Of a stretch of DNA of 64,000 bases, positions 1-64,000 are shown one piece after another. The stretch is taken from assembly GCA_028284445.1 (NCBI GenBank), contig JANQRS010000011.1, positions 378,321 to 442,320 on the forward strand, read 5' to 3'. A program made the translations under genes and the position numbers. The DNA comes from Calditrichia bacterium. Lineage in GTDB: Bacteria > Calditrichota > Calditrichia > RBG-13-44-9 > J075. The notes under the pieces are model-generated. The model saw only the letters and a program-made list of their open reading frames with translations, was not told where the DNA came from and ran no database searches. Numbering within the stretch: position 1 is the stretch's first letter; each line of letters starts with the position of its first letter.

Positions 1-1
1 T

Positions 2-1156
2 TGTGAACAATTGAGGAAATCAGGCGCCGCTGTAACACTTTTTGACGTTGGGGTTGTCGGTCAAACAGCAGTCGCCGCTGAATATAGCCGGGAAGCAATA
101 GCAACTCGCGGCGGAAAAGGGCTCGATGAGCTACTTGTCAATCCGACCCGCGAAGTAGCCACGCCAGTAATGGCTGAAGGCGCAAGACAAATCGTGAAAG
201 ATTTGATCAACAAAAACGAACTACATGGCATCATCGGTCTCGGCGGCTTGCAAGGAACCGCATTATGCACCGATGTCATGCGTTCGCTCCCTTATGGTTT
301 TCCGAAAGTAATGGTGTCCACCGTTGCCTCTGGCGACGTTTCGTCTTATGTTGACATCAAGGATATCACAATGATGTTTTCCGTGGGTGACATTTTAGGC
401 CTCAACCCATTTACACGCAATATTTTATCAAATGCTGCCGGTGCGGTAATGGGCATGGCAAACAAGCCAAAGCTACCGACAGGCGACAACAAAAAGCCGG
501 TCATTGGTATGACAAATCTCGGGGTGTTAACCCGGGGTGCCATGCAAGCGATCGAGTATTTCGAAGAAGCCGGTTATGAAGTCATTGTGTTTCACGCAAT
601 CGGCTCGGGAGGCAGAGCCATGGAGCAGATGATCAGGGAAGGTATTATCGGTGCAGTTTTTGACTATGCGATGGGGGAAATTGCTGATGGCGTTTGGAAC
701 TTCTTGCGTACCAGCGGCCCGGAACGCTTAACCGTCGCCGGCAAAATGGGCATTCCCCAGGTAATCTGCCCCGGTGGCGCTGAACACCTGGGAATATTGG
801 TCGAGCCCAACCAGATACCAGAAGCATACAAAGATCACGTCTATGTTTGGCATAATCCGGTTGTATTTGTCCCGCGAATCGACCCGGACGGTTTGAAGCG
901 CGTTGCCAGGGAAGTAACCGGGAGGCTTCAGCATACGAGCAAACGCGCGGCATTCATGATCCCGATGCAAGGCACTAGCCGCTATGCAATGCCTGGTGGT
1001 GAATTGCATGATCCCGAGGGCGACAAGGTCTTTTTCGAAGAGCTAAAGAGCACAATGCCCGAAGCTGTTGAAGTGATTGAAATTGATACTCACGCAGAAG
1101 ACCCGGTATTCGTTAAAGCCTGCGTTGACAAACTGATTAACCTAATTGAGGGCTAG
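2..1156 (+). CDS. Tm-1-like / UPF0261 family protein, 5' partial
   Basis: The reading frame is open to the window edge (codons from base 2), so the true start lies upstream and probably only about 20 residues are missing. The protein matches the UPF0261/Tm-1 family. It has a conserved N-terminal half with the glycine-rich segment GIIGLGGLQGT and the stretch STVASGDVSSYV, and a C-terminal half with QVICPGGAEHLG and FMIPMQGTSRYAMPGG. Plant Tm-1 binds ATP and inhibits a viral replicase; the bacterial role is unknown, although relatives often sit beside TIM-barrel enzymes. No such partner is visible on this side. The next genes are an unrelated toxin-antitoxin pair 93 bases downstream. Confidence 0.88.
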   Translation, partial: CEQLRKSGAAVTLFDVGVVGQTAVAAEYSREAIATRGGKGLDELLVNPTREVATPVMAEGARQIVKDLINKNELHGIIGLGGLQGTALCTDVMRSLPYGFPKVMVSTVASGDVSSYVDIKDITMMFSVGDILGLNPFTRNILSNAAGAVMGMANKPKLPTGDNKKPVIGMTNLGVLTRGAMQAIEYFEEAGYEVIVFHAIGSGGRAMEQMIREGIIGAVFDYAMGEIADGVWNFLRTSGPERLTVAGKMGIPQVICPGGAEHLGILVEPNQIPEAYKDHVYVWHNPVVFVPRIDPDGLKRVAREVTGRLQHTSKRAAFMIPMQGTSRYAMPGGELHDPEGDKVFFEELKSTMPEAVEVIEIDTHAEDPVFVKACVDKLINLIEG

Positions 1157-1249
1157 CCAACAACATGAGCAATTCCTTTTTGCTTGCAATTTATACCACA
1201 AACAACTAAGTTGCATTTTGCAACCAAAGCGGAACTAAAGGACGAGCAA

Positions 1250-1492
1250 ATGCCTGGAATAACTGTCAAGAATATCCCGGAAGATTTATACGAAAAGCTT
1301 AGGCAAAATGCCGCCCGGAACCGTCGCAGCATCAACAATGAAATTATCTTTTGTCTGGAGCAGATACTGGAGAGCAAGAAACTGGATCCACAATTGCAGC
1401 TCGAGCAAATCCGTAAACTGAGGGAAGAGTTCGATTTGCCGGACCTAACTGACGACTTTCTTGATGCAGCCAAAAATGACGGCCGTCCATGA
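1250..1492 (+). CDS. Ribbon-helix-helix antitoxin (FitA/Arc-type) of a VapBC-like pair
   Basis: About 80 residues. The start was placed at the ATG at 1250, preceded by AAAGGA, because the N-terminus then reads MPGITVKNIPEDLYEKL, the usual beginning of Arc/FitA ribbon-helix-helix antitoxins. A longer frame opens upstream but has no matching extension. The segment RNRRSINNEI is the typical helix-turn into the second helix. The acidic C-terminal tail should wrap the toxin. The stop overlaps the toxin start by four bases (ATGA at 1489-1492), implying translational coupling. The pair would be expected to autoregulate by antitoxin binding upstream; I could not identify a clear operator. Confidence 0.85.
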   Translation: MPGITVKNIPEDLYEKLRQNAARNRRSINNEIIFCLEQILESKKLDPQLQLEQIRKLREEFDLPDLTDDFLDAAKNDGRP

Positions 1493-1875
1493 TCGTCGTC
1501 GATACAAATGTCATCACTTACCTTCACATCAAAGGGGCTCACACCAGCAAGGCTGAGTCATTATACGTGGCTGATCCGGATTGGGCAGTTCCTGCCCTAT
1601 GGCGGAGTGAATTCAGCAATATTCTGGTAAGATATGTCCGCAACAATCTCCTGACCAGTTCTGATGCCCATAGACTACTTACTTCGGCTGAAACTGTTCT
1701 CCGCAACAATGAATTTCGCAGCTCTGCCAGCACGGCGATCGATCTGGCAATCCAATCCGGTTGTTCAGCTTATGATTGTGAATTTGTTGCCCTGGCAATG
1801 GATTTGAACACGCATCTATACACAGCCGACAAAAAAATCCTTCGGAAATTCCCGAAAATTGCCAAAGCGCTCTAA
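1489..1875 (+). CDS. vapC: PIN-domain ribonuclease toxin (VapC/FitB-like)
   Basis: 128 residues, a normal length for a single PIN domain. The acidic metal-binding residues are all in the expected places: D5 in VVDTNV, E41 in WRSEF, D96 in AYDCEF and D114 in YTADKK. PIN toxins of this class are Mg-dependent endoribonucleases that cleave tRNA or rRNA and stop growth when the antitoxin is lost. It is coupled to the upstream antitoxin through a four-base overlap. No truncation or missing catalytic residue is visible, so the module appears intact. The target RNA cannot be predicted from sequence. Confidence 0.9.
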   Translation: MIVVDTNVITYLHIKGAHTSKAESLYVADPDWAVPALWRSEFSNILVRYVRNNLLTSSDAHRLLTSAETVLRNNEFRSSASTAIDLAIQSGCSAYDCEFVALAMDLNTHLYTADKKILRKFPKIAKAL

Positions 1876-1897
1876 CAACTACCGATTCTGACTCACC

Positions 1898-1919
1898 AGC
1901 GCATGAAGCTCAATGCGCT
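1898..1919. terminator. Hairpin between convergent genes
   Basis: A perfect 7-bp inverted repeat, AGCGCAT / ATGCGCT, with an 8-base loop lies between the toxin stop and the stop of the convergent lipoprotein gene. It has no clear T tract on either side, so it may be a weak bidirectional terminator or simply a 3' stability element. Confidence 0.35.
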
Positions 1920-1921
1920 AT

Positions 1922-3349
1922 CTATGGCAGAATGCGCTGCAAATGGCTCAACACCCTGTTATCCCCAAGTGTCTCGACAAGCAGATGATCGTTAATGGTA
2001 GCATAAATATTCGTTACAACTGGCTTTTCGCTGCTACATGAGCGATGCAGATCGGACAAAGCTATTACCGGATACATGTAAAAGCGACTGTGATCGAATC
2101 GAAACAAACCACCTTGATTGGCAGCTATCCATATGTCCCCTTGACTGTCAACATGAAGGTCTTTGATGATGCCACGCTTATTGCATCCCGCAAGGGGACC
2201 AACGCCATAGTGCTTTCTGGGCAATCGGTGCTGAACAAATGATTGACCATCGTATTCAAAAATGCTTTCGCCCCTGCCGAACCAAACAACGCCATTATCA
2301 TCAGTGACAATAGTAGAAATACGCCCATAGGTGTAATCTCCAAACCCATCTTCGGGTTCTCCTTCAGGTAATTCCAGCTTAACCCAACTGTCATTCTCAA
2401 ATTTAAACATCAAAAACTCTCTAACAGAGGCAAAGTCGTACAAAGCGAGATATAACTTTCCATCCGGGCTGCTGCTCAGAGCAGATGCCCTGGTATTCCG
2501 GGCGGCCAGCGAATCTATATAAGTAGAATCTGTCTCGGGATCATGTCGATATATATTTCCGTCCATAAACCAAAAATGATCGCCCTTACTATAAACGATT
2601 TTGTCGAAGCTAGTAATTGGTAAATCGCCAACTACAGCTATCCGCTCAAGGGCGCTGCCAGTAAAATGAACCAATTCACCGCGAGAATCTACAATGTATA
2701 TTTGATCATCTTCGCCAACAAAGACGTAGAGCAAGGTTGTAGGACGCCCATATCGACCTTCATATCTGTAGGAACTAATGCTTAAATCGTCCTTGAGAAT
2801 CATGAGTCCTTCATAAGTAGCGAAATAGGTCCAGCCATCAGGGCCAACCACGGAACTTTGCAAATCAAAATGGTTGGGATCGACGCCTGTATTGGCGATG
2901 GTCAATTCGCGCTTTCCCAATCCGATCACATCTAAATTGAACGTGGTCAGCGTATCTCGCTCCCATTTATCATTCGTTACAACAATTTCAATCTCGGCCG
3001 TTGATGGCAATCCCAAGGTATTTAGCTGCATTATCCCTGTTTGCACATTGCTACTATCATCGCTAAAATTCCGGGAAATGCCAATGTGCTCACCTTCATA
3101 ATTCGCATCAACTCTAAGCCCAGTTCCAACGGCGTCGCGCAACTCAAAATCATACCAAATGATTCCTTCTGCAGCATGTTCCTCAGGTGCAGAAAAGAAG
3201 GTGATTTCTGGCCCGAGTTCATCAATCAGCTCGTCTATAAATTCTGTATTATTGGAATTGTCACCAGTGCTGCAACTCCAAAAACTACAAACAATAAGCA
3301 GCAGCAACGCGCATAGCGCAAGACAGTGCCTATGAAAAAGACGCTTCAT
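1922..3349 (-). CDS. Lipoprotein with beta-propeller (Reg_prop-like) repeats
   Basis: 475 residues with a hydrophobic signal at residues 8-24 followed by WSCS, a loose lipobox, so it is probably an outer-membrane or periplasmic lipoprotein. After an Ig/Fn3-like stretch (about 45-145), the rest consists of repeated blades of the two-component-regulator-propeller style, e.g. VGPDGWTYFATYEGL, DDQIYIVDSRGEL, DNGVVWFGRGES and DSQGDIWIAANQGGLFRF. Propellers of this kind form the periplasmic sensor of hybrid histidine kinases, but here there is no kinase domain, so it is more likely a ligand-binding or scaffold protein. The start is supported by GGAGG nine bases upstream. It follows another lipoprotein gene on the same strand, separated by a terminator. 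Confidence 0.7.
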   Translation of the reverse strand: MKRLFHRHCLALCALLLLIVCSFWSCSTGDNSNNTEFIDELIDELGPEITFFSAPEEHAAEGIIWYDFELRDAVGTGLRVDANYEGEHIGISRNFSDDSSNVQTGIMQLNTLGLPSTAEIEIVVTNDKWERDTLTTFNLDVIGLGKRELTIANTGVDPNHFDLQSSVVGPDGWTYFATYEGLMILKDDLSISSYRYEGRYGRPTTLLYVFVGEDDQIYIVDSRGELVHFTGSALERIAVVGDLPITSFDKIVYSKGDHFWFMDGNIYRHDPETDSTYIDSLAARNTRASALSSSPDGKLYLALYDFASVREFLMFKFENDSWVKLELPEGEPEDGFGDYTYGRISTIVTDDNGVVWFGRGESIFEYDGQSFVQHRLPRKHYGVGPLAGCNKRGIIKDLHVDSQGDIWIAANQGGLFRFDHSRFYMYPVIALSDLHRSCSSEKPVVTNIYATINDHLLVETLGDNRVLSHLQRILP

Positions 3350-3436
3350 GATTTCCCACCTCCAAATAAGTTTGAAAAGAGATTAAGAACAAAGTTTGGT
3401 GAGGTGTATGATGCGAAGCACAGTATGGGGCATCTA

Positions 3437-3467
3437 TAAAGAAACCCGGATGCTTTTCGCATCCGGG
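3437..3467 (-). terminator. Intrinsic terminator after the RskA-like lipoprotein gene
   Basis: On the minus strand a perfect 9-bp stem (CCCGGATGC / GCATCCGGG, loop GAAAA) is followed by TTTCTTTATA. It sits 45 bases past the stop of the gene ending at 3512, so the downstream propeller lipoprotein probably has its own promoter in 3350-3436. Confidence 0.8.
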
Positions 3468-3511
3468 CAACGAAGCAATCTATGGTCATCGTGTTTGGTG
3501 TTACTAATTGT

Positions 3512-4390
3512 CTAGCGCGTGGCACTTCCAGTAGGGAATGAACCAAGGTTTTGCGGGATCGTAATTGGCGTTCCGGACTGCGTATTCCCCGGAATGGGAC
3601 CTGCAAGCGGCTTCAATACGAAAGGCGCAGGGCTGTTATCAGGAACCGGTTCGATGGAAATCACCGCGGTGCCGTTGGAAAGATCCGTCGGGAATGTTAA
3701 TCCTGCCGGGGCGTTTTCAAGAAAATCTTCACCAGGATAGGCAGGACCGGCGTTCGGACCACTAAATGGTGCCGAATCATCCGAGCCATTGACACTGAGG
3801 AATGTGCCTGTTGTAACAGGCGTTCCATCAATTACCACCCAGCCTTCATAAGTCCAGCCAGCCGGGAGCGTCGGTAGAGTCAGACCAGCAGTTGGCGGTG
3901 TTCCTGGAGTCAGGAACCAGATACCACTTGTTTCGTTGTCGCTAGCTGCGTCCGTCGGGGTCGCGAGAATTGCCTGGCCGGCAGCTGTCGTAAAATCATC
4001 GCCTAGCGCAGCAGAATGCCCAACAGTGAGGTTCGATGCACCGCCACTAAAATCACCAGCAAGAATATGAACGTCGCTCGGCGCTGTGTCCGGATCGGGG
4101 CTCGGCTCAACCGTCAGAATAAAAGCGGTTGCTGCAGCCAATTCGGTAGCATCAACGGTGAATTCAGTTTGACTCAAATTACCAGTGTCGTCGACATCAA
4201 AGAGCCCTGTCGAAACAGGTGCGCCATTAACGATAATCCAGCCTTCATAGCGGGCGTCAGCCCCGAGATTTTCCAATCCAGCTATATTGAGTGTTAGTGT
4301 TGAGGTATCTGGCTCTACAGGATTATCATCACTCGAGCAAGATACGGCAAACAAGAAAAAGACTATAGAGAGATACAATATAAAACGCAT
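3512..4390 (-). CDS. Lipoprotein with two RskA C-terminal-like (anti-sigma-K) domains
   Basis: 292 residues. The N-terminus has a signal ending FAVSCSSDDNP, with the lipobox cysteine at about residue 18. The mature part contains two internal repeats, YEGWIIVNGAPVSTGLF near residue 47 and YEGWVVIDGTPVTTGTF near residue 180. These look like the extracytoplasmic domain of anti-sigma-K factors (pattern Y-x-x-W-x-x-x-x-G-x-P-V-x-x-G-x-F). Each is followed by a VEPSPDPD or IEPVPDNS segment, reinforcing the duplication. It lacks the cytoplasmic anti-sigma part and a membrane helix, and no sigma factor is nearby, so it is not a normal anti-sigma factor. A good ribosome-binding site (AAGGA) precedes the ATG. 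Confidence 0.7.
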   Translation of the reverse strand: MRFILYLSIVFFLFAVSCSSDDNPVEPDTSTLTLNIAGLENLGADARYEGWIIVNGAPVSTGLFDVDDTGNLSQTEFTVDATELAAATAFILTVEPSPDPDTAPSDVHILAGDFSGGASNLTVGHSAALGDDFTTAAGQAILATPTDAASDNETSGIWFLTPGTPPTAGLTLPTLPAGWTYEGWVVIDGTPVTTGTFLSVNGSDDSAPFSGPNAGPAYPGEDFLENAPAGLTFPTDLSNGTAVISIEPVPDNSPAPFVLKPLAGPIPGNTQSGTPITIPQNLGSFPTGSATR

Positions 4391-4669
4391 TGGGTGTTCC
4401 TTTCACAAATTGATTGAGATGAATCCAGCATCTCTGAAATAATGGTCGCCATCCCTGATAGAATCAGCAACTCAGCAAATTTCGAGAAGCGAATGATTTC
4501 CAAATACCACGTCAAAAAGATATGCAGTGACATTTGTTACGGCATAATAAACAGTGCAAAGCTCACCGGGTTATCACCAAAGCAGGGAAAGAGGTCAATA
4601 ATTGATCACAAGATTTTAACATTGTGTGGTGGGTTACAAAAATGGGAGGAAGAATGTCCAGGAGAAATC

Positions 4670-5533
4670 TTACTTCAGCTTGCGCAGTTCAGCTTCCAAA
4701 TAACCAACAAACACATCGCGGGCATCGTTCTCCACAGCCTCATCCATAACCAGGGCAAGAGAGAACATCGGCAGATCAGGCAGGTTCAAGTAAGAAGGCG
4801 CCAATTGCAGACCCTCCTTTACAGCGCCTTTAGGGAGAATCGACAATCCCATTCCCGCTTGAACAGCCGCCTGAATACTGGCAAGTGAGGTGCCGGTAAA
4901 CAGCAGCTCCCACTTCATATCCGCTTTGTCCAGTTTTTCAATCGCTATTTCGCGGAAACTGCAGGGGGCTGGCAAAAGAACCAACGGTAAGCTGTCTGCA
5001 GGCGCCTGATCAAAACCACTGCCAACGACCCATACCAGGGGCTCCTGGGCCAGGATACGACTATGCCCACTATAGGAATCTTCACCCGCAACCAGCAGAT
5101 CCAGTTTTCCGGCTTCAAAAAGAGGACCAAGATTGATACCAACATCTGTCTGCACTTCAAGCTGAATATTCGGATATCTCTGTTTGAATTTGTTTAGCAG
5201 AACCGGGAGCAGTTCCGGCAGAAAGTAGTCGATCAGGCCAATCCGCAACCTACCTGAGGCCTCCGGTCGCATAAACCGGCTCACAGCCTCATCATGTACG
5301 GCCAGAATCCGCCCGGCATACTGCATGAGTAATTCACCTTCAGCGGTAAGGGCCAGGCTCTTGCTGGTTCTATTGAAAACCGCTGCACTAAGCCGTTCCT
5401 CCAGCCGGCGAATTTTCACGCTGACCCCGGACTGCGTCAATCCAACATTCTTTCCGGCAATGGTAAAGCTTCCAGTCTTCGCCACTTCCATAAAGCAGCG
5501 TAACATATCGATGTCGAGATCTATGGGTATCAT
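4670..5533 (-). CDS. LysR-family transcriptional regulator
   Basis: 287 residues. The N-terminal winged helix-turn-helix (about 5-65) is canonical: MLRCFMEVAKTGSFTIAGKNVGLTQSGVSVKIRRLEERL. A periplasmic-binding-protein-like effector domain follows (about 90-285, opening RLRIGLIDYFLPELLP). It is divergent from a three-gene oxidoreductase cluster, with 102 bases between the start codons, the usual arrangement for a LysR regulator and its targets. The predicted promoter puts the transcription start at or next to the ATG at 5533, so the message may be leaderless. A second in-frame ATG at residue 10 is the alternative start. The ligand is unknown; the downstream enzymes suggest a quinone, carbonyl or electrophile signal. 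Confidence 0.9.
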   Translation of the reverse strand: MIPIDLDIDMLRCFMEVAKTGSFTIAGKNVGLTQSGVSVKIRRLEERLSAAVFNRTSKSLALTAEGELLMQYAGRILAVHDEAVSRFMRPEASGRLRIGLIDYFLPELLPVLLNKFKQRYPNIQLEVQTDVGINLGPLFEAGKLDLLVAGEDSYSGHSRILAQEPLVWVVGSGFDQAPADSLPLVLLPAPCSFREIAIEKLDKADMKWELLFTGTSLASIQAAVQAGMGLSILPKGAVKEGLQLAPSYLNLPDLPMFSLALVMDEAVENDARDVFVGYLEAELRKLK

Positions 5534-5540
5534 ACCAACT

Positions 5541-5569
5541 ATTATAATATGTCATAGATCTCATGACAA
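5541..5569 (-). promoter_or_regulatory. Sigma70-type promoter of the LysR gene
   Basis: On the minus strand TTGTCA, 17 bases, then TATAAT. The -10 box ends seven bases before the ATG at 5533. The -35 box overlaps one arm of the palindrome at 5550-5568. Confidence 0.65.
5550..5568. promoter_or_regulatory. Candidate LysR operator
   Basis: Palindrome TGTCAT-N7-ATGACA in the divergent intergenic region, matching the T-N11-A layout expected for LysR-type regulators. It covers the regulator's own -35 region and lies just upstream of the -35 box for the oxidoreductase genes, a position suited to autorepression plus activation. Confidence 0.6.
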
Positions 5570-5577
5570 CTATTAGT

Positions 5578-5605
5578 TTGCGTTATCGCTGTTTTCTTCT
5601 ATAAT
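5578..5605 (+). promoter_or_regulatory. Promoter of the oxidoreductase cluster
   Basis: TTGCGT, 16 bases, TATAAT, ending 30 bases before the ATG at 5636. The palindrome at 5550-5568 is directly upstream of the -35 box, as for LysR-activated promoters. Confidence 0.6.
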
Positions 5606-5635
5606 ACAGGCAATCAAAAAATATTGGAGTTAGCT

Positions 5636-6640
5636 ATGAGAGCAATTGGCTATAAGCAGGCCGGGCCGATAGATGCGGAGAACGCATTAATTGAATTCGA
5701 CGCACAGCAGCCGGAACTGCGACCTCGCGACTTACTGGTGCGTGTTAAGGGCATTTCGGTGAATCCGGTCGACGTCAAGGTTCGAGCATCAACGAGCCCC
5801 GAGAAGGGCATAAAGGTTATCGGATATGATGCATCTGGCGTCGTAATAGACACAGGAAAAGATGTAACTTGCTTCAAGGCAGGGGATGAGGTTTTCTATG
5901 CCGGCGACATCACTCGCCCTGGCACCAACGCCGAATTTCACGCGGTCGACGAACGAATCGTTGGAAAAAAGCCAAAAACATTGTCATTTGCGGAGGCAGC
6001 GGGATTACCACTGACCTCTATCACTGCATGGGAATTGTTATTCGACTCGCTGAAAATCTCCGAAGGAAAAGGTAAGAATGAGACCATTCTGATCATAGGC
6101 GGGGCTGGCGGCGTTGGCTCTATCCTAATTCAGCTTGCCAGGAAGCTAACTGATTTGACGGTAATGGCAACGGCATCACGCCCGGCAACCATAGATTGGG
6201 TGAAAAAACTGGGCGCTCATTATGTGATCAACCACCGCGAGTCACTCAGCCAGCAGGTCAAAGACCTTGGGCTAGAACCTCGCTACGTTGCTGCGCTCAA
6301 CGGTACAAAAGGCCACTTTTCTTCAATAGTTGAACTAATCAAACCTCGCGGCCACATCGCGTTAATAGACGATCCGCAATCGCTGGACATTGGCGCAATC
6401 AAGCTGAAGGCCTTGAGTTTTAGTTGGGAGTTTATGTTCGCTCGATCTATGTTTGAGACGGATGACATGGTCGCTCAACACGACTTGTTGAATCGCGTCT
6501 CGGACTTGATCGACAACGGCACCTTGATTTCCACAGTCAACAACAACCTTGGTCAACTCAGCGCGGAGACATTGAAAGAAGCACACGTGCAACAAGAGAG
6601 TGGGCGAGTGATTGGCAAGAATGTGCTGGAAGGCTTCTAA
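5636..6640 (+). CDS. Zinc-type alcohol dehydrogenase / quinone oxidoreductase family (MDR)
   Basis: 334 residues. The start was placed at ATG 5636 because GGAG lies six bases upstream; the upstream TTG at 5624 overlaps that site. The sequence opens [13 protein letters not shown] and matches the subfamily of zinc-binding alcohol dehydrogenase family proteins (TIGR02817-like). It has the GroES-like N-terminal half ([11 protein letters not shown]) and the NADPH-binding loop [16 protein letters not shown]. The catalytic zinc ligands of classical alcohol dehydrogenases are not evident, so a zinc-free enone or quinone reductase activity is likely. It is the first gene of the cluster divergent from the LysR regulator, and its NADPH-dependent reduction of reactive carbonyls would fit with the two downstream enzymes. 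Confidence 0.87.
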
Positions 6641-6751
6641 TACTCGCCACACAATGATTTTCTTGACTGGATCAACAGGACTAGCAAGATAAGAGAACAG
6701 GTTTTCTGCCCATCCTGCAATCCTGTCAAATAATAAGACGGGTACAAATAC

Positions 6752-7726
6752 ATGCAGAACGGAACCAAAACAACCGGCTTCCAAACGATCAACAAAGGAT
6801 ACAATTCGGTTTTCAAGCAAGGCAAAATGTCCCTTGGTATTGTTGTGCCGATAGAAACATATATCACGAATCCGGTGCCGACCATGCAGCGTCACCTTGA
6901 ACGCGTACAGCTTGTTGAGGAGCTGGGATTCTCGGCGATTTGGTTGCGCGATGTCCCTTTTAACGTGCCGTCTTTTGGCGATGCAGGGCAACTTTATGAT
7001 CCGTTTGTCTACCTGGGCTTTCTCGCAGCGCATACCAGCCGAATCGCCCTGGGTGTCGCCAGCATCATTCTGCCTTTGCGCCACCCGGCTCATGTGGCTA
7101 AAGCAGCTGCCAGTGCAGATGTGCTCTCTGGCGGCAGACTGATCCTCGGAGTTGCTTCCGGCGATCGGCCACAAGAGTATCCAGCTTTAAACCAGCCATT
7201 TCCGGAGCGCGGCGCGACCTTTCGTGCCAGTTTCGATTACATCCGCGAAATGACCAGTGAGTGGCCGGCCTTCAGGAATAAGCTAGGTAAGCTTAACGGG
7301 GAAATGGATATGCTGCCGAAGCCGTCGGGCGGCAAGCTGCCGCTATTGGTCACCGGGCACAGTCAGCAGGGAATTGAATGGATTGCCAAAAACGGCGATG
7401 GATGGATGGTTTATCCACGAAATACAGTGATGCAGGAACAGCTGATTCAAGAATGGCGCGATCGCGTCAAATCAACGGGACGTGCAGACCAGCCAATTCT
7501 GCAGCCGTTCCATATCGATCTTGTCGATGACACAGGTGCATTGCCGCAACCGATCCACCTCGGCCTCCGCCTCGGTCTCGATCATCTGCGGACCTATTTG
7601 CAAACCCTGGCGGCCATCGGCGTCAACCACGTTGCTATCAATTTGCGCTTTAATCAGGCGGACGTTGAGACAACGCTGAAAACTTTAGCAAAAGAAATCT
7701 TACCGGAATTTGCAATTGCCGAATAA
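6752..7726 (+). CDS. Luciferase-like (LLM) flavin-dependent oxidoreductase, BA3436-type
   Basis: 324 residues, a TIM-barrel flavin monooxygenase of the bacterial-luciferase superfamily. The segments GYNSVFKQGKMSLGIVVPIE, VEELGFSAIWLRDVP, FGDAGQLYDPFVYLGFLAA and GGRLILGVASGDRPQEYPA fit the TIGR03571 subfamily. The upstream start was kept because that subfamily has the GF/GY-x-x-x-F-x-x-GK stretch before the barrel. These enzymes use FMNH2 or F420; which one applies here cannot be told from sequence. It lies 111 bases after the dehydrogenase and 41 bases before the SDR gene, probably in the same LysR-controlled unit. Confidence 0.85.
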   Translation: MQNGTKTTGFQTINKGYNSVFKQGKMSLGIVVPIETYITNPVPTMQRHLERVQLVEELGFSAIWLRDVPFNVPSFGDAGQLYDPFVYLGFLAAHTSRIALGVASIILPLRHPAHVAKAAASADVLSGGRLILGVASGDRPQEYPALNQPFPERGATFRASFDYIREMTSEWPAFRNKLGKLNGEMDMLPKPSGGKLPLLVTGHSQQGIEWIAKNGDGWMVYPRNTVMQEQLIQEWRDRVKSTGRADQPILQPFHIDLVDDTGALPQPIHLGLRLGLDHLRTYLQTLAAIGVNHVAINLRFNQADVETTLKTLAKEILPEFAIAE

Positions 7727-7767
7727 CCGTCAATCAATACAAGAGTGACATAGAGAAGGTGTAAAAC

Positions 7768-8571
7768 ATGCCAAAAACAATATTAATAACCGGGTCTACA
7801 GACGGCATCGGATTAGCGACAGCCAAACGACTGGCAGCCGATGGCCACAAAGTTCTGTTACATGGTCGCAGCAAAGAAAAGTTAGACAATGCGAAACGGA
7901 CTATTGCCCAAATTTCTGGTTCAGACAGTGTGGAAGACTATTTGGCTGATTTGTCAAGCATGAGGGAGGTTAGGCAGCTCGCAAAAGGGATCAAGGAAGA
8001 GCATTCGCAGCTGGATGTTCTCATTAACAATGCCGGTGTTTATCGCTCGGCGCGCACCTTCACGCAAGACAACCTCGATATGCGCTTTGCCGTTAACACA
8101 ATCGCACCGTATCTCCTTACTCAAGAACTGCTGCCAAATTTGCCGACAGGCGGGCGCATTGTCAATGTCTCGTCTGCTGCCCAGGCGCCGGTCAGCCTGG
8201 AGGCAATTGCCGGGCGGGCCAAACTTTCCGACGGTGCTGCATATGCGCAAAGCAAACTGGCTCTAAATATGTGGACCCGCCAACTAGCAGCATCGTTTAC
8301 GGACGGACCAATGCTCGTTGCGGTTAATCCCGGATCCATGCTTGGGAGTAAGATGGTCAAGGAGGCGTTTGGTGTTGCCGGGCATGACATTGGCATAGGG
8401 GCCGACATTCTATTCCGCGCCGCGCTTTCTGACGAATTCAAAGCTGCATCCGGTAAATATTTCGACAACGACTCTCGTAGTTTTGCACCGCCCCATCCGG
8501 ATGGATTGAATAGCGAGAAATGTGAAGCGGTGGTTGAGGCAATTGAACACTTGTTGACAAAGCTGAGATAG
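7768..8571 (+). CDS. Short-chain dehydrogenase/reductase (SDR)
   Basis: 267 residues of classical SDR layout. It has the cofactor loop TGSTDGIG at residues 8-15, NNAG near residue 87, catalytic serine in NVSSA (135-136), and catalytic Y159 and K163 in YAQSK. The residues after the cofactor loop (HGRSKEKL) include a basic residue typical of NADP preference. AGAAGG lies eight bases before the ATG. It is the third enzyme of the LysR-linked cluster. Convergent with the giant TPR gene, with 61 bases between the stops and no clear terminator. Its substrate is unknown. Confidence 0.88.
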   Translation: MPKTILITGSTDGIGLATAKRLAADGHKVLLHGRSKEKLDNAKRTIAQISGSDSVEDYLADLSSMREVRQLAKGIKEEHSQLDVLINNAGVYRSARTFTQDNLDMRFAVNTIAPYLLTQELLPNLPTGGRIVNVSSAAQAPVSLEAIAGRAKLSDGAAYAQSKLALNMWTRQLAASFTDGPMLVAVNPGSMLGSKMVKEAFGVAGHDIGIGADILFRAALSDEFKAASGKYFDNDSRSFAPPHPDGLNSEKCEAVVEAIEHLLTKLR

Positions 8572-8632
8572 CTGATTCGCAAGAAGTTTCTATTCTTCCA
8601 TTAAATGCTAATATCCAATCGTCTGCAGATTT

Positions 8633-11600
8633 TTAATCAGAACTGTCATTCCGACGATTAGACCGAGCCGAACGTATGGAATTGTTTTGGACCTGATCCC
8701 AATTTGCCTGGTATTTGCTAATTCGTTTGCCAAGCCACGAAAGCTGAGTAATTAATCGATCAGATTTATCTAGCCTTCTGGCGTTTCGCCAATAGCGAAG
8801 GCTTTTTCGTAAGTGTTTGTCAATCAGCGGTGCGAAGTCCGCAAAGTTCTTTTCGGATGGGTCCTCAATTGTTTGCCAGGTGTTCTCCAACAAGGTCATA
8901 TAAGTTCGACCTAAATGATACTGGACAATTGAAAGGCGTTGTTCATATTTCAAACTAAGCTCTCCAAAAGTAATGGCCTCTGGCAAAGCGCCGAACTCAG
9001 GCTTCATTCCCAGATAGGCAAAGGCATTGTTAGCCCTATAATGCACCCAGCATATCGTATCATAGTAAGCAGCCATCTTTCTACTGAGGCGTCGATACAG
9101 GCGTGGTTGTAATTCCTTGTCTATGTTATCGATGAGCATACGCATAATTACAGCAGCATAGTTGGCATCTTCAAGCGCAAGATCGAGACGTAAATCCTGT
9201 TGCGCCTTAGAATAAGCCAAGGCATTGCAAAGATCAGCAAAGCGAATGACATTTTCCAGAGCAAAAGAACAACCCTCGATTATTTCCCTCGACTCCCGCA
9301 CCATCCTGAGCTTGTTTTCCTTATCATTGAGCTTGTCGGCATATTTTTCTTCCAGCAAATCAGCGACATAATTCTCTTGTATGGACTGTTTGTTAACATC
9401 CATTCTTTCTGGCGTTCGTGATAGCGTAATTGCAATCATAGAAAGCAGTAAATTCAATTTAAAGTTGTCACAATCGTCATGGTCTGCCTTGAGCTTTGCG
9501 AAGATCCTGGGAATGGCAATATTCGCCTTTATCTTAGTTCGAGTCGAAGATTTAAAAGCGTTAGACCGCAACTTAGCCATCACAATATTTTGTACATTCG
9601 GTTGTCGATGATACACCGACAAGCTGTTCTTTCCGTCGTAACCCTTTTGCTTCGGAATCTTGGCAAGAATAAAACGCTGTAGATATCCCTGGTATTCTCC
9701 TTGTAGATCCTTGGCTTTCGCCTTAAAAAAGGACTGGATGTCTGGAAATCTTTGCCACAACTCATCGAGCAAACCAGCCTCAAGGCCTTTCGGGGCGGGG
9801 AAGAAGAATTTACGCGATGTGTTCATTGCGAGTGCATGCGCCTGTTCAAAAAGCGCCTTTCGCGTAAGAAGCAGGCATTGGGCGACAGTAAGAGATTGCG
9901 CTTCTTCTTTACTTATTTTTACGTCAACAATTGGAGTTTTCGATAACAACTCAAAGCTGTTTAGCACTGCCTGCGCTTCATCAAAGAGCTCCAGGTTTTT
10001 TAATCGATTTGCAAAAACCAGGAAGTTGTCAACCTTTAGATCACTACGAGGCGTGAGCAATAGCCCTTTGCCAAGATGCTCGACACTCTGCTGATCCTCT
10101 CCCATCTCGCTATACAGCCGAGCAAGCTCCGTTTGGATAATATTCGGACTCAAAAACTCGGTAAATCTCTGGCGTCCAGTCAGCTTCTCCACTTTGAAAA
10201 GGCGTTTGCGAAAAGGGTCGTCCGGATCCAGGCGCTTTCCGTGGCGGGCAGGGCGAACAATGGTTCGGGAAGGATCGAATGGCTCTATATTCATATAAAG
10301 TGAGGTCAACAAAGAAATCGCCAGTTGATACCGTTTCTGATTTCCGCATATACTTGCTTTGACGAAAACTGCCAGGGGGTGCATTGTATATATTCTTAGC
10401 GCTTCCTCGGCTTCTTTGAGCGCTCTGCCGGGCGAACTTGTATACTCTATTTTGTCGTCACTGCTCATCACTTGTTGAAAACGACCTTCAATTGTATCAG
10501 AGACTTTCCAAATCGCATAGGCATGCCATGCGTAGAGACTGGCCAGCTGATAGCGCATGACATATGGACTGAACTTAAACCCACCATCACCAGTCTCCGG
10601 ATGAACCTTAAGCCATAGCTCGGTCCAACTTTGAAGAATGCGGCTGGCACTTCGACTCACTTCAATCACTTCCTGATAATCGCCCAGGCGAGTAAGCATT
10701 TTGCAGGTCAAACAACTTATTTCCGCAAAAAAGTCAATCGCCCAACGTTCGGCAAAGTTAACTTGACCGTCAAGCTTCCCCGAATCAGACGCCGGGCTTC
10801 TCGACTTTGAACCTTTGTTCAAAGTATTTAACGTTTCTTGATAGATAGGTTGCTTAAATTTCTGGTCTTTAGGCTTACTAACCACGTAAAAATCTTTTTC
10901 CACGCGTTTAAAAATTCGGAGCAATTTACAAGTCTCATCCAGTTCTTCATCGCTCACAATGATATTCCCCCAACTGTCATCATCTAGAAAAAGAGCAGAC
11001 TTGTCAAAATTGCGACTGATTAAGCGACTCAGGAGGGCAAGAAAAGGACGTCCTTCTTTCCATAAACGAGACAGGCGCTCGTTGGCAAAATCCTTACTGC
11101 TGAGGATTGCATCGAATTTTTCCAATGAAAACCCCTGACACACTTTACTTTCATCAAGTGTGTTTGATTTTCCCACTGTGAGTTTTCCATCCTCGCCAAT
11201 ACTTTCACCCTTATACCGGGCCAGCAAAGATCGCCACCCCAACCAAAAGAACACAAAAGATGAGAAATCTTCATGTGATGCATCGAAGTGTTGACGAGAG
11301 TCAAAAATACGCCTTAGAGGAGAATCGGGATTTTCGTCTGACTGAGCAGGAAGCAGTGCCTCAACTTCGGCAAGCCAATCGTTTTGGACCCATCTGGTCA
11401 GATACCGAGGGCGTTGCTGGATTGCAAAATCCAGGTGCTGTAAACTCTTTCCCAACAACCGCATGTCAGATTCTTTAACAGCACGCCCCGCGAAATGCCA
11501 TCCTACATATATATGCGCGTCTGCATCCCATTGACAACGCGGTAATCGCGGCAACTCTTGTGCTAAACCGCTTTCTACCGCGCTCCAACGCCCGCCAAGG

Positions 11601-13381
11601 CATTGAGACTTTGCCTTGTCAACAAGCGTGCGCAAATTGTTGGGGCGATACTTCAAGACTTCATCATAGTTCCATATAGCCTCGTTGTAACGCCGCATTC
11701 CACGTAACGCATCTCCCAACTGATGACGCATGATCAGAACCTCTTCATGTACGGTGTCACGTCCCATAATCATTTCGCGATCCGGTTCGCGCGATTCTAC
11801 TTGGGCAATTGCTTCTTTCAGCTTGTCTTTCGCATTGTTATAAAGATAATAGTAATCGGCATATTTTTCTTGAAGCTCCTGATCTCGACCGTCTCCGTAG
11901 CGCCTGGAATACTCCCTTTCAAAGAGTCTTGCACGCATATAATACGTCATCGCAAGGAGATGATTCGCATAACTGAATTTGTTGTCCGCTTTTAGTGCAC
12001 TGTTGCACAGATTAACTATTTCATGGAATTCATCATCCCGCTCGTGAATTTTATTCCAGGACCGAAACAATGTCGTCAAGGCTAGATAATAGTCAACTTC
12101 CTTGTTTGCCAAACCATTTGCCTTGGCGGTTCTCAAATGCCGAAATCCATCCTCAAAATTGCCAATCGCAATTAGTGCCGCACCCAAAAGATAGTGCCCA
12201 ATGCCAAAAGCATTGGCATGTGTTTCCTCAATAGCAATCGTCTCCTGGAATCGAGCAATCGCTAGCCACCACTTCTCATTTTTGGTTGCCTCCAATCCAG
12301 AGAGAAAAGCATCAAGGCTCTCCTTTCTTCTAAAGAATCGATTTTCTTGCCCCAATTGCATCACAAGGTCGACTGCTATTCGACGCGCAATTCTTTGCAC
12401 TTCAGAATTGGTAAACTTGTTTGTCGAGTAATAGGGCAAGCCGGAGAACTGACTGACCACTGGACGCAAGCCTCTGGATTGGGACATCTCAACACGTACT
12501 TCGACAACATTGTTTTCCCTGACTTGTACAACGCCTGAGAGTTGCATTTTGGCAAACCGCTGCGCCAAAACGTTTATGAAGCCCAAAGAAACTTTCAATT
12601 GAGGTGTCCTTAATTCCATGTTTTTCAAAGGCCTCAACTGTTGCAGCAGCTTGACGTCTAATCCGCTCGTCATGATCAATTTGAAGTCATCACTATCGAT
12701 ACGTATGGAATTGGATGAAGCAACATCTGTTCTATAGATAAGTTTGGCAATTTTCTCCAACTCAGATATTACGCTATGTGTTAAGAGATTAGCAATCGCT
12801 GTAAGATCTTCGGATGGCGTCGCTGATCGTGCCTCAAAAAGGGTCACAAGGAAACGGTAACGTTGCCGCGCCAGCCAACCGAGAATCCGGCTCAAGGAGC
12901 GCAACGCCAAGAACACGAGAATAGTTATACCGCCAACATTCGATAGCTGGGCAATATTCCGGAAAGACCTCCACAGATTGTCAAAATCGATCGGCAACCA
13001 GGCAGCCAGCAGCGCTTGAAGAGGGAAAGTAAATAGCTGGAAGAGCTGTAAGAGAACTCCCGGGTAATAAAGCAGCATAAACGCAAGTACGAGCCAGATC
13101 CCCTGCACGAGATAAAAGCGCCGGAACCCAGCGTGATCATCGGCAGCTCGTTCTGCCTTTGCAGGATCAAAGTAAGAGCGTATTCGCCGCAGGACAGGCA
13201 GTGAGTTTATATAGTGCCAGTAACCTTTCAACCCAGGGACTGTCACAAAACTCAAGAACCGGTGGACACTTCTTGACGCGAGAGAATTGGAGCTACCGGG
13301 TAACACAGCATAAATGGCTTCCATAATCCGGTCGCGTATATATGAGTAGAATCTAAAAAGCACCGTACGCTTGAATTTCAT
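8633..13381 (-). CDS. Giant membrane-anchored TPR protein (1582 aa)
   Basis: A cytoplasmic or amphipathic N-terminus (1-85) is followed by hydrophobic segments at about 88-130 and 147-170. A mixed alpha/beta region (about 190-345) contains LSGVVQVRENNVVEVRVEM and IARRIAVDLVMQL. From about 355 to the C-terminus there are long arrays of tetratricopeptide-like helices (e.g. AIARFQETIAIEETHANAF, GRRYNEAIWNYDEVLKYRP-like and LTSLYMNIEP segments). The region at 265-345 loosely resembles the FlgO/TolB-N-like domain often found before TPRs in signalling proteins; this is a weak pattern match. It is probably a scaffold facing the cytoplasm or periplasm. The partner is unknown and it appears to be monocistronic. 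GGGAG precedes the ATG by seven bases. Confidence 0.75.
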   Translation of the reverse strand: MKFKRTVLFRFYSYIRDRIMEAIYAVLPGSSNSLASRSVHRFLSFVTVPGLKGYWHYINSLPVLRRIRSYFDPAKAERAADDHAGFRRFYLVQGIWLVLAFMLLYYPGVLLQLFQLFTFPLQALLAAWLPIDFDNLWRSFRNIAQLSNVGGITILVFLALRSLSRILGWLARQRYRFLVTLFEARSATPSEDLTAIANLLTHSVISELEKIAKLIYRTDVASSNSIRIDSDDFKLIMTSGLDVKLLQQLRPLKNMELRTPQLKVSLGFINVLAQRFAKMQLSGVVQVRENNVVEVRVEMSQSRGLRPVVSQFSGLPYYSTNKFTNSEVQRIARRIAVDLVMQLGQENRFFRRKESLDAFLSGLEATKNEKWWLAIARFQETIAIEETHANAFGIGHYLLGAALIAIGNFEDGFRHLRTAKANGLANKEVDYYLALTTLFRSWNKIHERDDEFHEIVNLCNSALKADNKFSYANHLLAMTYYMRARLFEREYSRRYGDGRDQELQEKYADYYYLYNNAKDKLKEAIAQVESREPDREMIMGRDTVHEEVLIMRHQLGDALRGMRRYNEAIWNYDEVLKYRPNNLRTLVDKAKSQCLGGRWSAVESGLAQELPRLPRCQWDADAHIYVGWHFAGRAVKESDMRLLGKSLQHLDFAIQQRPRYLTRWVQNDWLAEVEALLPAQSDENPDSPLRRIFDSRQHFDASHEDFSSFVFFWLGWRSLLARYKGESIGEDGKLTVGKSNTLDESKVCQGFSLEKFDAILSSKDFANERLSRLWKEGRPFLALLSRLISRNFDKSALFLDDDSWGNIIVSDEELDETCKLLRIFKRVEKDFYVVSKPKDQKFKQPIYQETLNTLNKGSKSRSPASDSGKLDGQVNFAERWAIDFFAEISCLTCKMLTRLGDYQEVIEVSRSASRILQSWTELWLKVHPETGDGGFKFSPYVMRYQLASLYAWHAYAIWKVSDTIEGRFQQVMSSDDKIEYTSSPGRALKEAEEALRIYTMHPLAVFVKASICGNQKRYQLAISLLTSLYMNIEPFDPSRTIVRPARHGKRLDPDDPFRKRLFKVEKLTGRQRFTEFLSPNIIQTELARLYSEMGEDQQSVEHLGKGLLLTPRSDLKVDNFLVFANRLKNLELFDEAQAVLNSFELLSKTPIVDVKISKEEAQSLTVAQCLLLTRKALFEQAHALAMNTSRKFFFPAPKGLEAGLLDELWQRFPDIQSFFKAKAKDLQGEYQGYLQRFILAKIPKQKGYDGKNSLSVYHRQPNVQNIVMAKLRSNAFKSSTRTKIKANIAIPRIFAKLKADHDDCDNFKLNLLLSMIAITLSRTPERMDVNKQSIQENYVADLLEEKYADKLNDKENKLRMVRESREIIEGCSFALENVIRFADLCNALAYSKAQQDLRLDLALEDANYAAVIMRMLIDNIDKELQPRLYRRLSRKMAAYYDTICWVHYRANNAFAYLGMKPEFGALPEAITFGELSLKYEQRLSIVQYHLGRTYMTLLENTWQTIEDPSEKNFADFAPLIDKHLRKSLRYWRNARRLDKSDRLITQLSWLGKRISKYQANWDQVQNNSIRSARSNRRNDSSD

Positions 13382-13766
13382 TCTGTATCTCCCGTTTTTG
13401 CCACGAGAATAGGGTTTGGTTCCATAATCACTGGATGCAGCCAGGCTATATAATCACCGGCATTGATGATAGAGCCAATGCGGGTGACTTTTCGCATATC
13501 TTCTCACGCGCTGCTCTAAGCGTAAAAAAGGGAACACCTTCGAGCTCCACGCACTATATAGCTGGATGATTCACTATATATACTGACTTAGTAACAAATC
13601 GCCAATTATTGAATTTGTCCGTAATTAACTTCAAAAATATGAGGACGCACGATTCCAGGCAAAATCAGAAGTCGAGCAAGGAGGTTTATCAATTAAGAGA
13701 GGAGGGAGCAAAAGAGATCTATCTGAGAGCCAATTGCTCAAATCTGGTCATAGCAATAGAGGAAAC
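13382..13766. other. Intergenic region upstream of the TPR gene
   Basis: No credible gene. It holds the leader of the minus-strand TPR gene and a direct repeat CACTATATA at 13552-13560 and 13572-13580. The two copies start 20 bases apart, about two helical turns, so they could be a pair of binding sites. An open frame on the plus strand from 13609 runs through the tRNA and is not a gene. Confidence 0.4.
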
Positions 13767-13801
13767 TAAAAAAGGCCACAAGCTTTGCTTGCGGCCTTTT
13801 G
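13767..13801 (-). terminator. Intrinsic terminator of tRNA-Lys
   Basis: On the minus strand, just past the tRNA 3' end, a strong GC-rich stem (AAGGCCGCAAGC pairing with GCTTGTGGCCTT, small AAA loop) is followed by a run of Ts. Confidence 0.85.
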
Positions 13802-13814
13802 ATTTTCTTGTCTG

Positions 13815-13887
13815 TGAGCCCGGAAGGATTCGAACCTTCGACCTACGGATTAAAAGTCCGCTGCTCTACCAACTGAGCTACGGGCCC
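13815..13887 (-). tRNA. trnK: tRNA-Lys (anticodon TTT)
   Basis: 73-base cloverleaf on the minus strand. The acceptor strands GGGCCCG and CGGGCTC pair with one G-U. The D arm is AGCTCAGTTGGTAGAGC, the anticodon loop CTTTTAA with anticodon TTT, and the T arm carries GGTTCGAATCC. The CCA end is not encoded (the next bases are CAG), so CCA must be added after transcription. It has its own promoter and terminator and is not part of a tRNA cluster. Confidence 0.97.
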
Positions 13888-13913
13888 AACGCATTCATTA
13901 ATATGAAGCACTG

Positions 13914-13942
13914 AATATATACGGTTGAGGAAATAGAGTCAA
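13914..13942 (-). promoter_or_regulatory. Promoter of tRNA-Lys
   Basis: On the minus strand TTGACT, 17 bases, TATATT. The predicted start is about 20 bases before the mature tRNA. The boxes and the position both fit a strong housekeeping promoter. Confidence 0.75.
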
Positions 13943-13952
13943 GAGAAAAAAT

Positions 13953-13994
13953 ACGCAAATTTACGAATCTATAAATCCACAAATGGGCAAATCA
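13953..13994. repeat. Degenerate A-rich short tandem repeat, copy A
   Basis: Phased units of the type CAAAT / GAATCT / TAAATC of about 8 bases. It ends with a 14-base stretch (13981-13994, AAATGGGCAAATCA) that recurs exactly at 14142-14155. Confidence 0.6.
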
Positions 13995-14140
13995 GGAGAG
14001 ATGCAAATAGGAGAGGGGAGCGTACTGCAAAAATGAGAATTCGCGTTTCCAAACCACGAATGCCTGATTACCGTGAGCGGCAACCAGGCACAGCAGAATA
14101 CGGGGGAGCGATATCCAGCCGTTATATTCGCGGGGTGATG

Positions 14141-14204
14141 TAAATGGGCAAATCAACAAATCTGTAAATCTGTAAACAGGCAAGTCGGCGAATCAACTAA
14201 TCTG
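14141..14204. repeat. Degenerate A-rich short tandem repeat, copy B
   Basis: Starts with the same 14 bases as copy A and continues with about 8-base units related to AAATCTGT (AAATCTGT and AAATCTGTAAAC side by side at about 14158-14176). It lies in the 458-base gene-free stretch 13888-14345 between the tRNA and the beta-barrel gene. The stretch otherwise contains the tRNA promoter and no credible gene. Confidence 0.6.
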
Positions 14205-14276
14205 CTAGACGTTTCTTATTGGTCTGAAAGATCAAAAGCCGTTTTGACGCTTTAACTGTTCACATGTCAACCCCAT

Positions 14277-14293
14277 GCGCGGCTCTGCCGCGC
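14277..14293. other. GC-rich hairpin downstream of the beta-barrel gene
   Basis: Perfect 7-bp stem GCGCGGC / GCCGCGC with a 3-base loop, 53 bases past the stop of the minus-strand gene at 14346. No T tract follows, so it could be a 3' stability element rather than a true intrinsic terminator. Confidence 0.35.
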
Positions 14294-14345
14294 CCGAGGC
14301 AGCCTTCAATCAATCACCAAGTATCCAGCAGCATCAAGCCTCACT

Positions 14346-16181
14346 TTATATTTCCGCCTGAAACGTCAGCCAAACCTGGTTAAAGCGGATGCCCTCTTCA
14401 AAATCCGGCTCGACTAGCAGGTTTATACGAAGCTTTTCAGATATCTGTGCTTCCACGCTGGAAATAAAGTCCGTGCTTTGTTCGGTCAATTTTTGATTCG
14501 GCTGAGTGTAGCGTTCGCCAAAATTGGTTTCGCTGCTGGTTGTCCCGCGATCAGTCCGCTCGCGAATTCGGAAACGCGCTGTAGTTACTTCCTTGATGTT
14601 CCAATCGCGCAGGATGCGATTTACTCCAAGCATCAGTCGCCAATTTTTGCTGACCTGAAACCGCGCCAATACCGGGATTTGAATGGACCACTGACTTGAT
14701 TCGTAATTCCAATCAAGTGTCTTATCCTCAAAATTACGATACACATACTGCGAAGTATCCTGGCTACCTTGATAGGTCCATGTGTAAAAGCTTTGGGTAT
14801 TTTGTCGCGCGATAACCGGCTCGATCGTGTTGATAATCGTATTGCTACGCATATAGTTAATCCCTGTCAAGAGCGTGCTGCGCCGGGACAAGGTCCATTC
14901 AATCGCAACCTGTCCGAGGTGAGCAGTCTTCTCGCGCGTGCCGGTGGCCGAACGCACGTCACTGAGAAAATGCTCATAAAATCCTTCACTCGATTGCGTG
15001 TTATACGTCCAGCGGGATTCATAGTAGCCTGTATCAGAAATCGCGCTGCTATTGACCAAATCAACATCAGATTGCGAGAAACGATATTGCGCACGCAGTG
15101 TGGCATCATCATTGATGTGACGATCAAAATGCAAGCGGCCATAGATGGTTGAGCCGTCACGTTCCCACGATTGACTGGTATTCCCGCCACTTATGTTGAA
15201 ACTCCTGTTATCATCCAGCCCACGACTCTGGTAATCATAGAAGGACGTATCAAATGAAGAAAAGGTCTGATCTGCGCGGCCATTGAGCACGCCCGCCTTA
15301 ATTCCGAATGCAGAAGCATCGCTCACCTGAAAACGTAAGCCGCCGCTCAAGTCTATATGCTCGTATGCTTGATCGCGCTCTCGGGAGTTGTCGCTGAAGC
15401 GTTCCCAATCGTCAATGCTACCAAACTCATCCTGCGAGGCATTGCGATAGATACCGTCGCGATCATGAACAACGGCATTTAACGATAACCCAAGGTTGAC
15501 GCGAGAACCAAGTCCATAGCCGAGGAATCCGGAAAAATAGTGCCCCTGAGTAATCAATTCATCGCTGCCGCTATAGCGATCAATGATCGGCACCTGATTC
15601 ACCACAGCTCCTTCATCAAGCGCGGACGAATAACCAAAACGCGACGCGTAGATATAGTTTGGGACTTGATAAAATGGGTCATTGCGGTGCACCAGTTGAT
15701 AGCTACCGCCAATCAAGAGCGGATTCTTGTCCGGATCTGTCAGGTAGGTCATTGCGCCTAAAGAAAACACCGGCTCCGGCTCCTGTCTGCTTACAGCATA
15801 CCAGCGTGGATCGATGATGGGATAATAGTAGCTTGTGGCGACATCAAGACCGGCGTAGACGGGCGTTGCAAAGCTCTCAACCAGCGCCTCCTCATTGCGG
15901 TCCCCGCGAAAATCCAGATATATGTGGGTTCGCCCATTTTCTAATTTCGGGAGGTTCGCTGGATTCTGTTGAATGTCGAGAAAGGGATTACGAATAAAAC
16001 CGACGGCCAGATCGCGATAAGTATTCAATCCATAGGGATTCAGAAAGTGGCTCTCGAAAAAAGCGCTGCTATTCTCGAAGCTTTTCTCGGTGACCGTTTC
16101 GGAATTGTATTGTGCGCTGGCAAAAGCTGTCAGCAAACACAGTGCTACAACATACTGGGGAAGTCTCTTCAAAAACATCAT
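14346..16181 (-). CDS. Predicted outer-membrane beta-barrel protein (611 aa)
   Basis: The Sec signal peptide (about 1-23) ends FASAQ. The mature chain alternates polar and aromatic residues in many 9-12 residue strands (LINLLVEPDFEEG, STIYGRLHFDRHI, ATLRAQYRFSQSDV, WRLMLGVNRI). It ends in FNQVWLTFQAEI, like a barrel C-terminal strand. It has few cysteines and many Tyr/Trp/Asp-rich turns. I do not recognise the family. The upstream gene on the same strand is a multihaem cytochrome (248-base gap), so a role in a porin-cytochrome pair is possible but unproven. AAGGAG lies five bases before the first of two adjacent ATGs. Confidence 0.7.
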   Translation of the reverse strand: MMFLKRLPQYVVALCLLTAFASAQYNSETVTEKSFENSSAFFESHFLNPYGLNTYRDLAVGFIRNPFLDIQQNPANLPKLENGRTHIYLDFRGDRNEEALVESFATPVYAGLDVATSYYYPIIDPRWYAVSRQEPEPVFSLGAMTYLTDPDKNPLLIGGSYQLVHRNDPFYQVPNYIYASRFGYSSALDEGAVVNQVPIIDRYSGSDELITQGHYFSGFLGYGLGSRVNLGLSLNAVVHDRDGIYRNASQDEFGSIDDWERFSDNSRERDQAYEHIDLSGGLRFQVSDASAFGIKAGVLNGRADQTFSSFDTSFYDYQSRGLDDNRSFNISGGNTSQSWERDGSTIYGRLHFDRHINDDATLRAQYRFSQSDVDLVNSSAISDTGYYESRWTYNTQSSEGFYEHFLSDVRSATGTREKTAHLGQVAIEWTLSRRSTLLTGINYMRSNTIINTIEPVIARQNTQSFYTWTYQGSQDTSQYVYRNFEDKTLDWNYESSQWSIQIPVLARFQVSKNWRLMLGVNRILRDWNIKEVTTARFRIRERTDRGTTSSETNFGERYTQPNQKLTEQSTDFISSVEAQISEKLRINLLVEPDFEEGIRFNQVWLTFQAEI

Positions 16182-16236
16182 CTCTGCTCCTTACAAGTTG
16201 TGATGCTGGAGCTACCTTCAAAGACAATGCCAAGAT

Positions 16237-16268
16237 ATTGAAGCATTGAAACATTGAAGCATTGAAAC
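16237..16268. repeat. Four tandem copies of an 8-mer ATTGAARC
   Basis: Copies alternate ATTGAAGC, ATTGAAAC, ATTGAAGC, ATTGAAAC, i.e. two perfect 16-mers. It lies in the 248-base gap between the cytochrome gene and the beta-barrel gene, about 55 bases upstream of the latter's start. Confidence 0.85.
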
Positions 16269-16429
16269 AGCTGTAATTAATAGACTTGGATCGAGAAGGA
16301 GGCCGGGGCTATTTTGGCAACTTACGTATCAGATGTTTCAGATATCTGATAGGGAATCGGGAATTTGACCAGACACATCCCCATGCATCCCGGAGGAAGA
16401 GGGATTCAAGGGGAGAAGAGGATAGATGC

Positions 16430-19219
16430 CTAGTTATCGTACACATCGAAATATTCGAGGGCGTTTCCATGCTCGTGGATTGGCTGCGCTTCGTTGTTGT
16501 CATGCGGATGATTCTGGCGATATTCGCGAGCAATTGCCTTGGCGTTTTCATCTTCCTTGTATCGGCGATAACGCAATTCATGTGCTTTGGATTTTTCCTT
16601 ATTGCCGGCTGCGCGGTAGCAGAGACTAAGATTGTAATGTGCCATCAGGTCTTCTGAGTCAATGCGGAGCGCGGCTTCGAACAAGGGGATCGCCTCGGCC
16701 GGGCGCGAGTCCAGGTAGTAAATGCGACCCATTTGATTGAGCACCACGCGGTCCTTGGGATATAAAGAACGCACTTTCTCCAAATCGTTGAGCGCTGACG
16801 GATAATCGGCACGCGCTTTGTGCAACAGGCCACGGAAAAAATAGATTTTGTGAAAATCAGGATCGACATCTGACGCTTCTTTCAGAACCAACTCTGCATT
16901 TCCCAAGTCTCCGCTGCGAAGGTAGACACGGGCGAGATTGATCCATCCATCTGTGTAGGTCGGCTCTATTTCACTGACTTTGCGAAATGCCCGTTCCGCC
17001 CCGAGCAAATCACCTTGCTGAAGCAGGCCAATACCATAATCATTCCAGCGCTCGCGCAAATTGCCGGATGGCTCAGAAGATGACCGCTCGTTATCGGCAA
17101 GTTCCAGCAGCAGCGTATCGCTGGCCATCATGACGATCGGAATGTCGGGGACGGCCTTCATTCTTCCCGAGACGGTTTGCAAGTCGCCGGTAAATTGCCA
17201 ATCGCCATCATCGTAATCAGGAGAAAGAGCAAATTGCTGGTCAGGAACGCGCTCTCCGCGATAAGCCCACTGATTATGCCACCAGATGAATTTGCGATAG
17301 TTAACCTTGGCGATAAATCGCACAGGCCCGACAACATCAGCAGGAACATTCAAGCGATAATGCGCGACGTCAGCGGACCCCGGACCAATCAAATTCACAT
17401 ATAGGACCGATCGCGTGGCCCAGGCGTTACGCTTATTGATAGGATTACCGTTCGCGTCCAGCATCAGATTTCTGTAGAAATGCGCACCGGGATCTACCGC
17501 ACCGCGCCGGTCATTAGCGACAGATCCACTGTGAAAGATCGGCTTACCATTCGCATCGATGGCCTGAACCTCTAGCCAGGCCTCCTGCGCATCTATCGTT
17601 CCGGAGGGAAAGAAGTGACCAATGCCTCGCGTTCTTACCACGACGTCAAGGCGCACGGAACTGCCTCCTTCGAGAACAGCCATGCCATCGTCAAGCGGCG
17701 CAATGATTTCGCTGGCTACACCGCCAGCTTGTCCACCCACCTGGAAACCCGCTTCTTCACCAACTGCAAACGATGTGGCCAGATTTGCGCCCGGTTCAGC
17801 GGCACCACGGGCGGTATTTCCGGTATCAATACTTTTTGCCGCCTCCACCTTGTTGATGGCAAATATATCAACACTTAGCTGATTTCGCTGCAAGAACAAG
17901 GCCGTCAAATCGTTTTGCAGCGTGTCATGATTGGCCGTCGCCAGGGCAGTGTTCGCTGCCAGGAAACGGTGATTGGGAATTGTGCCGCCATCATTACCGG
18001 GATCATCCGATGGCGTACGGGGCATATGGCAATCTGCACAATCCTGTGGCGCAGGCGGGTAGTAAAATGACCGCGCACCCATTCCGGACACGCCGCTGGC
18101 CTGCCAGTTGTCGTAGGTATTAAACCCACGCACCCAACGATAATTATTTACCTCTTTATCGAGGTGCACCTTGTGACAAGAGCTGCAAAATTCTGCAGTT
18201 TGACGAGTATGAAAGGGCTTTATGAATGTATTCCGATGCGGCTCGGGGTCAATCCTTAAAATGAAGTCATGGACAGCCTGTACGATCTTGTTGTTGCTGG
18301 CCAACAACTCATGCAAAGCGGGGTATTCAACGACATAGCCGCCGTTACCCATAGTATTCTGAACGTCAACAATGCTGTGACAGGCCACACAGCCGATCCC
18401 GGCATGCGCTTCTTCCTTGTCGAGGAAATCCTCAACTTTCTGCTCCATTTGTCCGCTGAACAACAGCGCCGGATCATGACAACCGCTGCACCATTTTGGT
18501 GATACTTCGCCAACAACTTCCTGCATGTATTCGATAGACTTTCGATACCACTGATTATTAAATGAGGAAAAGTGATGAGCAGAAGACTCCCATTGCTCAT
18601 AGGCATCGACATGGCATCCGGATCGGGCACAAGATTTCGAATCGGTAAAATAATCAGCACGGATCAGCTTGCCGTCAGCTGTTGCAGAGGCACTGGGAAA
18701 GAAAGGCCCCTCAGCACCGCCCTGGACTTCACCGGTTAATGTCTCCGGCGGGAGTAGGGGATTGGTGATTTCAAATTGTGCCTCATAGCCATGATAGTGA
18801 AGGCCGGAAACCACGGCAGTCAGGAAAAATGCAGTCACAACGAGCGCCTTTTGCCAACGGCCTATCGCTTCGTTGCGGAACAAGCGGTAGAGCACCCACG
18901 CAACGAGAACAAATCCGAGCAGGATATGCCCGTAGAGAATGCCTCGTGTTGCATTAATATTACCGAAAGCAACAATCGCTACACCTGACATGCCCGTCAG
19001 CCAGGCCATCACTGCCGGAAGCCTCGTATCCGAGGTTTGCGACAAACCCTTCACCCAGCGCAAAACTATCCAACCCCCTGCGGCGCCCAGAAACAGATGA
19101 AGCAACACATTGGCCACATAAAAGAAAGTCGCGCTGCCGTAGCCCAGCAAATAAATGCTATTCAGCCCCAGAAGCGTTATGATTATGAGCAAGGATTTAT
19201 CAGTGTTAAATATTCGCAT
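16430..19219 (-). CDS. Membrane five-haem cytochrome c fused to TPRs (929 aa)
   Basis: Five hydrophobic segments at about 10-27, 33-55, 68-85, 93-112 and 124-140 are followed by a periplasmic multihaem region. Haem motifs are CARSGCH (197-203, the unusual C-x4-CH spacing), CSGCH (244-248), CVACH (277-281), CSSCH (345-349) and CADCH (394-398). Spacing and extra histidines such as HRF near residue 417 resemble the cytochrome c554/c' family. A beta-rich middle (about 510-690) and C-terminal TPRs (about 725-900, e.g. AERAFRKVSEIEPTYTDGW) follow. It probably moves electrons from membrane quinol to a periplasmic acceptor, with TPRs docking a partner. There is no clear ribosome-binding site at the ATG, and it is divergent from the aldo/keto reductase. 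Confidence 0.85.
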   Translation of the reverse strand: MRIFNTDKSLLIIITLLGLNSIYLLGYGSATFFYVANVLLHLFLGAAGGWIVLRWVKGLSQTSDTRLPAVMAWLTGMSGVAIVAFGNINATRGILYGHILLGFVLVAWVLYRLFRNEAIGRWQKALVVTAFFLTAVVSGLHYHGYEAQFEITNPLLPPETLTGEVQGGAEGPFFPSASATADGKLIRADYFTDSKSCARSGCHVDAYEQWESSAHHFSSFNNQWYRKSIEYMQEVVGEVSPKWCSGCHDPALLFSGQMEQKVEDFLDKEEAHAGIGCVACHSIVDVQNTMGNGGYVVEYPALHELLASNNKIVQAVHDFILRIDPEPHRNTFIKPFHTRQTAEFCSSCHKVHLDKEVNNYRWVRGFNTYDNWQASGVSGMGARSFYYPPAPQDCADCHMPRTPSDDPGNDGGTIPNHRFLAANTALATANHDTLQNDLTALFLQRNQLSVDIFAINKVEAAKSIDTGNTARGAAEPGANLATSFAVGEEAGFQVGGQAGGVASEIIAPLDDGMAVLEGGSSVRLDVVVRTRGIGHFFPSGTIDAQEAWLEVQAIDANGKPIFHSGSVANDRRGAVDPGAHFYRNLMLDANGNPINKRNAWATRSVLYVNLIGPGSADVAHYRLNVPADVVGPVRFIAKVNYRKFIWWHNQWAYRGERVPDQQFALSPDYDDGDWQFTGDLQTVSGRMKAVPDIPIVMMASDTLLLELADNERSSSEPSGNLRERWNDYGIGLLQQGDLLGAERAFRKVSEIEPTYTDGWINLARVYLRSGDLGNAELVLKEASDVDPDFHKIYFFRGLLHKARADYPSALNDLEKVRSLYPKDRVVLNQMGRIYYLDSRPAEAIPLFEAALRIDSEDLMAHYNLSLCYRAAGNKEKSKAHELRYRRYKEDENAKAIAREYRQNHPHDNNEAQPIHEHGNALEYFDVYDN

Positions 19220-19256
19220 ATGCTGATGTTAAATAAGTTTTGTGAAAAAAGAAACA

Positions 19257-19285
19257 TTGATTTTTTGGCGAGGCGCCATTATGTT
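19257..19285 (+). promoter_or_regulatory. Candidate promoter of the aldo/keto reductase gene
   Basis: TTGATT, 17 bases, TATGTT, about 75 bases before the ATG at 19362. The spacer contains the short palindrome GGCGAGGCGCC. Confidence 0.4.
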
Positions 19286-19361
19286 TTTGAACAAATTCTG
19301 ATCTCACTTCACTTGCTCCCGGGAGATCGCCAAGGGGAATTAAAAGCGGAGTCGCTTTCCT

Positions 19362-20339
19362 ATGAAGAAATACACTATCTCCAATACCGGCCTTACAGTC
19401 TCCCGCATCGGCATGGGGTGTATGGGATTTGGCATTCCCTGGGATAATTCTCCCTTGACTGATGCGCATCGCCGAAACGCTATGCAAGTCGTGGAGGCGG
19501 CCCTGGATGCCGGCATCAACTTCTTCGATCATGCTGACATTTATTCGATGGGCAAGTGTGAGGAAGCGTTTGCGGCAATTTGGGAACAGCGGTCCAGTCT
19601 TCGCGATCAAATTATTCTTCAAACGAAGTGCGGAATTCGCTTTGCAGATACACCCAATCCCGGCGATCCGCATCGCTTCGATTTCAGTTACGAACATATC
19701 GTACATTCAGTAGAGGGATCTTTACGCCGGCTCAACACCGATTATATCGATATATACCTGCTGCATCGCCCGGACCCGCTGGTCGAACCGGAGGAGGTTG
19801 CCAAAGCTTTTTCAGAACTGCATCGTTCCGGAAAAGTACGCCACTTCGGGGTCAGCAACCACACGCCAATGCAGATCAAACTGCTCTCCGCTTCTATCGA
19901 GCAACCGCTGATAGCTAATCAAATTGAATTTAACATTTTACACTCTCACCTCTTAAACGAGGGCATTAGCTACAATCAACAATCAACGGCCCCACGACTC
20001 GCCGAAGGTACCGTGGAATTTGCGCGGCTGAACAAAATCCTCCTGCAGGCATGGGCGCCCGTAGCAGGAGGACGCCTGTTTAAGCCGTCAGCTGACTCCG
20101 GTGACACTCGCACAGACACAACCTCAAAACTGCTCAGTGAAATCGCCGAGAAGCACCAGGTGACACCAGACGCTATTGCTATCGCCTGGATCTTGCGCCA
20201 TCCGGCTGGCATTCAGCCACTGCTGGGAACCGGTAATCCGGAACGTATAAAAAGTGCAATTGTTGCAGATAGCGTGGAATTGTCTCGGCACGACTGGTAT
20301 CGCTTGTTTACAGCCGGCAGGGGAGCTTCACTGCCGTAA
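19362..20339 (+). CDS. Aldo/keto reductase
   Basis: 325 residues, a normal length for the family. The catalytic tetrad is complete: D56 and Y61 in FFDHADIYSMGKCE, K89 in LQTKCG and H135 in YLLHRPD. The NADPH-contact region includes the family-typical GVSNHTP. It resembles the YdhF-type aldo/keto reductases of unknown natural substrate. It is divergent from the multihaem cytochrome gene and followed immediately by the heptamer repeat, so it is probably monocistronic. The final codons run right up to the repeat array (stop at 20337-20339). Confidence 0.93.
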   Translation: MKKYTISNTGLTVSRIGMGCMGFGIPWDNSPLTDAHRRNAMQVVEAALDAGINFFDHADIYSMGKCEEAFAAIWEQRSSLRDQIILQTKCGIRFADTPNPGDPHRFDFSYEHIVHSVEGSLRRLNTDYIDIYLLHRPDPLVEPEEVAKAFSELHRSGKVRHFGVSNHTPMQIKLLSASIEQPLIANQIEFNILHSHLLNEGISYNQQSTAPRLAEGTVEFARLNKILLQAWAPVAGGRLFKPSADSGDTRTDTTSKLLSEIAEKHQVTPDAIAIAWILRHPAGIQPLLGTGNPERIKSAIVADSVELSRHDWYRLFTAGRGASLP

Positions 20340-20340
20340 G

Positions 20341-20431
20341 TTCGTTGTTCGTTGTTCGTTGTTCGTTGTTCGTTGTTCGTTGTTCGTTGTTCGTTGTTCG
20401 TTGTTCGTTGTTCGTTGTTCGTTGTTCGTTG
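20341..20431. repeat. 13 perfect tandem copies of the heptamer TTCGTTG
   Basis: 91 bases with no mismatch, beginning one base after the aldo/keto reductase stop and ending 35 bases before the next start codon. Open frames through it (e.g. repeated NNEQRTT on the minus strand) are artefacts. Its unit length resembles the short tandemly repeated repetitive (STRR) heptamers known in filamentous cyanobacteria. Perfect identity implies recent expansion. Confidence 0.98.
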
Positions 20432-20466
20432 TAACACGAAGTTGCTCAAAATAAGGATAGCGTAAA

Positions 20467-22158
20467 ATGTCAAACAACATGCCGAATGAATCTCTTTTCA
20501 TATTAGGGATTGCGCTTCTGCTACTTGTCGGCGCATGTCAGCAAAAGGTCGATAAACCTGCTGCCGCGGAGCCAGCGCCAGGCTTCTCCCAAGCCCTTTC
20601 GGAAACAGATCCAACAAATCGCGATTTCCCTGGCGGCCGAGGCGCTGACCAGCTGATCTTGTACACACCGGCTTTTGGCGATCGAACCGGCACAAACAAA
20701 TACGGCACGGAAGCGGTTGTGATTGACGGCCGGATAACAAATATCAGCGGCAATGACTCTGAAATTCCGAAAAACGGCTTTGTTCTATCAGGTCACGGAA
20801 AAATGTCGTCCTGGATTGCTCAAAACCTGCAAGTAGGTCACCAGGTTAAAGTAGCAGACAGTCGCATTTATGTTACCAAAACCGCGCAGTCGGACCTGTA
20901 TTTAGCGGATCGTTTTCTGAAAGAATCGATGCGCCACTTCAGTATTCTGCCCGACGAGAATCGCAATTCTGCTTATGACCACTACAAAGAACGCAGTGAC
21001 AAACAGCGCAGCCTTGCCATTAAAGCTGAAGAGGAAAAACAGCACGACGTTGCCATGACGTACGCCAAAAGCGCCGTAGAAGAAGCAAAGAAGGCCTACT
21101 ATAGCAGCTTTCCCAGCAGGGAGGAAGAGCTACGCGCCTGCTGGTATGTCATCAAGGAGACGTCACCGGAAGAGTTGGAAAAGAATATTAAGGCGTTCGC
21201 TGAAATTGGCTTCAATGCGATTTGCCCGCAAATCATCTACAGCGGCTACGCGGTATATCCCAATGCCCATGCGGATCTCGCCCAGAACCCCGCTTTTGTG
21301 GGATGGGATCCGCTCGCCGAGCTGGTCCGTCTTTGCCGCAAATACGATATCAAGCTCATCCCCTGGGTATGGACATATTATGTCGGAAGATCTCAGTCGC
21401 CACTGGCAGCAAACAAAAAAGACTGGCTGGCAGAATCATGGCGCGGCGAATATGGCTCGAGAATGGAAATAGACTATCACTTTTTCTGCGCTTCACGACC
21501 TGCAGTGGAAGACTTCTGGCTTCAAGTATATAGGGACATGTTAACGCGCTACGATGTAGACGGCCTGCAACTCGACTACATCCGCTATCCGGTCAGTGAA
21601 CCCTGGGAAAACGGATATTGTTATTGCACAACCTGCCGCGACAATTTCAAATCCGAGCACGGGCGGGATCCGCATACGCTGACGCCGGACGACGAAACGC
21701 TATGGCAGGAATGGAACGACTACCGGGTTGCGCAGATTACACGCTTTGTTGGCCGGGTTCGCAAACTGGTCGATGAAGTCAAACCGGATCTGGATCTCTC
21801 AGCGGACGTCTTTCCGGTCCTCAGCGAAAGCCTGGTAAACAAGCAGCAAAACTGGGGGAGCTGGCTCGACAAAGGATTTATGGACGAATTATTCATCATG
21901 TCCTACACCCATGATCCGGGCACTGTTGCCACAGAAGCTATAGAACTGAGCGAACGCACGCCGGATGGAACACAAGGATACGTTGGCCTCGCTCCGTTTA
22001 TGGGGCTGACGCCGGCGACGCTCCTTGAGCAAATACTGGCCGCTCAGGAAGGCGGGGCGGAAGGCATTACATTCTTTCACTATGGCAGCCTGTCGAATGA
22101 CCACGTAGAAGCATTAAAGCTGGGGCCGTTCAAAAAGAAGGCCACGTTGCCAAATTAG
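20467..22158 (+). CDS. GHL10-type glycosidase lipoprotein (PF02638-like)
   Basis: 563 residues. The signal peptide ends LLVGAC, a clear lipobox with Cys near residue 24, so it is an anchored lipoprotein. Residues 30-150 form an N-terminal extra region. A helical linker rich in Glu/Lys (about 170-210) precedes the glycosyl-hydrolase-like barrel (about 215-550), which carries ELRACWYVIKETSP, AEIGFNAICPQIIYSG, WVWTYYVG, DGLQLDYIRYP and LFIMSYTHDPG. In this family the conserved Asp of the LDYIRYP strand lies in the active-site cleft. Substrates of relatives include glucans and peptidoglycan, so the substrate here is open. Next gene starts 12 bases later (beta-galactosidase), indicating an operon. 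Confidence 0.85.
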   Translation: MSNNMPNESLFILGIALLLLVGACQQKVDKPAAAEPAPGFSQALSETDPTNRDFPGGRGADQLILYTPAFGDRTGTNKYGTEAVVIDGRITNISGNDSEIPKNGFVLSGHGKMSSWIAQNLQVGHQVKVADSRIYVTKTAQSDLYLADRFLKESMRHFSILPDENRNSAYDHYKERSDKQRSLAIKAEEEKQHDVAMTYAKSAVEEAKKAYYSSFPSREEELRACWYVIKETSPEELEKNIKAFAEIGFNAICPQIIYSGYAVYPNAHADLAQNPAFVGWDPLAELVRLCRKYDIKLIPWVWTYYVGRSQSPLAANKKDWLAESWRGEYGSRMEIDYHFFCASRPAVEDFWLQVYRDMLTRYDVDGLQLDYIRYPVSEPWENGYCYCTTCRDNFKSEHGRDPHTLTPDDETLWQEWNDYRVAQITRFVGRVRKLVDEVKPDLDLSADVFPVLSESLVNKQQNWGSWLDKGFMDELFIMSYTHDPGTVATEAIELSERTPDGTQGYVGLAPFMGLTPATLLEQILAAQEGGAEGITFFHYGSLSNDHVEALKLGPFKKKATLPN

Positions 22159-22170
22159 GATTTCTATTAA

Positions 22171-25284
<3,114 letters not shown>

Positions 25285-25293
25285 TCTGACTTA

Positions 25294-26151
25294 ATGGCTC
25301 GAAGTATGATTCATCTCAGACTAAAAAACATACTTAGTGAAGACGACGAGTTCGAAATAATTCGCAGCACTTTCCGAACCGACTATCGCTCCATGGAAGT
25401 GCACGATCATGTAGACTATGCAGAAGTCTTTTGGGTTGAGCACGGCAAAGGCATCCACCGGGTTAACGATAAAATCATTCCACTCAAAGAGGGGGATATG
25501 GCCTTCGTTCGCCCCAGCGATGCCCATGTTGTCTCAAGCGCCTCGGCAGATGCCAGTTTAACAATTGTCAATTTGTCGTTCTATATTGAAACACTGAACC
25601 ATTTCAGAGAGCGCTACTTTCCAAACTCTGAAGACTTTTTCTGGTCAAAGCGCCTTATTCCCCATCATGCATCCCTGGACCGCCAGGAGATCAACTACCT
25701 GGAAAAACAAGTAGCCCTTCTACAGCAAAAACCTGCCAACCTGTTCAATCTGGACAAAATCCTGATAACCTTGGTGGATCTCGCAATGGAAAAGCCTGCT
25801 GAAGATATCGCCGGCGATATGCCGGATTGGCTGCGGTTCACCATCAAAGAGTTCTCGCGACAAGGAAATTTGGCCGGCGGGGCAAGTCGGTTCGTACAAA
25901 TTGCCTGTCGCAGCCGCGCATACGTCAATCGAACGGTAAAGCGACATACAGGGGAAACGTTGAGTGAGATAGTCAATCGTGTCCGAATTCAATATGCGGC
26001 GCATCTACTGAAAACAACCGAGGAAAAGATCACCAACATCGCCGATGCAAGTGGCTTTCAGAATCTCGGCTACTTCTACCGGGTCTTCAATCATCATTAT
26101 AAATCGACACCTTCCGACTACCGAAAAAAACATCGTGCTTTTCTCGGCTAG
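25294..26151 (+). CDS. AraC-family regulator with cupin sensor domain
   Basis: 285 residues. The N-terminal cupin-like sensor (about 25-110) has HVDYAEVFWVEHGKGIHRVN and FVRPSDAHVVSS. The C-terminal double helix-turn-helix (about 185-283) has RSRAYVNRTVKRHTGETLSEIVNRVRI and ITNIADASGFQNLGYFYRVFNHHYKSTPSDYRK. It lies nine bases after lacZ in the same orientation, so it probably senses a sugar released by the operon's enzymes and controls this operon or the next one starting at 26281. ATG 25306 is an alternative start. Confidence 0.9.
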   Translation: MARSMIHLRLKNILSEDDEFEIIRSTFRTDYRSMEVHDHVDYAEVFWVEHGKGIHRVNDKIIPLKEGDMAFVRPSDAHVVSSASADASLTIVNLSFYIETLNHFRERYFPNSEDFFWSKRLIPHHASLDRQEINYLEKQVALLQQKPANLFNLDKILITLVDLAMEKPAEDIAGDMPDWLRFTIKEFSRQGNLAGGASRFVQIACRSRAYVNRTVKRHTGETLSEIVNRVRIQYAAHLLKTTEEKITNIADASGFQNLGYFYRVFNHHYKSTPSDYRKKHRAFLG

Positions 26152-26219
26152 CCAATTGAAGGTCTCAATGGTGTAAAAATTCATCATAATAGTAGAAGAC
26201 TTTTTAAGATTGGAGGATT

Positions 26220-26243
26220 ATGTTACTAATGTCGATGATCTAA
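26220..26243 (+). CDS. Possible 7-codon leader ORF (weak)
   Basis: A GGAGG at 26212-26216 is followed three bases later by ATG and six more sense codons before TAA, 38 bases ahead of the PSD1-protein start. It could be a leader peptide affecting downstream translation, but such short frames are common by chance and the spacing is short. Confidence 0.2.
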   Translation: MLLMSMI

Positions 26244-26280
26244 CCAGCTTCCAAATGGGGGAATACAGGAGATGACAGTG

Positions 26281-28602
26281 ATGCCTCGTATAATCAACGT
26301 TCTCTTAGTAACCAGCCTGATCTTGATTCCAGCCTTGATCTTGACCAGTTGCAGTAGCGAATCTGGACCTCGCCAGAAGCAGATACCCGATATTGTCGAC
26401 TTCAACTTCCACATAAAACCGATTCTGTCCGACCGTTGCTTCACTTGTCATGGACCGGACGCCAACACCCGCGAGGCCGGCCTGCGCCTGGATACAGAAG
26501 ACGGCGCATTTGCAGCCCTGGGCGAGGACAAAGACCACCACGCAATCGTTCCCGGGATTCCTGATTCGAGCACGATTCTTGACCGTCTGACAACAGACAA
26601 TCCGGATGAAATCATGCCGCCGCCGGCATCCAACCTGACGGTTACCGAATACGAAGTCGCTTTGATTCGCCGCTGGATTGAGCAGGGTGCTCAATGGAAG
26701 AAGCACTGGGCTTTTACCAAGCCGGAACGGCCGGAAGTCCCCGCGATCAACAATCCGGATTGGGCAAACAACCCAATCGACAACTTCGTTGCCAGACGTC
26801 TCCAACAAGAGAGCCTGCAACCATCACCTGAAGCCAGCCCGGAGGTACTGCTCAGGCGAGCCAAATTCGACATTACCGGTTTACCACCCACTATTGAAGA
26901 ATTAGATGCTTTTCTGAATGATGAATCGCCGGACGCTTATGAGAAGGCGCTTGACCGCTTTTTTGCGTCGCCTGACTACGGTGAAAATATGGCCATCGAC
27001 TGGCTGGACGCCTCGCGCTATGCTGACAGTCACGGCTACCAGGATGATCTGGAACGCACTATGTGGCCCTGGCGGGATTGGGTGATTAAGGCCTTTAATG
27101 AAAACATGCCCTATGATAAATTCGTCAAGTGGCAATTAGCAGGGGACCTTTTACCAGAGCCGAGCATGGAGCAACTGCTGGCAACCGGCTTTAATCGCAA
27201 CCACAAGATCACCCAGGAAGGCGGTGTGATCGACGAAGAATATCGAGTTGAATATGTTGCGGATCGAACCCATACAACCGGTACCATTTTTCTTGGCCTT
27301 ACGATGGAGTGCGCCCGTTGCCACGACCACAAATACGATCCGCTGACCCAGAAAGACTACTTTGAGATGTTTGCCTTCTTCAATAACGTGCCGGAGCAAG
27401 GCGTTATTCCCTACGGTGATGAGTCAAAAGCCCCGAAACCCAAGATCAAGATGTCTGTTGACGATGCTAGTCGAATGCTGCCGTTCATAACAGAGCTGAA
27501 AGATCTGGATTCGCTTGAATTCATGATCATGGAAGATATGAAAGAAGGGCGACAGGCATATATCCTCGGCCGGGGACAGTATGACAATCATCAGGACTCA
27601 GTAAGCGCCGGTACGCCGTCATTCTTACCAGGAATGACAGACAACCTGCCGCGCAACCGTCTTGGATTTGCCGAGTGGCTGATTAGTCCGGAAAATCCAC
27701 TCACCGCAAGGGTTGCAGTTAACCGCATCTGGCAATCGCTGTTTGGCACCGGCATCGTAAGTACGCCTGATGATTTTGGCAACCAAGGCGCTTTGCCCAC
27801 TCATCCCGAATTACTCGATTGGCTGGCAGTTGAATTCCGGGAATCTGGTTGGAACGTCCAGGGAATGCAAAAGTTGATCATGATGTCCGCGGTTTACCGA
27901 CAGAAATCCGTGGCCAGCGAAGAACATCTTGAACGCGACCCTGAGAACCAATTATTGGCACGCGGACCGCGTTACCGGCTTCCGGCAGAGCTAATCCGCG
28001 ACAATGCTCTGGCCGTCAGTGGTTTGCTCGTCAAAAAACTCGGTGGACCAAGCGTCAAACCATATCAACCGGAAGGGCTTTGGGCAGAAACGACTTCCTT
28101 GCAAGGTTTGCGGCGTTATGTAATTGACAGTGGCGACAAACTGTATCGTAAGAGCCTTTATACTTTCTGGAAGCGCACGCTCCCGCCGCCAGCTATGATG
28201 ACTTTTGACGCTGCTGCTCGAGATCTATGTTCTGTCAAACGTCAAAAGACCAGTACACCGCTCCAGGCTCTTGTTCTTTTAAACGATCCTCAAATCATCG
28301 AGGCATCCCGGGTTTTTGCAGAAAAGCTGCTAAAGAATGAGGCCTTGGAGGATACCGACAAATTGAAACATGCATTTCGCAAGATCACATCGAGATTGCC
28401 CGATGAACAAGAAACTCAATTGTTGCATCAAATTCTTGCAGACAACATAGAGAAATTTTCCGGGGCTGAAGAAGATACAAAGGCATTCCTGGCCGTAGGA
28501 GAAGCAACATACGATGAGGATCAGGATTTGCCGAAGCTGGCTGCGCTTACAGTTGCCGTCAGCGCCATATTCAATACGTATGAAGCCGTCATGAAAAGTT
28601 AA
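26281..28602 (+). CDS. PSCyt1-PSCyt2-PSD1 lipoprotein (DUF1549/DUF1553)
   Basis: 773 residues from ATG 26281, which has AGGAG nine bases upstream (the ATG at 26272 directly abuts that site). The lipobox ALILTSC anchors it outside the inner membrane. Domains in order are PSCyt1 cytochrome-like with haem motif CFTCH (residues 53-57; DVNFHIKPILSDRC-like opening, MPPP near 117), PSCyt2/DUF1549 (about 150-360, LLRRAKFDITGLPPT, DWLDASRYADSHGYQ, CARCHDHKYDP) and PSD1/DUF1553 (about 465-740, NRLGFAEWLISPENPLTARV, VNRIWQSLFGTG). The second C-x-x-CH at CARCH is also a possible haem site. The family is abundant in Planctomycetes, nearly always beside DUF1501 genes as here; no reaction has been firmly assigned. 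First gene of a six-gene unit. Confidence 0.93.
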   Translation: MPRIINVLLVTSLILIPALILTSCSSESGPRQKQIPDIVDFNFHIKPILSDRCFTCHGPDANTREAGLRLDTEDGAFAALGEDKDHHAIVPGIPDSSTILDRLTTDNPDEIMPPPASNLTVTEYEVALIRRWIEQGAQWKKHWAFTKPERPEVPAINNPDWANNPIDNFVARRLQQESLQPSPEASPEVLLRRAKFDITGLPPTIEELDAFLNDESPDAYEKALDRFFASPDYGENMAIDWLDASRYADSHGYQDDLERTMWPWRDWVIKAFNENMPYDKFVKWQLAGDLLPEPSMEQLLATGFNRNHKITQEGGVIDEEYRVEYVADRTHTTGTIFLGLTMECARCHDHKYDPLTQKDYFEMFAFFNNVPEQGVIPYGDESKAPKPKIKMSVDDASRMLPFITELKDLDSLEFMIMEDMKEGRQAYILGRGQYDNHQDSVSAGTPSFLPGMTDNLPRNRLGFAEWLISPENPLTARVAVNRIWQSLFGTGIVSTPDDFGNQGALPTHPELLDWLAVEFRESGWNVQGMQKLIMMSAVYRQKSVASEEHLERDPENQLLARGPRYRLPAELIRDNALAVSGLLVKKLGGPSVKPYQPEGLWAETTSLQGLRRYVIDSGDKLYRKSLYTFWKRTLPPPAMMTFDAAARDLCSVKRQKTSTPLQALVLLNDPQIIEASRVFAEKLLKNEALEDTDKLKHAFRKITSRLPDEQETQLLHQILADNIEKFSGAEEDTKAFLAVGEATYDEDQDLPKLAALTVAVSAIFNTYEAVMKS

Positions 28603-28663
28603 TACTTCTTTATTAAGACGACAGAACTGATCATTATAAAAGTGTTAGAAACGGAGAATCGCG

Positions 28664-30142
28664 ATGGAAAAAGAATTGCTGGAATTTAATTGCAGTTTGA
28701 ATCGTCGCAACTTCCTCTCAAAGATGAGTGTTGGGATCGGTAGTGTTGCATTGGCATCATTACTGAACCCGAAAATGCTACTCGGCAATGAGAAAGAAGC
28801 GGATGCTACCAGCGGTGTGACCGGCATACTTGACTCCCCGCATTTTGCCCCTAAAGCCAAACGAGTGATATACCTTTTTCAAAGTGGTGGGCCATCGCAT
28901 CTGGATCTCTTCGATTACAAACCCTTATTACGCGAACGGAATGGCGAAGAATTACCGGACTCAGTCCGCAATGGTCAGCGGCTCACGGGGATGACAAGCG
29001 GCCAGGACAGCTTTCCGCTCGCCGGATCCCAGTTTGACTTTCAGCAGCATGGCAAAAGCGGCATGTGGATCAGTGACTTGCTGCCATATACCGCCAAAAT
29101 TGCCGATGAACTGTGCGTTATCCGTTCGATGTATACAGAGGCAATCAATCATGATCCGGCCATCACCTTTTTTCAGACCGGTTCCCAGCAAGCAGGTCGT
29201 CCAAGTATCGGTTCCTGGCTTAGCTACGGCCTGGGCAGTATGAATGAAAATCTGCCAGGCTTCTGCGTTTTACTTTCCAGAGGCACCGGAAGACCCGATG
29301 CGGCGCAGCCTCTCTATTCTCGTCTCTGGGGTAATGGTTTCTTGCATTCATTGCATCAAGGCGTGCAGTTCCGCAGCGGGAAAGATCCGGTTCTCTACCT
29401 CAAGAATCCGCCTGGCGTCAGCCGCACTGATCGGCGACAAATGCTGAATTCCCTGACGCGGCTCAACGAAATCTCACATCAGAAATTTGGAGACCCGGAA
29501 ATTGTCTCACGCATTGCTCAATATGAAATGGCCTATCGCATGCAAACATCCGTTCCGGAGACCATGGACCTTAGCAGCGAACCGGAAAGTATATTTCGTA
29601 TGTATGGACCGGACTCTCTGATTCCGGGAACCTTTGCTGCAAACTGCTTGCTGGCACGCAGACTTGTTGAACGCGACGTTCGTTTTGTGCAGCTTTATCA
29701 TATGGGCTGGGATCAACATGAGAACTTGCCCACACAAATTGCCGGACAGGTCCGGGACGTCGATCAGGCATCTGCTGCATTGGTTCTGGATCTCAAACAG
29801 CGCGGTCTGCTTGAAGATACGCTGGTCATCTGGGGCGGCGAATTCGGCCGCACGAATTATTCCCAGGGCAGATTAACCAAGACAAATTATGGGCGTGATC
29901 ACCACCCACGCTGTTTTTCAATCTGGATGGCCGGAGGCGGTGTAAAAGCTGGATACACTTATGGCCGGACGGACGAGTTCGGATACAATATTGCTGAGAA
30001 CCCGGTACATGTGCACGACTTCCAGGCAACCTTGCTTCACCTGCTCGGCCTCGATCATGAGAAACTGATTTTCAAACACCAGGGAAGGCGTTTCCGGCTT
30101 ACAGATGTGCATGGACATGTCGTAAAAGATATTCTGGCGTAA
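28664..30142 (+). CDS. DUF1501 protein, copy 1 (Tat-exported)
   Basis: 492 residues. The N-terminus carries a twin-arginine motif NRRNFLSKM followed by a hydrophobic stretch, so it is exported folded by Tat. The body matches DUF1501, a sulfatase/alkaline-phosphatase-like fold: [60 protein letters not shown] and [21 protein letters not shown]. The His/Asp/Glu-rich segments look like metal ligands. Catalytic activity is not established for the family. It is 61 bases after the PSD1 gene and about 93% identical at protein level to the copy at 30261 (34 differences counted by eye). Confidence 0.93.
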
Positions 30143-30165
30143 GAGATAAGAAAAAGAGAGTCAGA

Positions 30166-30246
30166 TACAATTGCCATCGTTTTGAACCGGACTATCATTG
30201 GGGCAAACTGGATCTGGCGACAACCCGAGTTGTCATAAACGATTAA
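30166..30246 (+). pseudogene. Fossil fragment of a propeller (NHL-type) gene
   Basis: About 26 codons in one frame, ending at TAA 30244-30246, encode [22 protein letters not shown]. This aligns without gaps with YNTHQYELDYHWGRLDPAMTPV of the propeller gene at 31740 (about residues 39-60). There is no start codon or ribosome-binding site, and the rest of the gene is missing. It lies exactly where a propeller gene would be if the duplicated unit had been DUF1501 plus propeller. Confidence 0.85.
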
Positions 30247-30260
30247 ATCGGAGAACCGTG

Positions 30261-31736
30261 ATGGAAAAAGAATTGCTGGAATTCAATTGCAGTCTGAATC
30301 GCCGTCATTTTCTGTCAAAAATGAGCGTCGGTATTGGCAGCCTTGCCCTGGCATCACTGCTCAATCCCAAGTCGCTACTTGGCAAAGAGAAAGAATCAAA
30401 TGTCGCCAGCGGCATAACCGGCATTCTTGACTCCCCGCATTTTGCACCCAAGGCAAAGCGGGTGATTTACCTTTTTCAAAGCGGCGGACCATCGCATTTA
30501 GAGCTCTTCGACTACAAACCCTTGTTACGCGAACGGAATGGCGAAGAATTGCCGGATTCAGTTCGTAACGGCCAGCGCCTTACAGGTATGACCAGCGGGC
30601 AGGACAGCTTCCCATTGGCGGGATCACAATACGACTTCCAACAGCACGGCAAAAGCGGAATGTGGATCAGCGAACTCCTGCCGTATACAGCAAAGATCGC
30701 AGATGAGCTCTGCGTCATTCGTTCGATGTATACCGAGGCAATTAATCACGACCCGGCAATAACCTTCTTTCAGACCGGCTCGCAGCAGCCGGGCCGTCCG
30801 AGTATTGGCTCCTGGCTCAGCTATGGATTGGGAAGCATGAATGAAAACTTGCCGGGCTTCTGTGTGCTCCTTTCGCGCGGCACCGGACGCCCACAAGGTC
30901 AGCCATTGTATTCGCGGCTTTGGGGTAACGGCTTCCTGCATTCTCTTCATCAAGGCGTGCAGTTTCGTAGCGGCAAGGATCCGGTTCTCTATCTGAAGAA
31001 TCCACCCGGAGTTAGTCGCACCGACCGCCGGCAAATGCTGAATTCCCTGACACAGCTCAACGAAATCTCACATCAGAAATTTGGAGACCCGGAAATCGTC
31101 TCTCGTATTGCACAGTATGAGATGGCTTATCGCATGCAAACCTCGGTTCCGGAAACAATGGACCTTAGCAGCGAACCGGAGAGTGTATTTCGCATGTATG
31201 GACCGGACTCTGTTGTTCCGGGAACCTTTGCTGCAAATTGCCTGCTGGCGAGGCGGCTTATTGAACGCGACGTACGCTTCATTCAACTTTATCATATGGG
31301 CTGGGATCAACACGAAAGCCTACCCAGCCAGATTGCCGGTCAGGCGCGCGATGTTGATCAAGCATCTGCAGCCTTGGTTCTTGACCTAAAGCAGCGTGGC
31401 TTGCTGGACGATACTCTCGTCATCTGGGGTGGTGAATTTGGACGAACCAATTACTCGCAAGGCAAACTGACTAAAACCAACTATGGGCGGGATCATCATC
31501 CACGCTGCTTCTCTATCTGGATGGCCGGCGGCGGCGTCAAAGCCGGCTTCACCTATGGGAAAACCGACGAGTTTGGTTATAATATTGTAGAGAACCCGGT
31601 TCATGTGCACGATTTCCATGCAACCTTGCTGCACCTGCTCGGCATCGACCACGAAAAACTGGTTTTCAAACACCAGGGACGGCGCTTCCGCCTAACAGAC
31701 GTACATGGGCATATCGTAAAAGATATCCTGGCATAA
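30261..31736 (+). CDS. DUF1501 protein, copy 2 (Tat-exported)
   Basis: 491 residues starting at ATG 30261, with GGAG eight bases upstream; the preceding open frame overlaps the fossil fragment and is not used. The same family features as copy 1 are intact: Tat motif [46 protein letters not shown] and the GRDHHPRC metal-site-like region. Differences from copy 1 are mostly conservative; the loop RPDAAQPLY is shortened to RPQGQPLY. Most codons differ synonymously, so the duplication is not recent and both copies have stayed under purifying selection. Three bases separate it from the propeller gene. Confidence 0.93.
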
Positions 31737-31739
31737 CGC

Positions 31740-32786
31740 ATGAAAAGACGAGAGTTTATCAAAAAGACAGCAACCGCATCTGCGGCTGCGGCATTTGCGC
31801 CGGCATTGCTTGGCTGCAGCAAAGCTGTTGCAGCACCGAAAGGCATTACGCTTGGCTACAACACTCATCAATATGAGCTGGACTATCACTGGGGCCGCCT
31901 CGATCCGGCAATGACCCCCGTGAATGACTGTCACGAGATGGTCCAGGATGCGCGCAAACGCATCGTTCTCTTGACCAATGAGACCAAGAACAATGTCATC
32001 ATCTACGATAAATCCGGAAAGTATCTCGAATCCTGGGGCAGCGAATACCCTGGGGCCCATGGCCTGACCCTCTGGAATGAAGGTGGTAAGGACGTGCTTT
32101 TTATCTGCGACTACGAGCGGCACGAAGTCATTAAGACGACGATTGACGGCCGAGTCCTGATGACACTTCCTTATCCGGCGGACAGTGGCAAATATAAGGA
32201 AGCAGGACAATACAAGCCGACAGAATCCGCTATTGCGCCAAACGGTGATATTTATGTGGTCGACGGATATGGTGAGCAATACGTGATGCGCTACAACCAC
32301 AAGGGTGAATTGTTGCAAGTTTTTGGCGGAAGGGGAGAGGACGACCATCTTTTCTTCAATGCCCACGGCATTTGCATTGACAACCGCGACGCGAACAACC
32401 CAATTGTTCTGGTAACCGCGCGACAGAAGAACCAATTCAAGCGCTTCACCCTGGATGGCGAATACCTATCGACGATCGAAGTTCCAGGCGCTTTTGTTTG
32501 TCGCCCGGTCATTCACGGGGATCATATTTACGCGGCAGTCTTGATGAGTCAAGCTGCAAGCGGGTCAAAATCCGGCTTCGTGGTTATCCTCAATGGAGAG
32601 AATAAAGTTGTATCGACGTTGGGAGGCAGCCTCCCCGAATATGTCGACGGCAAACTGAAGCCATTGCACCAAACTGTTCGTGTTTTCCAGCATCCGCATG
32701 ATGTTCTCGTAGACAACGATGAGAATGTATATGTTGCCCAATGGAATTCCGGCAAAATCTACCCGATAAAATTGAACAGAGTATAA
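31740..32786 (+). CDS. Tat-exported six-bladed beta-propeller (NHL-like) lipoprotein
   Basis: 348 residues. It begins MKRREFIKKTATASAAAAF and reaches LLGCS near residue 28, so it combines a Tat signal with a lipobox. The mature part contains NHL-type repeats: GDIYVVDGYGEQYVMRYNHKGELLQVFG, IVLVTARQKNQFKRFTLDGEYL, and DVLVDNDENVYVAQWNSGKIY at the end. Relatives include 6-bladed propellers that bind ligands or act as lyases and lactonases; no catalytic assignment can be made here. Starts three bases after DUF1501 copy 2, and its TAA overlaps the ATG of the next gene (TAATG), indicating coupling in both directions. Confidence 0.88.
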   Translation: MKRREFIKKTATASAAAAFAPALLGCSKAVAAPKGITLGYNTHQYELDYHWGRLDPAMTPVNDCHEMVQDARKRIVLLTNETKNNVIIYDKSGKYLESWGSEYPGAHGLTLWNEGGKDVLFICDYERHEVIKTTIDGRVLMTLPYPADSGKYKEAGQYKPTESAIAPNGDIYVVDGYGEQYVMRYNHKGELLQVFGGRGEDDHLFFNAHGICIDNRDANNPIVLVTARQKNQFKRFTLDGEYLSTIEVPGAFVCRPVIHGDHIYAAVLMSQAASGSKSGFVVILNGENKVVSTLGGSLPEYVDGKLKPLHQTVRVFQHPHDVLVDNDENVYVAQWNSGKIYPIKLNRV

Positions 32787-33517
32787 TGCAGGAAAAATTC
32801 CAGGTCTCCAATCCTCTTGTGCAAACTCCGGGGCAAGTATTCGAGAAAGAAACCAGCGTTTCTCTCGAGCTTGGCCTGCCGGGCGTAGCATTTTACTACA
32901 CGCTTGATGGCTCGACCCCGGATGAATCCTCAGCGCGCTATACAGCACCCATTACGATACAGGAAACCTGCACGCTGAAGGCGCTTGCAGTGGCCAATGG
33001 CTGGCTACCAAGCGATGTGGAGGTTCGAGACTTCGTAAAAGCAAAATATCGGGCAGTAGACGTCAAGCTTGAAACGCCAATAGATGAGCGATATCCCGGC
33101 CAGGGCGCCAAGAGCCTGATCGACAGGGCATCAAATAGCACCAATTTCCACTCCGGTCATTGGCTCGGCTTCGAAGCAACCGATCTGACAGCCATTGTCG
33201 ACCTCGGCAGCGAAGTGGAGATCAAACATATTATCGTCAGCTGCCTGAGCGCAACCGGCGCCTGGATCTTTAGACCGGGTCAGATTTCTGCAGAGATTTC
33301 CAGCGACGGCAGCAACTTTGGAGTTGCCGGCGAAATCAAGTTGCCTGCACAAACAGAGGCAGATCCAACCAAGATCGAATTTCCACGCCTGGACATCGCG
33401 ACAACCATTGGGCGCTACGTAAAAGTTACCGTACATAATATTGATGTGGTGCCGGATTGGCATCACGGCGCCGGCGGAAAAAGCTGGCTTTTTGTAGACG
33501 AAATACTTGTGTCCTAG
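32786..33517 (+). CDS. Chitobiase-C-like + F5/8 (discoidin)-like protein without a signal peptide
   Basis: 243 residues from ATG 32786, which overlaps the stop of the propeller gene. Residues about 15-85 look like the chitobiase/hexosaminidase C-terminal or Fn3-associated domain (AFYYTLDGSTPDESSARYTAPI). Residues about 100-243 look like an F5/8-type C (discoidin) carbohydrate-binding domain (SLIDRASNSTNFHSGHWLGFE, IVSCLSATGAWIFRP, HHGAGGKSWLFVDEILVS). Such domains normally work outside the cell, yet there is no signal sequence. The same two domains form the C-terminus of the next protein, and the discoidin module ends the GH20 enzyme. It may leave the cell bound to the Tat-exported propeller protein, or be a cytosolic sugar sensor; both are speculative. 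Confidence 0.85.
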   Translation: MQEKFQVSNPLVQTPGQVFEKETSVSLELGLPGVAFYYTLDGSTPDESSARYTAPITIQETCTLKALAVANGWLPSDVEVRDFVKAKYRAVDVKLETPIDERYPGQGAKSLIDRASNSTNFHSGHWLGFEATDLTAIVDLGSEVEIKHIIVSCLSATGAWIFRPGQISAEISSDGSNFGVAGEIKLPAQTEADPTKIEFPRLDIATTIGRYVKVTVHNIDVVPDWHHGAGGKSWLFVDEILVS

Positions 33518-33545
33518 ATTTCACCGTATCTAATCGAGGCATTCC

Positions 33546-35660
33546 ATGATCAATGAACTGATCGCCTTTTTTGGCAGATTTCATCCCCTGGTTCTCCATC
33601 TCCCCATCGGCTTTATTGTCGCTGCCGCGCTTCTCCAGTTTTTCTCCACGCGAAAAGACATGGCGGTATACCGTTTGGCTGCCAATTTTGTTCTGAGTAT
33701 AGGGGCTTTGACAGCAGTCGTATCTGCAGTCTTCGGCTACTTTTTATCTTTGGAAAGCGGCTACACAGAGGATGCCATTTTCTGGCACCGCTTCTGGGGC
33801 ATAGGGCTGGCGCTGCTCACCACAATACTTGCCTGGACCAACCAGAAATCTACGGACGTCACTGAAGGCACCATCACAAAGTTCAACACCTGGCTTTGGG
33901 TTGGCACCCTGGTTTTTCTAACAATAGCCGGGCATACCGGCGGCACTATTACTCACGGTGAAACCTATTTGACCGAAAATCTCCCGACGCCGGTCAAGCA
34001 GCTGTTTGGCCTCGAGGATGAAGCTGAACTTTTGGCCTTCAACGATGTCGACATTGATTCAATCCCTGTCTACAATCACCTTATACAACCGGTAATCAAA
34101 AATCGCTGCATTTCCTGCCATAATCCCTCCAAACGTAAAGGCGAGCTATTGCTCAATTCGCCGGACGGCATCAATGCCGGTGGCGAAAATGGATCTGTCA
34201 TTACTGCCGGCAATGCATCGCGCAGCAGCTTTCATGGCCGCCTCATTTTACCAATGGATAATAAAAAGCATATGCCGCCCAAAGGCAAGCGCCAGCTAAC
34301 CACGGAAGACATCGAACTGATTGCATGGTGGATCAACGAAGGCGCTTCATACACGGCAAAAGCCGGTGATTTGAACATGCCGGAGAATATCCGCGCCATT
34401 CTGACCGAGCGAACAGCGCCAAAGAACCCGCTGCTTGCCATGGAGATTGATGAAGCAGACGCGGACGACATTGCGGATGCAAAATCTGCCGGGATTCCGG
34501 TTTATCGCGTGGCGGAGGACATTCCGTTTCTACAAGCAAATCTCAGCGGCAAAAAGAACATCAGCACGGAATTACTGGCGTACCTGGAGCCGCTCTCCGA
34601 GCAACTTGTGGAACTTAACCTCGGCCGCACCGATGTCACAGATGAGGGCATTGCCGTTGTCAGCAACTTACCGCATCTGCAGAGGCTCTACCTGAATAAC
34701 ACCGCTATCACCAATCGTGGCGCACAACACCTGGCGGATCTGAAATACTTGACTTATTTGAATATGTACGATACACAAATCAATGATTCCGCTATGATCA
34801 ATCTGGCTGACCTCGAATATCTGGAAGACGTCTACCTCTGGCAAACCGGCGTTACCGAGGCTGGTTTTGCCATGCTCGGCGAACAAATCGAGGATACAGC
34901 AGCAGTCCTGGGTCTGCCACTTGCCGAGCTATTCGGCACAACCAAGCTCAAGCCGCCGTTGGTCACCTATGACAACAAATTGTTTAAAGATAGCGCAACG
35001 GTGACCTTCGAGTCTAATCTTCATGATGCCAACATCTATTACACGACCGACAGCACCGACCCGACGCCCGAATCGAAGCGCTACGATGGCCCATTTTCAA
35101 TTAAGAACACCGGAGAAGTTCGCGCAATTGCAGAAAAGGCAGATTGGGAAACCAGCGACGTTGCCATCGTCGAATTTGTGAAGATTGGCTATGTCGTGAA
35201 AGACATCAAACTTGCCAGTAATGCCAGCAGTCGTTATGCCGGCAAGGGACCGAGAACCCTGATTGATCAGGAAAAAGGTGATATTCAGTTCGCCAGCGAA
35301 TATTGGCTGGGCTACGAGCAGAAAAACCTGACTGCCACGCTTGATATTGGCGAGACGACAAATTTGTCAACCGTTACGGTGAGTTGTCTTGAGAATATTG
35401 GCTCCTGGATCTTTTATCCGCAGCGACTGGATGTATGGACTTCACTTGATGGGGTCAATTTTCAAAAGGCATCGACGCGGCGGTATCCAGCTCCCGAAAC
35501 CGACAGACCGGCATCTCTCAAGTATTTCATCCTTGATTTCGAGGAAAGGCAAGCTCGCTATGTCAAGGTCAAGGTCACCAACATTGGCAGTCCTCCTGAT
35601 TGGCACCAGGGCGCCGGCGGAAAGGCCTGGGTATTTGTCGATGAAATCCTCCTCGATTAA
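33546..35660 (+). CDS. Membrane cytochrome-LRR-chitobiase-C-discoidin fusion (704 aa)
   Basis: The N-terminus holds four transmembrane segments (about 12-30, 42-62, 80-97, 113-131) with FHPLVLHLPIGF, a DUF2231-like membrane domain whose histidines could hold haem b. A PSCyt1-like cytochrome domain follows, with haem motif CISCH (188-192), MPPKGKRQL and an IELIAWWINEGA helix. Leucine-rich repeats (about 355-460: LVELNLGRTDVTDEGIA, HLQRLYLNNTAITNRGA), a chitobiase-C/Fn3-associated domain (about 475-540, IYYTTDSTDPTPESKRYDGPF) and a discoidin-like domain (about 550-704, ending WHQGAGGKAWVFVDEILLD) follow. It looks like an electron-carrying membrane base with an external glycan-binding arm. Last gene of the operon. 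Confidence 0.88.
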   Translation: MINELIAFFGRFHPLVLHLPIGFIVAAALLQFFSTRKDMAVYRLAANFVLSIGALTAVVSAVFGYFLSLESGYTEDAIFWHRFWGIGLALLTTILAWTNQKSTDVTEGTITKFNTWLWVGTLVFLTIAGHTGGTITHGETYLTENLPTPVKQLFGLEDEAELLAFNDVDIDSIPVYNHLIQPVIKNRCISCHNPSKRKGELLLNSPDGINAGGENGSVITAGNASRSSFHGRLILPMDNKKHMPPKGKRQLTTEDIELIAWWINEGASYTAKAGDLNMPENIRAILTERTAPKNPLLAMEIDEADADDIADAKSAGIPVYRVAEDIPFLQANLSGKKNISTELLAYLEPLSEQLVELNLGRTDVTDEGIAVVSNLPHLQRLYLNNTAITNRGAQHLADLKYLTYLNMYDTQINDSAMINLADLEYLEDVYLWQTGVTEAGFAMLGEQIEDTAAVLGLPLAELFGTTKLKPPLVTYDNKLFKDSATVTFESNLHDANIYYTTDSTDPTPESKRYDGPFSIKNTGEVRAIAEKADWETSDVAIVEFVKIGYVVKDIKLASNASSRYAGKGPRTLIDQEKGDIQFASEYWLGYEQKNLTATLDIGETTNLSTVTVSCLENIGSWIFYPQRLDVWTSLDGVNFQKASTRRYPAPETDRPASLKYFILDFEERQARYVKVKVTNIGSPPDWHQGAGGKAWVFVDEILLD

Positions 35661-35684
35661 TACTTCACTTCTGATACTGCACCT

Positions 35685-35707
35685 CGTTCGCGGCAGAACC
35701 GCGAACG
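35685..35707. other. Perfect hairpin after the PSD1 operon
   Basis: CGTTCGCGG / CCGCGAACG, a 9-bp stem with a 5-base loop, 25 bases after the operon's last stop. No T tract follows. It may end or stabilise the transcript, or act as an operator for the GH20 gene downstream. Confidence 0.55.
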
Positions 35708-35768
35708 ATTGCATAAACCGCCTCAGAAACATTTCCTCTGCACAAATTCCCCACGAGTGCAGTTGCCC

Positions 35769-35797
35769 TTGACTATAACCACGCCTTTTCATAACCT
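35769..35797 (+). promoter_or_regulatory. Candidate promoter of the GH20-GH109 unit (shared motif)
   Basis: TTGACT, 17 bases, TAACCT, then two bases and ATTAG. Exactly the same arrangement occurs at 40800-40835 upstream of the symporter. Distance to the GH20 start is about 140 bases. Confidence 0.5.
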
Positions 35798-35939
35798 CTA
35801 TTAGTTTGTATTCAGCGAAAACATTCTCGCCTAGCGAAATTCGCGAAGTCCGGAGCTTATCTCATCAGATTCCCGGTCTCTGAATTTCGATACTAATTGA
35901 CCTGCTGGTAACATTCCGAAATATGATATGAGGAATTCC

Positions 35940-38075
35940 ATGCAATTTTATCTTCGATTGATACTCATCTGGTGCATGATGATGGCAACAAGCAATATTC
36001 AAGCAGACACATCCATTCCGGCAATTATTCCTCAACCGCAGAAAATGAAATTGGGGAGCGGTAATTTTAGCCTGACCGCGTCAACCCGGCTCATCGTGGC
36101 CGAAAAGTCAGAACTTACAGAAACCGCATCCTATCTTGCCAAGCGGGTTTTTCGAGCCAGCGGCTTTGACCTGCTCGCCGATAAACCTTCTGATGCGAAA
36201 GGTGGTATCATTCGCCTGAGCATCGATTCCAGAATAAAAGGAGAAGAAGCTTACACGCTCAGCGTCACAGCCGAGAAAGTGGACATCCGCGCAGCTACCT
36301 CCGCTGGCATTTTCTACGGCATTCAAAGCCTTCTTCAGTTGATGCCGCCGAAGATTTTTGGCAACAGTGCCCGACAGGATATCTTGTGGAATATTCCTTT
36401 CGTCGACATCAGCGACGCACCTCGATTCGGATATCGCGGAATGCATCTGGATGTTGGCAGACATTTTTTCCCGGTCGAAAACATCAAGTCCTATATCGAC
36501 TACCTGGCATTGCATAAAATGAATCGTTTTCACTGGCACCTCACAGAAGATCAGGGCTGGCGAATCGAAATCATGAAGTATCCGAAATTGGCCGAAGTCT
36601 CTGCCTGGCGCAAAGAAACTTTAATCGGCCACGCCGGACGCGCCAAAGCCAGTTTCAAATTCGACGGCAAGCGCTACGGTGGCTATTATACACAAGATGA
36701 GGTCCGTGAGGTTGTCGCCTACGCCGCCGAGCGCCATATCACTATTATTCCCGAAATTGAGCTCCCGGGGCATTCGCTTGCGGCGCTTGCAGCATATCCG
36801 GAGCTGGCCTGCACCGAAGGACCGTTCGAAGTTGGCACCTATTGGGGCGTATTCAAGGACGTATACTGCCCAAATGAAGCAACCTTCACTTTTTTGCAGG
36901 ACGTGTTAAGCGAAGTGATGGCGCTGTTTCCGTCAAAATACATTCATATAGGTGGCGATGAATGCCCGAAGGACCGCTGGAAAGAATCCCAGTTTTGTCA
37001 AGAGCTGATCAAAAGAGAGGGCCTCAAAGATGAGCACGAACTGCAAAGCTGGTTTGTCCGTCGAATCGAAAAATTTCTAAACAAAAACGGCCGCAAATTA
37101 ATTGGTTGGGATGAAATTACCGAAGGCGGACTTAGTCCGACGGCAACCGTGATGTTCTGGCGCGGGCACATGACCGATCTGCCGCTTTCCGTTGCCGAAG
37201 GCGGCAACAATCTTATTATGACCCCGACTTCGCATTGTTATTTCGACTACTATCAATCCAAAAGAGATAGCGAACCGCTGGCCATCGGCGGTTATTTGCC
37301 GGCAAAAAAAGTATACGAGTTCGAGCCAATACCCACCGACTTCCCACAGGAGTTAATTCCGCAGATCTCCGGTCTGCAGGGGAATGTCTGGACAGAATAC
37401 ATTCCAACATGGAAGCATCTGCAATACATGGTCTTTCCGAGGCTCTGCGCAATGGCCGAGGTCGGCTGGTCAGCAAAAGATGCACGCGACTGGTCAGACT
37501 TCAGCAGCCGGATGAATGTGCATTTTCAAAGACTGGATCTCCTGGGCATCAATTATGCAAGGCATATGTTGACGGCAGAGGATGATATCATTCGGGTTGA
37601 GCATATTGCCAAGGGCGCCGGCATCTCGGTTACGCCATCACCCACCGCGAAGTACGGCAGCGACGTGAATGCACTGGTTGACGGCATCCAGGGAAGTGCC
37701 GGGTTCCTCGACGAGACCTGGCGTGGCTTTGAAGGCTTTGACTTTAGCGCCCGGATTGACCTTGGCAGTCAACGAGAAATCAAAGAGCTTTCTGCGGGCT
37801 TTTTATCCGACCACGGCTCCTGGATATTTCTCCCAACAGACGTTCGTTTCTCCGTTTCAACCGACGGTAAACGATTTTCAGATGTAGGCAGTTCAAGCTA
37901 CAATGTTATGCCGGATACAGACAGTCGCGCACGGCGCGAGTATCGCGTTAGCCTGGAACCAACCACAGCCCGTTACATCCACCTGGATATCAAAACCCTG
38001 CAAACGTGCCCGGAATGGCATAGCGGAGCCGGCGGGAAGGCCTGGGTATTCATCGATGAGATCACGGTAAAATAG
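35940..38075 (+). CDS. GH20 beta-N-acetylhexosaminidase with discoidin-like C-terminus
   Basis: 711 residues from ATG 35940, preceded by GAGGA; an ATG at 35928 lies upstream of that site. A Sec signal peptide ends SNIQA. The N-terminal GH20b domain (about 25-150) precedes the catalytic barrel (about 155-520), with RGMHLDVGRHFFPVENIKSY, FHWHLTEDQGWRIEI and the catalytic pair D340-E341 in HIGGDECPKDRW. A C-terminal discoidin-like domain (about 570-711) ends WHSGAGGKAWVFIDEITVK. It removes terminal beta-GlcNAc or GalNAc by substrate-assisted catalysis in the periplasm or outside. It is followed 16 bases later by a GH109-like gene. Confidence 0.95.
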   Translation: MQFYLRLILIWCMMMATSNIQADTSIPAIIPQPQKMKLGSGNFSLTASTRLIVAEKSELTETASYLAKRVFRASGFDLLADKPSDAKGGIIRLSIDSRIKGEEAYTLSVTAEKVDIRAATSAGIFYGIQSLLQLMPPKIFGNSARQDILWNIPFVDISDAPRFGYRGMHLDVGRHFFPVENIKSYIDYLALHKMNRFHWHLTEDQGWRIEIMKYPKLAEVSAWRKETLIGHAGRAKASFKFDGKRYGGYYTQDEVREVVAYAAERHITIIPEIELPGHSLAALAAYPELACTEGPFEVGTYWGVFKDVYCPNEATFTFLQDVLSEVMALFPSKYIHIGGDECPKDRWKESQFCQELIKREGLKDEHELQSWFVRRIEKFLNKNGRKLIGWDEITEGGLSPTATVMFWRGHMTDLPLSVAEGGNNLIMTPTSHCYFDYYQSKRDSEPLAIGGYLPAKKVYEFEPIPTDFPQELIPQISGLQGNVWTEYIPTWKHLQYMVFPRLCAMAEVGWSAKDARDWSDFSSRMNVHFQRLDLLGINYARHMLTAEDDIIRVEHIAKGAGISVTPSPTAKYGSDVNALVDGIQGSAGFLDETWRGFEGFDFSARIDLGSQREIKELSAGFLSDHGSWIFLPTDVRFSVSTDGKRFSDVGSSSYNVMPDTDSRARREYRVSLEPTTARYIHLDIKTLQTCPEWHSGAGGKAWVFIDEITVK

Positions 38076-38091
38076 AACAGAGGAGCCTGCT

Positions 38092-39483
38092 TTGAAAAAG
38101 CAAAAAGATGCAGCGAACGACATTGATCGGCGGGAATTCTTAAAGATGGGCGCAGCAGCAGGCGTTGGTCTGGCGATGAGCACCACTTTGGCAGCGAAAG
38201 AGGACAAGGACTCTGCTTCAGGCACCAGAAAAGGTCCCGCGCCACAACACTTGCTGGCGGCAACGCCAATTGAGACCGTGCGGGTTGGATTCGTTGGTGT
38301 CGGCGGCATGGGATCAGCGCATGTAAGAAACTACCTAAAAATTGACGGTGTCGAGATCAAAGCCGTGTGCGACATTGTCGAAGACAAGGTCAAGCGCATC
38401 CAGGATTGGTGTGTAGAAGATGGCCGGCCAAAGCCGAAAGGGTATAGCCGTGGTGAATACGATTTTGTAAGAATGTGCGAAGAAGAAGACCTCGACCTGG
38501 TCATGACCGCAACCCCCTGGAAGTGGCACGTGCCGGTTTGTCTGGCCGCTATGAAGAATGGCAAACACGCTGCGACGGAAGTGCCTGCAGCAGTGACCAT
38601 CGAAGAATCGTGGCAATTGGTTGAAGCAGCAGAGAAATATCAAAAGCACTGTGTAATGATGGAAAACTGCAACTACGGCCGCAGTGAAATGCTGGTTTTT
38701 AATTTAACCCGCAAAGGACTACTCGGTGAAATCATACATGCGGAATGCGGCTATTTGCACGACCTGCGGGCCATTAAATTCAGCCCGGAAGGCGAAGGTC
38801 TTTGGCGGCGCGACCATAGCTGGACTCGGAACGGCAATTTGTATCCGACGCACGGACTGGGCCCCGTTGCTCAATGCATGGATATTAACCGAGGGAATCA
38901 ATTCGACTACCTCGTTTCAATGAGCAGCAATTCCCGGGGCCTGCAGCTTTACGCACAAAACAATTTTCCGGAAGGCGCTTCGCAACGGAAAGAGGCCTTT
39001 CAATTAGGCGATGTCAACGTATCGCTGCTTAAGACCGTGCACGGGCAAACCATTTTTCTCAGTCACGACACAAACTTACCACGGCCATACAGTCGAATCA
39101 ACATGGTTCAGGGAACCAAAGGTATTTTTCAAGGCTATCCGGATCGCATCCACATTGAAGGCCGCAGCCCCGATCATCGTTGGGAAGATCCCAAAGCCTA
39201 TTTCGAAGAATTTGATCACCCGCTTTGGAAGCAACTTGATCGCGCCAAAGCCGAAGGAGCACCGCATGGCGGAATGGACTTTCTGGAAGATCAACGTCTT
39301 ATCTATTGCCTCCGCAATGGCCTGCCAACCGATATGAATGTTTACGATGCCGCCGCTCTAAGCTGCGTATCCGAACTCACCGAGCAATCAGTTGCCAATG
39401 GCAGCCAACCGGTTAAGTTCCCGGATTTCACACGCGGGCGCTGGAAAGAATGGCCGCAACTGGAAATAGCCGACAAAGCCTGA
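38092..39483 (+). CDS. Gfo/Idh/MocA family oxidoreductase, GH109-like, Tat-exported
   Basis: 463 residues with a TTG start at 38092, supported by GAGGAG six bases upstream. The twin-arginine motif DRREFLKMG lies in the first 20 residues. The Rossmann domain starts GFVGVGGMGSAHVRNYL. Segments THGLGPVAQCMDINRGNQFDYLVSMSS and MMENCNYGRSEM match GH109 alpha-N-acetylgalactosaminidases, which use a tightly bound NAD to break the glycosidic bond by transient oxidation; Tat export fits carrying the folded protein with its cofactor. Other Gfo/Idh activities remain possible. It lies 16 bases after the GH20 gene, so the pair would attack both beta-HexNAc and alpha-GalNAc ends. Confidence 0.9.
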   Translation: MKKQKDAANDIDRREFLKMGAAAGVGLAMSTTLAAKEDKDSASGTRKGPAPQHLLAATPIETVRVGFVGVGGMGSAHVRNYLKIDGVEIKAVCDIVEDKVKRIQDWCVEDGRPKPKGYSRGEYDFVRMCEEEDLDLVMTATPWKWHVPVCLAAMKNGKHAATEVPAAVTIEESWQLVEAAEKYQKHCVMMENCNYGRSEMLVFNLTRKGLLGEIIHAECGYLHDLRAIKFSPEGEGLWRRDHSWTRNGNLYPTHGLGPVAQCMDINRGNQFDYLVSMSSNSRGLQLYAQNNFPEGASQRKEAFQLGDVNVSLLKTVHGQTIFLSHDTNLPRPYSRINMVQGTKGIFQGYPDRIHIEGRSPDHRWEDPKAYFEEFDHPLWKQLDRAKAEGAPHGGMDFLEDQRLIYCLRNGLPTDMNVYDAAALSCVSELTEQSVANGSQPVKFPDFTRGRWKEWPQLEIADKA

Positions 39484-39590
39484 TTTCCCGATGCCGGCAA
39501 TTTGGATCTCGTACAAGATTGTGTTAAGTTTTCAGGCTCTCACGAAGGGACCGGACACTCACGGATATTTGCCCTAAAAAGGACGCCCCT

Positions 39591-40769
39591 ATGCAAACCG
39601 GCGATATAAGACTCATCAAAAACATTAATGAGCGCGTCGTGCTCAACATGATTCGTGAGCACAAATTAATTTCTGCTGCCCGCCTGGCGACAATTACCGG
39701 CATGCGTCCTTCTACTATTTCCAGCCTGCTGAAGGACCTACAGGATAAAGACCTGGTCATCAATCGCGGCAAAGGCGAATCAACCGACAAGGGCGGCAAG
39801 AAGCCATTTCTGTGGTCTCTAAATAGTTCTGTTGGATATGTAGTGGGTTTGGACCTTGAGATCGATGAGGCGCTCGGCGTCTTGCTTGACCTCGAGGGAA
39901 ATGTTATTGAGAGACTGGTGCAACGCAATAACACCATCGCCACACCAGAGGACCTGGTCGAACTAAGCCGCAGGATGGTATTTGGTCTCCTCGAACAAGC
40001 CAATGTGAGCGAAGATCTCATCCTTGGACTCGGCATCGGTTTGACCGGTGTCGCGGACGTCAAGAAAGGTATCATCCTGAAGACCGGGATGTTACCGGAT
40101 ACTCAAATCCCCTTCGGTGACATGCTGCAGCAGCTCTTCAAATTCCCGATCTTTATCGAGAACAATGCCAATGCTGCGGCGATGGGGGAGAGATGGCTCG
40201 GCAAAGCCGTTGGTGTTGAAAATTTCCTCGCGGCGCTGATCGAGCTCGATATTTATCATGGCGGATTTGGGATTGGTGTTGTCATCAACGGTGAGTTGTT
40301 TCACGGCGTCAGTTATGCGGCCGGCGAACTCAATGTGACTTTGCCAACGCTGGACGCTGAATTTAAAACGCTTGACACGCGGCTACAAAATGCGCGTCGG
40401 GAACAAGGCGATAATACCGTCACCATCCAAACACTAATTGATGCAGCCCGCAATGGGGACCAGGCCGCGGCTGCCTACTTCAATCGCCTGGGCTATAATA
40501 TCGGGCGAATCATCGCCCCGGCAATCGGCCTTTTCAACCCTGAAATGCTGATCATCGAAGGTGACATTGCTGAACTCGACAAGCTGGTGACAGATCCCAT
40601 TAAATCCGCAATTGATCTTGAGGTTCTGGAGATTACCTCGGTTGCATTAAACATTGAAACCGGCATGCACGGCCGCTTTGCGGTAAGCATTGGCGCGGCC
40701 TCCATCATTCTAAACGATATATTCAAAGTGCCATTGGTGACCTCGAACCGCATTGACACTTATTTTTGA
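39591..40769 (+). CDS. ROK-family transcriptional regulator (NagC/XylR-like)
   Basis: 392 residues. An N-terminal winged helix-turn-helix (about 8-70: NERVVLNMIREHKLISAARLATITGMRPSTISSLLKDL) precedes a ROK fold with GLDLEIDEALGVLLDL and IENNANAAAMGERWLG. The catalytic Asp of ROK kinases (ENDAN) is Asn here (N192), and the usual C-x-C-G-x-x-G-C zinc motif is absent, so it is a sugar-sensing regulator without kinase activity. Location between the hexosaminidase genes and the symporter suggests control by an amino sugar or its phosphate. Confidence 0.9.
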   Translation: MQTGDIRLIKNINERVVLNMIREHKLISAARLATITGMRPSTISSLLKDLQDKDLVINRGKGESTDKGGKKPFLWSLNSSVGYVVGLDLEIDEALGVLLDLEGNVIERLVQRNNTIATPEDLVELSRRMVFGLLEQANVSEDLILGLGIGLTGVADVKKGIILKTGMLPDTQIPFGDMLQQLFKFPIFIENNANAAAMGERWLGKAVGVENFLAALIELDIYHGGFGIGVVINGELFHGVSYAAGELNVTLPTLDAEFKTLDTRLQNARREQGDNTVTIQTLIDAARNGDQAAAAYFNRLGYNIGRIIAPAIGLFNPEMLIIEGDIAELDKLVTDPIKSAIDLEVLEITSVALNIETGMHGRFAVSIGAASIILNDIFKVPLVTSNRIDTYF

Positions 40770-40799
40770 TAAATCTTCGCTGTTACCTCGTTGTTTCTC

Positions 40800-40828
40800 T
40801 TGACTTTCTAGGTGGATTCCGCTAACCT
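40800..40828 (+). promoter_or_regulatory. Candidate promoter of the symporter gene (shared motif)
   Basis: TTGACT, 17 bases, TAACCT, two bases, ATTAG, about 45 bases before the TTG start at 40872. It is the same motif as at 35769. Confidence 0.5.
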
Positions 40829-40871
40829 TAATTAGATTGTTCACGTTCAAAAGAAACTAGCGGAGTTGTAG

Positions 40872-42794
40872 TTGAATCTCTCCTTCTTAGATTGGTCGAT
40901 CGTTGCTTTCTCCCTCTTATTCATGATTATCGCTGTTGCAGCCAGTCGTTCCTATATGCAGAGTGTCGCAGATTTTCTCTCTGCGGGAAGAACCGCCGGC
41001 CGCTACCTGATTTGTGTCGCCCAGGGCGTTGCCGGTCTCGGGGCCATTACTGTCATTGCAAACTTCGAGATGAACTTTGTGGCAGGCTTTTCAATGACCT
41101 GGTGGGGGCTGAGCATGAACATCGTGGTGCTGATTATCGCGGCATCCGGATTTGTCGTTTATCGCTTCCGTCAGACACGCGCTTTGACAATGGCCCAATT
41201 TTTTGAAATGCGCTACAGCAAGAACTTTCGCATATTCACCGGCATCCTCGCTTACATCTCCGGACTGATTAATTTTGGCATCTTCCCGGCCGTTGGAGCG
41301 CGATTCTTTATCTATTTCTGCGGAATCCCGGAAACTTTACCGATTCTCGGATTTGAGATATCAAGCTTCGCCTTGACAATGATCGTCCTTTTGAGCATCT
41401 CCCTCTATTTCGTATTCGCCGGTGGACAGATCGCCGTTATCATTGCAGACTTTATCCAGGGAGCATTTGTCAACATTGTTTTTGTCGTGTTAATGATTTG
41501 GTTCATGATGGAATTCAGTTACGATCAGATTTTCACTGCTATGCAGACTGCCCCGGCTGACGCCTCGATGCTTAACCCTTTCAAGACCAGCGCCGCTAAA
41601 GATTTCAACATTTGGTATCATCTGATTGGCGTATTCGGCGTGATTTACGTGGTCCTTTCCTGGCAAGGCACACAAGCCTACAACAGTTCCGCAAGCAGTG
41701 CCCACGAAGCAAAGATGGGGAATGTTCTCGTCGGATGGCGAAACATACCCCAGGTTCTTTTCTTTCTGCTCATCCCGATTTGCGCTTACACGGTCCTGAA
41801 TCATAGCGCATTTTCTTCCTTCGCCTTGAGCACAAACACGGTGCTGGGCGGCATCGAAAACCCGGCGATACAGAGCCAGGTGCGAATCCCGCTGGTTCTT
41901 ACAGAAATCCTGCCGGTCGGCTTTCTTGGCGCCTTCGCGGCCGTAATGCTGGCAGCATTTATCAGCACCCACGATAGCTATCTGCATTCCTGGGGCAGCA
42001 TATTTATTCAGGATGTGGTACTTCCATTACGCGGAAAGCCACTTACTCAGGAAGAACACATCAAGTGGCTGCGCGGATCTATCTTCGGTGTTGCTATTTT
42101 CATTTTTTTCTTCAGCCTGCTCTTTCAACAGAGCGAATACATCCTTTTGTTTTTTGCCGTTACCGGCGCGATCTTCGCCGGCGGCTCCGGCTCAGTCATT
42201 ATCGGCGGCTTGTATTGGAAGCGCGGGACAACAGCCGCAGCCTGGGCCGCAATGCTCACCGGTTCAATCATTGCCGTTGGCGGCATTGTAATTCGCCAAT
42301 TTGATCCGAACTTCTTCATCAACGGGCAGGTATTCTGGTTCATTGCCATGGTGAGCTCAATTGTTGTCTACATTCTGGTGTCTCTTTTGTCTCCAGGGCC
42401 AGGCTACGACCTGGACAAGCTTTTGAAGCGCGGAAAGTATCGCGTTGAAGAAGAATATGAAGTCGTTGAGGCCGCACCGTCGCGACTGTCCCGCTGGTTT
42501 GGTATGGGCGAAGAATTTACAACTAGCGATAAATTGATTTACGTATTAAGCTATGGTTACACTTTCATTATTACCGGCATTTTCATCGTAGGCTGCATTC
42601 TGGCGCTTTTTTACGATTTTGCAGATGCCTCCTGGATGAAGTTCTGGTATGGCTATGTTGTCGTGCTGCTGGTCATTTCAGCTATCGTCACTGTTTGGTT
42701 TACAATCGGAGGCATCCGTGATATACGAAGTATGCTGCACCGATTGTCCACAATGGAACGGGACGAATCAGATGATGGTCAGTTGGCCGGCTAA
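40872..42794 (+). CDS. Sodium:solute symporter (SSS family)
   Basis: 640 residues with 13-15 predicted transmembrane helices. It starts at TTG 40872, with GGAG six bases upstream. Typical features are SVADFLSAGRTAGRYLICVAQG in helix 1-2, VLSWQGTQAYNSSASSAHEAKMG in the middle, and an AAFISTHDSYLHSWGSIFIQDVV helix. SSS proteins carry sugars, sialic acid, amino acids and others into the cytoplasm with Na+. The neighbouring hexosaminidase and ROK genes suggest an amino sugar or released monosaccharide as substrate. The C-terminal extension after helix 13 carries a charged linker (about 525-555) and two more helices. Confidence 0.93.
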   Translation: MNLSFLDWSIVAFSLLFMIIAVAASRSYMQSVADFLSAGRTAGRYLICVAQGVAGLGAITVIANFEMNFVAGFSMTWWGLSMNIVVLIIAASGFVVYRFRQTRALTMAQFFEMRYSKNFRIFTGILAYISGLINFGIFPAVGARFFIYFCGIPETLPILGFEISSFALTMIVLLSISLYFVFAGGQIAVIIADFIQGAFVNIVFVVLMIWFMMEFSYDQIFTAMQTAPADASMLNPFKTSAAKDFNIWYHLIGVFGVIYVVLSWQGTQAYNSSASSAHEAKMGNVLVGWRNIPQVLFFLLIPICAYTVLNHSAFSSFALSTNTVLGGIENPAIQSQVRIPLVLTEILPVGFLGAFAAVMLAAFISTHDSYLHSWGSIFIQDVVLPLRGKPLTQEEHIKWLRGSIFGVAIFIFFFSLLFQQSEYILLFFAVTGAIFAGGSGSVIIGGLYWKRGTTAAAWAAMLTGSIIAVGGIVIRQFDPNFFINGQVFWFIAMVSSIVVYILVSLLSPGPGYDLDKLLKRGKYRVEEEYEVVEAAPSRLSRWFGMGEEFTTSDKLIYVLSYGYTFIITGIFIVGCILALFYDFADASWMKFWYGYVVVLLVISAIVTVWFTIGGIRDIRSMLHRLSTMERDESDDGQLAG

Positions 42795-42858
42795 CCAATA
42801 AATATGTTGACGAACCATTGCGAGTCGTGTGACTCGGCCATGAATGCGGTAGGCACCG

Positions 42859-44616
42859 ATGGCAAATTCAGCTAAGCCCAAAAAGCCAATTTTCAAGCGC
42901 TATTTTCGCTCAACCTTTCCTTACTGGCGCTACATGATCATCGCCTTGTCGATGATGCTGGTTGTCGTGGCGATAAGTATCTTGTTACCTCGTCTCTTCA
43001 AAATCATCATTGATGACTATATCCCAAACAAGAATTTCCCCGGTCTCCTGGAGAGCTGCCTCATCCTGCTTTTCCTCTATTTTATTCGGATGGGGGCCTT
43101 TATTTTTCGCAACAACCAGATGCTTCATTTCGGATATTATTATATTTACGATTTGCGCACTCGCCTCATGAAGCACTTTCAGCTGCTCTCATTTCGTTAT
43201 TATAATCGTGTAAAGACCGGCGATATCATGAATCGCATGCTGGATGACGTGATGAATGTCGAGATGATGACCACGAACTCCCTGGTTTATCTTATCGAGG
43301 ATGTTCTGATGATCATCGTCGTTACGATCATGCTAGTCCTGATGAATGCCAAGCTGGCACTGATGGCAGTCATGATCATCCCTTTATACGGATTGATTCA
43401 CAGTAAATTCCGTAGGCGGATAGGGGACAAGAATGACAATATTCGCGTCAATTATGCCCAACTATCCAGTGTCTTTCATGAAACCGTGGCCGGCGTCAAA
43501 GTTATTCGTGCCTTCAACCTAGAGGAGCACAAGCGGTCGCATTTCGACGACTACCTGAAGGAAGATCGCTATCTTCGTATCAACACCTATACATTCAATG
43601 CAATCTTCCATGGGTTGACGGAATACCTGACAATTATCGGCATCATGATTGTGCTTGTAGGTGGCGGCTGGTATGCAATCACCGACGGCTCAATGACAAG
43701 TGGGGAAATCGTTGCATTCTACACATACCTGGGATACTTATACAATCCCATTATCCGTTTGAGCGGCACAACAGCGGTTATCGAAGCAGGAATAAGTTCT
43801 ATCCGTCGCATCTATGAAGTATTGGACACGATGCCCAGTCCACCTGAACGAGCGGCGCCGGTGATTCCAGCCGAGTCGATCAAGGGAAGTCTGCAGTTCG
43901 ACAAGGTCACATTTTTCTATGATTCCGATCTGGATCCGGCCATTCGCGATATGTCATTCGAGATTCCGGCGGGCAGGAGCATTGCGTTAGTGGGGCATTC
44001 CGGCGCGGGCAAAAGCACGATCCTCAACCTGGTCAGCCGCTTTTACGATCCAAGCGAAGGCGTGATTCGCATGGACGGGCACGACCTGAAAGATCTACCA
44101 CTGCAGTATCTTCGATCCCATATTTCCCTGGTTCTCCAGGAAGGCTTCCTGTTTTGGGGCAGCATTCGGGAGAATATTCGTCTCGGTAGAATTGAGGCAA
44201 GCGATGCAGAAGTTGAGGAAGCAGCCCGATTGGCTCATGCACATGACTTTATCGTAGATCTACCAAATGCCTACGAAACGGCAGTAGGGGAGCGAGGCTT
44301 CAAGCTCAGCGGCGGGCAGCGTCAACGTATTGCCATTGCTCGAGCAATTTTGAAAGATGCGCCGATACTGATCCTTGATGAAGCAACTTCGGCACTGGAC
44401 AATGAATCCGAATATCATATACAACAGGCAATGAAGGAGATCATCGCAAATCGGACAACCCTGGTAATAGCCCACCGCTTGTCAACAATCCGTTTTGTAG
44501 ATGAAATATTCGTTATGGAAGGCGGCAAACTGATTGAACGTGGATCTCACGATGCTTTACTCCAACGCGACAGCCGGTATGCCCAATTGCACAATATTTA
44601 TAAACTGGTGCCTTGA
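42859..44616 (+). CDS. ABC exporter half-transporter (MsbA/LmrA-like)
   Basis: 585 residues with six transmembrane helices in the first 320 residues fused to one ATPase domain. The nucleotide-binding domain has Walker A GHSGAGKST, Q-loop LVLQEGFLFWGSI, signature LSGGQRQRIAIARAIL and Walker B ILILDEATSALD, followed by the H-loop AHRLST; all are intact. It should dimerise and export lipids, peptides or drugs. It starts 64 bases after the symporter and 25 bases before the GNAT gene, so it may be co-transcribed with either. Confidence 0.93.
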   Translation: MANSAKPKKPIFKRYFRSTFPYWRYMIIALSMMLVVVAISILLPRLFKIIIDDYIPNKNFPGLLESCLILLFLYFIRMGAFIFRNNQMLHFGYYYIYDLRTRLMKHFQLLSFRYYNRVKTGDIMNRMLDDVMNVEMMTTNSLVYLIEDVLMIIVVTIMLVLMNAKLALMAVMIIPLYGLIHSKFRRRIGDKNDNIRVNYAQLSSVFHETVAGVKVIRAFNLEEHKRSHFDDYLKEDRYLRINTYTFNAIFHGLTEYLTIIGIMIVLVGGGWYAITDGSMTSGEIVAFYTYLGYLYNPIIRLSGTTAVIEAGISSIRRIYEVLDTMPSPPERAAPVIPAESIKGSLQFDKVTFFYDSDLDPAIRDMSFEIPAGRSIALVGHSGAGKSTILNLVSRFYDPSEGVIRMDGHDLKDLPLQYLRSHISLVLQEGFLFWGSIRENIRLGRIEASDAEVEEAARLAHAHDFIVDLPNAYETAVGERGFKLSGGQRQRIAIARAILKDAPILILDEATSALDNESEYHIQQAMKEIIANRTTLVIAHRLSTIRFVDEIFVMEGGKLIERGSHDALLQRDSRYAQLHNIYKLVP

Positions 44617-44641
44617 TTTAGGCCGGTCCGGAGTGTAACAC

Positions 44642-45103
44642 ATGAGATTCGAATTTTTGGCTGATCATCCCCAGCTGATACCGGATGTTGCTGACTGGTA
44701 TTTCAATACCTGGGGCAAGGGTGTGCCCGGCAACACCTACGAGAAACTGCTGAAGCGGGTGACAAAAGAAGCGAATAAACAGAGTCTGCCCATCACGCGG
44801 ATCGCAGTTGACGGCGATCGCCCGGTAGCGGCGGCTCAACTGAAAGCGAACGAGCTCACCATTTTTGCCTTTGAAACACATTGGCTCAGCGGTGTTTATG
44901 TCGACAAGGATGCGAGAGGGAGAGGACTTGCAACAGCGCTGGTCCAGGAGATTGTGCGCATCGCTCGCGCCAGAGGAATAAAGAAGCTCTACCTGCAAAC
45001 AGAAGCGCTCGATGGGGGTTTGTATCGCCGACTCGGTTGGGAACCGGTCAAAACCGTTTTCAATATGGGAATCAACGTGCTAGTAATGGTGCGTCAGCTA
45101 TAG
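44642..45103 (+). CDS. GNAT-family N-acetyltransferase
   Basis: 153 residues of a single acetyltransferase domain. The acetyl-CoA-binding motif is seen in LSGVYVDKDARGRGLATALVQEI (R-G-x-G-x-A). The C-terminal beta strand and YLQTEALDGGLYRRLGWEPV complete the fold. The acceptor substrate is unknown. It starts 25 bases after the ABC exporter with GGAG eight bases before the ATG, suggesting a joint transcript. It converges on the xylH-like gene with only three bases between the two stop codons. Confidence 0.88.
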   Translation: MRFEFLADHPQLIPDVADWYFNTWGKGVPGNTYEKLLKRVTKEANKQSLPITRIAVDGDRPVAAAQLKANELTIFAFETHWLSGVYVDKDARGRGLATALVQEIVRIARARGIKKLYLQTEALDGGLYRRLGWEPVKTVFNMGINVLVMVRQL

Positions 45104-45106
45104 CCT

Positions 45107-46231
45107 TTACTTGGACAGCGCCACATCCATCCACACCGCAAGAACCAATACTACCCCGCGTGCAACATATTTGAACTCCGGGGCAACTGCCATCAACGTC
45201 ATACCGTTTAGCAAGCTTGCCATAATCAACGCACCAAAGAGAACCCCGACGACCTTTCCGCGTCCACCATTGAGGCTGGTGCCCCCAATGACACAGGCCG
45301 CAATTGCATCGAGCTCCATTAAGTCACCGACAGTTGTCGTAGACGCCCCGGCATAGGCTGTTTGCATGTAGCCGGTCAGGGCAACAATTCCCCCCATTAG
45401 CGCAAAGGCGGTAATGATTACCCGTTGGACTGGAATACCGGACAGCAATGCCGCTTCCTCATTGCCACCGATGGCATAAAGGTGCCTGCCAAAAGGTGTA
45501 TGCTGGGTAATCACATGCACGACAAAAGCGACCACTCCGAGGATGACAACCGAGAGCGGCACCCCGCGGAACTGATTGAGCACGATAACAAAAAGCAAAA
45601 TAATTTGAGCGGCCACAAAGAGCTTCAGAAAGGTCATTTCGCCATCATCGACCTGGAAATTGTGCTTCAGTCGCTGCCGCCGGGACTTCAGGTGAGACAA
45701 CACCAATGCCCCAACGATGAGCGCAGCAAGCGCGTAACCACCCCATGCCGGCAGATAGTAGGTGGTTAGGGCTGAGTAGAGATTGATCTCTGTGCCGTGA
45801 GTAACAGGAACTGTTGAATTTTGAATCACCAGCCAAAAGAGCCCCTTAAAACTGAGGAGTCCACCAAGGGTAATAATAAATGCCGGGACCTTTTGCCGGA
45901 CGATCAGGGTCCCCATCAATGACCAGATGATCAGTGCGACAACCACGCCAGCGGCCATCGCCGCAATCGCCGGCCAGTGATAGTGGAAAACCAAAACGCT
46001 GCCGATACCACCGATCAATCCGACTCCGCTTCCAACAGACAAGTCTATCTGACGCGGCAACAAAACCAGGAGCATACCCAATGCCAGGGTGGCGGTGACT
46101 GCCAATTCAATGGAAAGCAAAGACAGATTCCGCGCGCTCAGAAAGGTGTCGGACATCAGCGCAAAGGATAGCCAAATCAGGATAAGGGCAATTAGCAGCG
46201 AAAAATTGCGAATAGAAATCTTGTTTTGCAT
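45107..46231 (-). CDS. xylH: Pentose ABC importer permease (XylH-like)
   Basis: 374 residues with about ten hydrophobic segments. Family signatures are LLVLLPRQIDLSVGSGVGLIGG, VPAFIITLGGLLSFKGLFWLV, HTPFGRHLYAIGGNEEAALLSGI and LDAIAACVIGGTSLNGGRGKVVGVLFGALIMA. It forms the membrane channel with XylG-type ATPase subunits. Gene order binding protein, ATPase, permease matches xylFGH; the permease starts 29 bases after the ATPase stop. Its stop is three bases from the convergent GNAT stop. Confidence 0.92.
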   Translation of the reverse strand: MQNKISIRNFSLLIALILIWLSFALMSDTFLSARNLSLLSIELAVTATLALGMLLVLLPRQIDLSVGSGVGLIGGIGSVLVFHYHWPAIAAMAAGVVVALIIWSLMGTLIVRQKVPAFIITLGGLLSFKGLFWLVIQNSTVPVTHGTEINLYSALTTYYLPAWGGYALAALIVGALVLSHLKSRRQRLKHNFQVDDGEMTFLKLFVAAQIILLFVIVLNQFRGVPLSVVILGVVAFVVHVITQHTPFGRHLYAIGGNEEAALLSGIPVQRVIITAFALMGGIVALTGYMQTAYAGASTTTVGDLMELDAIAACVIGGTSLNGGRGKVVGVLFGALIMASLLNGMTLMAVAPEFKYVARGVVLVLAVWMDVALSK

Positions 46232-46260
46232 TCGGTAGTCCCGTTTGTGTTGAACTAATG

Positions 46261-47781
46261 CTATCGATGGTGCTTCATTGCGGCCGCTAGTATTGCTTCC
46301 TGGCTGGCATCTTCGCGTGTAAACACACCACCGATCTGGCCTTCGCTGAGGATAATCATGCGGTCACTCATGCCCATCAACTCCGGCAATTCACTGGAAA
46401 CAAGCAAGACCGCTTTGCCTTCACTTGTGAGCTTATTGATCATTTCATAGACTTCCAGCTTTGCGCCAACATCAATACCGCGTGTCGGCTCGTCGAGGAA
46501 TACGACAGATGGCTCCGTCATTAAGCCTTTACCGATAACCGCTTTTTGTTGATTTCCGCCCGACAAACTGCCAACAACCGTTTCCAGTCCCGGGGCGCGA
46601 ATGCCCAGCAAGTCAAAAAAGGTCTGATTCTCACGAATTTCACTATTTCTGTCAATGAGCAGTTGTTTCTTAAAAGTCTTCAGCGAGGCAATCGACAAAT
46701 TAAAACCAATGTGTTGCTCAAGGAAGAGACCGTAGCGCTTCCGGTCTTCACTAATGAGGATCATACCGCGCTCAATAGCGGTGCCGGGGGAGTGAGCGCT
46801 CAGCGGCTTTCCATCGAGTAGCACTTCGCCGCTTTCCCGTTCTCCATACGCGCCAAAAAGATGCATCAACAATTCCGTTCGACCCGCGCCCATCAAACCG
46901 CCAATACCGAGCACTTCGCCGCCGCGTAATTCAAAACTCACATCGGTCAGCACCGGATGCGGCCGGTTTCGGTCTGACACATTGAGATTGTTGACGGACA
47001 GCTTCACCTCACCTGGTGTAGAAACGCGACGTGGAAAAAGGTCTGTAATTTCCCGGCCAACCATGTGGCGAATCACTTCATTTTTGTCCGTTTCCGAAGC
47101 GCGCAGGGTGGCAATGCTTTCACCATCGCGAAGCACGGTGATCCGATCACTAATCGCAAACACCTCGTCGAGCTTATGGGAAATATAAACGCAGGTAATG
47201 CCGCTTTTCCTCAGGCCGCGGACAATATCCAGCAGGATCTCTACTTCAACCTCGGTTAAGGCGGCAGTCGGCTCGTCCAGCAATAGAATTCGGGAGTTTT
47301 TTGAAAGCGCTTTGACGATTTCAACCAATTGCTGCTCACCAACGCCCAGGTCGACGATTAGGGCGGTTGGATCGAGTTTCAGGTTGTATTGATCAAGTAA
47401 TTTGCGGGTATCTGAATAGACCTGATTCCAGTCAATACGCCCGAAACGAGTCGGTTCAGCGCCAAGAAAGATATTTTCAGCGACCGTCATTTCCTGCACC
47501 AGCGCCAATTCCTGGTATATGACTGAAATCCCGGCACTTTCAGCATCAGCGGTGGTTGCAAAGGCATGCACCTTACCGTCGATAAAAATCTCGCCCTCAT
47601 AACTGCCTTGGGCATGAATACCCGAGAGAATTTTGATGAGCGTTGATTTTCCGGCGCCATTTTCGCCGCAGATGGAATGAATTTCTCCTGCCTGCAAATC
47701 AAAGCTGACGTTGTTGAGGGCAATCACCCCGGGAAATCGTTTGGTTACATTCTTGAGCTGTAGTTGAGCAGTATCCGTCAT
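46261..47781 (-). CDS. xylG: Pentose ABC importer ATPase (XylG-like)
   Basis: 506 residues with two tandem ABC domains. The first has GENGAGKST, a degenerate signature VGEQQLVEI and LLLDEPTAAL. The second has a degenerate Walker A region (GGLMGAGRTELL) but an intact LSGGNQQKAVIGKGL signature and VFLDEPTRGIDVGAK. This arrangement is standard for the sugar-import (CUT2) family. It energises uptake through the adjacent XylH-like permease. 84 bases separate it from the upstream binding-protein gene. Confidence 0.94.
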   Translation of the reverse strand: MTDTAQLQLKNVTKRFPGVIALNNVSFDLQAGEIHSICGENGAGKSTLIKILSGIHAQGSYEGEIFIDGKVHAFATTADAESAGISVIYQELALVQEMTVAENIFLGAEPTRFGRIDWNQVYSDTRKLLDQYNLKLDPTALIVDLGVGEQQLVEIVKALSKNSRILLLDEPTAALTEVEVEILLDIVRGLRKSGITCVYISHKLDEVFAISDRITVLRDGESIATLRASETDKNEVIRHMVGREITDLFPRRVSTPGEVKLSVNNLNVSDRNRPHPVLTDVSFELRGGEVLGIGGLMGAGRTELLMHLFGAYGERESGEVLLDGKPLSAHSPGTAIERGMILISEDRKRYGLFLEQHIGFNLSIASLKTFKKQLLIDRNSEIRENQTFFDLLGIRAPGLETVVGSLSGGNQQKAVIGKGLMTEPSVVFLDEPTRGIDVGAKLEVYEMINKLTSEGKAVLLVSSELPELMGMSDRMIILSEGQIGGVFTREDASQEAILAAAMKHHR

Positions 47782-47865
47782 TTCGGTCTATGTATTAAGA
47801 TCAGACGCTGACATATCACATTGACATGCCATCAGTTATCGATGCGGGGAATCCCGGCTGGTTGA

Positions 47866-48945
47866 TTAGTTCCGGGCAGGACGCTCAGCTTCGGGCACAT
47901 TTTTATATACTTCTTCGAAAGGATGGAAATTCGCTTGTATAACTGTTTCCACCATATTCTCTTTTGAGACAGCCACAACATCCAGCAGTATGGAAGGGAC
48001 ATCTACCTTCTCATTATTAATACCTTTGCTGGCGATCAAAGGCTTTCGCTTTCCTAACGCCACAGCAGCCTCTGCTGCCCGGGTTGCCAGTTCCTTGAGC
48101 GGCTTGTAGATGGTCATGGCTTGTGTGCCGCTAACAATGCGCTGACAAGCGACCAAATCCGCATCCTGGCCGGTTACCAGAATCTTTCCGGCTACACCTT
48201 CTTCCAGCAGCGCCTGAATGGCACCACCGGCAGTGCCGTCGTTTGACGCGAGTATGGCATCGAAGCGGGTACCATGGCGGGTAATTGCAGCATTGGTGAT
48301 TTTCTTCGCCTGCTCAGGCTTCCAGTTCTCTGCCCAGTCTTCATGGATGACTTCGATATCGCCTCGCTCGATATATGGCCGAAGCACATTGTCCTGACCT
48401 TCTTTGAACAGATAGGCATTGTTATCGGTATTGGCGCCGTAAATTCGAACGATTTTGCCTTTGCCGGGAACAGGCAGGTTGTCGACAAGATAACGGGCCT
48501 GGGCTTCACCAACCTTTACGTTGTCGAAGGAGATATAAAGGTCCAAATCGCAACCGGTGATCATGCGGTCATAGGCAATCACAGGCGTGCCGGACTCATG
48601 AGCGAGATTCACAGCTTTGGCCATCGCTGCACCATTGTGCGGAACAATAACCAGTACATCGACATTGTTGCTTAGCAGCGACTGTACGTCCTGCATTTGC
48701 CGGGTATCGTCGCTATTGGCAGACTGCACAAATACCTCAGCACCGAGGCTTTCAGCCGTCGCGCGAAACACATCGCGATCGCGCTGCCAGCGGGCTTCTT
48801 TCTGCGTATCCATCGAAAAACCGATGCGAAGGTTATCGCGTGTATTGTCTGCGCTGCTGTTGCTATTTGCATCTCGCGACAGCGTCAATCCAATCAGCAA
48901 GCTCAACAGTAGTGAAGCAATTACCAATCCGATTCTTAATTTCAT
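47866..48945 (-). CDS. xylF: Pentose ABC importer binding protein (XylF-like)
   Basis: 359 residues with an N-terminal hydrophobic signal (about 5-22). Conserved XylF-type segments are ARWQRDRDVFRATAESLGAEVFVQSAN, VDVLVIVPHNG, YDRMITGCDLDLYISFDNVKVGE, AILASNDGTAGGAIQALLEEG and GQDADLVACQRIVSGTQAMTIYKPL. These make D-xylose (or a related pentose) the best ligand prediction. AGAGG lies six bases before the ATG. It starts 14 bases after the stop of an exported protein of unknown function, which therefore probably heads the operon. Confidence 0.93.
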   Translation of the reverse strand: MKLRIGLVIASLLLSLLIGLTLSRDANSNSSADNTRDNLRIGFSMDTQKEARWQRDRDVFRATAESLGAEVFVQSANSDDTRQMQDVQSLLSNNVDVLVIVPHNGAAMAKAVNLAHESGTPVIAYDRMITGCDLDLYISFDNVKVGEAQARYLVDNLPVPGKGKIVRIYGANTDNNAYLFKEGQDNVLRPYIERGDIEVIHEDWAENWKPEQAKKITNAAITRHGTRFDAILASNDGTAGGAIQALLEEGVAGKILVTGQDADLVACQRIVSGTQAMTIYKPLKELATRAAEAAVALGKRKPLIASKGINNEKVDVPSILLDVVAVSKENMVETVIQANFHPFEEVYKNVPEAERPARN

Positions 48946-48959
48946 TCGTTACCTCTGGG

Positions 48960-49784
48960 TTAATTGAGAGCCATTCCAAAACCGAGCGTCCCTGCCAAGC
49001 GACCGTCATTCCCTTCAACATCTAAATTGTTTGCGTAGAACCTCGCGCCGAAGAAGAATGCAAATCTACGAGACGGTATGTAGTTATGCACTTCAAGCGA
49101 AAATGATAGCGGGAAATTGAGTTCAGTCATCGATTGTGAAGATGTCTGATTGTTGCCATCCAAAATGCGCGACGCAACCGAGTAAACGCCGGCATTGACG
49201 GTGTAGACGACGTCGTATGTGCCGCGGCGAAGAAAGCCGCCGATACCGAGTTCACCGCCGGATGATTCAAAAACATTGCTGGCATTGGTCCCATCAGGAG
49301 CATCAACAGAGACCGTTTTTCTTCCACTAGCTATCGTTACATGCATAATACTGTTGTTAATTTGCGGCGGTGTATAGCGAAAGCGCATACCGAATCTTTC
49401 CGGACGTTTCGTGACCCCTCGAAAATACATCATAAATCGCCTATGACCGGGTTTCTCCACATATTTCCTGTGAACCGGAAACGAGGCATCCTTAAATTCC
49501 AGGCGAACGGCCATCGGACCATTATCTGACCTGGTCACGCCGCTAACAAGGGACTCTACCTGATTTGCCAGCTCCTGATCATCTGTGTCAAGACTCAGCA
49601 TTACGTTAAAACGAACCACCCTGCCGTCAGACAGCCAGACACCCCAGCTCTCAGCAGCTGAAATATTGACGGACAAACTATCTCCGTTCTCCAGAGCAAT
49701 GAGCGCCGGCGATTCGGCAATCATCCCGGAAGCAGTCATCAAAATGATCACCAACAGCCACCGCTTTAAAGACACAATCAACAC
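48960..49784 (-). CDS. Exported protein of unknown function, head of the xyl operon
   Basis: 274 residues using a GTG start at 49784, chosen because GGAGG lies six bases upstream and the chain then begins with a signal sequence (KRWLLVIILMTASGMIAES). A longer frame opens 34 codons earlier without a ribosome-binding site. The mature part is beta-rich (ALENGDSLSVNISAAESWGVWLSDGRVV, RRFMMYFRGVTKRPERFGMRFRY). The last third, with alternating hydrophobic residues (FSLEVHNYIPSRRFAFFFGARFYANNL, GRLAGTLGFGMALN), could be a small barrel or a beta sandwich. No family was recognised. It may be an outer-membrane component of pentose uptake. Confidence 0.65.
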   Translation of the reverse strand: MLIVSLKRWLLVIILMTASGMIAESPALIALENGDSLSVNISAAESWGVWLSDGRVVRFNVMLSLDTDDQELANQVESLVSGVTRSDNGPMAVRLEFKDASFPVHRKYVEKPGHRRFMMYFRGVTKRPERFGMRFRYTPPQINNSIMHVTIASGRKTVSVDAPDGTNASNVFESSGGELGIGGFLRRGTYDVVYTVNAGVYSVASRILDGNNQTSSQSMTELNFPLSFSLEVHNYIPSRRFAFFFGARFYANNLDVEGNDGRLAGTLGFGMALN

Positions 49785-49857
49785 TACGAACCTCCTTTTT
49801 CTCCCTTCAAACCACACAAAAAGTATCCAAATCGAACAAGATGTTTCTACGCAACAG

Positions 49858-49886
49858 ATACTAACGAATTCATTATTTAAAATCAA
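49858..49886 (-). promoter_or_regulatory. Promoter of the exported protein-xylFGH operon
   Basis: On the minus strand TTGATT, 17 bases, TAGTAT, about 75 bases before the GTG start. It is the best candidate promoter in this divergent intergenic region. Confidence 0.5.
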
Positions 49887-50048
49887 GGACTTAGCCGGGC
49901 AAAATTCGCCATTTTTTTTCTATAAAAGCGCGGCAATATCTTGACATTAAGGACAGTTTTCACGAAGTTGAAGCGCCTTCAATTCAATCAACTGGAGGAA
50001 TTGCCGGCTCCGGCATGCAATAGAATAAGTTTACAACGACTACTACAT

Positions 50049-51611
50049 ATGTCCTTTTGTCATATATATCAAAAACCAATCTCGCTTCTGATTACGGCTG
50101 CCCTGGCGATACTCATGGTCGCCGGCTGCGAATCAGCCCCTTCGGAAGCGCCCCGCTCAGACCTGATCGAACCCGAAGCCCAAATACTCGCCAAAGTTGC
50201 TGACAGGGTCATTACAGTAGATGAATTTATCCGTCGCGCCGAGTATACGATTCGACCGCCGTACTGTGATTCCAATACTCCCTTTCACAAGAAAATCATC
50301 CTCAATTCGCTTATTGCTGAAAAACTCTTTGCCATCGAAGCGGGTGGCGACAACCTGTTCATCAGTAGTGAGCAAGCAAAGAACTACCTGCAAGGACGGC
50401 AGGAACAAGCCATGCGCAAGTGGCAATATTACCAGCAGGCGCATCAGAAAGTCGAGCTGGACACACAAAAGCTTGCAAGGGTAGTTCACTATATGGGGCG
50501 TAAATATGAGGTCCAATACGTCAACATCGATACTGAGGAAAAAGCGCTCGAATTTCAAGCCCGTCTGGATACTGACGAAAGAGGCTTTGAGGAAATTTTA
50601 AAAACCGACTATGGACTCAGCGAAATCCCGAAACGTGACATTGAATGGAATAGCCTTGAAACAGGTCCCATCCTTGACACCTTCTTTACAGAGCCATTGA
50701 AAAAGGGCCAGGTGTTAGGTCCGTTGCAAACAGACAATGGGCACTACTTATTCGTGCAGGTCAAAGGCTGGAAAAACACCCCCGCAATTACCAATCAGCA
50801 AATAGCTGAGCGCGTAGACAATGTTGCAAAACATTATACCGGTAAGGCAGCAACGAACCTCTATGACGACTATGTCCGGGAGGTAATGCGCGGCAAGCAG
50901 CTGCGTTTTGATCGGCAGACATTTTTTGCCCTCGCAAACATACTCGGTCCGATCTACCTGAAGAGCTGGCAACAGAAAGAAGAGCTGCTGGAAGGTGGAA
51001 TATGGCATGGACATGAACGGGGCGATGATATCAATTGGGACACCATGCGCCCGCGCCTGGAGACGCTCTATCCGCAAACACTGTTTACGATTTCCGGCGA
51101 AGCCTGGACCGTTGAAGACTTGCTTGCCGAGATGCGCGTGCATCCCCTGGTTTTCCGCGAAACCCAAATTAAGAACGAAGACTTCGGCGAACAGCTCCAA
51201 TATGCGATCATGGACCTGATTCGCGATCGTTTTCTGACGGAAAAGGCTTATGAAGCAGGCTATGACAAGCTTGGCATTGTAACAAGAAATCTCGATATGT
51301 GGCGAGATAGCATGAACAGCCTCAACCACAAAGCCACACTGCTGGCGCGCGCCGAAGCCGACAGCCTATATGAGGAGAGCTTCCTTAAGGCAATTACAGA
51401 AGTTCTCGATCCGCTGGTCGATTCTTTACAGACCAAATATTCTGATCAAATCATCATAGATACGGACGCTTTCAACAGCATAACCTTAACGCGCACGGCA
51501 ATGGTTGCAACTGACACAAATGTCCCTTATAAGACAGTTGTGCCACTCTTCCCGCTACTGACCACTGACCACTGGCTTGACTACGGGCGTAAAATGGAGA
51601 AAACCGAATGA
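50049..51611 (+). CDS. PpiC-type peptidyl-prolyl isomerase lipoprotein
   Basis: 520 residues from ATG 50049, chosen because the chain then begins with a signal ending LMVAGC, a good lipobox; upstream codons encode no recognisable extension. Residues about 35-120 form a SurA-N-like helical domain (LAKVADRVITVDEFIRRAEY). Residues about 130-245 form a parvulin (rotamase) domain (YEVQYVNIDTEEKALEFQARL, LKKGQVLGPLQTDNGHYLFVQVKGW), and a helical C-terminal domain follows. Parvulin chaperones of this kind help outer-membrane or exported proteins fold. The last codons overlap the alpha-mannosidase start (ATGA), so translation is coupled. A duplicated heptamer (ACTGACC) lies in the final coding stretch. 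Confidence 0.85.
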   Translation: MSFCHIYQKPISLLITAALAILMVAGCESAPSEAPRSDLIEPEAQILAKVADRVITVDEFIRRAEYTIRPPYCDSNTPFHKKIILNSLIAEKLFAIEAGGDNLFISSEQAKNYLQGRQEQAMRKWQYYQQAHQKVELDTQKLARVVHYMGRKYEVQYVNIDTEEKALEFQARLDTDERGFEEILKTDYGLSEIPKRDIEWNSLETGPILDTFFTEPLKKGQVLGPLQTDNGHYLFVQVKGWKNTPAITNQQIAERVDNVAKHYTGKAATNLYDDYVREVMRGKQLRFDRQTFFALANILGPIYLKSWQQKEELLEGGIWHGHERGDDINWDTMRPRLETLYPQTLFTISGEAWTVEDLLAEMRVHPLVFRETQIKNEDFGEQLQYAIMDLIRDRFLTEKAYEAGYDKLGIVTRNLDMWRDSMNSLNHKATLLARAEADSLYEESFLKAITEVLDPLVDSLQTKYSDQIIIDTDAFNSITLTRTAMVATDTNVPYKTVVPLFPLLTTDHWLDYGRKMEKTE

Positions 51612-54600
51612 CACCAAAAGAACGCAAATTATTTGAACACCAGATCGCAAAATTTTCCGAGCGCCTGAAAGAACACATCTATGACAATGAAGTGACGCTG
51701 GACGCCACGATTCGTGAAACAGAAAAGCACAACCCGCCATTCAAAGATCGCAAAACCGGAAAACACAAAACCATAAAGGTAGGGGAAACCTGGGGCAGCA
51801 ACTGGGATCAAGCCTGGTTTCACATTTCCGGAAAAGTACCGAGCCACTTTAAAGGCCGCATTGTGGTAGCGCGCATTGATGTGGGCGGCGAAGCATGCAT
51901 TTTTGACAACAAGGGTGTGCCGATTCAGGGCCTTAGTATCCACTCGTTTTGGGTCATCCCTTTTCTCAGGAATCGGTACGAGATTACGCGCAAATCCAAC
52001 GGGAAAGAGAAAGTAGACTTTTGGGTGGATGCAACCGCTATGCAGTTGTTCGGCTTACGCCTTGAACCCGACCCTCTGCCCGAAAATCCTAAGAAATATG
52101 GCCATTACGACGCAAAGGTTGGTGACCTGGCTTTGTGCACCTTTCGTGAAGACGTTTGGCATCTGCAGCAGGACGTAGCAGTTTTGGACAACCTGATGCG
52201 CGCCCTGCCGGAGAACAGTGTGCAACGCGCCAAAATTCTGCACGCCCTTCGTCAGGCAGCGGACAATTTCGACGAATCGGAAAAGACCGTGCGCCGGATT
52301 CGCAAAATACTCGGCAACGAACTAAATCGCCACAGCAGTGCCAGCGCACTAACGGCAACGGCCGTTGGTCATGCACACATCGATACTGCCTGGCTCTGGC
52401 CGCTGCATGAAACCATTAAGAAGTGTGCACGCACCTTCAGCACCCAGCTGCAGTTAATCGACAAATATCCCGGCTACGTATTCGGCTGTTCTCAGGCCCA
52501 GCATTATCAATACACGAAAGAGCACTACCCCGCGCTGTACAAAAAGATCAAAAAACAGGTTAAGGCCGGCAGGTGGGAAATTCAGGGCGGAATGTGGCTG
52601 GAAGCTGATTGCAACCTGATCAGTGGCGAATCGATGGTTCGCCAATTTATTCACGGGATGAATTTCTTTCTGGACGAGTTTGGTGTTCGCGTCAAGAATC
52701 TTTGGCTACCGGACGTCTTTGGTTACAGCGCGGCCATGCCGCAAATCCTGCAGAGATTTGGAATTGACCTGATGGTCACACAGAAGATTTCCTGGAGCCA
52801 GTTTAACAAGTTTCCACACCATTCATTTATTTGGCGCGGCATAGACGGCAGCGAAATCGTGGTTCATTTTCCGCCTGAGGACACCTACAATTCCGAAATG
52901 AAGCCGGAAGGCATGGTAAGAGCCCAGGAAAATTTTATTGAAAAAGGCGTTCTGGATGAATTCCTGGTCGTTTTCGGCGTTGGTGACGGCGGCGGCGGCC
53001 CAACCGAAGAGATCATGGAAAGTGCCTTGCGGCAGCGCAATCTGGAAGGCGTTCCCAAAGTCACATTTGACGCCGCCCAGAACATGCTGGAACGCCTCCT
53101 CGAGAACAAAGACCTTCTGAAGACCTGGGTTGGGGAACTGTACCTGGAATTCCACCGTGGCACCTTGACCACTCAGGCCCACAATAAAAAGATGAACCGC
53201 TACATGGAGCTCAAGCTGCGCGAGTTGGAGTTCCTTTACTCAGCCTTCTTGCCGGGCCAATATCCGAAAAAGGAATTTGACGGTATGTGGAAAACGGTCT
53301 TACTGAATCAGTTCCACGACATCATTCCGGGCAGCAGCATCAATCATGTTTACAAGGACAGTCATCGGGATTATGCAGAGCTCGCGAAAAAAGCTGACGA
53401 CCTCGATAAAGCTTTTCGTAAATCTCTCGGCAGTAGCAGAACCAAGCAGGTTGCGTTGGTAAACACCCTATCTTATCCATGGCAGCGGCCGGTTGCCCTG
53501 CCGGAAAATTGGAGCAAGAATGTTGTGGTCGATGGCGAGGGAATTGAATTACCGGTGCAGGTTGTTGGCAACACGCCATATGTTCTCGCTGAGCTTGGCG
53601 GCTTGCAGGCAACCACAATCAAGCTTGGGAAAACGCCGCAGCAGGCGCAAAGGAGTGACCCGGCAGCCCCCGCCAGCCTGGGCAAAGTCGTCTTCGAAAA
53701 CGATCTTGTCCGCTATGAATTCAACAAGACCGGCGGCATCAAGCGCGCGTACGATAAAACCGCAAAGCGCAATATTCTTACAAAAGGCAAGAGCGGGAAT
53801 GTCTTCAGCCTCTACGAAGATCGCCCCAATGACTGGGATGCATGGGATGTCGATATATTCTATGAGAACCAGTTCCGTGAGCATGCTGAATTAACCGGTT
53901 GGCGCCTGATCGCTGAGGGACCACTGATTTGGCAGTTACAACTCGATTTTAAAGTCAGCAACTCCACTATTTCACAAACTGTTACCCTGGCTGCAAATAG
54001 CAAACGTCTGGAGTTTACAACCAAGGTAAACTGGCATGAGCGCCACCGGATGCTGCGGGTTGGCTTTTGGGCAGATGTTGTCTCTGATCAGGCTTCATAT
54101 GAAATCCAGTATGGTGTTGTGCAGCGACCGACCCATCGCAACACCAGTTGGGACATGGCCAAGTTTGAGGTATGCGGGCACCGCTTTGCAGATCTTTCCG
54201 ATGATCTGTACGGTCTGGCAATCCTGAATGACTGTAAATACGGCCATAAAATTTATGACAACTTCATGGAGCTGAACTTATTGCGCTCGCCAACCATGCC
54301 CGATCCGGAAGCAGACCAAGGCGATCATGAATTCACGTATGCGATCCTGCCACATGAGGGCCCACTGCACAAATCCGAGGTGTTCAGCGAAGCAGCGCAG
54401 CTCAACCAGCCGGCCGTGCAATTAACAGGCGTCGATGCAAGCACCCTCAGCATGCCTTGTTCACTAGAGGGAGGCAGTGTGGTTCTGGAAGTGCTGAAGC
54501 AAGCCGAAAAGGATCGCAGCTATATTGTCCGGCTCTATGAAGCGCGTGGACTGAATACAAATTGTCAGCTCAGCCTTAACAAACCGTTCAAAGGACTGAT

Positions 54601-54709
54601 GGAAACCAACCTCCTTGAGGAAAATGAGGGGACACTCAAAACCAAAGACGGCCTCGCAAAACTGGCATTTAAACCATTTGAGATTAGAACTTTTCGCCTG
54701 ACCCGTTAA
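51608..54709 (+). CDS. GH38 alpha-mannosidase
   Basis: 1033 residues, typical length for bacterial cytosolic class II alpha-mannosidases. The N-terminal region (about 1-245) resembles the mannosidase accessory beta domain. The catalytic domain carries the zinc motif H257-x-D259 in HAHIDTAWLWPL and the nucleophile D369 in LPDVFGYSAAMPQ. The middle helical domain (about 525-600, FHDIIPGSSINHVYKD) and the beta-sandwich C-terminal domains complete the fold. No signal peptide is present, so it acts in the cytoplasm. The start overlaps the PpiC stop by four bases. The DUF2203 gene follows within 12 bases. Confidence 0.95.
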   Translation: MTPKERKLFEHQIAKFSERLKEHIYDNEVTLDATIRETEKHNPPFKDRKTGKHKTIKVGETWGSNWDQAWFHISGKVPSHFKGRIVVARIDVGGEACIFDNKGVPIQGLSIHSFWVIPFLRNRYEITRKSNGKEKVDFWVDATAMQLFGLRLEPDPLPENPKKYGHYDAKVGDLALCTFREDVWHLQQDVAVLDNLMRALPENSVQRAKILHALRQAADNFDESEKTVRRIRKILGNELNRHSSASALTATAVGHAHIDTAWLWPLHETIKKCARTFSTQLQLIDKYPGYVFGCSQAQHYQYTKEHYPALYKKIKKQVKAGRWEIQGGMWLEADCNLISGESMVRQFIHGMNFFLDEFGVRVKNLWLPDVFGYSAAMPQILQRFGIDLMVTQKISWSQFNKFPHHSFIWRGIDGSEIVVHFPPEDTYNSEMKPEGMVRAQENFIEKGVLDEFLVVFGVGDGGGGPTEEIMESALRQRNLEGVPKVTFDAAQNMLERLLENKDLLKTWVGELYLEFHRGTLTTQAHNKKMNRYMELKLRELEFLYSAFLPGQYPKKEFDGMWKTVLLNQFHDIIPGSSINHVYKDSHRDYAELAKKADDLDKAFRKSLGSSRTKQVALVNTLSYPWQRPVALPENWSKNVVVDGEGIELPVQVVGNTPYVLAELGGLQATTIKLGKTPQQAQRSDPAAPASLGKVVFENDLVRYEFNKTGGIKRAYDKTAKRNILTKGKSGNVFSLYEDRPNDWDAWDVDIFYENQFREHAELTGWRLIAEGPLIWQLQLDFKVSNSTISQTVTLAANSKRLEFTTKVNWHERHRMLRVGFWADVVSDQASYEIQYGVVQRPTHRNTSWDMAKFEVCGHRFADLSDDLYGLAILNDCKYGHKIYDNFMELNLLRSPTMPDPEADQGDHEFTYAILPHEGPLHKSEVFSEAAQLNQPAVQLTGVDASTLSMPCSLEGGSVVLEVLKQAEKDRSYIVRLYEARGLNTNCQLSLNKPFKGLMETNLLEENEGTLKTKDGLAKLAFKPFEIRTFRLTR

Positions 54710-54721
54710 TTGACCGAAGTT

Positions 54722-55132
54722 ATGCCGCATTCAAAATATCAGTTTGAAAAGCATTTTACGCCGGCGGAAGCAAGCCGAACGCTTCCGTTGGTGAAGCGAA
54801 TTGTCAAGGACATCCTGGACACTGCTCACCAGATACACAGCCTGCAGCAAATGACCGGCGATCCAGGCGCACATCCGCAGGTTCAGGCCCTGGAGGATCA
54901 GTTACGCGGATTCTTTGAAGAGCTGGAATCACTCGGTTGCTTTTACAAGGACTGGAACTACAATATCGGCCTGGTTGATTTCCCGGCCATCATCAATGAT
55001 CGCGAAGTTTTTCTATGCTGGCGATCCGATGAGCCGGAATTGCGATTTTATCATCGGATCGAAGATGGTTACCGGGGGCGGCAGCCCATCCCGAAGGCGC
55101 TTTTTGAGCAGCAACGCAAGGAGATGGAGTGA
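54722..55132 (+). CDS. DUF2203 family protein
   Basis: 136 residues from ATG 54722; a TTG at 54710 abuts the mannosidase stop and is an alternative start. Typical family features are FTPAEASRTLPLVKRIVKDI at the N-terminus and NYNIGLVDFPAIINDREVFLCWRSDEPELRFYHRIEDGYRGRQPIP at the C-terminus. The family is widespread and of unknown function, with a helical first half and a conserved C-terminal segment. The stop overlaps the start of the alpha/beta hydrolase (GTGA at 55129-55132), so the genes are coupled. Confidence 0.85.
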   Translation: MPHSKYQFEKHFTPAEASRTLPLVKRIVKDILDTAHQIHSLQQMTGDPGAHPQVQALEDQLRGFFEELESLGCFYKDWNYNIGLVDFPAIINDREVFLCWRSDEPELRFYHRIEDGYRGRQPIPKALFEQQRKEME

Positions 55133-55905
55133 AGCTATATTTTCGGGAAATGGGGGAAGGACCGGCAGTAGTCATCCTTCACGGACTTTTGGGGAGTGGT
55201 GACAACTGGCAGCGAATCGCCAAAGAACTGGCGAAATCTTATCGCGTTTTGCTGGTCGATCAACGCAATCACGGCCGCTCGCCACATGGGCAACAGTTCG
55301 ACTATCCAACAATGGCTCGTGATCTGAACAACCTGTTGTCGGATTTACAAATTCGCAGCATTTCACTTATCGGACATTCGATGGGAGGAAAGACTGCTAT
55401 GACGTTCGCTGCCAGATATCCTCACCGACTGAACAAGCTGCAAGTTGTCGACATCACTCCAAGGGCGAGCGAGTCGCCTGAATTTGAAATCATCTTTCAG
55501 GCAATGATGAATCTTGACCTTTCCAGCCTGTATTCACGAACTCAAGCAGATGAACGAATAAAGGACAAGATCCGTGATCCGATCGTCCGCGGATTTATTT
55601 TAAAGAACCTGGGTCGGAATAGTGAGAGTCGCATCGTCTGGAAGCCAAATGTGCCTGTCATTTATCAGCAACTAGGCGCAATCTCAGGTGCTCTCAAACT
55701 CAACGAGCACGTATTTGAAGGGCCGACGCTTTTTGTTGGCGGCGGCAAATCAGATTATATCAGGGAAGAAGACCACGCCTTAATCCGCCATCATTTTCCA
55801 GCTGCCAATATCGAAATGATTCCCGGCGCCGGGCATTGGGTGCACTTTGAGGCGCCCGAGGCATTTCTTGAAACTACCAAAAACTTTCTCAGGCGGAGTT
55901 GGTAG
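55129..55905 (+). CDS. Alpha/beta hydrolase (YbfF-type esterase)
   Basis: 258 residues from GTG 55129, preceded by AAGGAG five bases upstream. The catalytic serine is S84 in GHSMGGKTAM, the histidine in GAGHWVHFEAPEAF, and the oxyanion-region segment is HGLLGSGDNW near the N-terminus. Compared with E. coli YbfF the fold features are complete, including DQRNHGRSPHG. The substrate is likely a short acyl ester or thioester. The overlap with DUF2203 and the compact order mannosidase-DUF2203-hydrolase suggest one transcript from the PpiC gene. Confidence 0.88.
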   Translation: MKLYFREMGEGPAVVILHGLLGSGDNWQRIAKELAKSYRVLLVDQRNHGRSPHGQQFDYPTMARDLNNLLSDLQIRSISLIGHSMGGKTAMTFAARYPHRLNKLQVVDITPRASESPEFEIIFQAMMNLDLSSLYSRTQADERIKDKIRDPIVRGFILKNLGRNSESRIVWKPNVPVIYQQLGAISGALKLNEHVFEGPTLFVGGGKSDYIREEDHALIRHHFPAANIEMIPGAGHWVHFEAPEAFLETTKNFLRRSW

Positions 55906-55945
55906 TTAAATTCCACACCCAATTTGTATGCCACGCCTCATTTTT

Positions 55946-56323
55946 TTAAATATTTGCAATCCACCACTGATTGCCCCATATATCTTCCACACCGCCATAA
56001 TATGGATTTCCTTCCTGGCCAGGTTCACAAAGTGGCTTACCGCCTTTATTGACCGCTTTTTCATAAACAGATTTTGAATTTGCTATGATAACATAAAGAC
56101 AGGCAGGTAATTTTTGTTCATTTTTTGGTGGTTCACCAATCATAACAGTCGAATCACCAATTCTTATTTCGCAATGCATATACGAACCATCTTCTCTGTA
56201 TTCCGGGCCATAAATGACTTCAGCATTAAAAACAGCTTTTAGAAATTCTATGCATTTTGCGGCTTCATCTATCAATAAGTAAGGCGTAACATTATGTCTA
56301 TCAGTCATTGTATCGGTTGACAT
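55946..56323 (-). CDS. VOC / PhnB-like glyoxalase-fold protein
   Basis: 125 residues, one vicinal-oxygen-chelate domain. It has VTPYLLIDEAAKCIEFLKAVFNAEVI, MHCEIRIGDSTVMIGEP and EDIWGNQWWIANI. AAGGAG lies eight bases before the ATG. Codon use is strongly AT-rich compared with the neighbours, as is the fragment upstream, suggesting foreign origin. The substrate is unknown; relatives include antibiotic-binding and glyoxalase-type enzymes. It converges on the alpha/beta hydrolase gene, 40 bases between stops. Confidence 0.82.
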   Translation of the reverse strand: MSTDTMTDRHNVTPYLLIDEAAKCIEFLKAVFNAEVIYGPEYREDGSYMHCEIRIGDSTVMIGEPPKNEQKLPACLYVIIANSKSVYEKAVNKGGKPLCEPGQEGNPYYGGVEDIWGNQWWIANI

Positions 56324-56487
56324 TTAAATTTCTCCTTTTCAGAATTTTCGATTTGTAACAGAATAGTTCTGTAATCCGGTCCATAGTCTATAAACTCCCA
56401 GCCAAAAGCTGTTGCAAAAAAATCTTTTGAAGCCTGCATATCCTTTGAAGGAAATTCCACATAATTTATTTTCTCGTGCTTGTCCAA
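56305..56487 (-). pseudogene. Truncated VOC gene fragment
   Basis: 60 codons from a TTG start (AAGGAG five bases upstream) encode HEKINYVEFPSKDMQASKDFF and GWEFIDYGPDYRTI, the N-terminal half of a VOC domain. The second half of the fold is missing. The remaining codons are leader sequence of the next VOC gene, whose ribosome-binding site lies inside this frame. A deletion joining two VOC genes is the likely cause. Confidence 0.7.
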
Positions 56488-56514
56488 GCCATCTCCTTTT
56501 TTTGATGTTTCTCG

Positions 56515-57588
56515 TTATGGTTTGGCTAAATGCCCGCGTTGTTTAGCAAGTGCCTCTTCATCAGATACAAATTGCCAAATTGCCTCGCTCAGCGGCGCCG
56601 GTTGGTCGATCATCATTAAGAGGTGGGAGTCGCGGATCGTTTCTACACGCGCAAACCGGCGAATATTACCATCCGGGCCGCGGCTGTCCCACGAATCCAG
56701 AAATAACGGTTTGAAATAGTTATACCGCGGGTCGTTTAGAATCTCTTGTGGGAAGTCTGGCAGCAAAACCAACACAGGTGCTTTGATATTGACAAATTCC
56801 AATGAAATATCTGACGCCGAGAACTCACAGTAGTAACGAATCAGGGTGGGGAGCGTTGAACTTTCTGCCATTTCAAAGAGTCTCTTTTCTTGCTTTGGCT
56901 GGTTTGAATATGCCAATCCGCTAAAATCGTTAGATTCCCAGGTTTCACGAGTGACTGTTCTGAACCACTGAGGCGCATAGTACGTATCCGTAGCGGCGAT
57001 TCGCTGCGATAGCGGCATGTACTCGTCGGTTGGCACTTTTTCGTATCCAGGCGGTAGGACCATAGGCGCACCACCAATAATAACAACCGAATGAATTTCC
57101 TCTGCATGGTCGATTGCCAGTCGTAGTGCGTACTGCGTGGCTTCTAGAAAATTGCCGACAACAACGGGCTTATTGAGGCCAAGTGCTAAATCGACGATGG
57201 CTTGCTCGGCCGCTTTCATCCAGGTTTGTTCTCCGTAGCTGGTTCCTTCCGGTGGCATCGGCGGTGCGGGCGTCCCGCCGTAACCAGCGATTGTAACGGC
57301 GAACATGGTATACCGATCCTTATTGGCTTCCACGAAATCCCTATAAATTTCCCAGCCAAACCCTCGACCTGCAATAAGAATCATTTCGCGCTTGCCATTG
57401 CCCAGTTTTTCAACATGGCCCAATTCGCCGAGCCTGGCAGTTTTGTAATTGTCAGGATGAATCAAGTTGTTGAGGGTTGAATCCTGCACCATCAGTGACT
57501 CATTCTGCCCCAACACCGGTACAACGTCAGCGGCTAGCAACACTATTGCAAAAAACAGTAAAACTGCTCTTCTCAGTATCAAGCGCAT
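56515..57588 (-). CDS. Secreted alpha/beta hydrolase
   Basis: 357 residues from ATG 57588, preceded by GGAG five bases upstream (the in-frame ATG at 57600 lies within that site region). The signal peptide ends VVPVLGQ. The core has GNFLEATQYALRLAIDHAE, in which the usual nucleophile elbow G-x-S-x-G is G-N-F-L-E, lacking Ser; AGRGFGWEIYRDFVE and a terminal DSHLLMMIDQPAPLSEAIW are also seen. The missing elbow serine argues for a non-catalytic or altered member. Same strand as the membrane AraC regulator upstream, with 113 bases between them. Confidence 0.75.
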   Translation of the reverse strand: MRLILRRAVLLFFAIVLLAADVVPVLGQNESLMVQDSTLNNLIHPDNYKTARLGELGHVEKLGNGKREMILIAGRGFGWEIYRDFVEANKDRYTMFAVTIAGYGGTPAPPMPPEGTSYGEQTWMKAAEQAIVDLALGLNKPVVVGNFLEATQYALRLAIDHAEEIHSVVIIGGAPMVLPPGYEKVPTDEYMPLSQRIAATDTYYAPQWFRTVTRETWESNDFSGLAYSNQPKQEKRLFEMAESSTLPTLIRYYCEFSASDISLEFVNIKAPVLVLLPDFPQEILNDPRYNYFKPLFLDSWDSRGPDGNIRRFARVETIRDSHLLMMIDQPAPLSEAIWQFVSDEEALAKQRGHLAKP

Positions 57589-57701
57589 TTTTTCTCCCAT
57601 TTTAGTTGGCGTTTGGATTACAGACGCAATCTTACGCTACTCATGGAAAAAAGTCGTCAATCCTTATAAGTCTTGACAACTACTTCGGGAAAAGTGGGAA
57701 A

Positions 57702-58853
57702 TCAAGCGGGTTTGTCATTGTTGCGGCGAAATTCGCTGGGCGTCATCCCGGTGTGTTTTCGAAACGCAGAGTTGAATGAGGTTTTGTTGTTAAAGCCAAC
57801 ATCGTAAGCAATCCTCAGGAAGGTAAAGTGTTTCGTCCTTTCGTCAAGAATTAGCTTCTTTGCTTCTTCAACCCGGTATCCATTCACAAAGTCAAAAAAA
57901 TTCAGGTCGAATTGTTCATTTATGACCTGTGACAGATGGTGGGTCGGTATACCGACAATTTTTGCAAGTTTAGGAAGCCGTAGATCATTTTCAAGCCAGG
58001 GTTTCTTTTGTCGCATAATCTCGACGATCCTCCCCACAATTGCTGAAGTTTCTTTTGGCGAAAGTGTCGATTTCTGGTATTTAGGGCCTGCATCACCATT
58101 TATTTCAGTATGGATTTCAGGTTGGCTGATCGCTGTATATCCAATTGCGTATATGCCGAAAGTCATTCCATAGACTGCGGCATAGTCGAACCATTTGATA
58201 TACGGAAACCCGAAATTGAGTGAGGCCGCATGGGTGAGCCACAAACAAAAAAGGCAACAAAATCCAAAGGTCAACCGCCAAAGCCAATTTGTTTTCAGGA
58301 GAACATGCTGCGACTTTGACGCAGGAACAAGGTTGATTGGCTTTAATCGCCGAAGCGTGAAAAATGTGTAGATTGCAAGATGCGGAAGTTGCAACAAGAA
58401 TACAAAGGTGGCGACAATTGCTGTGCTCGAAACCGCGTCATTCTGGCTGTAGATAAAATTTGCAAGATACTCCCTTTTAAGATCCGCGCTTAGCGTGAAG
58501 AAAGGAATCTGTGCAACAAAAACGAATAGAAACGGAACAAAATGCGCGAGGGTTTTGCCTGTCAATTGATTGTTTTTCGATGCGGAATTTGCTATGTAGA
58601 GATAAAGCAACGGGCCAAACAGATAGGGAAGCGCAAAAGTAGTGGTCCAAAAGTGCGGCCACAGCAAGAGATATTTGGTCCAGAAGGCGGCAATCTCCAA
58701 TAGACGCAATGAAAAGACCAGGAGCAAAACCCCGAGAATCCGTTTAGCAAGCAGGTTTCCCCTTCTTTGCGCAAGAAAAACAACCGAGAGGAACCCTCCT
58801 TGAGCTGCGCCAAGAAGGATGATCAATTCCCAAATTGTGACGTGTGATTCCAT
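57702..58853 (-). CDS. Membrane AraC-family regulator
   Basis: 383 residues. The first 240 residues contain about seven transmembrane helices (e.g. LLGAAQGGFLSVVFLAQRR, VLLLVFSLRLLEIAAFW, LFGPLLYLYIANS, FLLQLPHLAIYTFF). The C-terminal 110 residues are an AraC helix-turn-helix domain (LRLPKLAKIVGIPTHHLSQVINEQFDLNFFDFVNGYRVEEAKKLI, FLRIAYDVGFNNKTSFNSAFRKHTGMTPSEFRR). It probably senses a membrane or external signal and controls the downstream hydrolase. The arrangement is common in Bacteroidetes and relatives. Confidence 0.92.
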   Translation of the reverse strand: MESHVTIWELIILLGAAQGGFLSVVFLAQRRGNLLAKRILGVLLLVFSLRLLEIAAFWTKYLLLWPHFWTTTFALPYLFGPLLYLYIANSASKNNQLTGKTLAHFVPFLFVFVAQIPFFTLSADLKREYLANFIYSQNDAVSSTAIVATFVFLLQLPHLAIYTFFTLRRLKPINLVPASKSQHVLLKTNWLWRLTFGFCCLFCLWLTHAASLNFGFPYIKWFDYAAVYGMTFGIYAIGYTAISQPEIHTEINGDAGPKYQKSTLSPKETSAIVGRIVEIMRQKKPWLENDLRLPKLAKIVGIPTHHLSQVINEQFDLNFFDFVNGYRVEEAKKLILDERTKHFTFLRIAYDVGFNNKTSFNSAFRKHTGMTPSEFRRNNDKPA

Positions 58854-58956
58854 CGCGTAATGTATCTGGTTGAAACGACATGACCGTCCACGAATACTGC
58901 AACCTTTTCAGGGAGCCGAGGAGTACGTCCACAAAGCGTTTCGATTACCATTCCAG

Positions 58957-58970
58957 CTTCACAAGTGAAG
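58957..58970. promoter_or_regulatory. Perfect palindrome upstream of the membrane AraC gene
   Basis: CTTCACAAGTGAAG, a 6-bp inverted repeat with a 2-base centre, about 105 bases before the AraC start. Possible operator; evidence is symmetry alone. Confidence 0.35.
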
Positions 58971-59024
58971 GCTTTTGTTCCAATAAGCTCACTCGAAATG
59001 CGTGCTTAAGTTAAGTACGACACC

Positions 59025-59363
59025 CTACGCCAACTGCGAAAGTGCTTCCTGCAAGGATTTCTTGCGAATAGACCAGTGTGATTCGCTCCAAACCGGCTCA
59101 CGGTCGTTATAAAGAATGACTTGCGGCGATTCATGACGAATGCCGGTGTCGTCCTCAATGGCATTTGACAACGGCCGATCCTCAATCACGAGAACCCGGT
59201 AGAAATTGGCAGTGGGACCATCTTCGGCAAATTTCTTAAAGTCTCTCAGTGCATTTGCGGAAATCGGGCAGGAGGTTGAGTGTTTTAAGACAAAAACCGG
59301 TTTCCCTTCACTCTCCAGCAGAATTTTTTCGTATTCTTCAGTGGTGTGGATATCTTTAATCAT
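59025..59363 (-). CDS. YtxJ-like bacillithiol-system thioredoxin-fold protein
   Basis: 112 residues from ATG 59363, preceded by AGAGG; the ATG at 59381 lies upstream of that site. The thioredoxin fold carries a single redox-active cysteine, C32, in TSCPIS; the second cysteine of C-x-x-C is absent. This matches the YtxJ family, thought to act with bacillithiol as a monothiol bacilliredoxin. SPQVILYNDREPVWSESHWSI supplies the cis-proline loop. It suggests that this organism makes bacillithiol. Separate from the C39-like peptidase gene by 131 bases. Confidence 0.85.
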   Translation of the reverse strand: MIKDIHTTEEYEKILLESEGKPVFVLKHSTSCPISANALRDFKKFAEDGPTANFYRVLVIEDRPLSNAIEDDTGIRHESPQVILYNDREPVWSESHWSIRKKSLQEALSQLA

Positions 59364-59494
59364 GACTACCTCTTCGTTCAAACTGTCTCTTGATATGTTG
59401 TTTCAATACTGCTAGTTGTTCCTATACCTTAATATGTGATTCGGACAAATATCCGGAAGTTACAATTATCACCACAGATAGAATATTTTTACGA

Positions 59495-60136
59495 TCAATC
59501 CTCGACCAGCAAATTGCGATATGCATAGACATTGCCATGAGTCTGCAAGGGAATTGGCTTTTTGTCTTGATGCAGCGGATCCATGATCAAGAAATCATCT
59601 TCCGTCGCTCCCACAATCAACACCCAATGGAATATGCCCCGTCGGAAATAGCGCACTTTTACCGCAGGCGTTTTTCCATTTGCCAAATCCGCCTCCAGGT
59701 CGTTTGCCGCAAAGCGCCGCAGATAAATGTAGCGCAGATCCGGGAATGCTTCCAGTATCTTGCCCCAAATGACCTCTCCGGCATGGGTATACCCGTCTAC
59801 CTCCTTCAACATTACATTAAATTGGGATGGATCTATATGTTTCCCTTGCTGATGAAGCATAGCAGCAAGGCAAGACACTAGACATCCCGATGATGCCATC
59901 CGGTAAGCAGTGTTACCAAGATTATCATCTGCCCACAATGAATCATTTTGGAGATAGTAAGGCGCGGAAACAACTGCGTAGGGTTGCGAGGGCCGCAGTT
60001 CCTTGCCACCTTGCCGAATTTGATATAAATCCAATGCATACCATGCCGGCCAAATTGCCAGGAGTCCAATAACAACGAATCCACGGAACAGCCAACTGCC
60101 TAGAATGTTTTTGTTTGATTGCACAAATTGCCCCAT
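59495..60136 (-). CDS. Membrane-anchored C39-like cysteine peptidase
   Basis: 213 residues with one transmembrane helix at about 14-32. The peptidase-C39-like domain has C85 in MASSGCLVSC (catalytic), H170 in IFHWVLIVG and D186 in LIMDPL, in the right order. The domain usually cleaves leader peptides after double-glycine motifs or acts on unrelated substrates when isolated. There is no ABC domain, and no short leader-peptide gene was noticed nearby. It is divergent from the YyaL gene with 48 bases between starts (or 159 if the later YyaL start is used). Confidence 0.82.
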   Translation of the reverse strand: MGQFVQSNKNILGSWLFRGFVVIGLLAIWPAWYALDLYQIRQGGKELRPSQPYAVVSAPYYLQNDSLWADDNLGNTAYRMASSGCLVSCLAAMLHQQGKHIDPSQFNVMLKEVDGYTHAGEVIWGKILEAFPDLRYIYLRRFAANDLEADLANGKTPAVKVRYFRRGIFHWVLIVGATEDDFLIMDPLHQDKKPIPLQTHGNVYAYRNLLVED

Positions 60137-60184
60137 TTGTCTACTTTGGCAAAATCATCATAGATATTGCAGCATGGGTATCCA

Positions 60185-62389
60185 ATGAACGCCACCACAG
60201 AACTTCGCCTGACCCGAATTCTTGTTACCGCAGGAATCACTGGCCTCCTTCTTGTGGCTTACAGCAATTTCAACACCTACGTTCAGGAAAAAGAGATGGC
60301 AGATGACAACACAAGATACAATCGTTTAAAGGACGAAAAAAGCCCCTATTTGCTGCAGCATGCAGCCAACCCGGTTGACTGGTATCCCTGGAGTGAAGAG
60401 GCCTTTGAGAAAGCCAAAGCCGAGGACAAACCCATTTTTCTATCAATCGGCTATTCAACGTGCCATTGGTGCCACGTAATGGAGCACGAGTCATTCGAAG
60501 ACAGCAGCGTTGCGGAATTAATGAACGCAGCTTTCGTCAATATCAAGGTAGATCGCGAGGAGCGCCCAGACATTGATGATATTTACATGACCGTTTGTCA
60601 AATGCTGACCAGAAGCGGTGGTTGGCCATTGACCATTATCATGACCCCGGACAAGGAACCTTTTTTTGCAGCTACCTATATCCCCAAACAAAGTCGCCAC
60701 AAACGCCCAGGTATGCTGGACCTGATTCCGCGAATCAGTCAAGTATGGAACAACGAGCGCAGTCGAATTCTTAATTCAGCTGAAGAAATCACCGAACACC
60801 TTACACGCGCCTCAAAGGGAGCACCGGGAGAGCAACTGGACAGCACACTGCTGGACACTGCCTATCAGCAATTGGCTCAAACCTATGAGCCTGAATATGG
60901 TGGCTTTGGCCAGAGCCCCAAATTTCCAACCGCTCACAACTTTATGTATCTGATGCGGCGTTTCTACCGCACCAAAGACGCGACGGCCTTATCAATGGTC
61001 GAAACCACCCTGAAAAGCATGCGCAAGGGCGGCATTTTCGACCACGTTGGATATGGATTTCATCGGTATTCAACGGATCGCGAATGGCTGGTACCGCATT
61101 TCGAGAAAATGCTATACGATCAGGCGATCATCGCAATGGCCTATACCGAAGCCTGGCAAACCACCGGCGACAGCAGCTACAAGCGGACAGCCGGGGAGAT
61201 TTATGAATACGTCCTCAGAGACATGACTTCCCCTGACGGCGCATTTTATTCCGCCGAAGATGCCGACAGCGAAGGGGAGGAGGGCAAATTCTACGTTTGG
61301 TCAATGGAAGAACTCTTCGAGATACTGGGCGAGGAAGACGGACGCATCTATGCCCGCGTTTACAATTTCAGCGAGGACGGAAATTTTCTGGAAGAGGCTA
61401 CCCGCGAAAGGCTTGGCACAAACATTCCACACCTGCAAGAGTCGCTGGATGAACTGGCAGTCGATCTTGATACGTCGCCTGATGAATTACGAAAGAACCT
61501 TGAGGCATCGCGACAAAAGCTCTTTGAGGTTCGCGAAAAGCGAATCCACCCCTTAAAGGATGACAAAGTTCTTAGTGACTGGAATGGACTCATGATCGCC
61601 GCCCTCGCCAAGTCCGCGATGGCTTTCCAGGAACCACCCCTGGCAGATGCTGCCAGCCGCGCCGCCGATTTTGTGCTGACGAATATGCGGCGGGAAGACG
61701 GTCGCCTGATGCACCGCTTTCGTGATGGAGAATTGGCGATCGATGCTTTTCTAGACAATTACGCCTTTATGATTTGGGGCTTAATCGAGCTATATCAGGC
61801 TACCTTCGATAGCCGGTATCTGGTCGAAGCCGTGAAGCTCAACGAGATGGCAATCGAAGATTTCTGGGATGCTGAAAGCAGTGGTTTCTTCTTTACCGCC
61901 AATGACGCGGAAAAATTGCTGGTTCGCCGCAAAGATATATATGATGGGGCGACACCGTCCGGGAATTCTGTGATGATGTACAACCTGGTTCGCCTGGCTC
62001 GCATGACAGGCAAGACCCTTTACGAAGATTACGCCATGCATCTCGGCAAGGCTTTTTCCGCCCTGGTAAAGCAGTATCCTGCGGCATACACGCAACTCAT
62101 GATTGCGATGGAATTTATGCAGGGCCCCACACATGAAGTGGTAATCGCCGGGAACCCGGAACACCAAAGCACAATGGCAATGTCTGCAGCGCTTGCCAAA
62201 CCGTTCTTACCTAACAAGGTTGTCGTGCTGGCAAATGGAGATTCCGCCATTGAGACCCTTGCACCATTTACCGCCAATATGTTCAGTGATGGGAATCAGT
62301 CAGCAGCCTATGTTTGCCAAAACTTTGCTTGTGAACTGCCGACGACCAACATTAATAAAATGCTTAAATCCCTTGGCATTGAGCAATAG
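60185..62389 (+). CDS. YyaL/DUF255-type thioredoxin-domain protein
   Basis: 734 residues from ATG 60185. The N-terminus then carries a hydrophobic helix ([16 protein letters not shown]), not usual for the family; the ATG at 60296 with AGGAAAAAGAG upstream would give the normal start [32 protein letters not shown]. The thioredoxin-like domain has [16 protein letters not shown] (C-H-W-C). The (alpha/alpha)6 barrel follows, with [45 protein letters not shown] and [18 protein letters not shown]. The human homologue is SSP411; the reaction is uncertain, with a possible sugar-isomerase-like barrel. Intact overall. Confidence 0.9.
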
Positions 62390-62809
62390 CGGATCCAGAC
62401 TTACACATGAGTGCGACATTACCAAAGAGAGTATGTCAAAATTAGAGTAAAAGGCAGATTGAAAACAAAGCCAACAGCGTCAAATTGTGTGTTAAGACCC
62501 AACATGTGCGTCATTTGACACAACAGACCGGTAAGATCAAGGCATTTGGCAAGTTAGAAGCGCATGGATTTTGTTGACGCCTCTTGCATTATTTCTCGTT
62601 TTAGTATATAATTAACACTGTTTTAGCAAAACTATAAAAATGATTCAATGCTTGATTTGTGAGTTTGCGATATATTTGGTACGCTCTTTGAGTAATACTT
62701 GACTGACGAACAGATACTGGCAGTACTAGCATACAATCTTAATTCAACCATTCTACCACTGACGCTAGGTTTAGGGGTATAATTTCACAACATCCAAGGA
62801 GAGCTTCGT
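62390..62809. other. 420-base AT-rich promoter region
   Basis: No gene seen. It contains one consensus-like promoter, TTGCAT at 62584-62589, 17 bases, TATAAT at 62607-62612, and a second TATAAT at 62778-62783 close to the DUF4332 start. A strong ribosome-binding site AAGGAG (62797-62802) precedes the ATG. The first promoter would give a leader of about 190 bases. Confidence 0.45.
62584..62612 (+). promoter_or_regulatory. Sigma70-type promoter upstream of the DUF4332 gene
   Basis: TTGCAT, 17-base spacer, TATAAT. The leader to the ATG at 62810 would be about 190 bases. Confidence 0.5.
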
Positions 62810-63223
62810 ATGGCGAACTATACGATTAGCGACATTGAGGGCATCGGACCCTCCTACGCAAAGAAGCTGCAAAAATGCGGCATCAAAACAACCAACGCCT
62901 TGCTGAAAGATGGCTGCACCAAAAAGGGCCGTAAGAAAATCGCAGAGGAAAGCGGAATTGATGAGTCCTTGATTCTGAAGTGGGTCAACATGGCTGATCT
63001 GTATCGCGTTAAGGGCATCGGCAGCGAATATTCGGAACTGCTGGAAAAAGCAGGCGTGGACACAGTCAAGGAACTGCGCAATCGCAATGCTGAAAACCTG
63101 ACAGCGAAGATGGCGGAAGTAAATGGCCAGGGCCGCGGCCTTGTTCGTCAACTCCCTGGTCTTAAGCGTGTTACGTCCTGGATTGCAGAAGCAAAGAAAC
63201 TTGAGCCGATGGTAACGCATTAA
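62810..63223 (+). CDS. DUF4332 (helix-hairpin-helix) protein
   Basis: 137 residues with two helix-hairpin-helix pairs: DIEGIGPSYAKKLQKCGIKTTNALL and LYRVKGIGSEYSELLEKAGVDTVKEL. These match DUF4332, related to the HhH domains of DNA-binding proteins and polymerase accessory factors. It could bind DNA nonspecifically; the function is unknown. AAGGAG eight bases before the ATG and a terminator right after the gene mark it as a single-gene unit, probably well expressed. Confidence 0.85.
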   Translation: MANYTISDIEGIGPSYAKKLQKCGIKTTNALLKDGCTKKGRKKIAEESGIDESLILKWVNMADLYRVKGIGSEYSELLEKAGVDTVKELRNRNAENLTAKMAEVNGQGRGLVRQLPGLKRVTSWIAEAKKLEPMVTH

Positions 63224-63252
63224 GTCCTTCTCGTGACCATGTTGTTAAATTG

Positions 63253-63288
63253 GCCCCATTTGCATGGTTTACTAAATGGGGCATTTTT
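63253..63288 (+). terminator. Intrinsic terminator after the DUF4332 gene
   Basis: Perfect 9-bp stem GCCCCATTT / AAATGGGGC with a 12-base loop, followed by ATTTTTA. Confidence 0.8.
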
Positions 63289-63318
63289 ATGCAGTAAAGA
63301 AGAAAGAGGTTTATTAGA

Positions 63319-63762
63319 ATGGGTTTTTTTGATTTTTTGAAGGACGTGGGCGCTGATCTCTTCGGCAACGGTGATCAAGCTGAAGAATTAAAGGGAATGA
63401 TTGACACTGAATTGGGTGACAAGATCCAGAATTTAGCGGTTACTGTTGACGATGGCACCGTAACCTTGTCGGGTGAATGTGATAGCCTTGCAACCCGCGA
63501 AAAGGCAACTTTGCTAGCGGGCAATGTTAAAGGCGTGCGACAGGTCGTCACCGATAAACTGACCGCTCCGGATCCCGAACCAAAAGACGAAACGGTTTTC
63601 TACACCGTTCAGCGTGGTGATTCTTTGTCGAAGATCGCCAAAGTCTATTATAATGATCCAATGAAATACCCGGTGATTTTCGAAGCAAACCGCGAAGTCA
63701 TTAAAGATCCGAACTTGATTTATCCGGGTCAGACAATTCGCATCCCCAAGAATATCGACTGA
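63319..63762 (+). CDS. BON-LysM protein (Kbp/YgaU-like)
   Basis: 147 residues. The BON domain (about 25-82: DKIQNLAVTVDDGTVTLSG, KGVRQVVTDKLT) precedes the LysM domain (about 93-143: FYTVQRGDSLSKIAKVYYNDP, NLIYPGQTIRIP). The architecture and length match Kbp (YgaU), a cytoplasmic K+-binding protein in E. coli that is induced under high K+. No signal peptide is present, consistent with that protein. An intrinsic terminator follows. Confidence 0.9.
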   Translation: MGFFDFLKDVGADLFGNGDQAEELKGMIDTELGDKIQNLAVTVDDGTVTLSGECDSLATREKATLLAGNVKGVRQVVTDKLTAPDPEPKDETVFYTVQRGDSLSKIAKVYYNDPMKYPVIFEANREVIKDPNLIYPGQTIRIPKNID

Positions 63763-63772
63763 GAATTGTAAG

Positions 63773-63805
63773 CGGCCCTCAAGAAACAGGGCCGTTTCTC
63801 TTTTT
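63773..63805 (+). terminator. Intrinsic terminator after the BON-LysM gene
   Basis: Stem CGGCCCT / AGGGCCG with an 8-base loop followed by TTTCTCTTTTT. Confidence 0.85.
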
Positions 63806-63877
63806 GGCACATAACAACGCTTCTCTCCATATGGAGGAGAAACCGATTTTACCAGAGAACAACAAAGGAGCAAACAC

Positions 63878-64000
63878 ATGTCAAATTTTATCGACGAATT
63901 GATGGGATCGATTGGTGGCGAGGTTTCAAAGGGAATGGCATCGCAACTTGGCTTGAATGCCAACGACGTATCCAAAATGATCCCGGCGGTTGCACCGTTG
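63878..64000 (+). CDS. DUF937 (YidB-like) protein, 3' partial
   Basis: The 41 visible codons start at ATG 63878 with AAGGAG seven bases upstream and run off the window. The segment MASQLGLNANDVSKMIPAVAPL matches the start of the DUF937 helical domain. The family is of unknown function. Its close spacing after the Kbp-like gene's terminator suggests a separate transcript. Confidence 0.75.
   Translation, partial: MSNFIDELMGSIGGEVSKGMASQLGLNANDVSKMIPAVAPL

Follow-up and report, generated by a model that had tools for sequence, protein, structure and literature searches.

A discoidin module of glycan-degrading enzymes in a conserved cytochrome operon and an adjacent GH20 unit of Calditrichota

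Introduction

Among the proteins described here, the GH20 enzyme has as its nearest structurally solved relative, by its catalytic part, BT0459, a GH20 beta-hexosaminidase of Bacteroides thetaiotaomicron that has been described as acting on the antennary GlcNAc of complex N-glycans (PMC10154615). The C terminus of BT0459 is formed by the same cassette of CHB_HEX_C_1 plus discoidin (E 1e-56 across the two domains), where the structure of the module has already been solved (PDB 6q63). A comparable tandem, recognizable by fold, closes the Akkermansia muciniphila protein 8ayr, which comes from a study of the sialidases and fucosidases of that organism; it is more distant, and sequence comparison detects only its CHB_HEX part. 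The discoidin fold is also that of the CBM32 family, including the galactose-binding module of a sialidase (2bzd), the CBM32 of a Clostridium perfringens GH84 enzyme (2v5d), and a pneumococcal fucose-binding module (2j1r), with Foldseek E values of 6e-7 to 2e-5.

Cytochromes carrying such domains have been noted as well. He et al. 2017 described proteins with PSCyt1, PSCyt2, and PSD1 domains, encoded beside families of unknown function, some with LamG, CBM6, or F5_F8_type_C domains (PMC5615132). The clusters lay near sulfatases and glycoside hydrolases, and participation in carbohydrate metabolism was proposed; F5_F8_type_C was classed as a protein-protein interaction domain and not as a carbohydrate-binding module (PMC5615132). 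PSCyt proteins with carbohydrate-binding domains were thus known before. DUF1501 proteins with a TAT signal have been reported alongside a GlcNAc-polymer enzyme in DUF1501-DUF1800-chitin synthase operons (PMC5122149); the description of those operons mentions neither PSD1 nor a cytochrome or discoidin protein. Planctomycetes, Verrucomicrobia, and marine Bacteroidota encode many PSD1, DUF1501, and PSCyt proteins, for which our literature search turned up no function. The papers searched contained no assay of binding or catalysis for PSCyt, PSD1, or DUF1501 proteins or for the present module subfamily, and no functional paper emerged on DUF1501 with DUF1549/1553 or on DUF2231.

Results

Three neighboring proteins end in homologous discoidin domains

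We analyzed a 64,000-nucleotide stretch of a Calditrichia genome, hereafter the window, in which three neighboring genes encode a 243-residue protein (SMALL), a 704-residue cytochrome fusion (CYT), and a GH20 enzyme (Table 1). The sequence-only reading had proposed that all three end in one type of domain, and this holds: the three open reading frames were recovered, and their C termini are homologous F5/8-type discoidin domains of a single CBM32-like subfamily. Homology spans the entire domain of ~158 amino acids, well beyond chance in pairwise BLASTP, with 42% identity between SMALL and CYT (E = 2e-63 over both domains), 32% between SMALL and GH20 (E = 9e-32), and 29% between CYT and GH20 (E = 1e-29). 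F5_F8_type_C (PF00754) scored above the Pfam cut-off in CYT and GH20 and slightly under it in SMALL (26.0 versus 28.2 bits). The closing motifs, WHHGAGGKSWLFVDEI in SMALL (33458-33505), WHQGAGGKAWVFVDEI in CYT (35601-35648), and WHSGAGGKAWVFIDEI in GH20 (38016-38063), are those quoted earlier, and the proposed core pentapeptide reads GAWIF in SMALL and GSWIF in CYT and GH20. The chitobiase-C-like domain expected in front of two of the modules corresponds to CHB_HEX_C_1 (PF13290), present in SMALL and CYT and absent from GH20.

Table 1. Positions of the operon, the GH20 gene, and their domains within the window.
Feature	Coordinates	Strand	Support
PSD1 protein (PSCyt1 + PSCyt2/DUF1549 + PSD1/DUF1553), first operon gene	26272..28602	+	Pfam E 7e-103, 7e-89, 1e-17; conserved gene order
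DUF1501 protein, copy a	28664..30142	+	Pfam E 2e-159
DUF1501 protein, copy b	30258..31736	+	Pfam E 1e-161
NHL/6-bladed beta-propeller protein	31740..32786	+	Pfam NHL, DUF5128
SMALL, CHB_HEX_C_1 + discoidin, 243 aa	32786..33517	+	Pfam; AF2 model
CHB_HEX_C_1 domain of SMALL	32831..33019	+	Pfam E 4e-17
Discoidin module of SMALL (F5/8 type C, CBM32-like)	33041..33514	+	Pfam, BLASTP, fold
CYT, DUF2231 + PSCyt1 haem c + LRR + CHB_HEX_C_1 + discoidin, 704 aa	33546..35660	+	Pfam
DUF2231 four-helix membrane domain of CYT	33579..33950	+	Conserved His13, 18, 81, 130, 137
PSCyt1 cytochrome c domain of CYT	34107..34286	+	C188xxCH192 and Met243
CHB_HEX_C_1 domain of CYT	34983..35162	+	Pfam E 7e-14
Discoidin module of CYT	35178..35657	+	Pfam, BLASTP
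10-bp perfect inverted repeat (possible end of first unit)	35684..35708	.	In 267-bp CYT-GH20 gap
GH20 beta-N-acetylhexosaminidase, GH20b + catalytic + C-terminal discoidin, 715 aa	35928..38075	+	Pfam E 1e-118
Discoidin module of GH20	37581..38072	+	Pfam, BLASTP

The AF2 model of SMALL (pLDDT 97) shows the discoidin part as an eight-stranded beta-sandwich akin to solved CBM32s. In Foldseek its top fold match was 6q63, followed by the Akkermansia GH29 8ayr and by CBM32s with solved sugar complexes. Identity to the CBM32s is low, at 11-16%, and the conserved W/H loop is the subfamily's own signature; the loop that reads GAGGKAW here corresponds to GGKSYPGF in BT0459. The discoidin modules are candidate glycan-binding domains.

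The module is a widespread cassette of secreted glycan-degrading enzymes

A profile built from the three window modules found eight copies in the 8.19 Mb genome. The five outside the locus belong to a GH92-type enzyme, a sulfatase, two GH20s, and one further protein. The module recurs widely in other genomes, mainly of Bacteroidota, at the C termini of GH20, GH92, GH29, sulfatase, and other enzymes, usually as a cassette in which CHB_HEX_C_1 comes first. It is not special to this locus; its normal place is the tail of a secreted glycan-degrading enzyme, after a CHB_HEX_C_1 domain. In a motif-seeded sample, the cassette was carried by 21/23 GH20, 20/20 GH92, 14/17 GH29, and 12/12 CYT proteins. 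The sequence-only reading had named a module common on unrelated proteins as the result that would speak against its proposal of a shared target, and this is largely what we found, in the window's genome and in many others.

Such a spread over very different enzymes, with between-host identity as low as 29-42%, might be read as that of a structural part of secreted enzymes, a generic cap or linker devoid of a binding role and distributed by domain shuffling. We consider this quite improbable, as the W and H in the loop preceding the last strand are near-invariant (46-48 of 49 CYT modules), as expected for a binding face, and CYT, a non-hydrolase, also retains the module.

The GH20 module has a separate ancestry

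In a tree of the modules, those of the operon type (CYT, SMALL, and a BNR fusion) fell on one side of a branch with support of 92/91 and clustered across phyla, while the window GH20 module paired with an enzyme module of another phylum (99/97). A clade uniting the three window modules was marginally rejected (p-AU 0.047). The ancestry of the GH20 module is thus separate from that of the SMALL and CYT modules. Both the tree and the AU test speak against a recent duplication within the locus that put the GH20 tail onto its two neighbors, an idea invited by the adjacency of the three copies and their common closing motif. Moreover, Bacteroidota have the operon carrying both modules without an adjoining GH20, and the window GH20 lacks the CHB_HEX_C_1 domain present in SMALL and CYT. 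We therefore rejected local duplication as highly improbable.

SMALL and CYT belong to a conserved cytochrome operon

SMALL and CYT are members of a conserved operon, PSD1-DUF1501-(propeller)-(SMALL)-CYT, seen in Calditrichota and Bacteroidota. Among 49 loci with a module-bearing CYT, PSD1 lies upstream with DUF1501 between in 45; the propeller gene is present in 26/49 and SMALL in 17/49, the latter only in loci that also have the propeller. A scan for related loci using SMALL alone gave no match. The planctomycete-specific cytochrome clusters pair a PSCyt2-PSD1 gene with a gene of an uncharacterized family; here the gene next to PSD1 encodes DUF1501, a candidate for one of those families. The clusters of He et al. 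are in Verrucomicrobia, while the present operon of Calditrichota and Bacteroidota has the order PSD1-DUF1501-propeller-SMALL-(DUF2231-PSCyt1-LRR-CHB_HEX-discoidin). We found no description of the PSD1-DUF1501-propeller-SMALL-CYT type in the literature searched.

In the window, PSD1 has two CxxCH motifs (residues 56 and 347) and no inserted binding domain, and the two DUF1501 copies are a tandem duplicate, 93% identical in protein. The propeller protein has a twin-arginine-type start (MKRREFIKK) and a lipobox-like LLGC, with a weak match to a TAT signal. The CxxCH and distal Met of the CYT PSCyt1 domain (PF07635) are invariant in 109/109 CYT homologues, among which the five DUF2231 histidines are also at least 97% conserved. 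Because Foldseek gave no match of DUF2231 to solved structures at E <= 0.001 (CcmABCD 8ce1 chain C had E 0.74), it is these histidines that mark the domain as a candidate haem b or quinone protein.

Where CYT lacks the module, it is PSD1 that contains an inserted LamG, CBM6, or other segment. Such an insertion occurs in 42/45 module-less operons as compared to 0/45 module-bearing ones. Because the CYT and PSD1 trees are each explained by only two changes of binding-domain state, the two operon types are two old subfamilies, and the complementarity between CYT and PSD1 reflects about two evolutionary changes; repeated swapping of the binding domain between the two proteins was rejected.

The start of SMALL overlaps the propeller stop (TAATG). 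The window SMALL has no signal peptide; a signal-peptide-like hydrophobic segment is found in 15/15 Bacteroidota SMALL proteins, and SMALL is therefore probably exported as a rule. A fusion of SMALL to the propeller by frameshift was rejected: the -1 frame is open, but SMALL of Bacteroidota comes with a signal peptide of its own, and we saw no clear slippery site.

SMALL has little besides the cassette, and its gene always neighbors that of the propeller, which would suit a protein-docking role, with SMALL, CYT, and perhaps GH20 docking to one surface partner and assembling a complex instead of binding sugar; the protein-protein interaction class given to F5_F8_type_C on PSCyt proteins (PMC5615132) points the same way. 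This is unlikely, as the cassette also closes dozens of unrelated enzymes, most of them glycan-active, from organisms in which no such partner is apparent, and the sister operon type has classic carbohydrate-binding folds, LamG and CBM6, in its place.

GH20 starts a second unit in a glycan-active neighborhood

The catalytic D-E pair of GH20 lies in HIGGDE at residue ~340 (HxGGDE pattern), and the nearest solved relative of the catalytic part is BT0459 (6q63, E 1.5e-184), which, unlike the window enzyme, has CHB_HEX_C_1. GH20 is separated from CYT by a 267-bp gap holding a 10-bp perfect hairpin, and in other genomes GH20 rarely adjoins the operon. Membership in the operon was rejected on these grounds; GH20 opens a second unit that also contains GH109-like, ROK, and SSS genes. 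The surrounding window contains GH2, GH20, GH109-like, and GH38 genes.

In other genomes the operon repeatedly adjoins glycan enzymes, GH18 and GH20 included. Same-strand genes directly downstream are often glycan-active (GH18, GH78, GH29, GH3, GH31, sulfatase, SIS_2, and NagB-PIG-L), and module-less operons likewise stand beside sulfatases, GH95, GH2, GH28, and GH29. GlcNAc-type neighbors occurred in 11/45 versus 2/47 loci, a contrast that emerged post hoc. Of such neighbors, a fresh sample of about 34 loci, taken with 1.5-kb flanks, again showed only SIS_2, in four genes next to GH3, GH31, and GH29. We therefore dropped a GlcNAc-specific neighborhood and retained a glycan-active one.

Because the module is common, was not duplicated locally, and sits in GH20 outside the operon, the proposal that the three proteins share a glycan target or a docking partner is weakened. 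Partly in favor of a common glycan are the glycan enzymes beside the operon elsewhere and a second Calditrichota genome with the operon, in which a GH20 bearing the same module lies 9 kb off.

Discussion

The less ordinary part of the locus is that two of the three proteins sit in a conserved, uncharacterized five-gene cytochrome operon bearing the tail of glycan enzymes. BT0459 carries the cassette as the tail of an enzyme, whereas the operon has it on a membrane cytochrome and a free-standing small protein. We favor, with a probability of roughly 0.55, a glycan-tethered redox operon next to a separate GH20 unit with its own module. CYT would be anchored in the membrane via DUF2231, bear a c-type haem, and place its cassette in the periplasm, with SMALL providing a second, detached copy. 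The cassettes would most probably keep a periplasmic oligosaccharide or glycoconjugate in contact with PSD1 and CYT; these two haem proteins would perform a redox step on the bound glycan, the electrons exiting via haem c and the membrane domain. The resulting redox complex would operate alongside exo-glycosidases. The GH20 module would tether GH20 to its own substrate, and by proximity GH20 may share a pathway with the operon.

A more specific proposal, which we put forward tentatively, is that the operon is a periplasmic glycan-oxidizing machine in which CYT docks with an exo-glycosidase tail and passes sugar-derived electrons to the respiratory chain, the sister form using LamG or CBM6 in PSD1 instead. 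A cytochrome partner whose tail is that of a hexosaminidase of known structure offers a concrete, testable lead for PSD1, DUF1501, and PSCyt proteins, and Arenibacter and Saprospiraceae are named hosts in which the operon can be tested.

A widespread C-terminal module

Three adjacent genes of the window, whose closest named relative is a Calditrichia MAG, encode a 243-residue protein (SMALL), a 704-residue cytochrome fusion (CYT), and a GH20 enzyme. The sequence-only reading was right that they share one type of C-terminal module: their discoidin parts can be aligned across ~158 residues at identities of 42, 32, and 29% (BLASTP, E ~1e-29 or better), and the motifs that it quoted are present in the sequence.

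The module is common and sits on many host proteins. A profile built from the trio detected eight copies in the window's genome and, among genome contigs, hundreds of related sequences, with 488 confirmed candidates. The best 80 of these were surveyed for their hosts, which included sulfatases, GH20, GH92 (which we take them to be by recognition of the sequences, not by profile scan), GH29, DUF2231 cytochromes, SASA esterases, GH116, GH31, a BNR protein, and others; candidates were picked by closing motif, and host proportions are a property of this sample, not of nature. In it, CHB_HEX_C_1 directly precedes the module in 21/23 GH20, 20/20 GH92, 14/17 GH29, and 12/12 cytochrome hosts, and in only 1 of 24 sulfatases. 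The same cassette is already solved as the C terminus of the Bacteroides thetaiotaomicron GH20 BT0459 (PDB 6q63; E 1e-56 across both domains). The AlphaFold model of SMALL (pLDDT 97) has 6q63 as its best fold match, followed by 8ayr and several CBM32s.

Coordinates of features in the window (G000:C64:378321-442320; assembly size 8.19 Mb) and in loci of relatives
Feature	Location	Content
SMALL	window 32786-33517	CHB_HEX_C_1, discoidin (Pfam)
CYT	window 33546-35660	DUF2231, PSCyt1, LRR, CHB_HEX_C_1, discoidin (Pfam)
GH20	window 35928-38075	GH20b, GH20, discoidin (Pfam)
SMALL without signal-like segment	window 32741-33517; L040 8656-9471	
DUF1501 tandem duplicate	window 28664-31736	93% identical protein, 81% DNA
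BNR fusion	L055 5474-7414; L070 5475-7415	647 aa; N-terminal BNR (sialidase-like) domain, CHB_HEX-discoidin cassette
Exception operon	L204 3023-5496	780-aa PSD1 without insertion, 478-aa module-less cytochrome
Module-rich region, 28 kb	G005:C19:222384-250496	five module-bearing genes (SMALL, cytochrome, GH20, GH92-type, one other)
Large glycan locus	window 20467-54709	GHL10, GH2, AraC, PSD1 operon, GH20, GH109-like, ROK, SSS, sugar ABC transporter, GH38
Multihaem cytochrome c554-like protein	window 16430-19219 (-)	929 aa, TPR repeats

A conserved operon and a separate GH20

The trio forms two units, with SMALL and CYT in a conserved operon and GH20 apart. L040 (Calditrichia), L050, L055, L067, L070, and Arenibacter loci share the gene order PSD1-DUF1501-(propeller)-(SMALL)-cytochrome. 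The 109 cytochrome genes compared came from these loci and from broader sampling of Bacteroidota. The module is present in 49; PSD1 and DUF1501 lie upstream in 45 of the 49, a propeller occurs in 26 and SMALL in 17, only at loci with a propeller. Within Calditrichota, only 2/40 genomes have the operon. In the window, its genes are spaced by -1 to 115 bp, while the gap between it and GH20 measures 267 bp and contains a perfect 10-bp hairpin. A GH109-like gene begins 16 bp after GH20, with ROK and SSS genes behind it. DUF1501 is duplicated in tandem here and single in the relatives looked at; in L055 and L070, a BNR fusion takes the place of SMALL.

In a tree of 59 modules, those of the operon (cytochrome, SMALL, BNR fusion) fall on one side of a branch (support 92/91), and the window GH20 module pairs with that of a DUF2961 protein of Splendidivirga (99/97). 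A constraint that unites the trio lowers the log-likelihood by 44 units (p-AU 0.047), whereas a grouping of the GH20 module with the operon modules passes the test (p-AU 0.11). Sharing within the trio is thus old, and the SMALL and cytochrome modules are no closer to that of GH20 than to those of many other proteins. The suggestion that all three address one glycan or surface partner is only partly supported: the glycan-active neighborhood speaks in part for a common glycan, but the commonness of the module and the separate unit and module ancestry of GH20 weaken the idea. The interest of the locus lies in a conserved operon with a putative redox role. It is a variant form of the PSCyt gene clusters and employs a tail typical of glycan-degrading enzymes.

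A putative binding domain on the cytochrome or in PSD1

Operons with a module-less cytochrome have a longer PSD1, with an insertion of 82 to 334 residues (L189-L208, L263-L322) between PSCyt2 and PSD1 in 42/45, as compared to 0/45 module-bearing operons. Loci fetched once the pattern was seen gave 27/29 and 0/19, respectively. The insertions scanned, all outside the class with just ~82-84 extra residues, were Laminin_G_3, CBM_6, or without assignment. Because the cytochrome-core and insert-free PSD1 trees need only two changes each, the complementarity represents one or two events and two ancient operon forms. It supports, but does not prove, that a binding domain is needed somewhere in the gene set. 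One exception operon (L204) lacks both and has an ApbE flavin transferase gene 29 bp downstream.

Haem, topology, and export

CxxCH and the distal Met of CYT are invariant in 109 sequences, and CYT is thus well supported as a haem c protein. His13, 18, and 81 are also invariant, and His130 and His137 are found in 107/109 and 106/109. DUF2231 is a predicted four-helix bundle with no significant match among solved folds in the fold search; that it binds haem b or quinone is a guess. Because attachment of haem c takes place in the periplasm, the LRR and module of CYT face this compartment too, and the module can meet only glycans that come into it or are present there already. A similar view was reached for PSCyt proteins (He et al. 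2017, PMC5615132).

All 15 Bacteroidota SMALL copies examined have a signal-like hydrophobic segment at their start, in many cases with a lipobox; both Calditrichota copies lack such a segment. The start codon of the window SMALL overlaps the stop of a TAT-type propeller, and co-export with it is a possible explanation.

Glycan-active neighborhood

Directly downstream of the operon often lie glycan-active genes: GH18 (in L040, L067, and L288), NagB-PIG-L (in L170 and L171), SIS_2 with GH20 nearby, GH78, GH29, GH3, GH31, and sulfatases. Module-less operons neighbor sulfatases, GH95, GH2, GH28, and GH29. The second Calditrichota genome with the operon has a module-bearing GH20 9 kb downstream of the cytochrome and two more module proteins within 26 kb. 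Besides sugar transporters, the window contains GHL10, GH2, GH20, GH109-like, and GH38 genes; GH2, GH20, and GH38 together would suit Gal-GlcNAc-Man chains, e.g., N-glycans. A multihaem cytochrome c554-like protein is encoded upstream of the locus.
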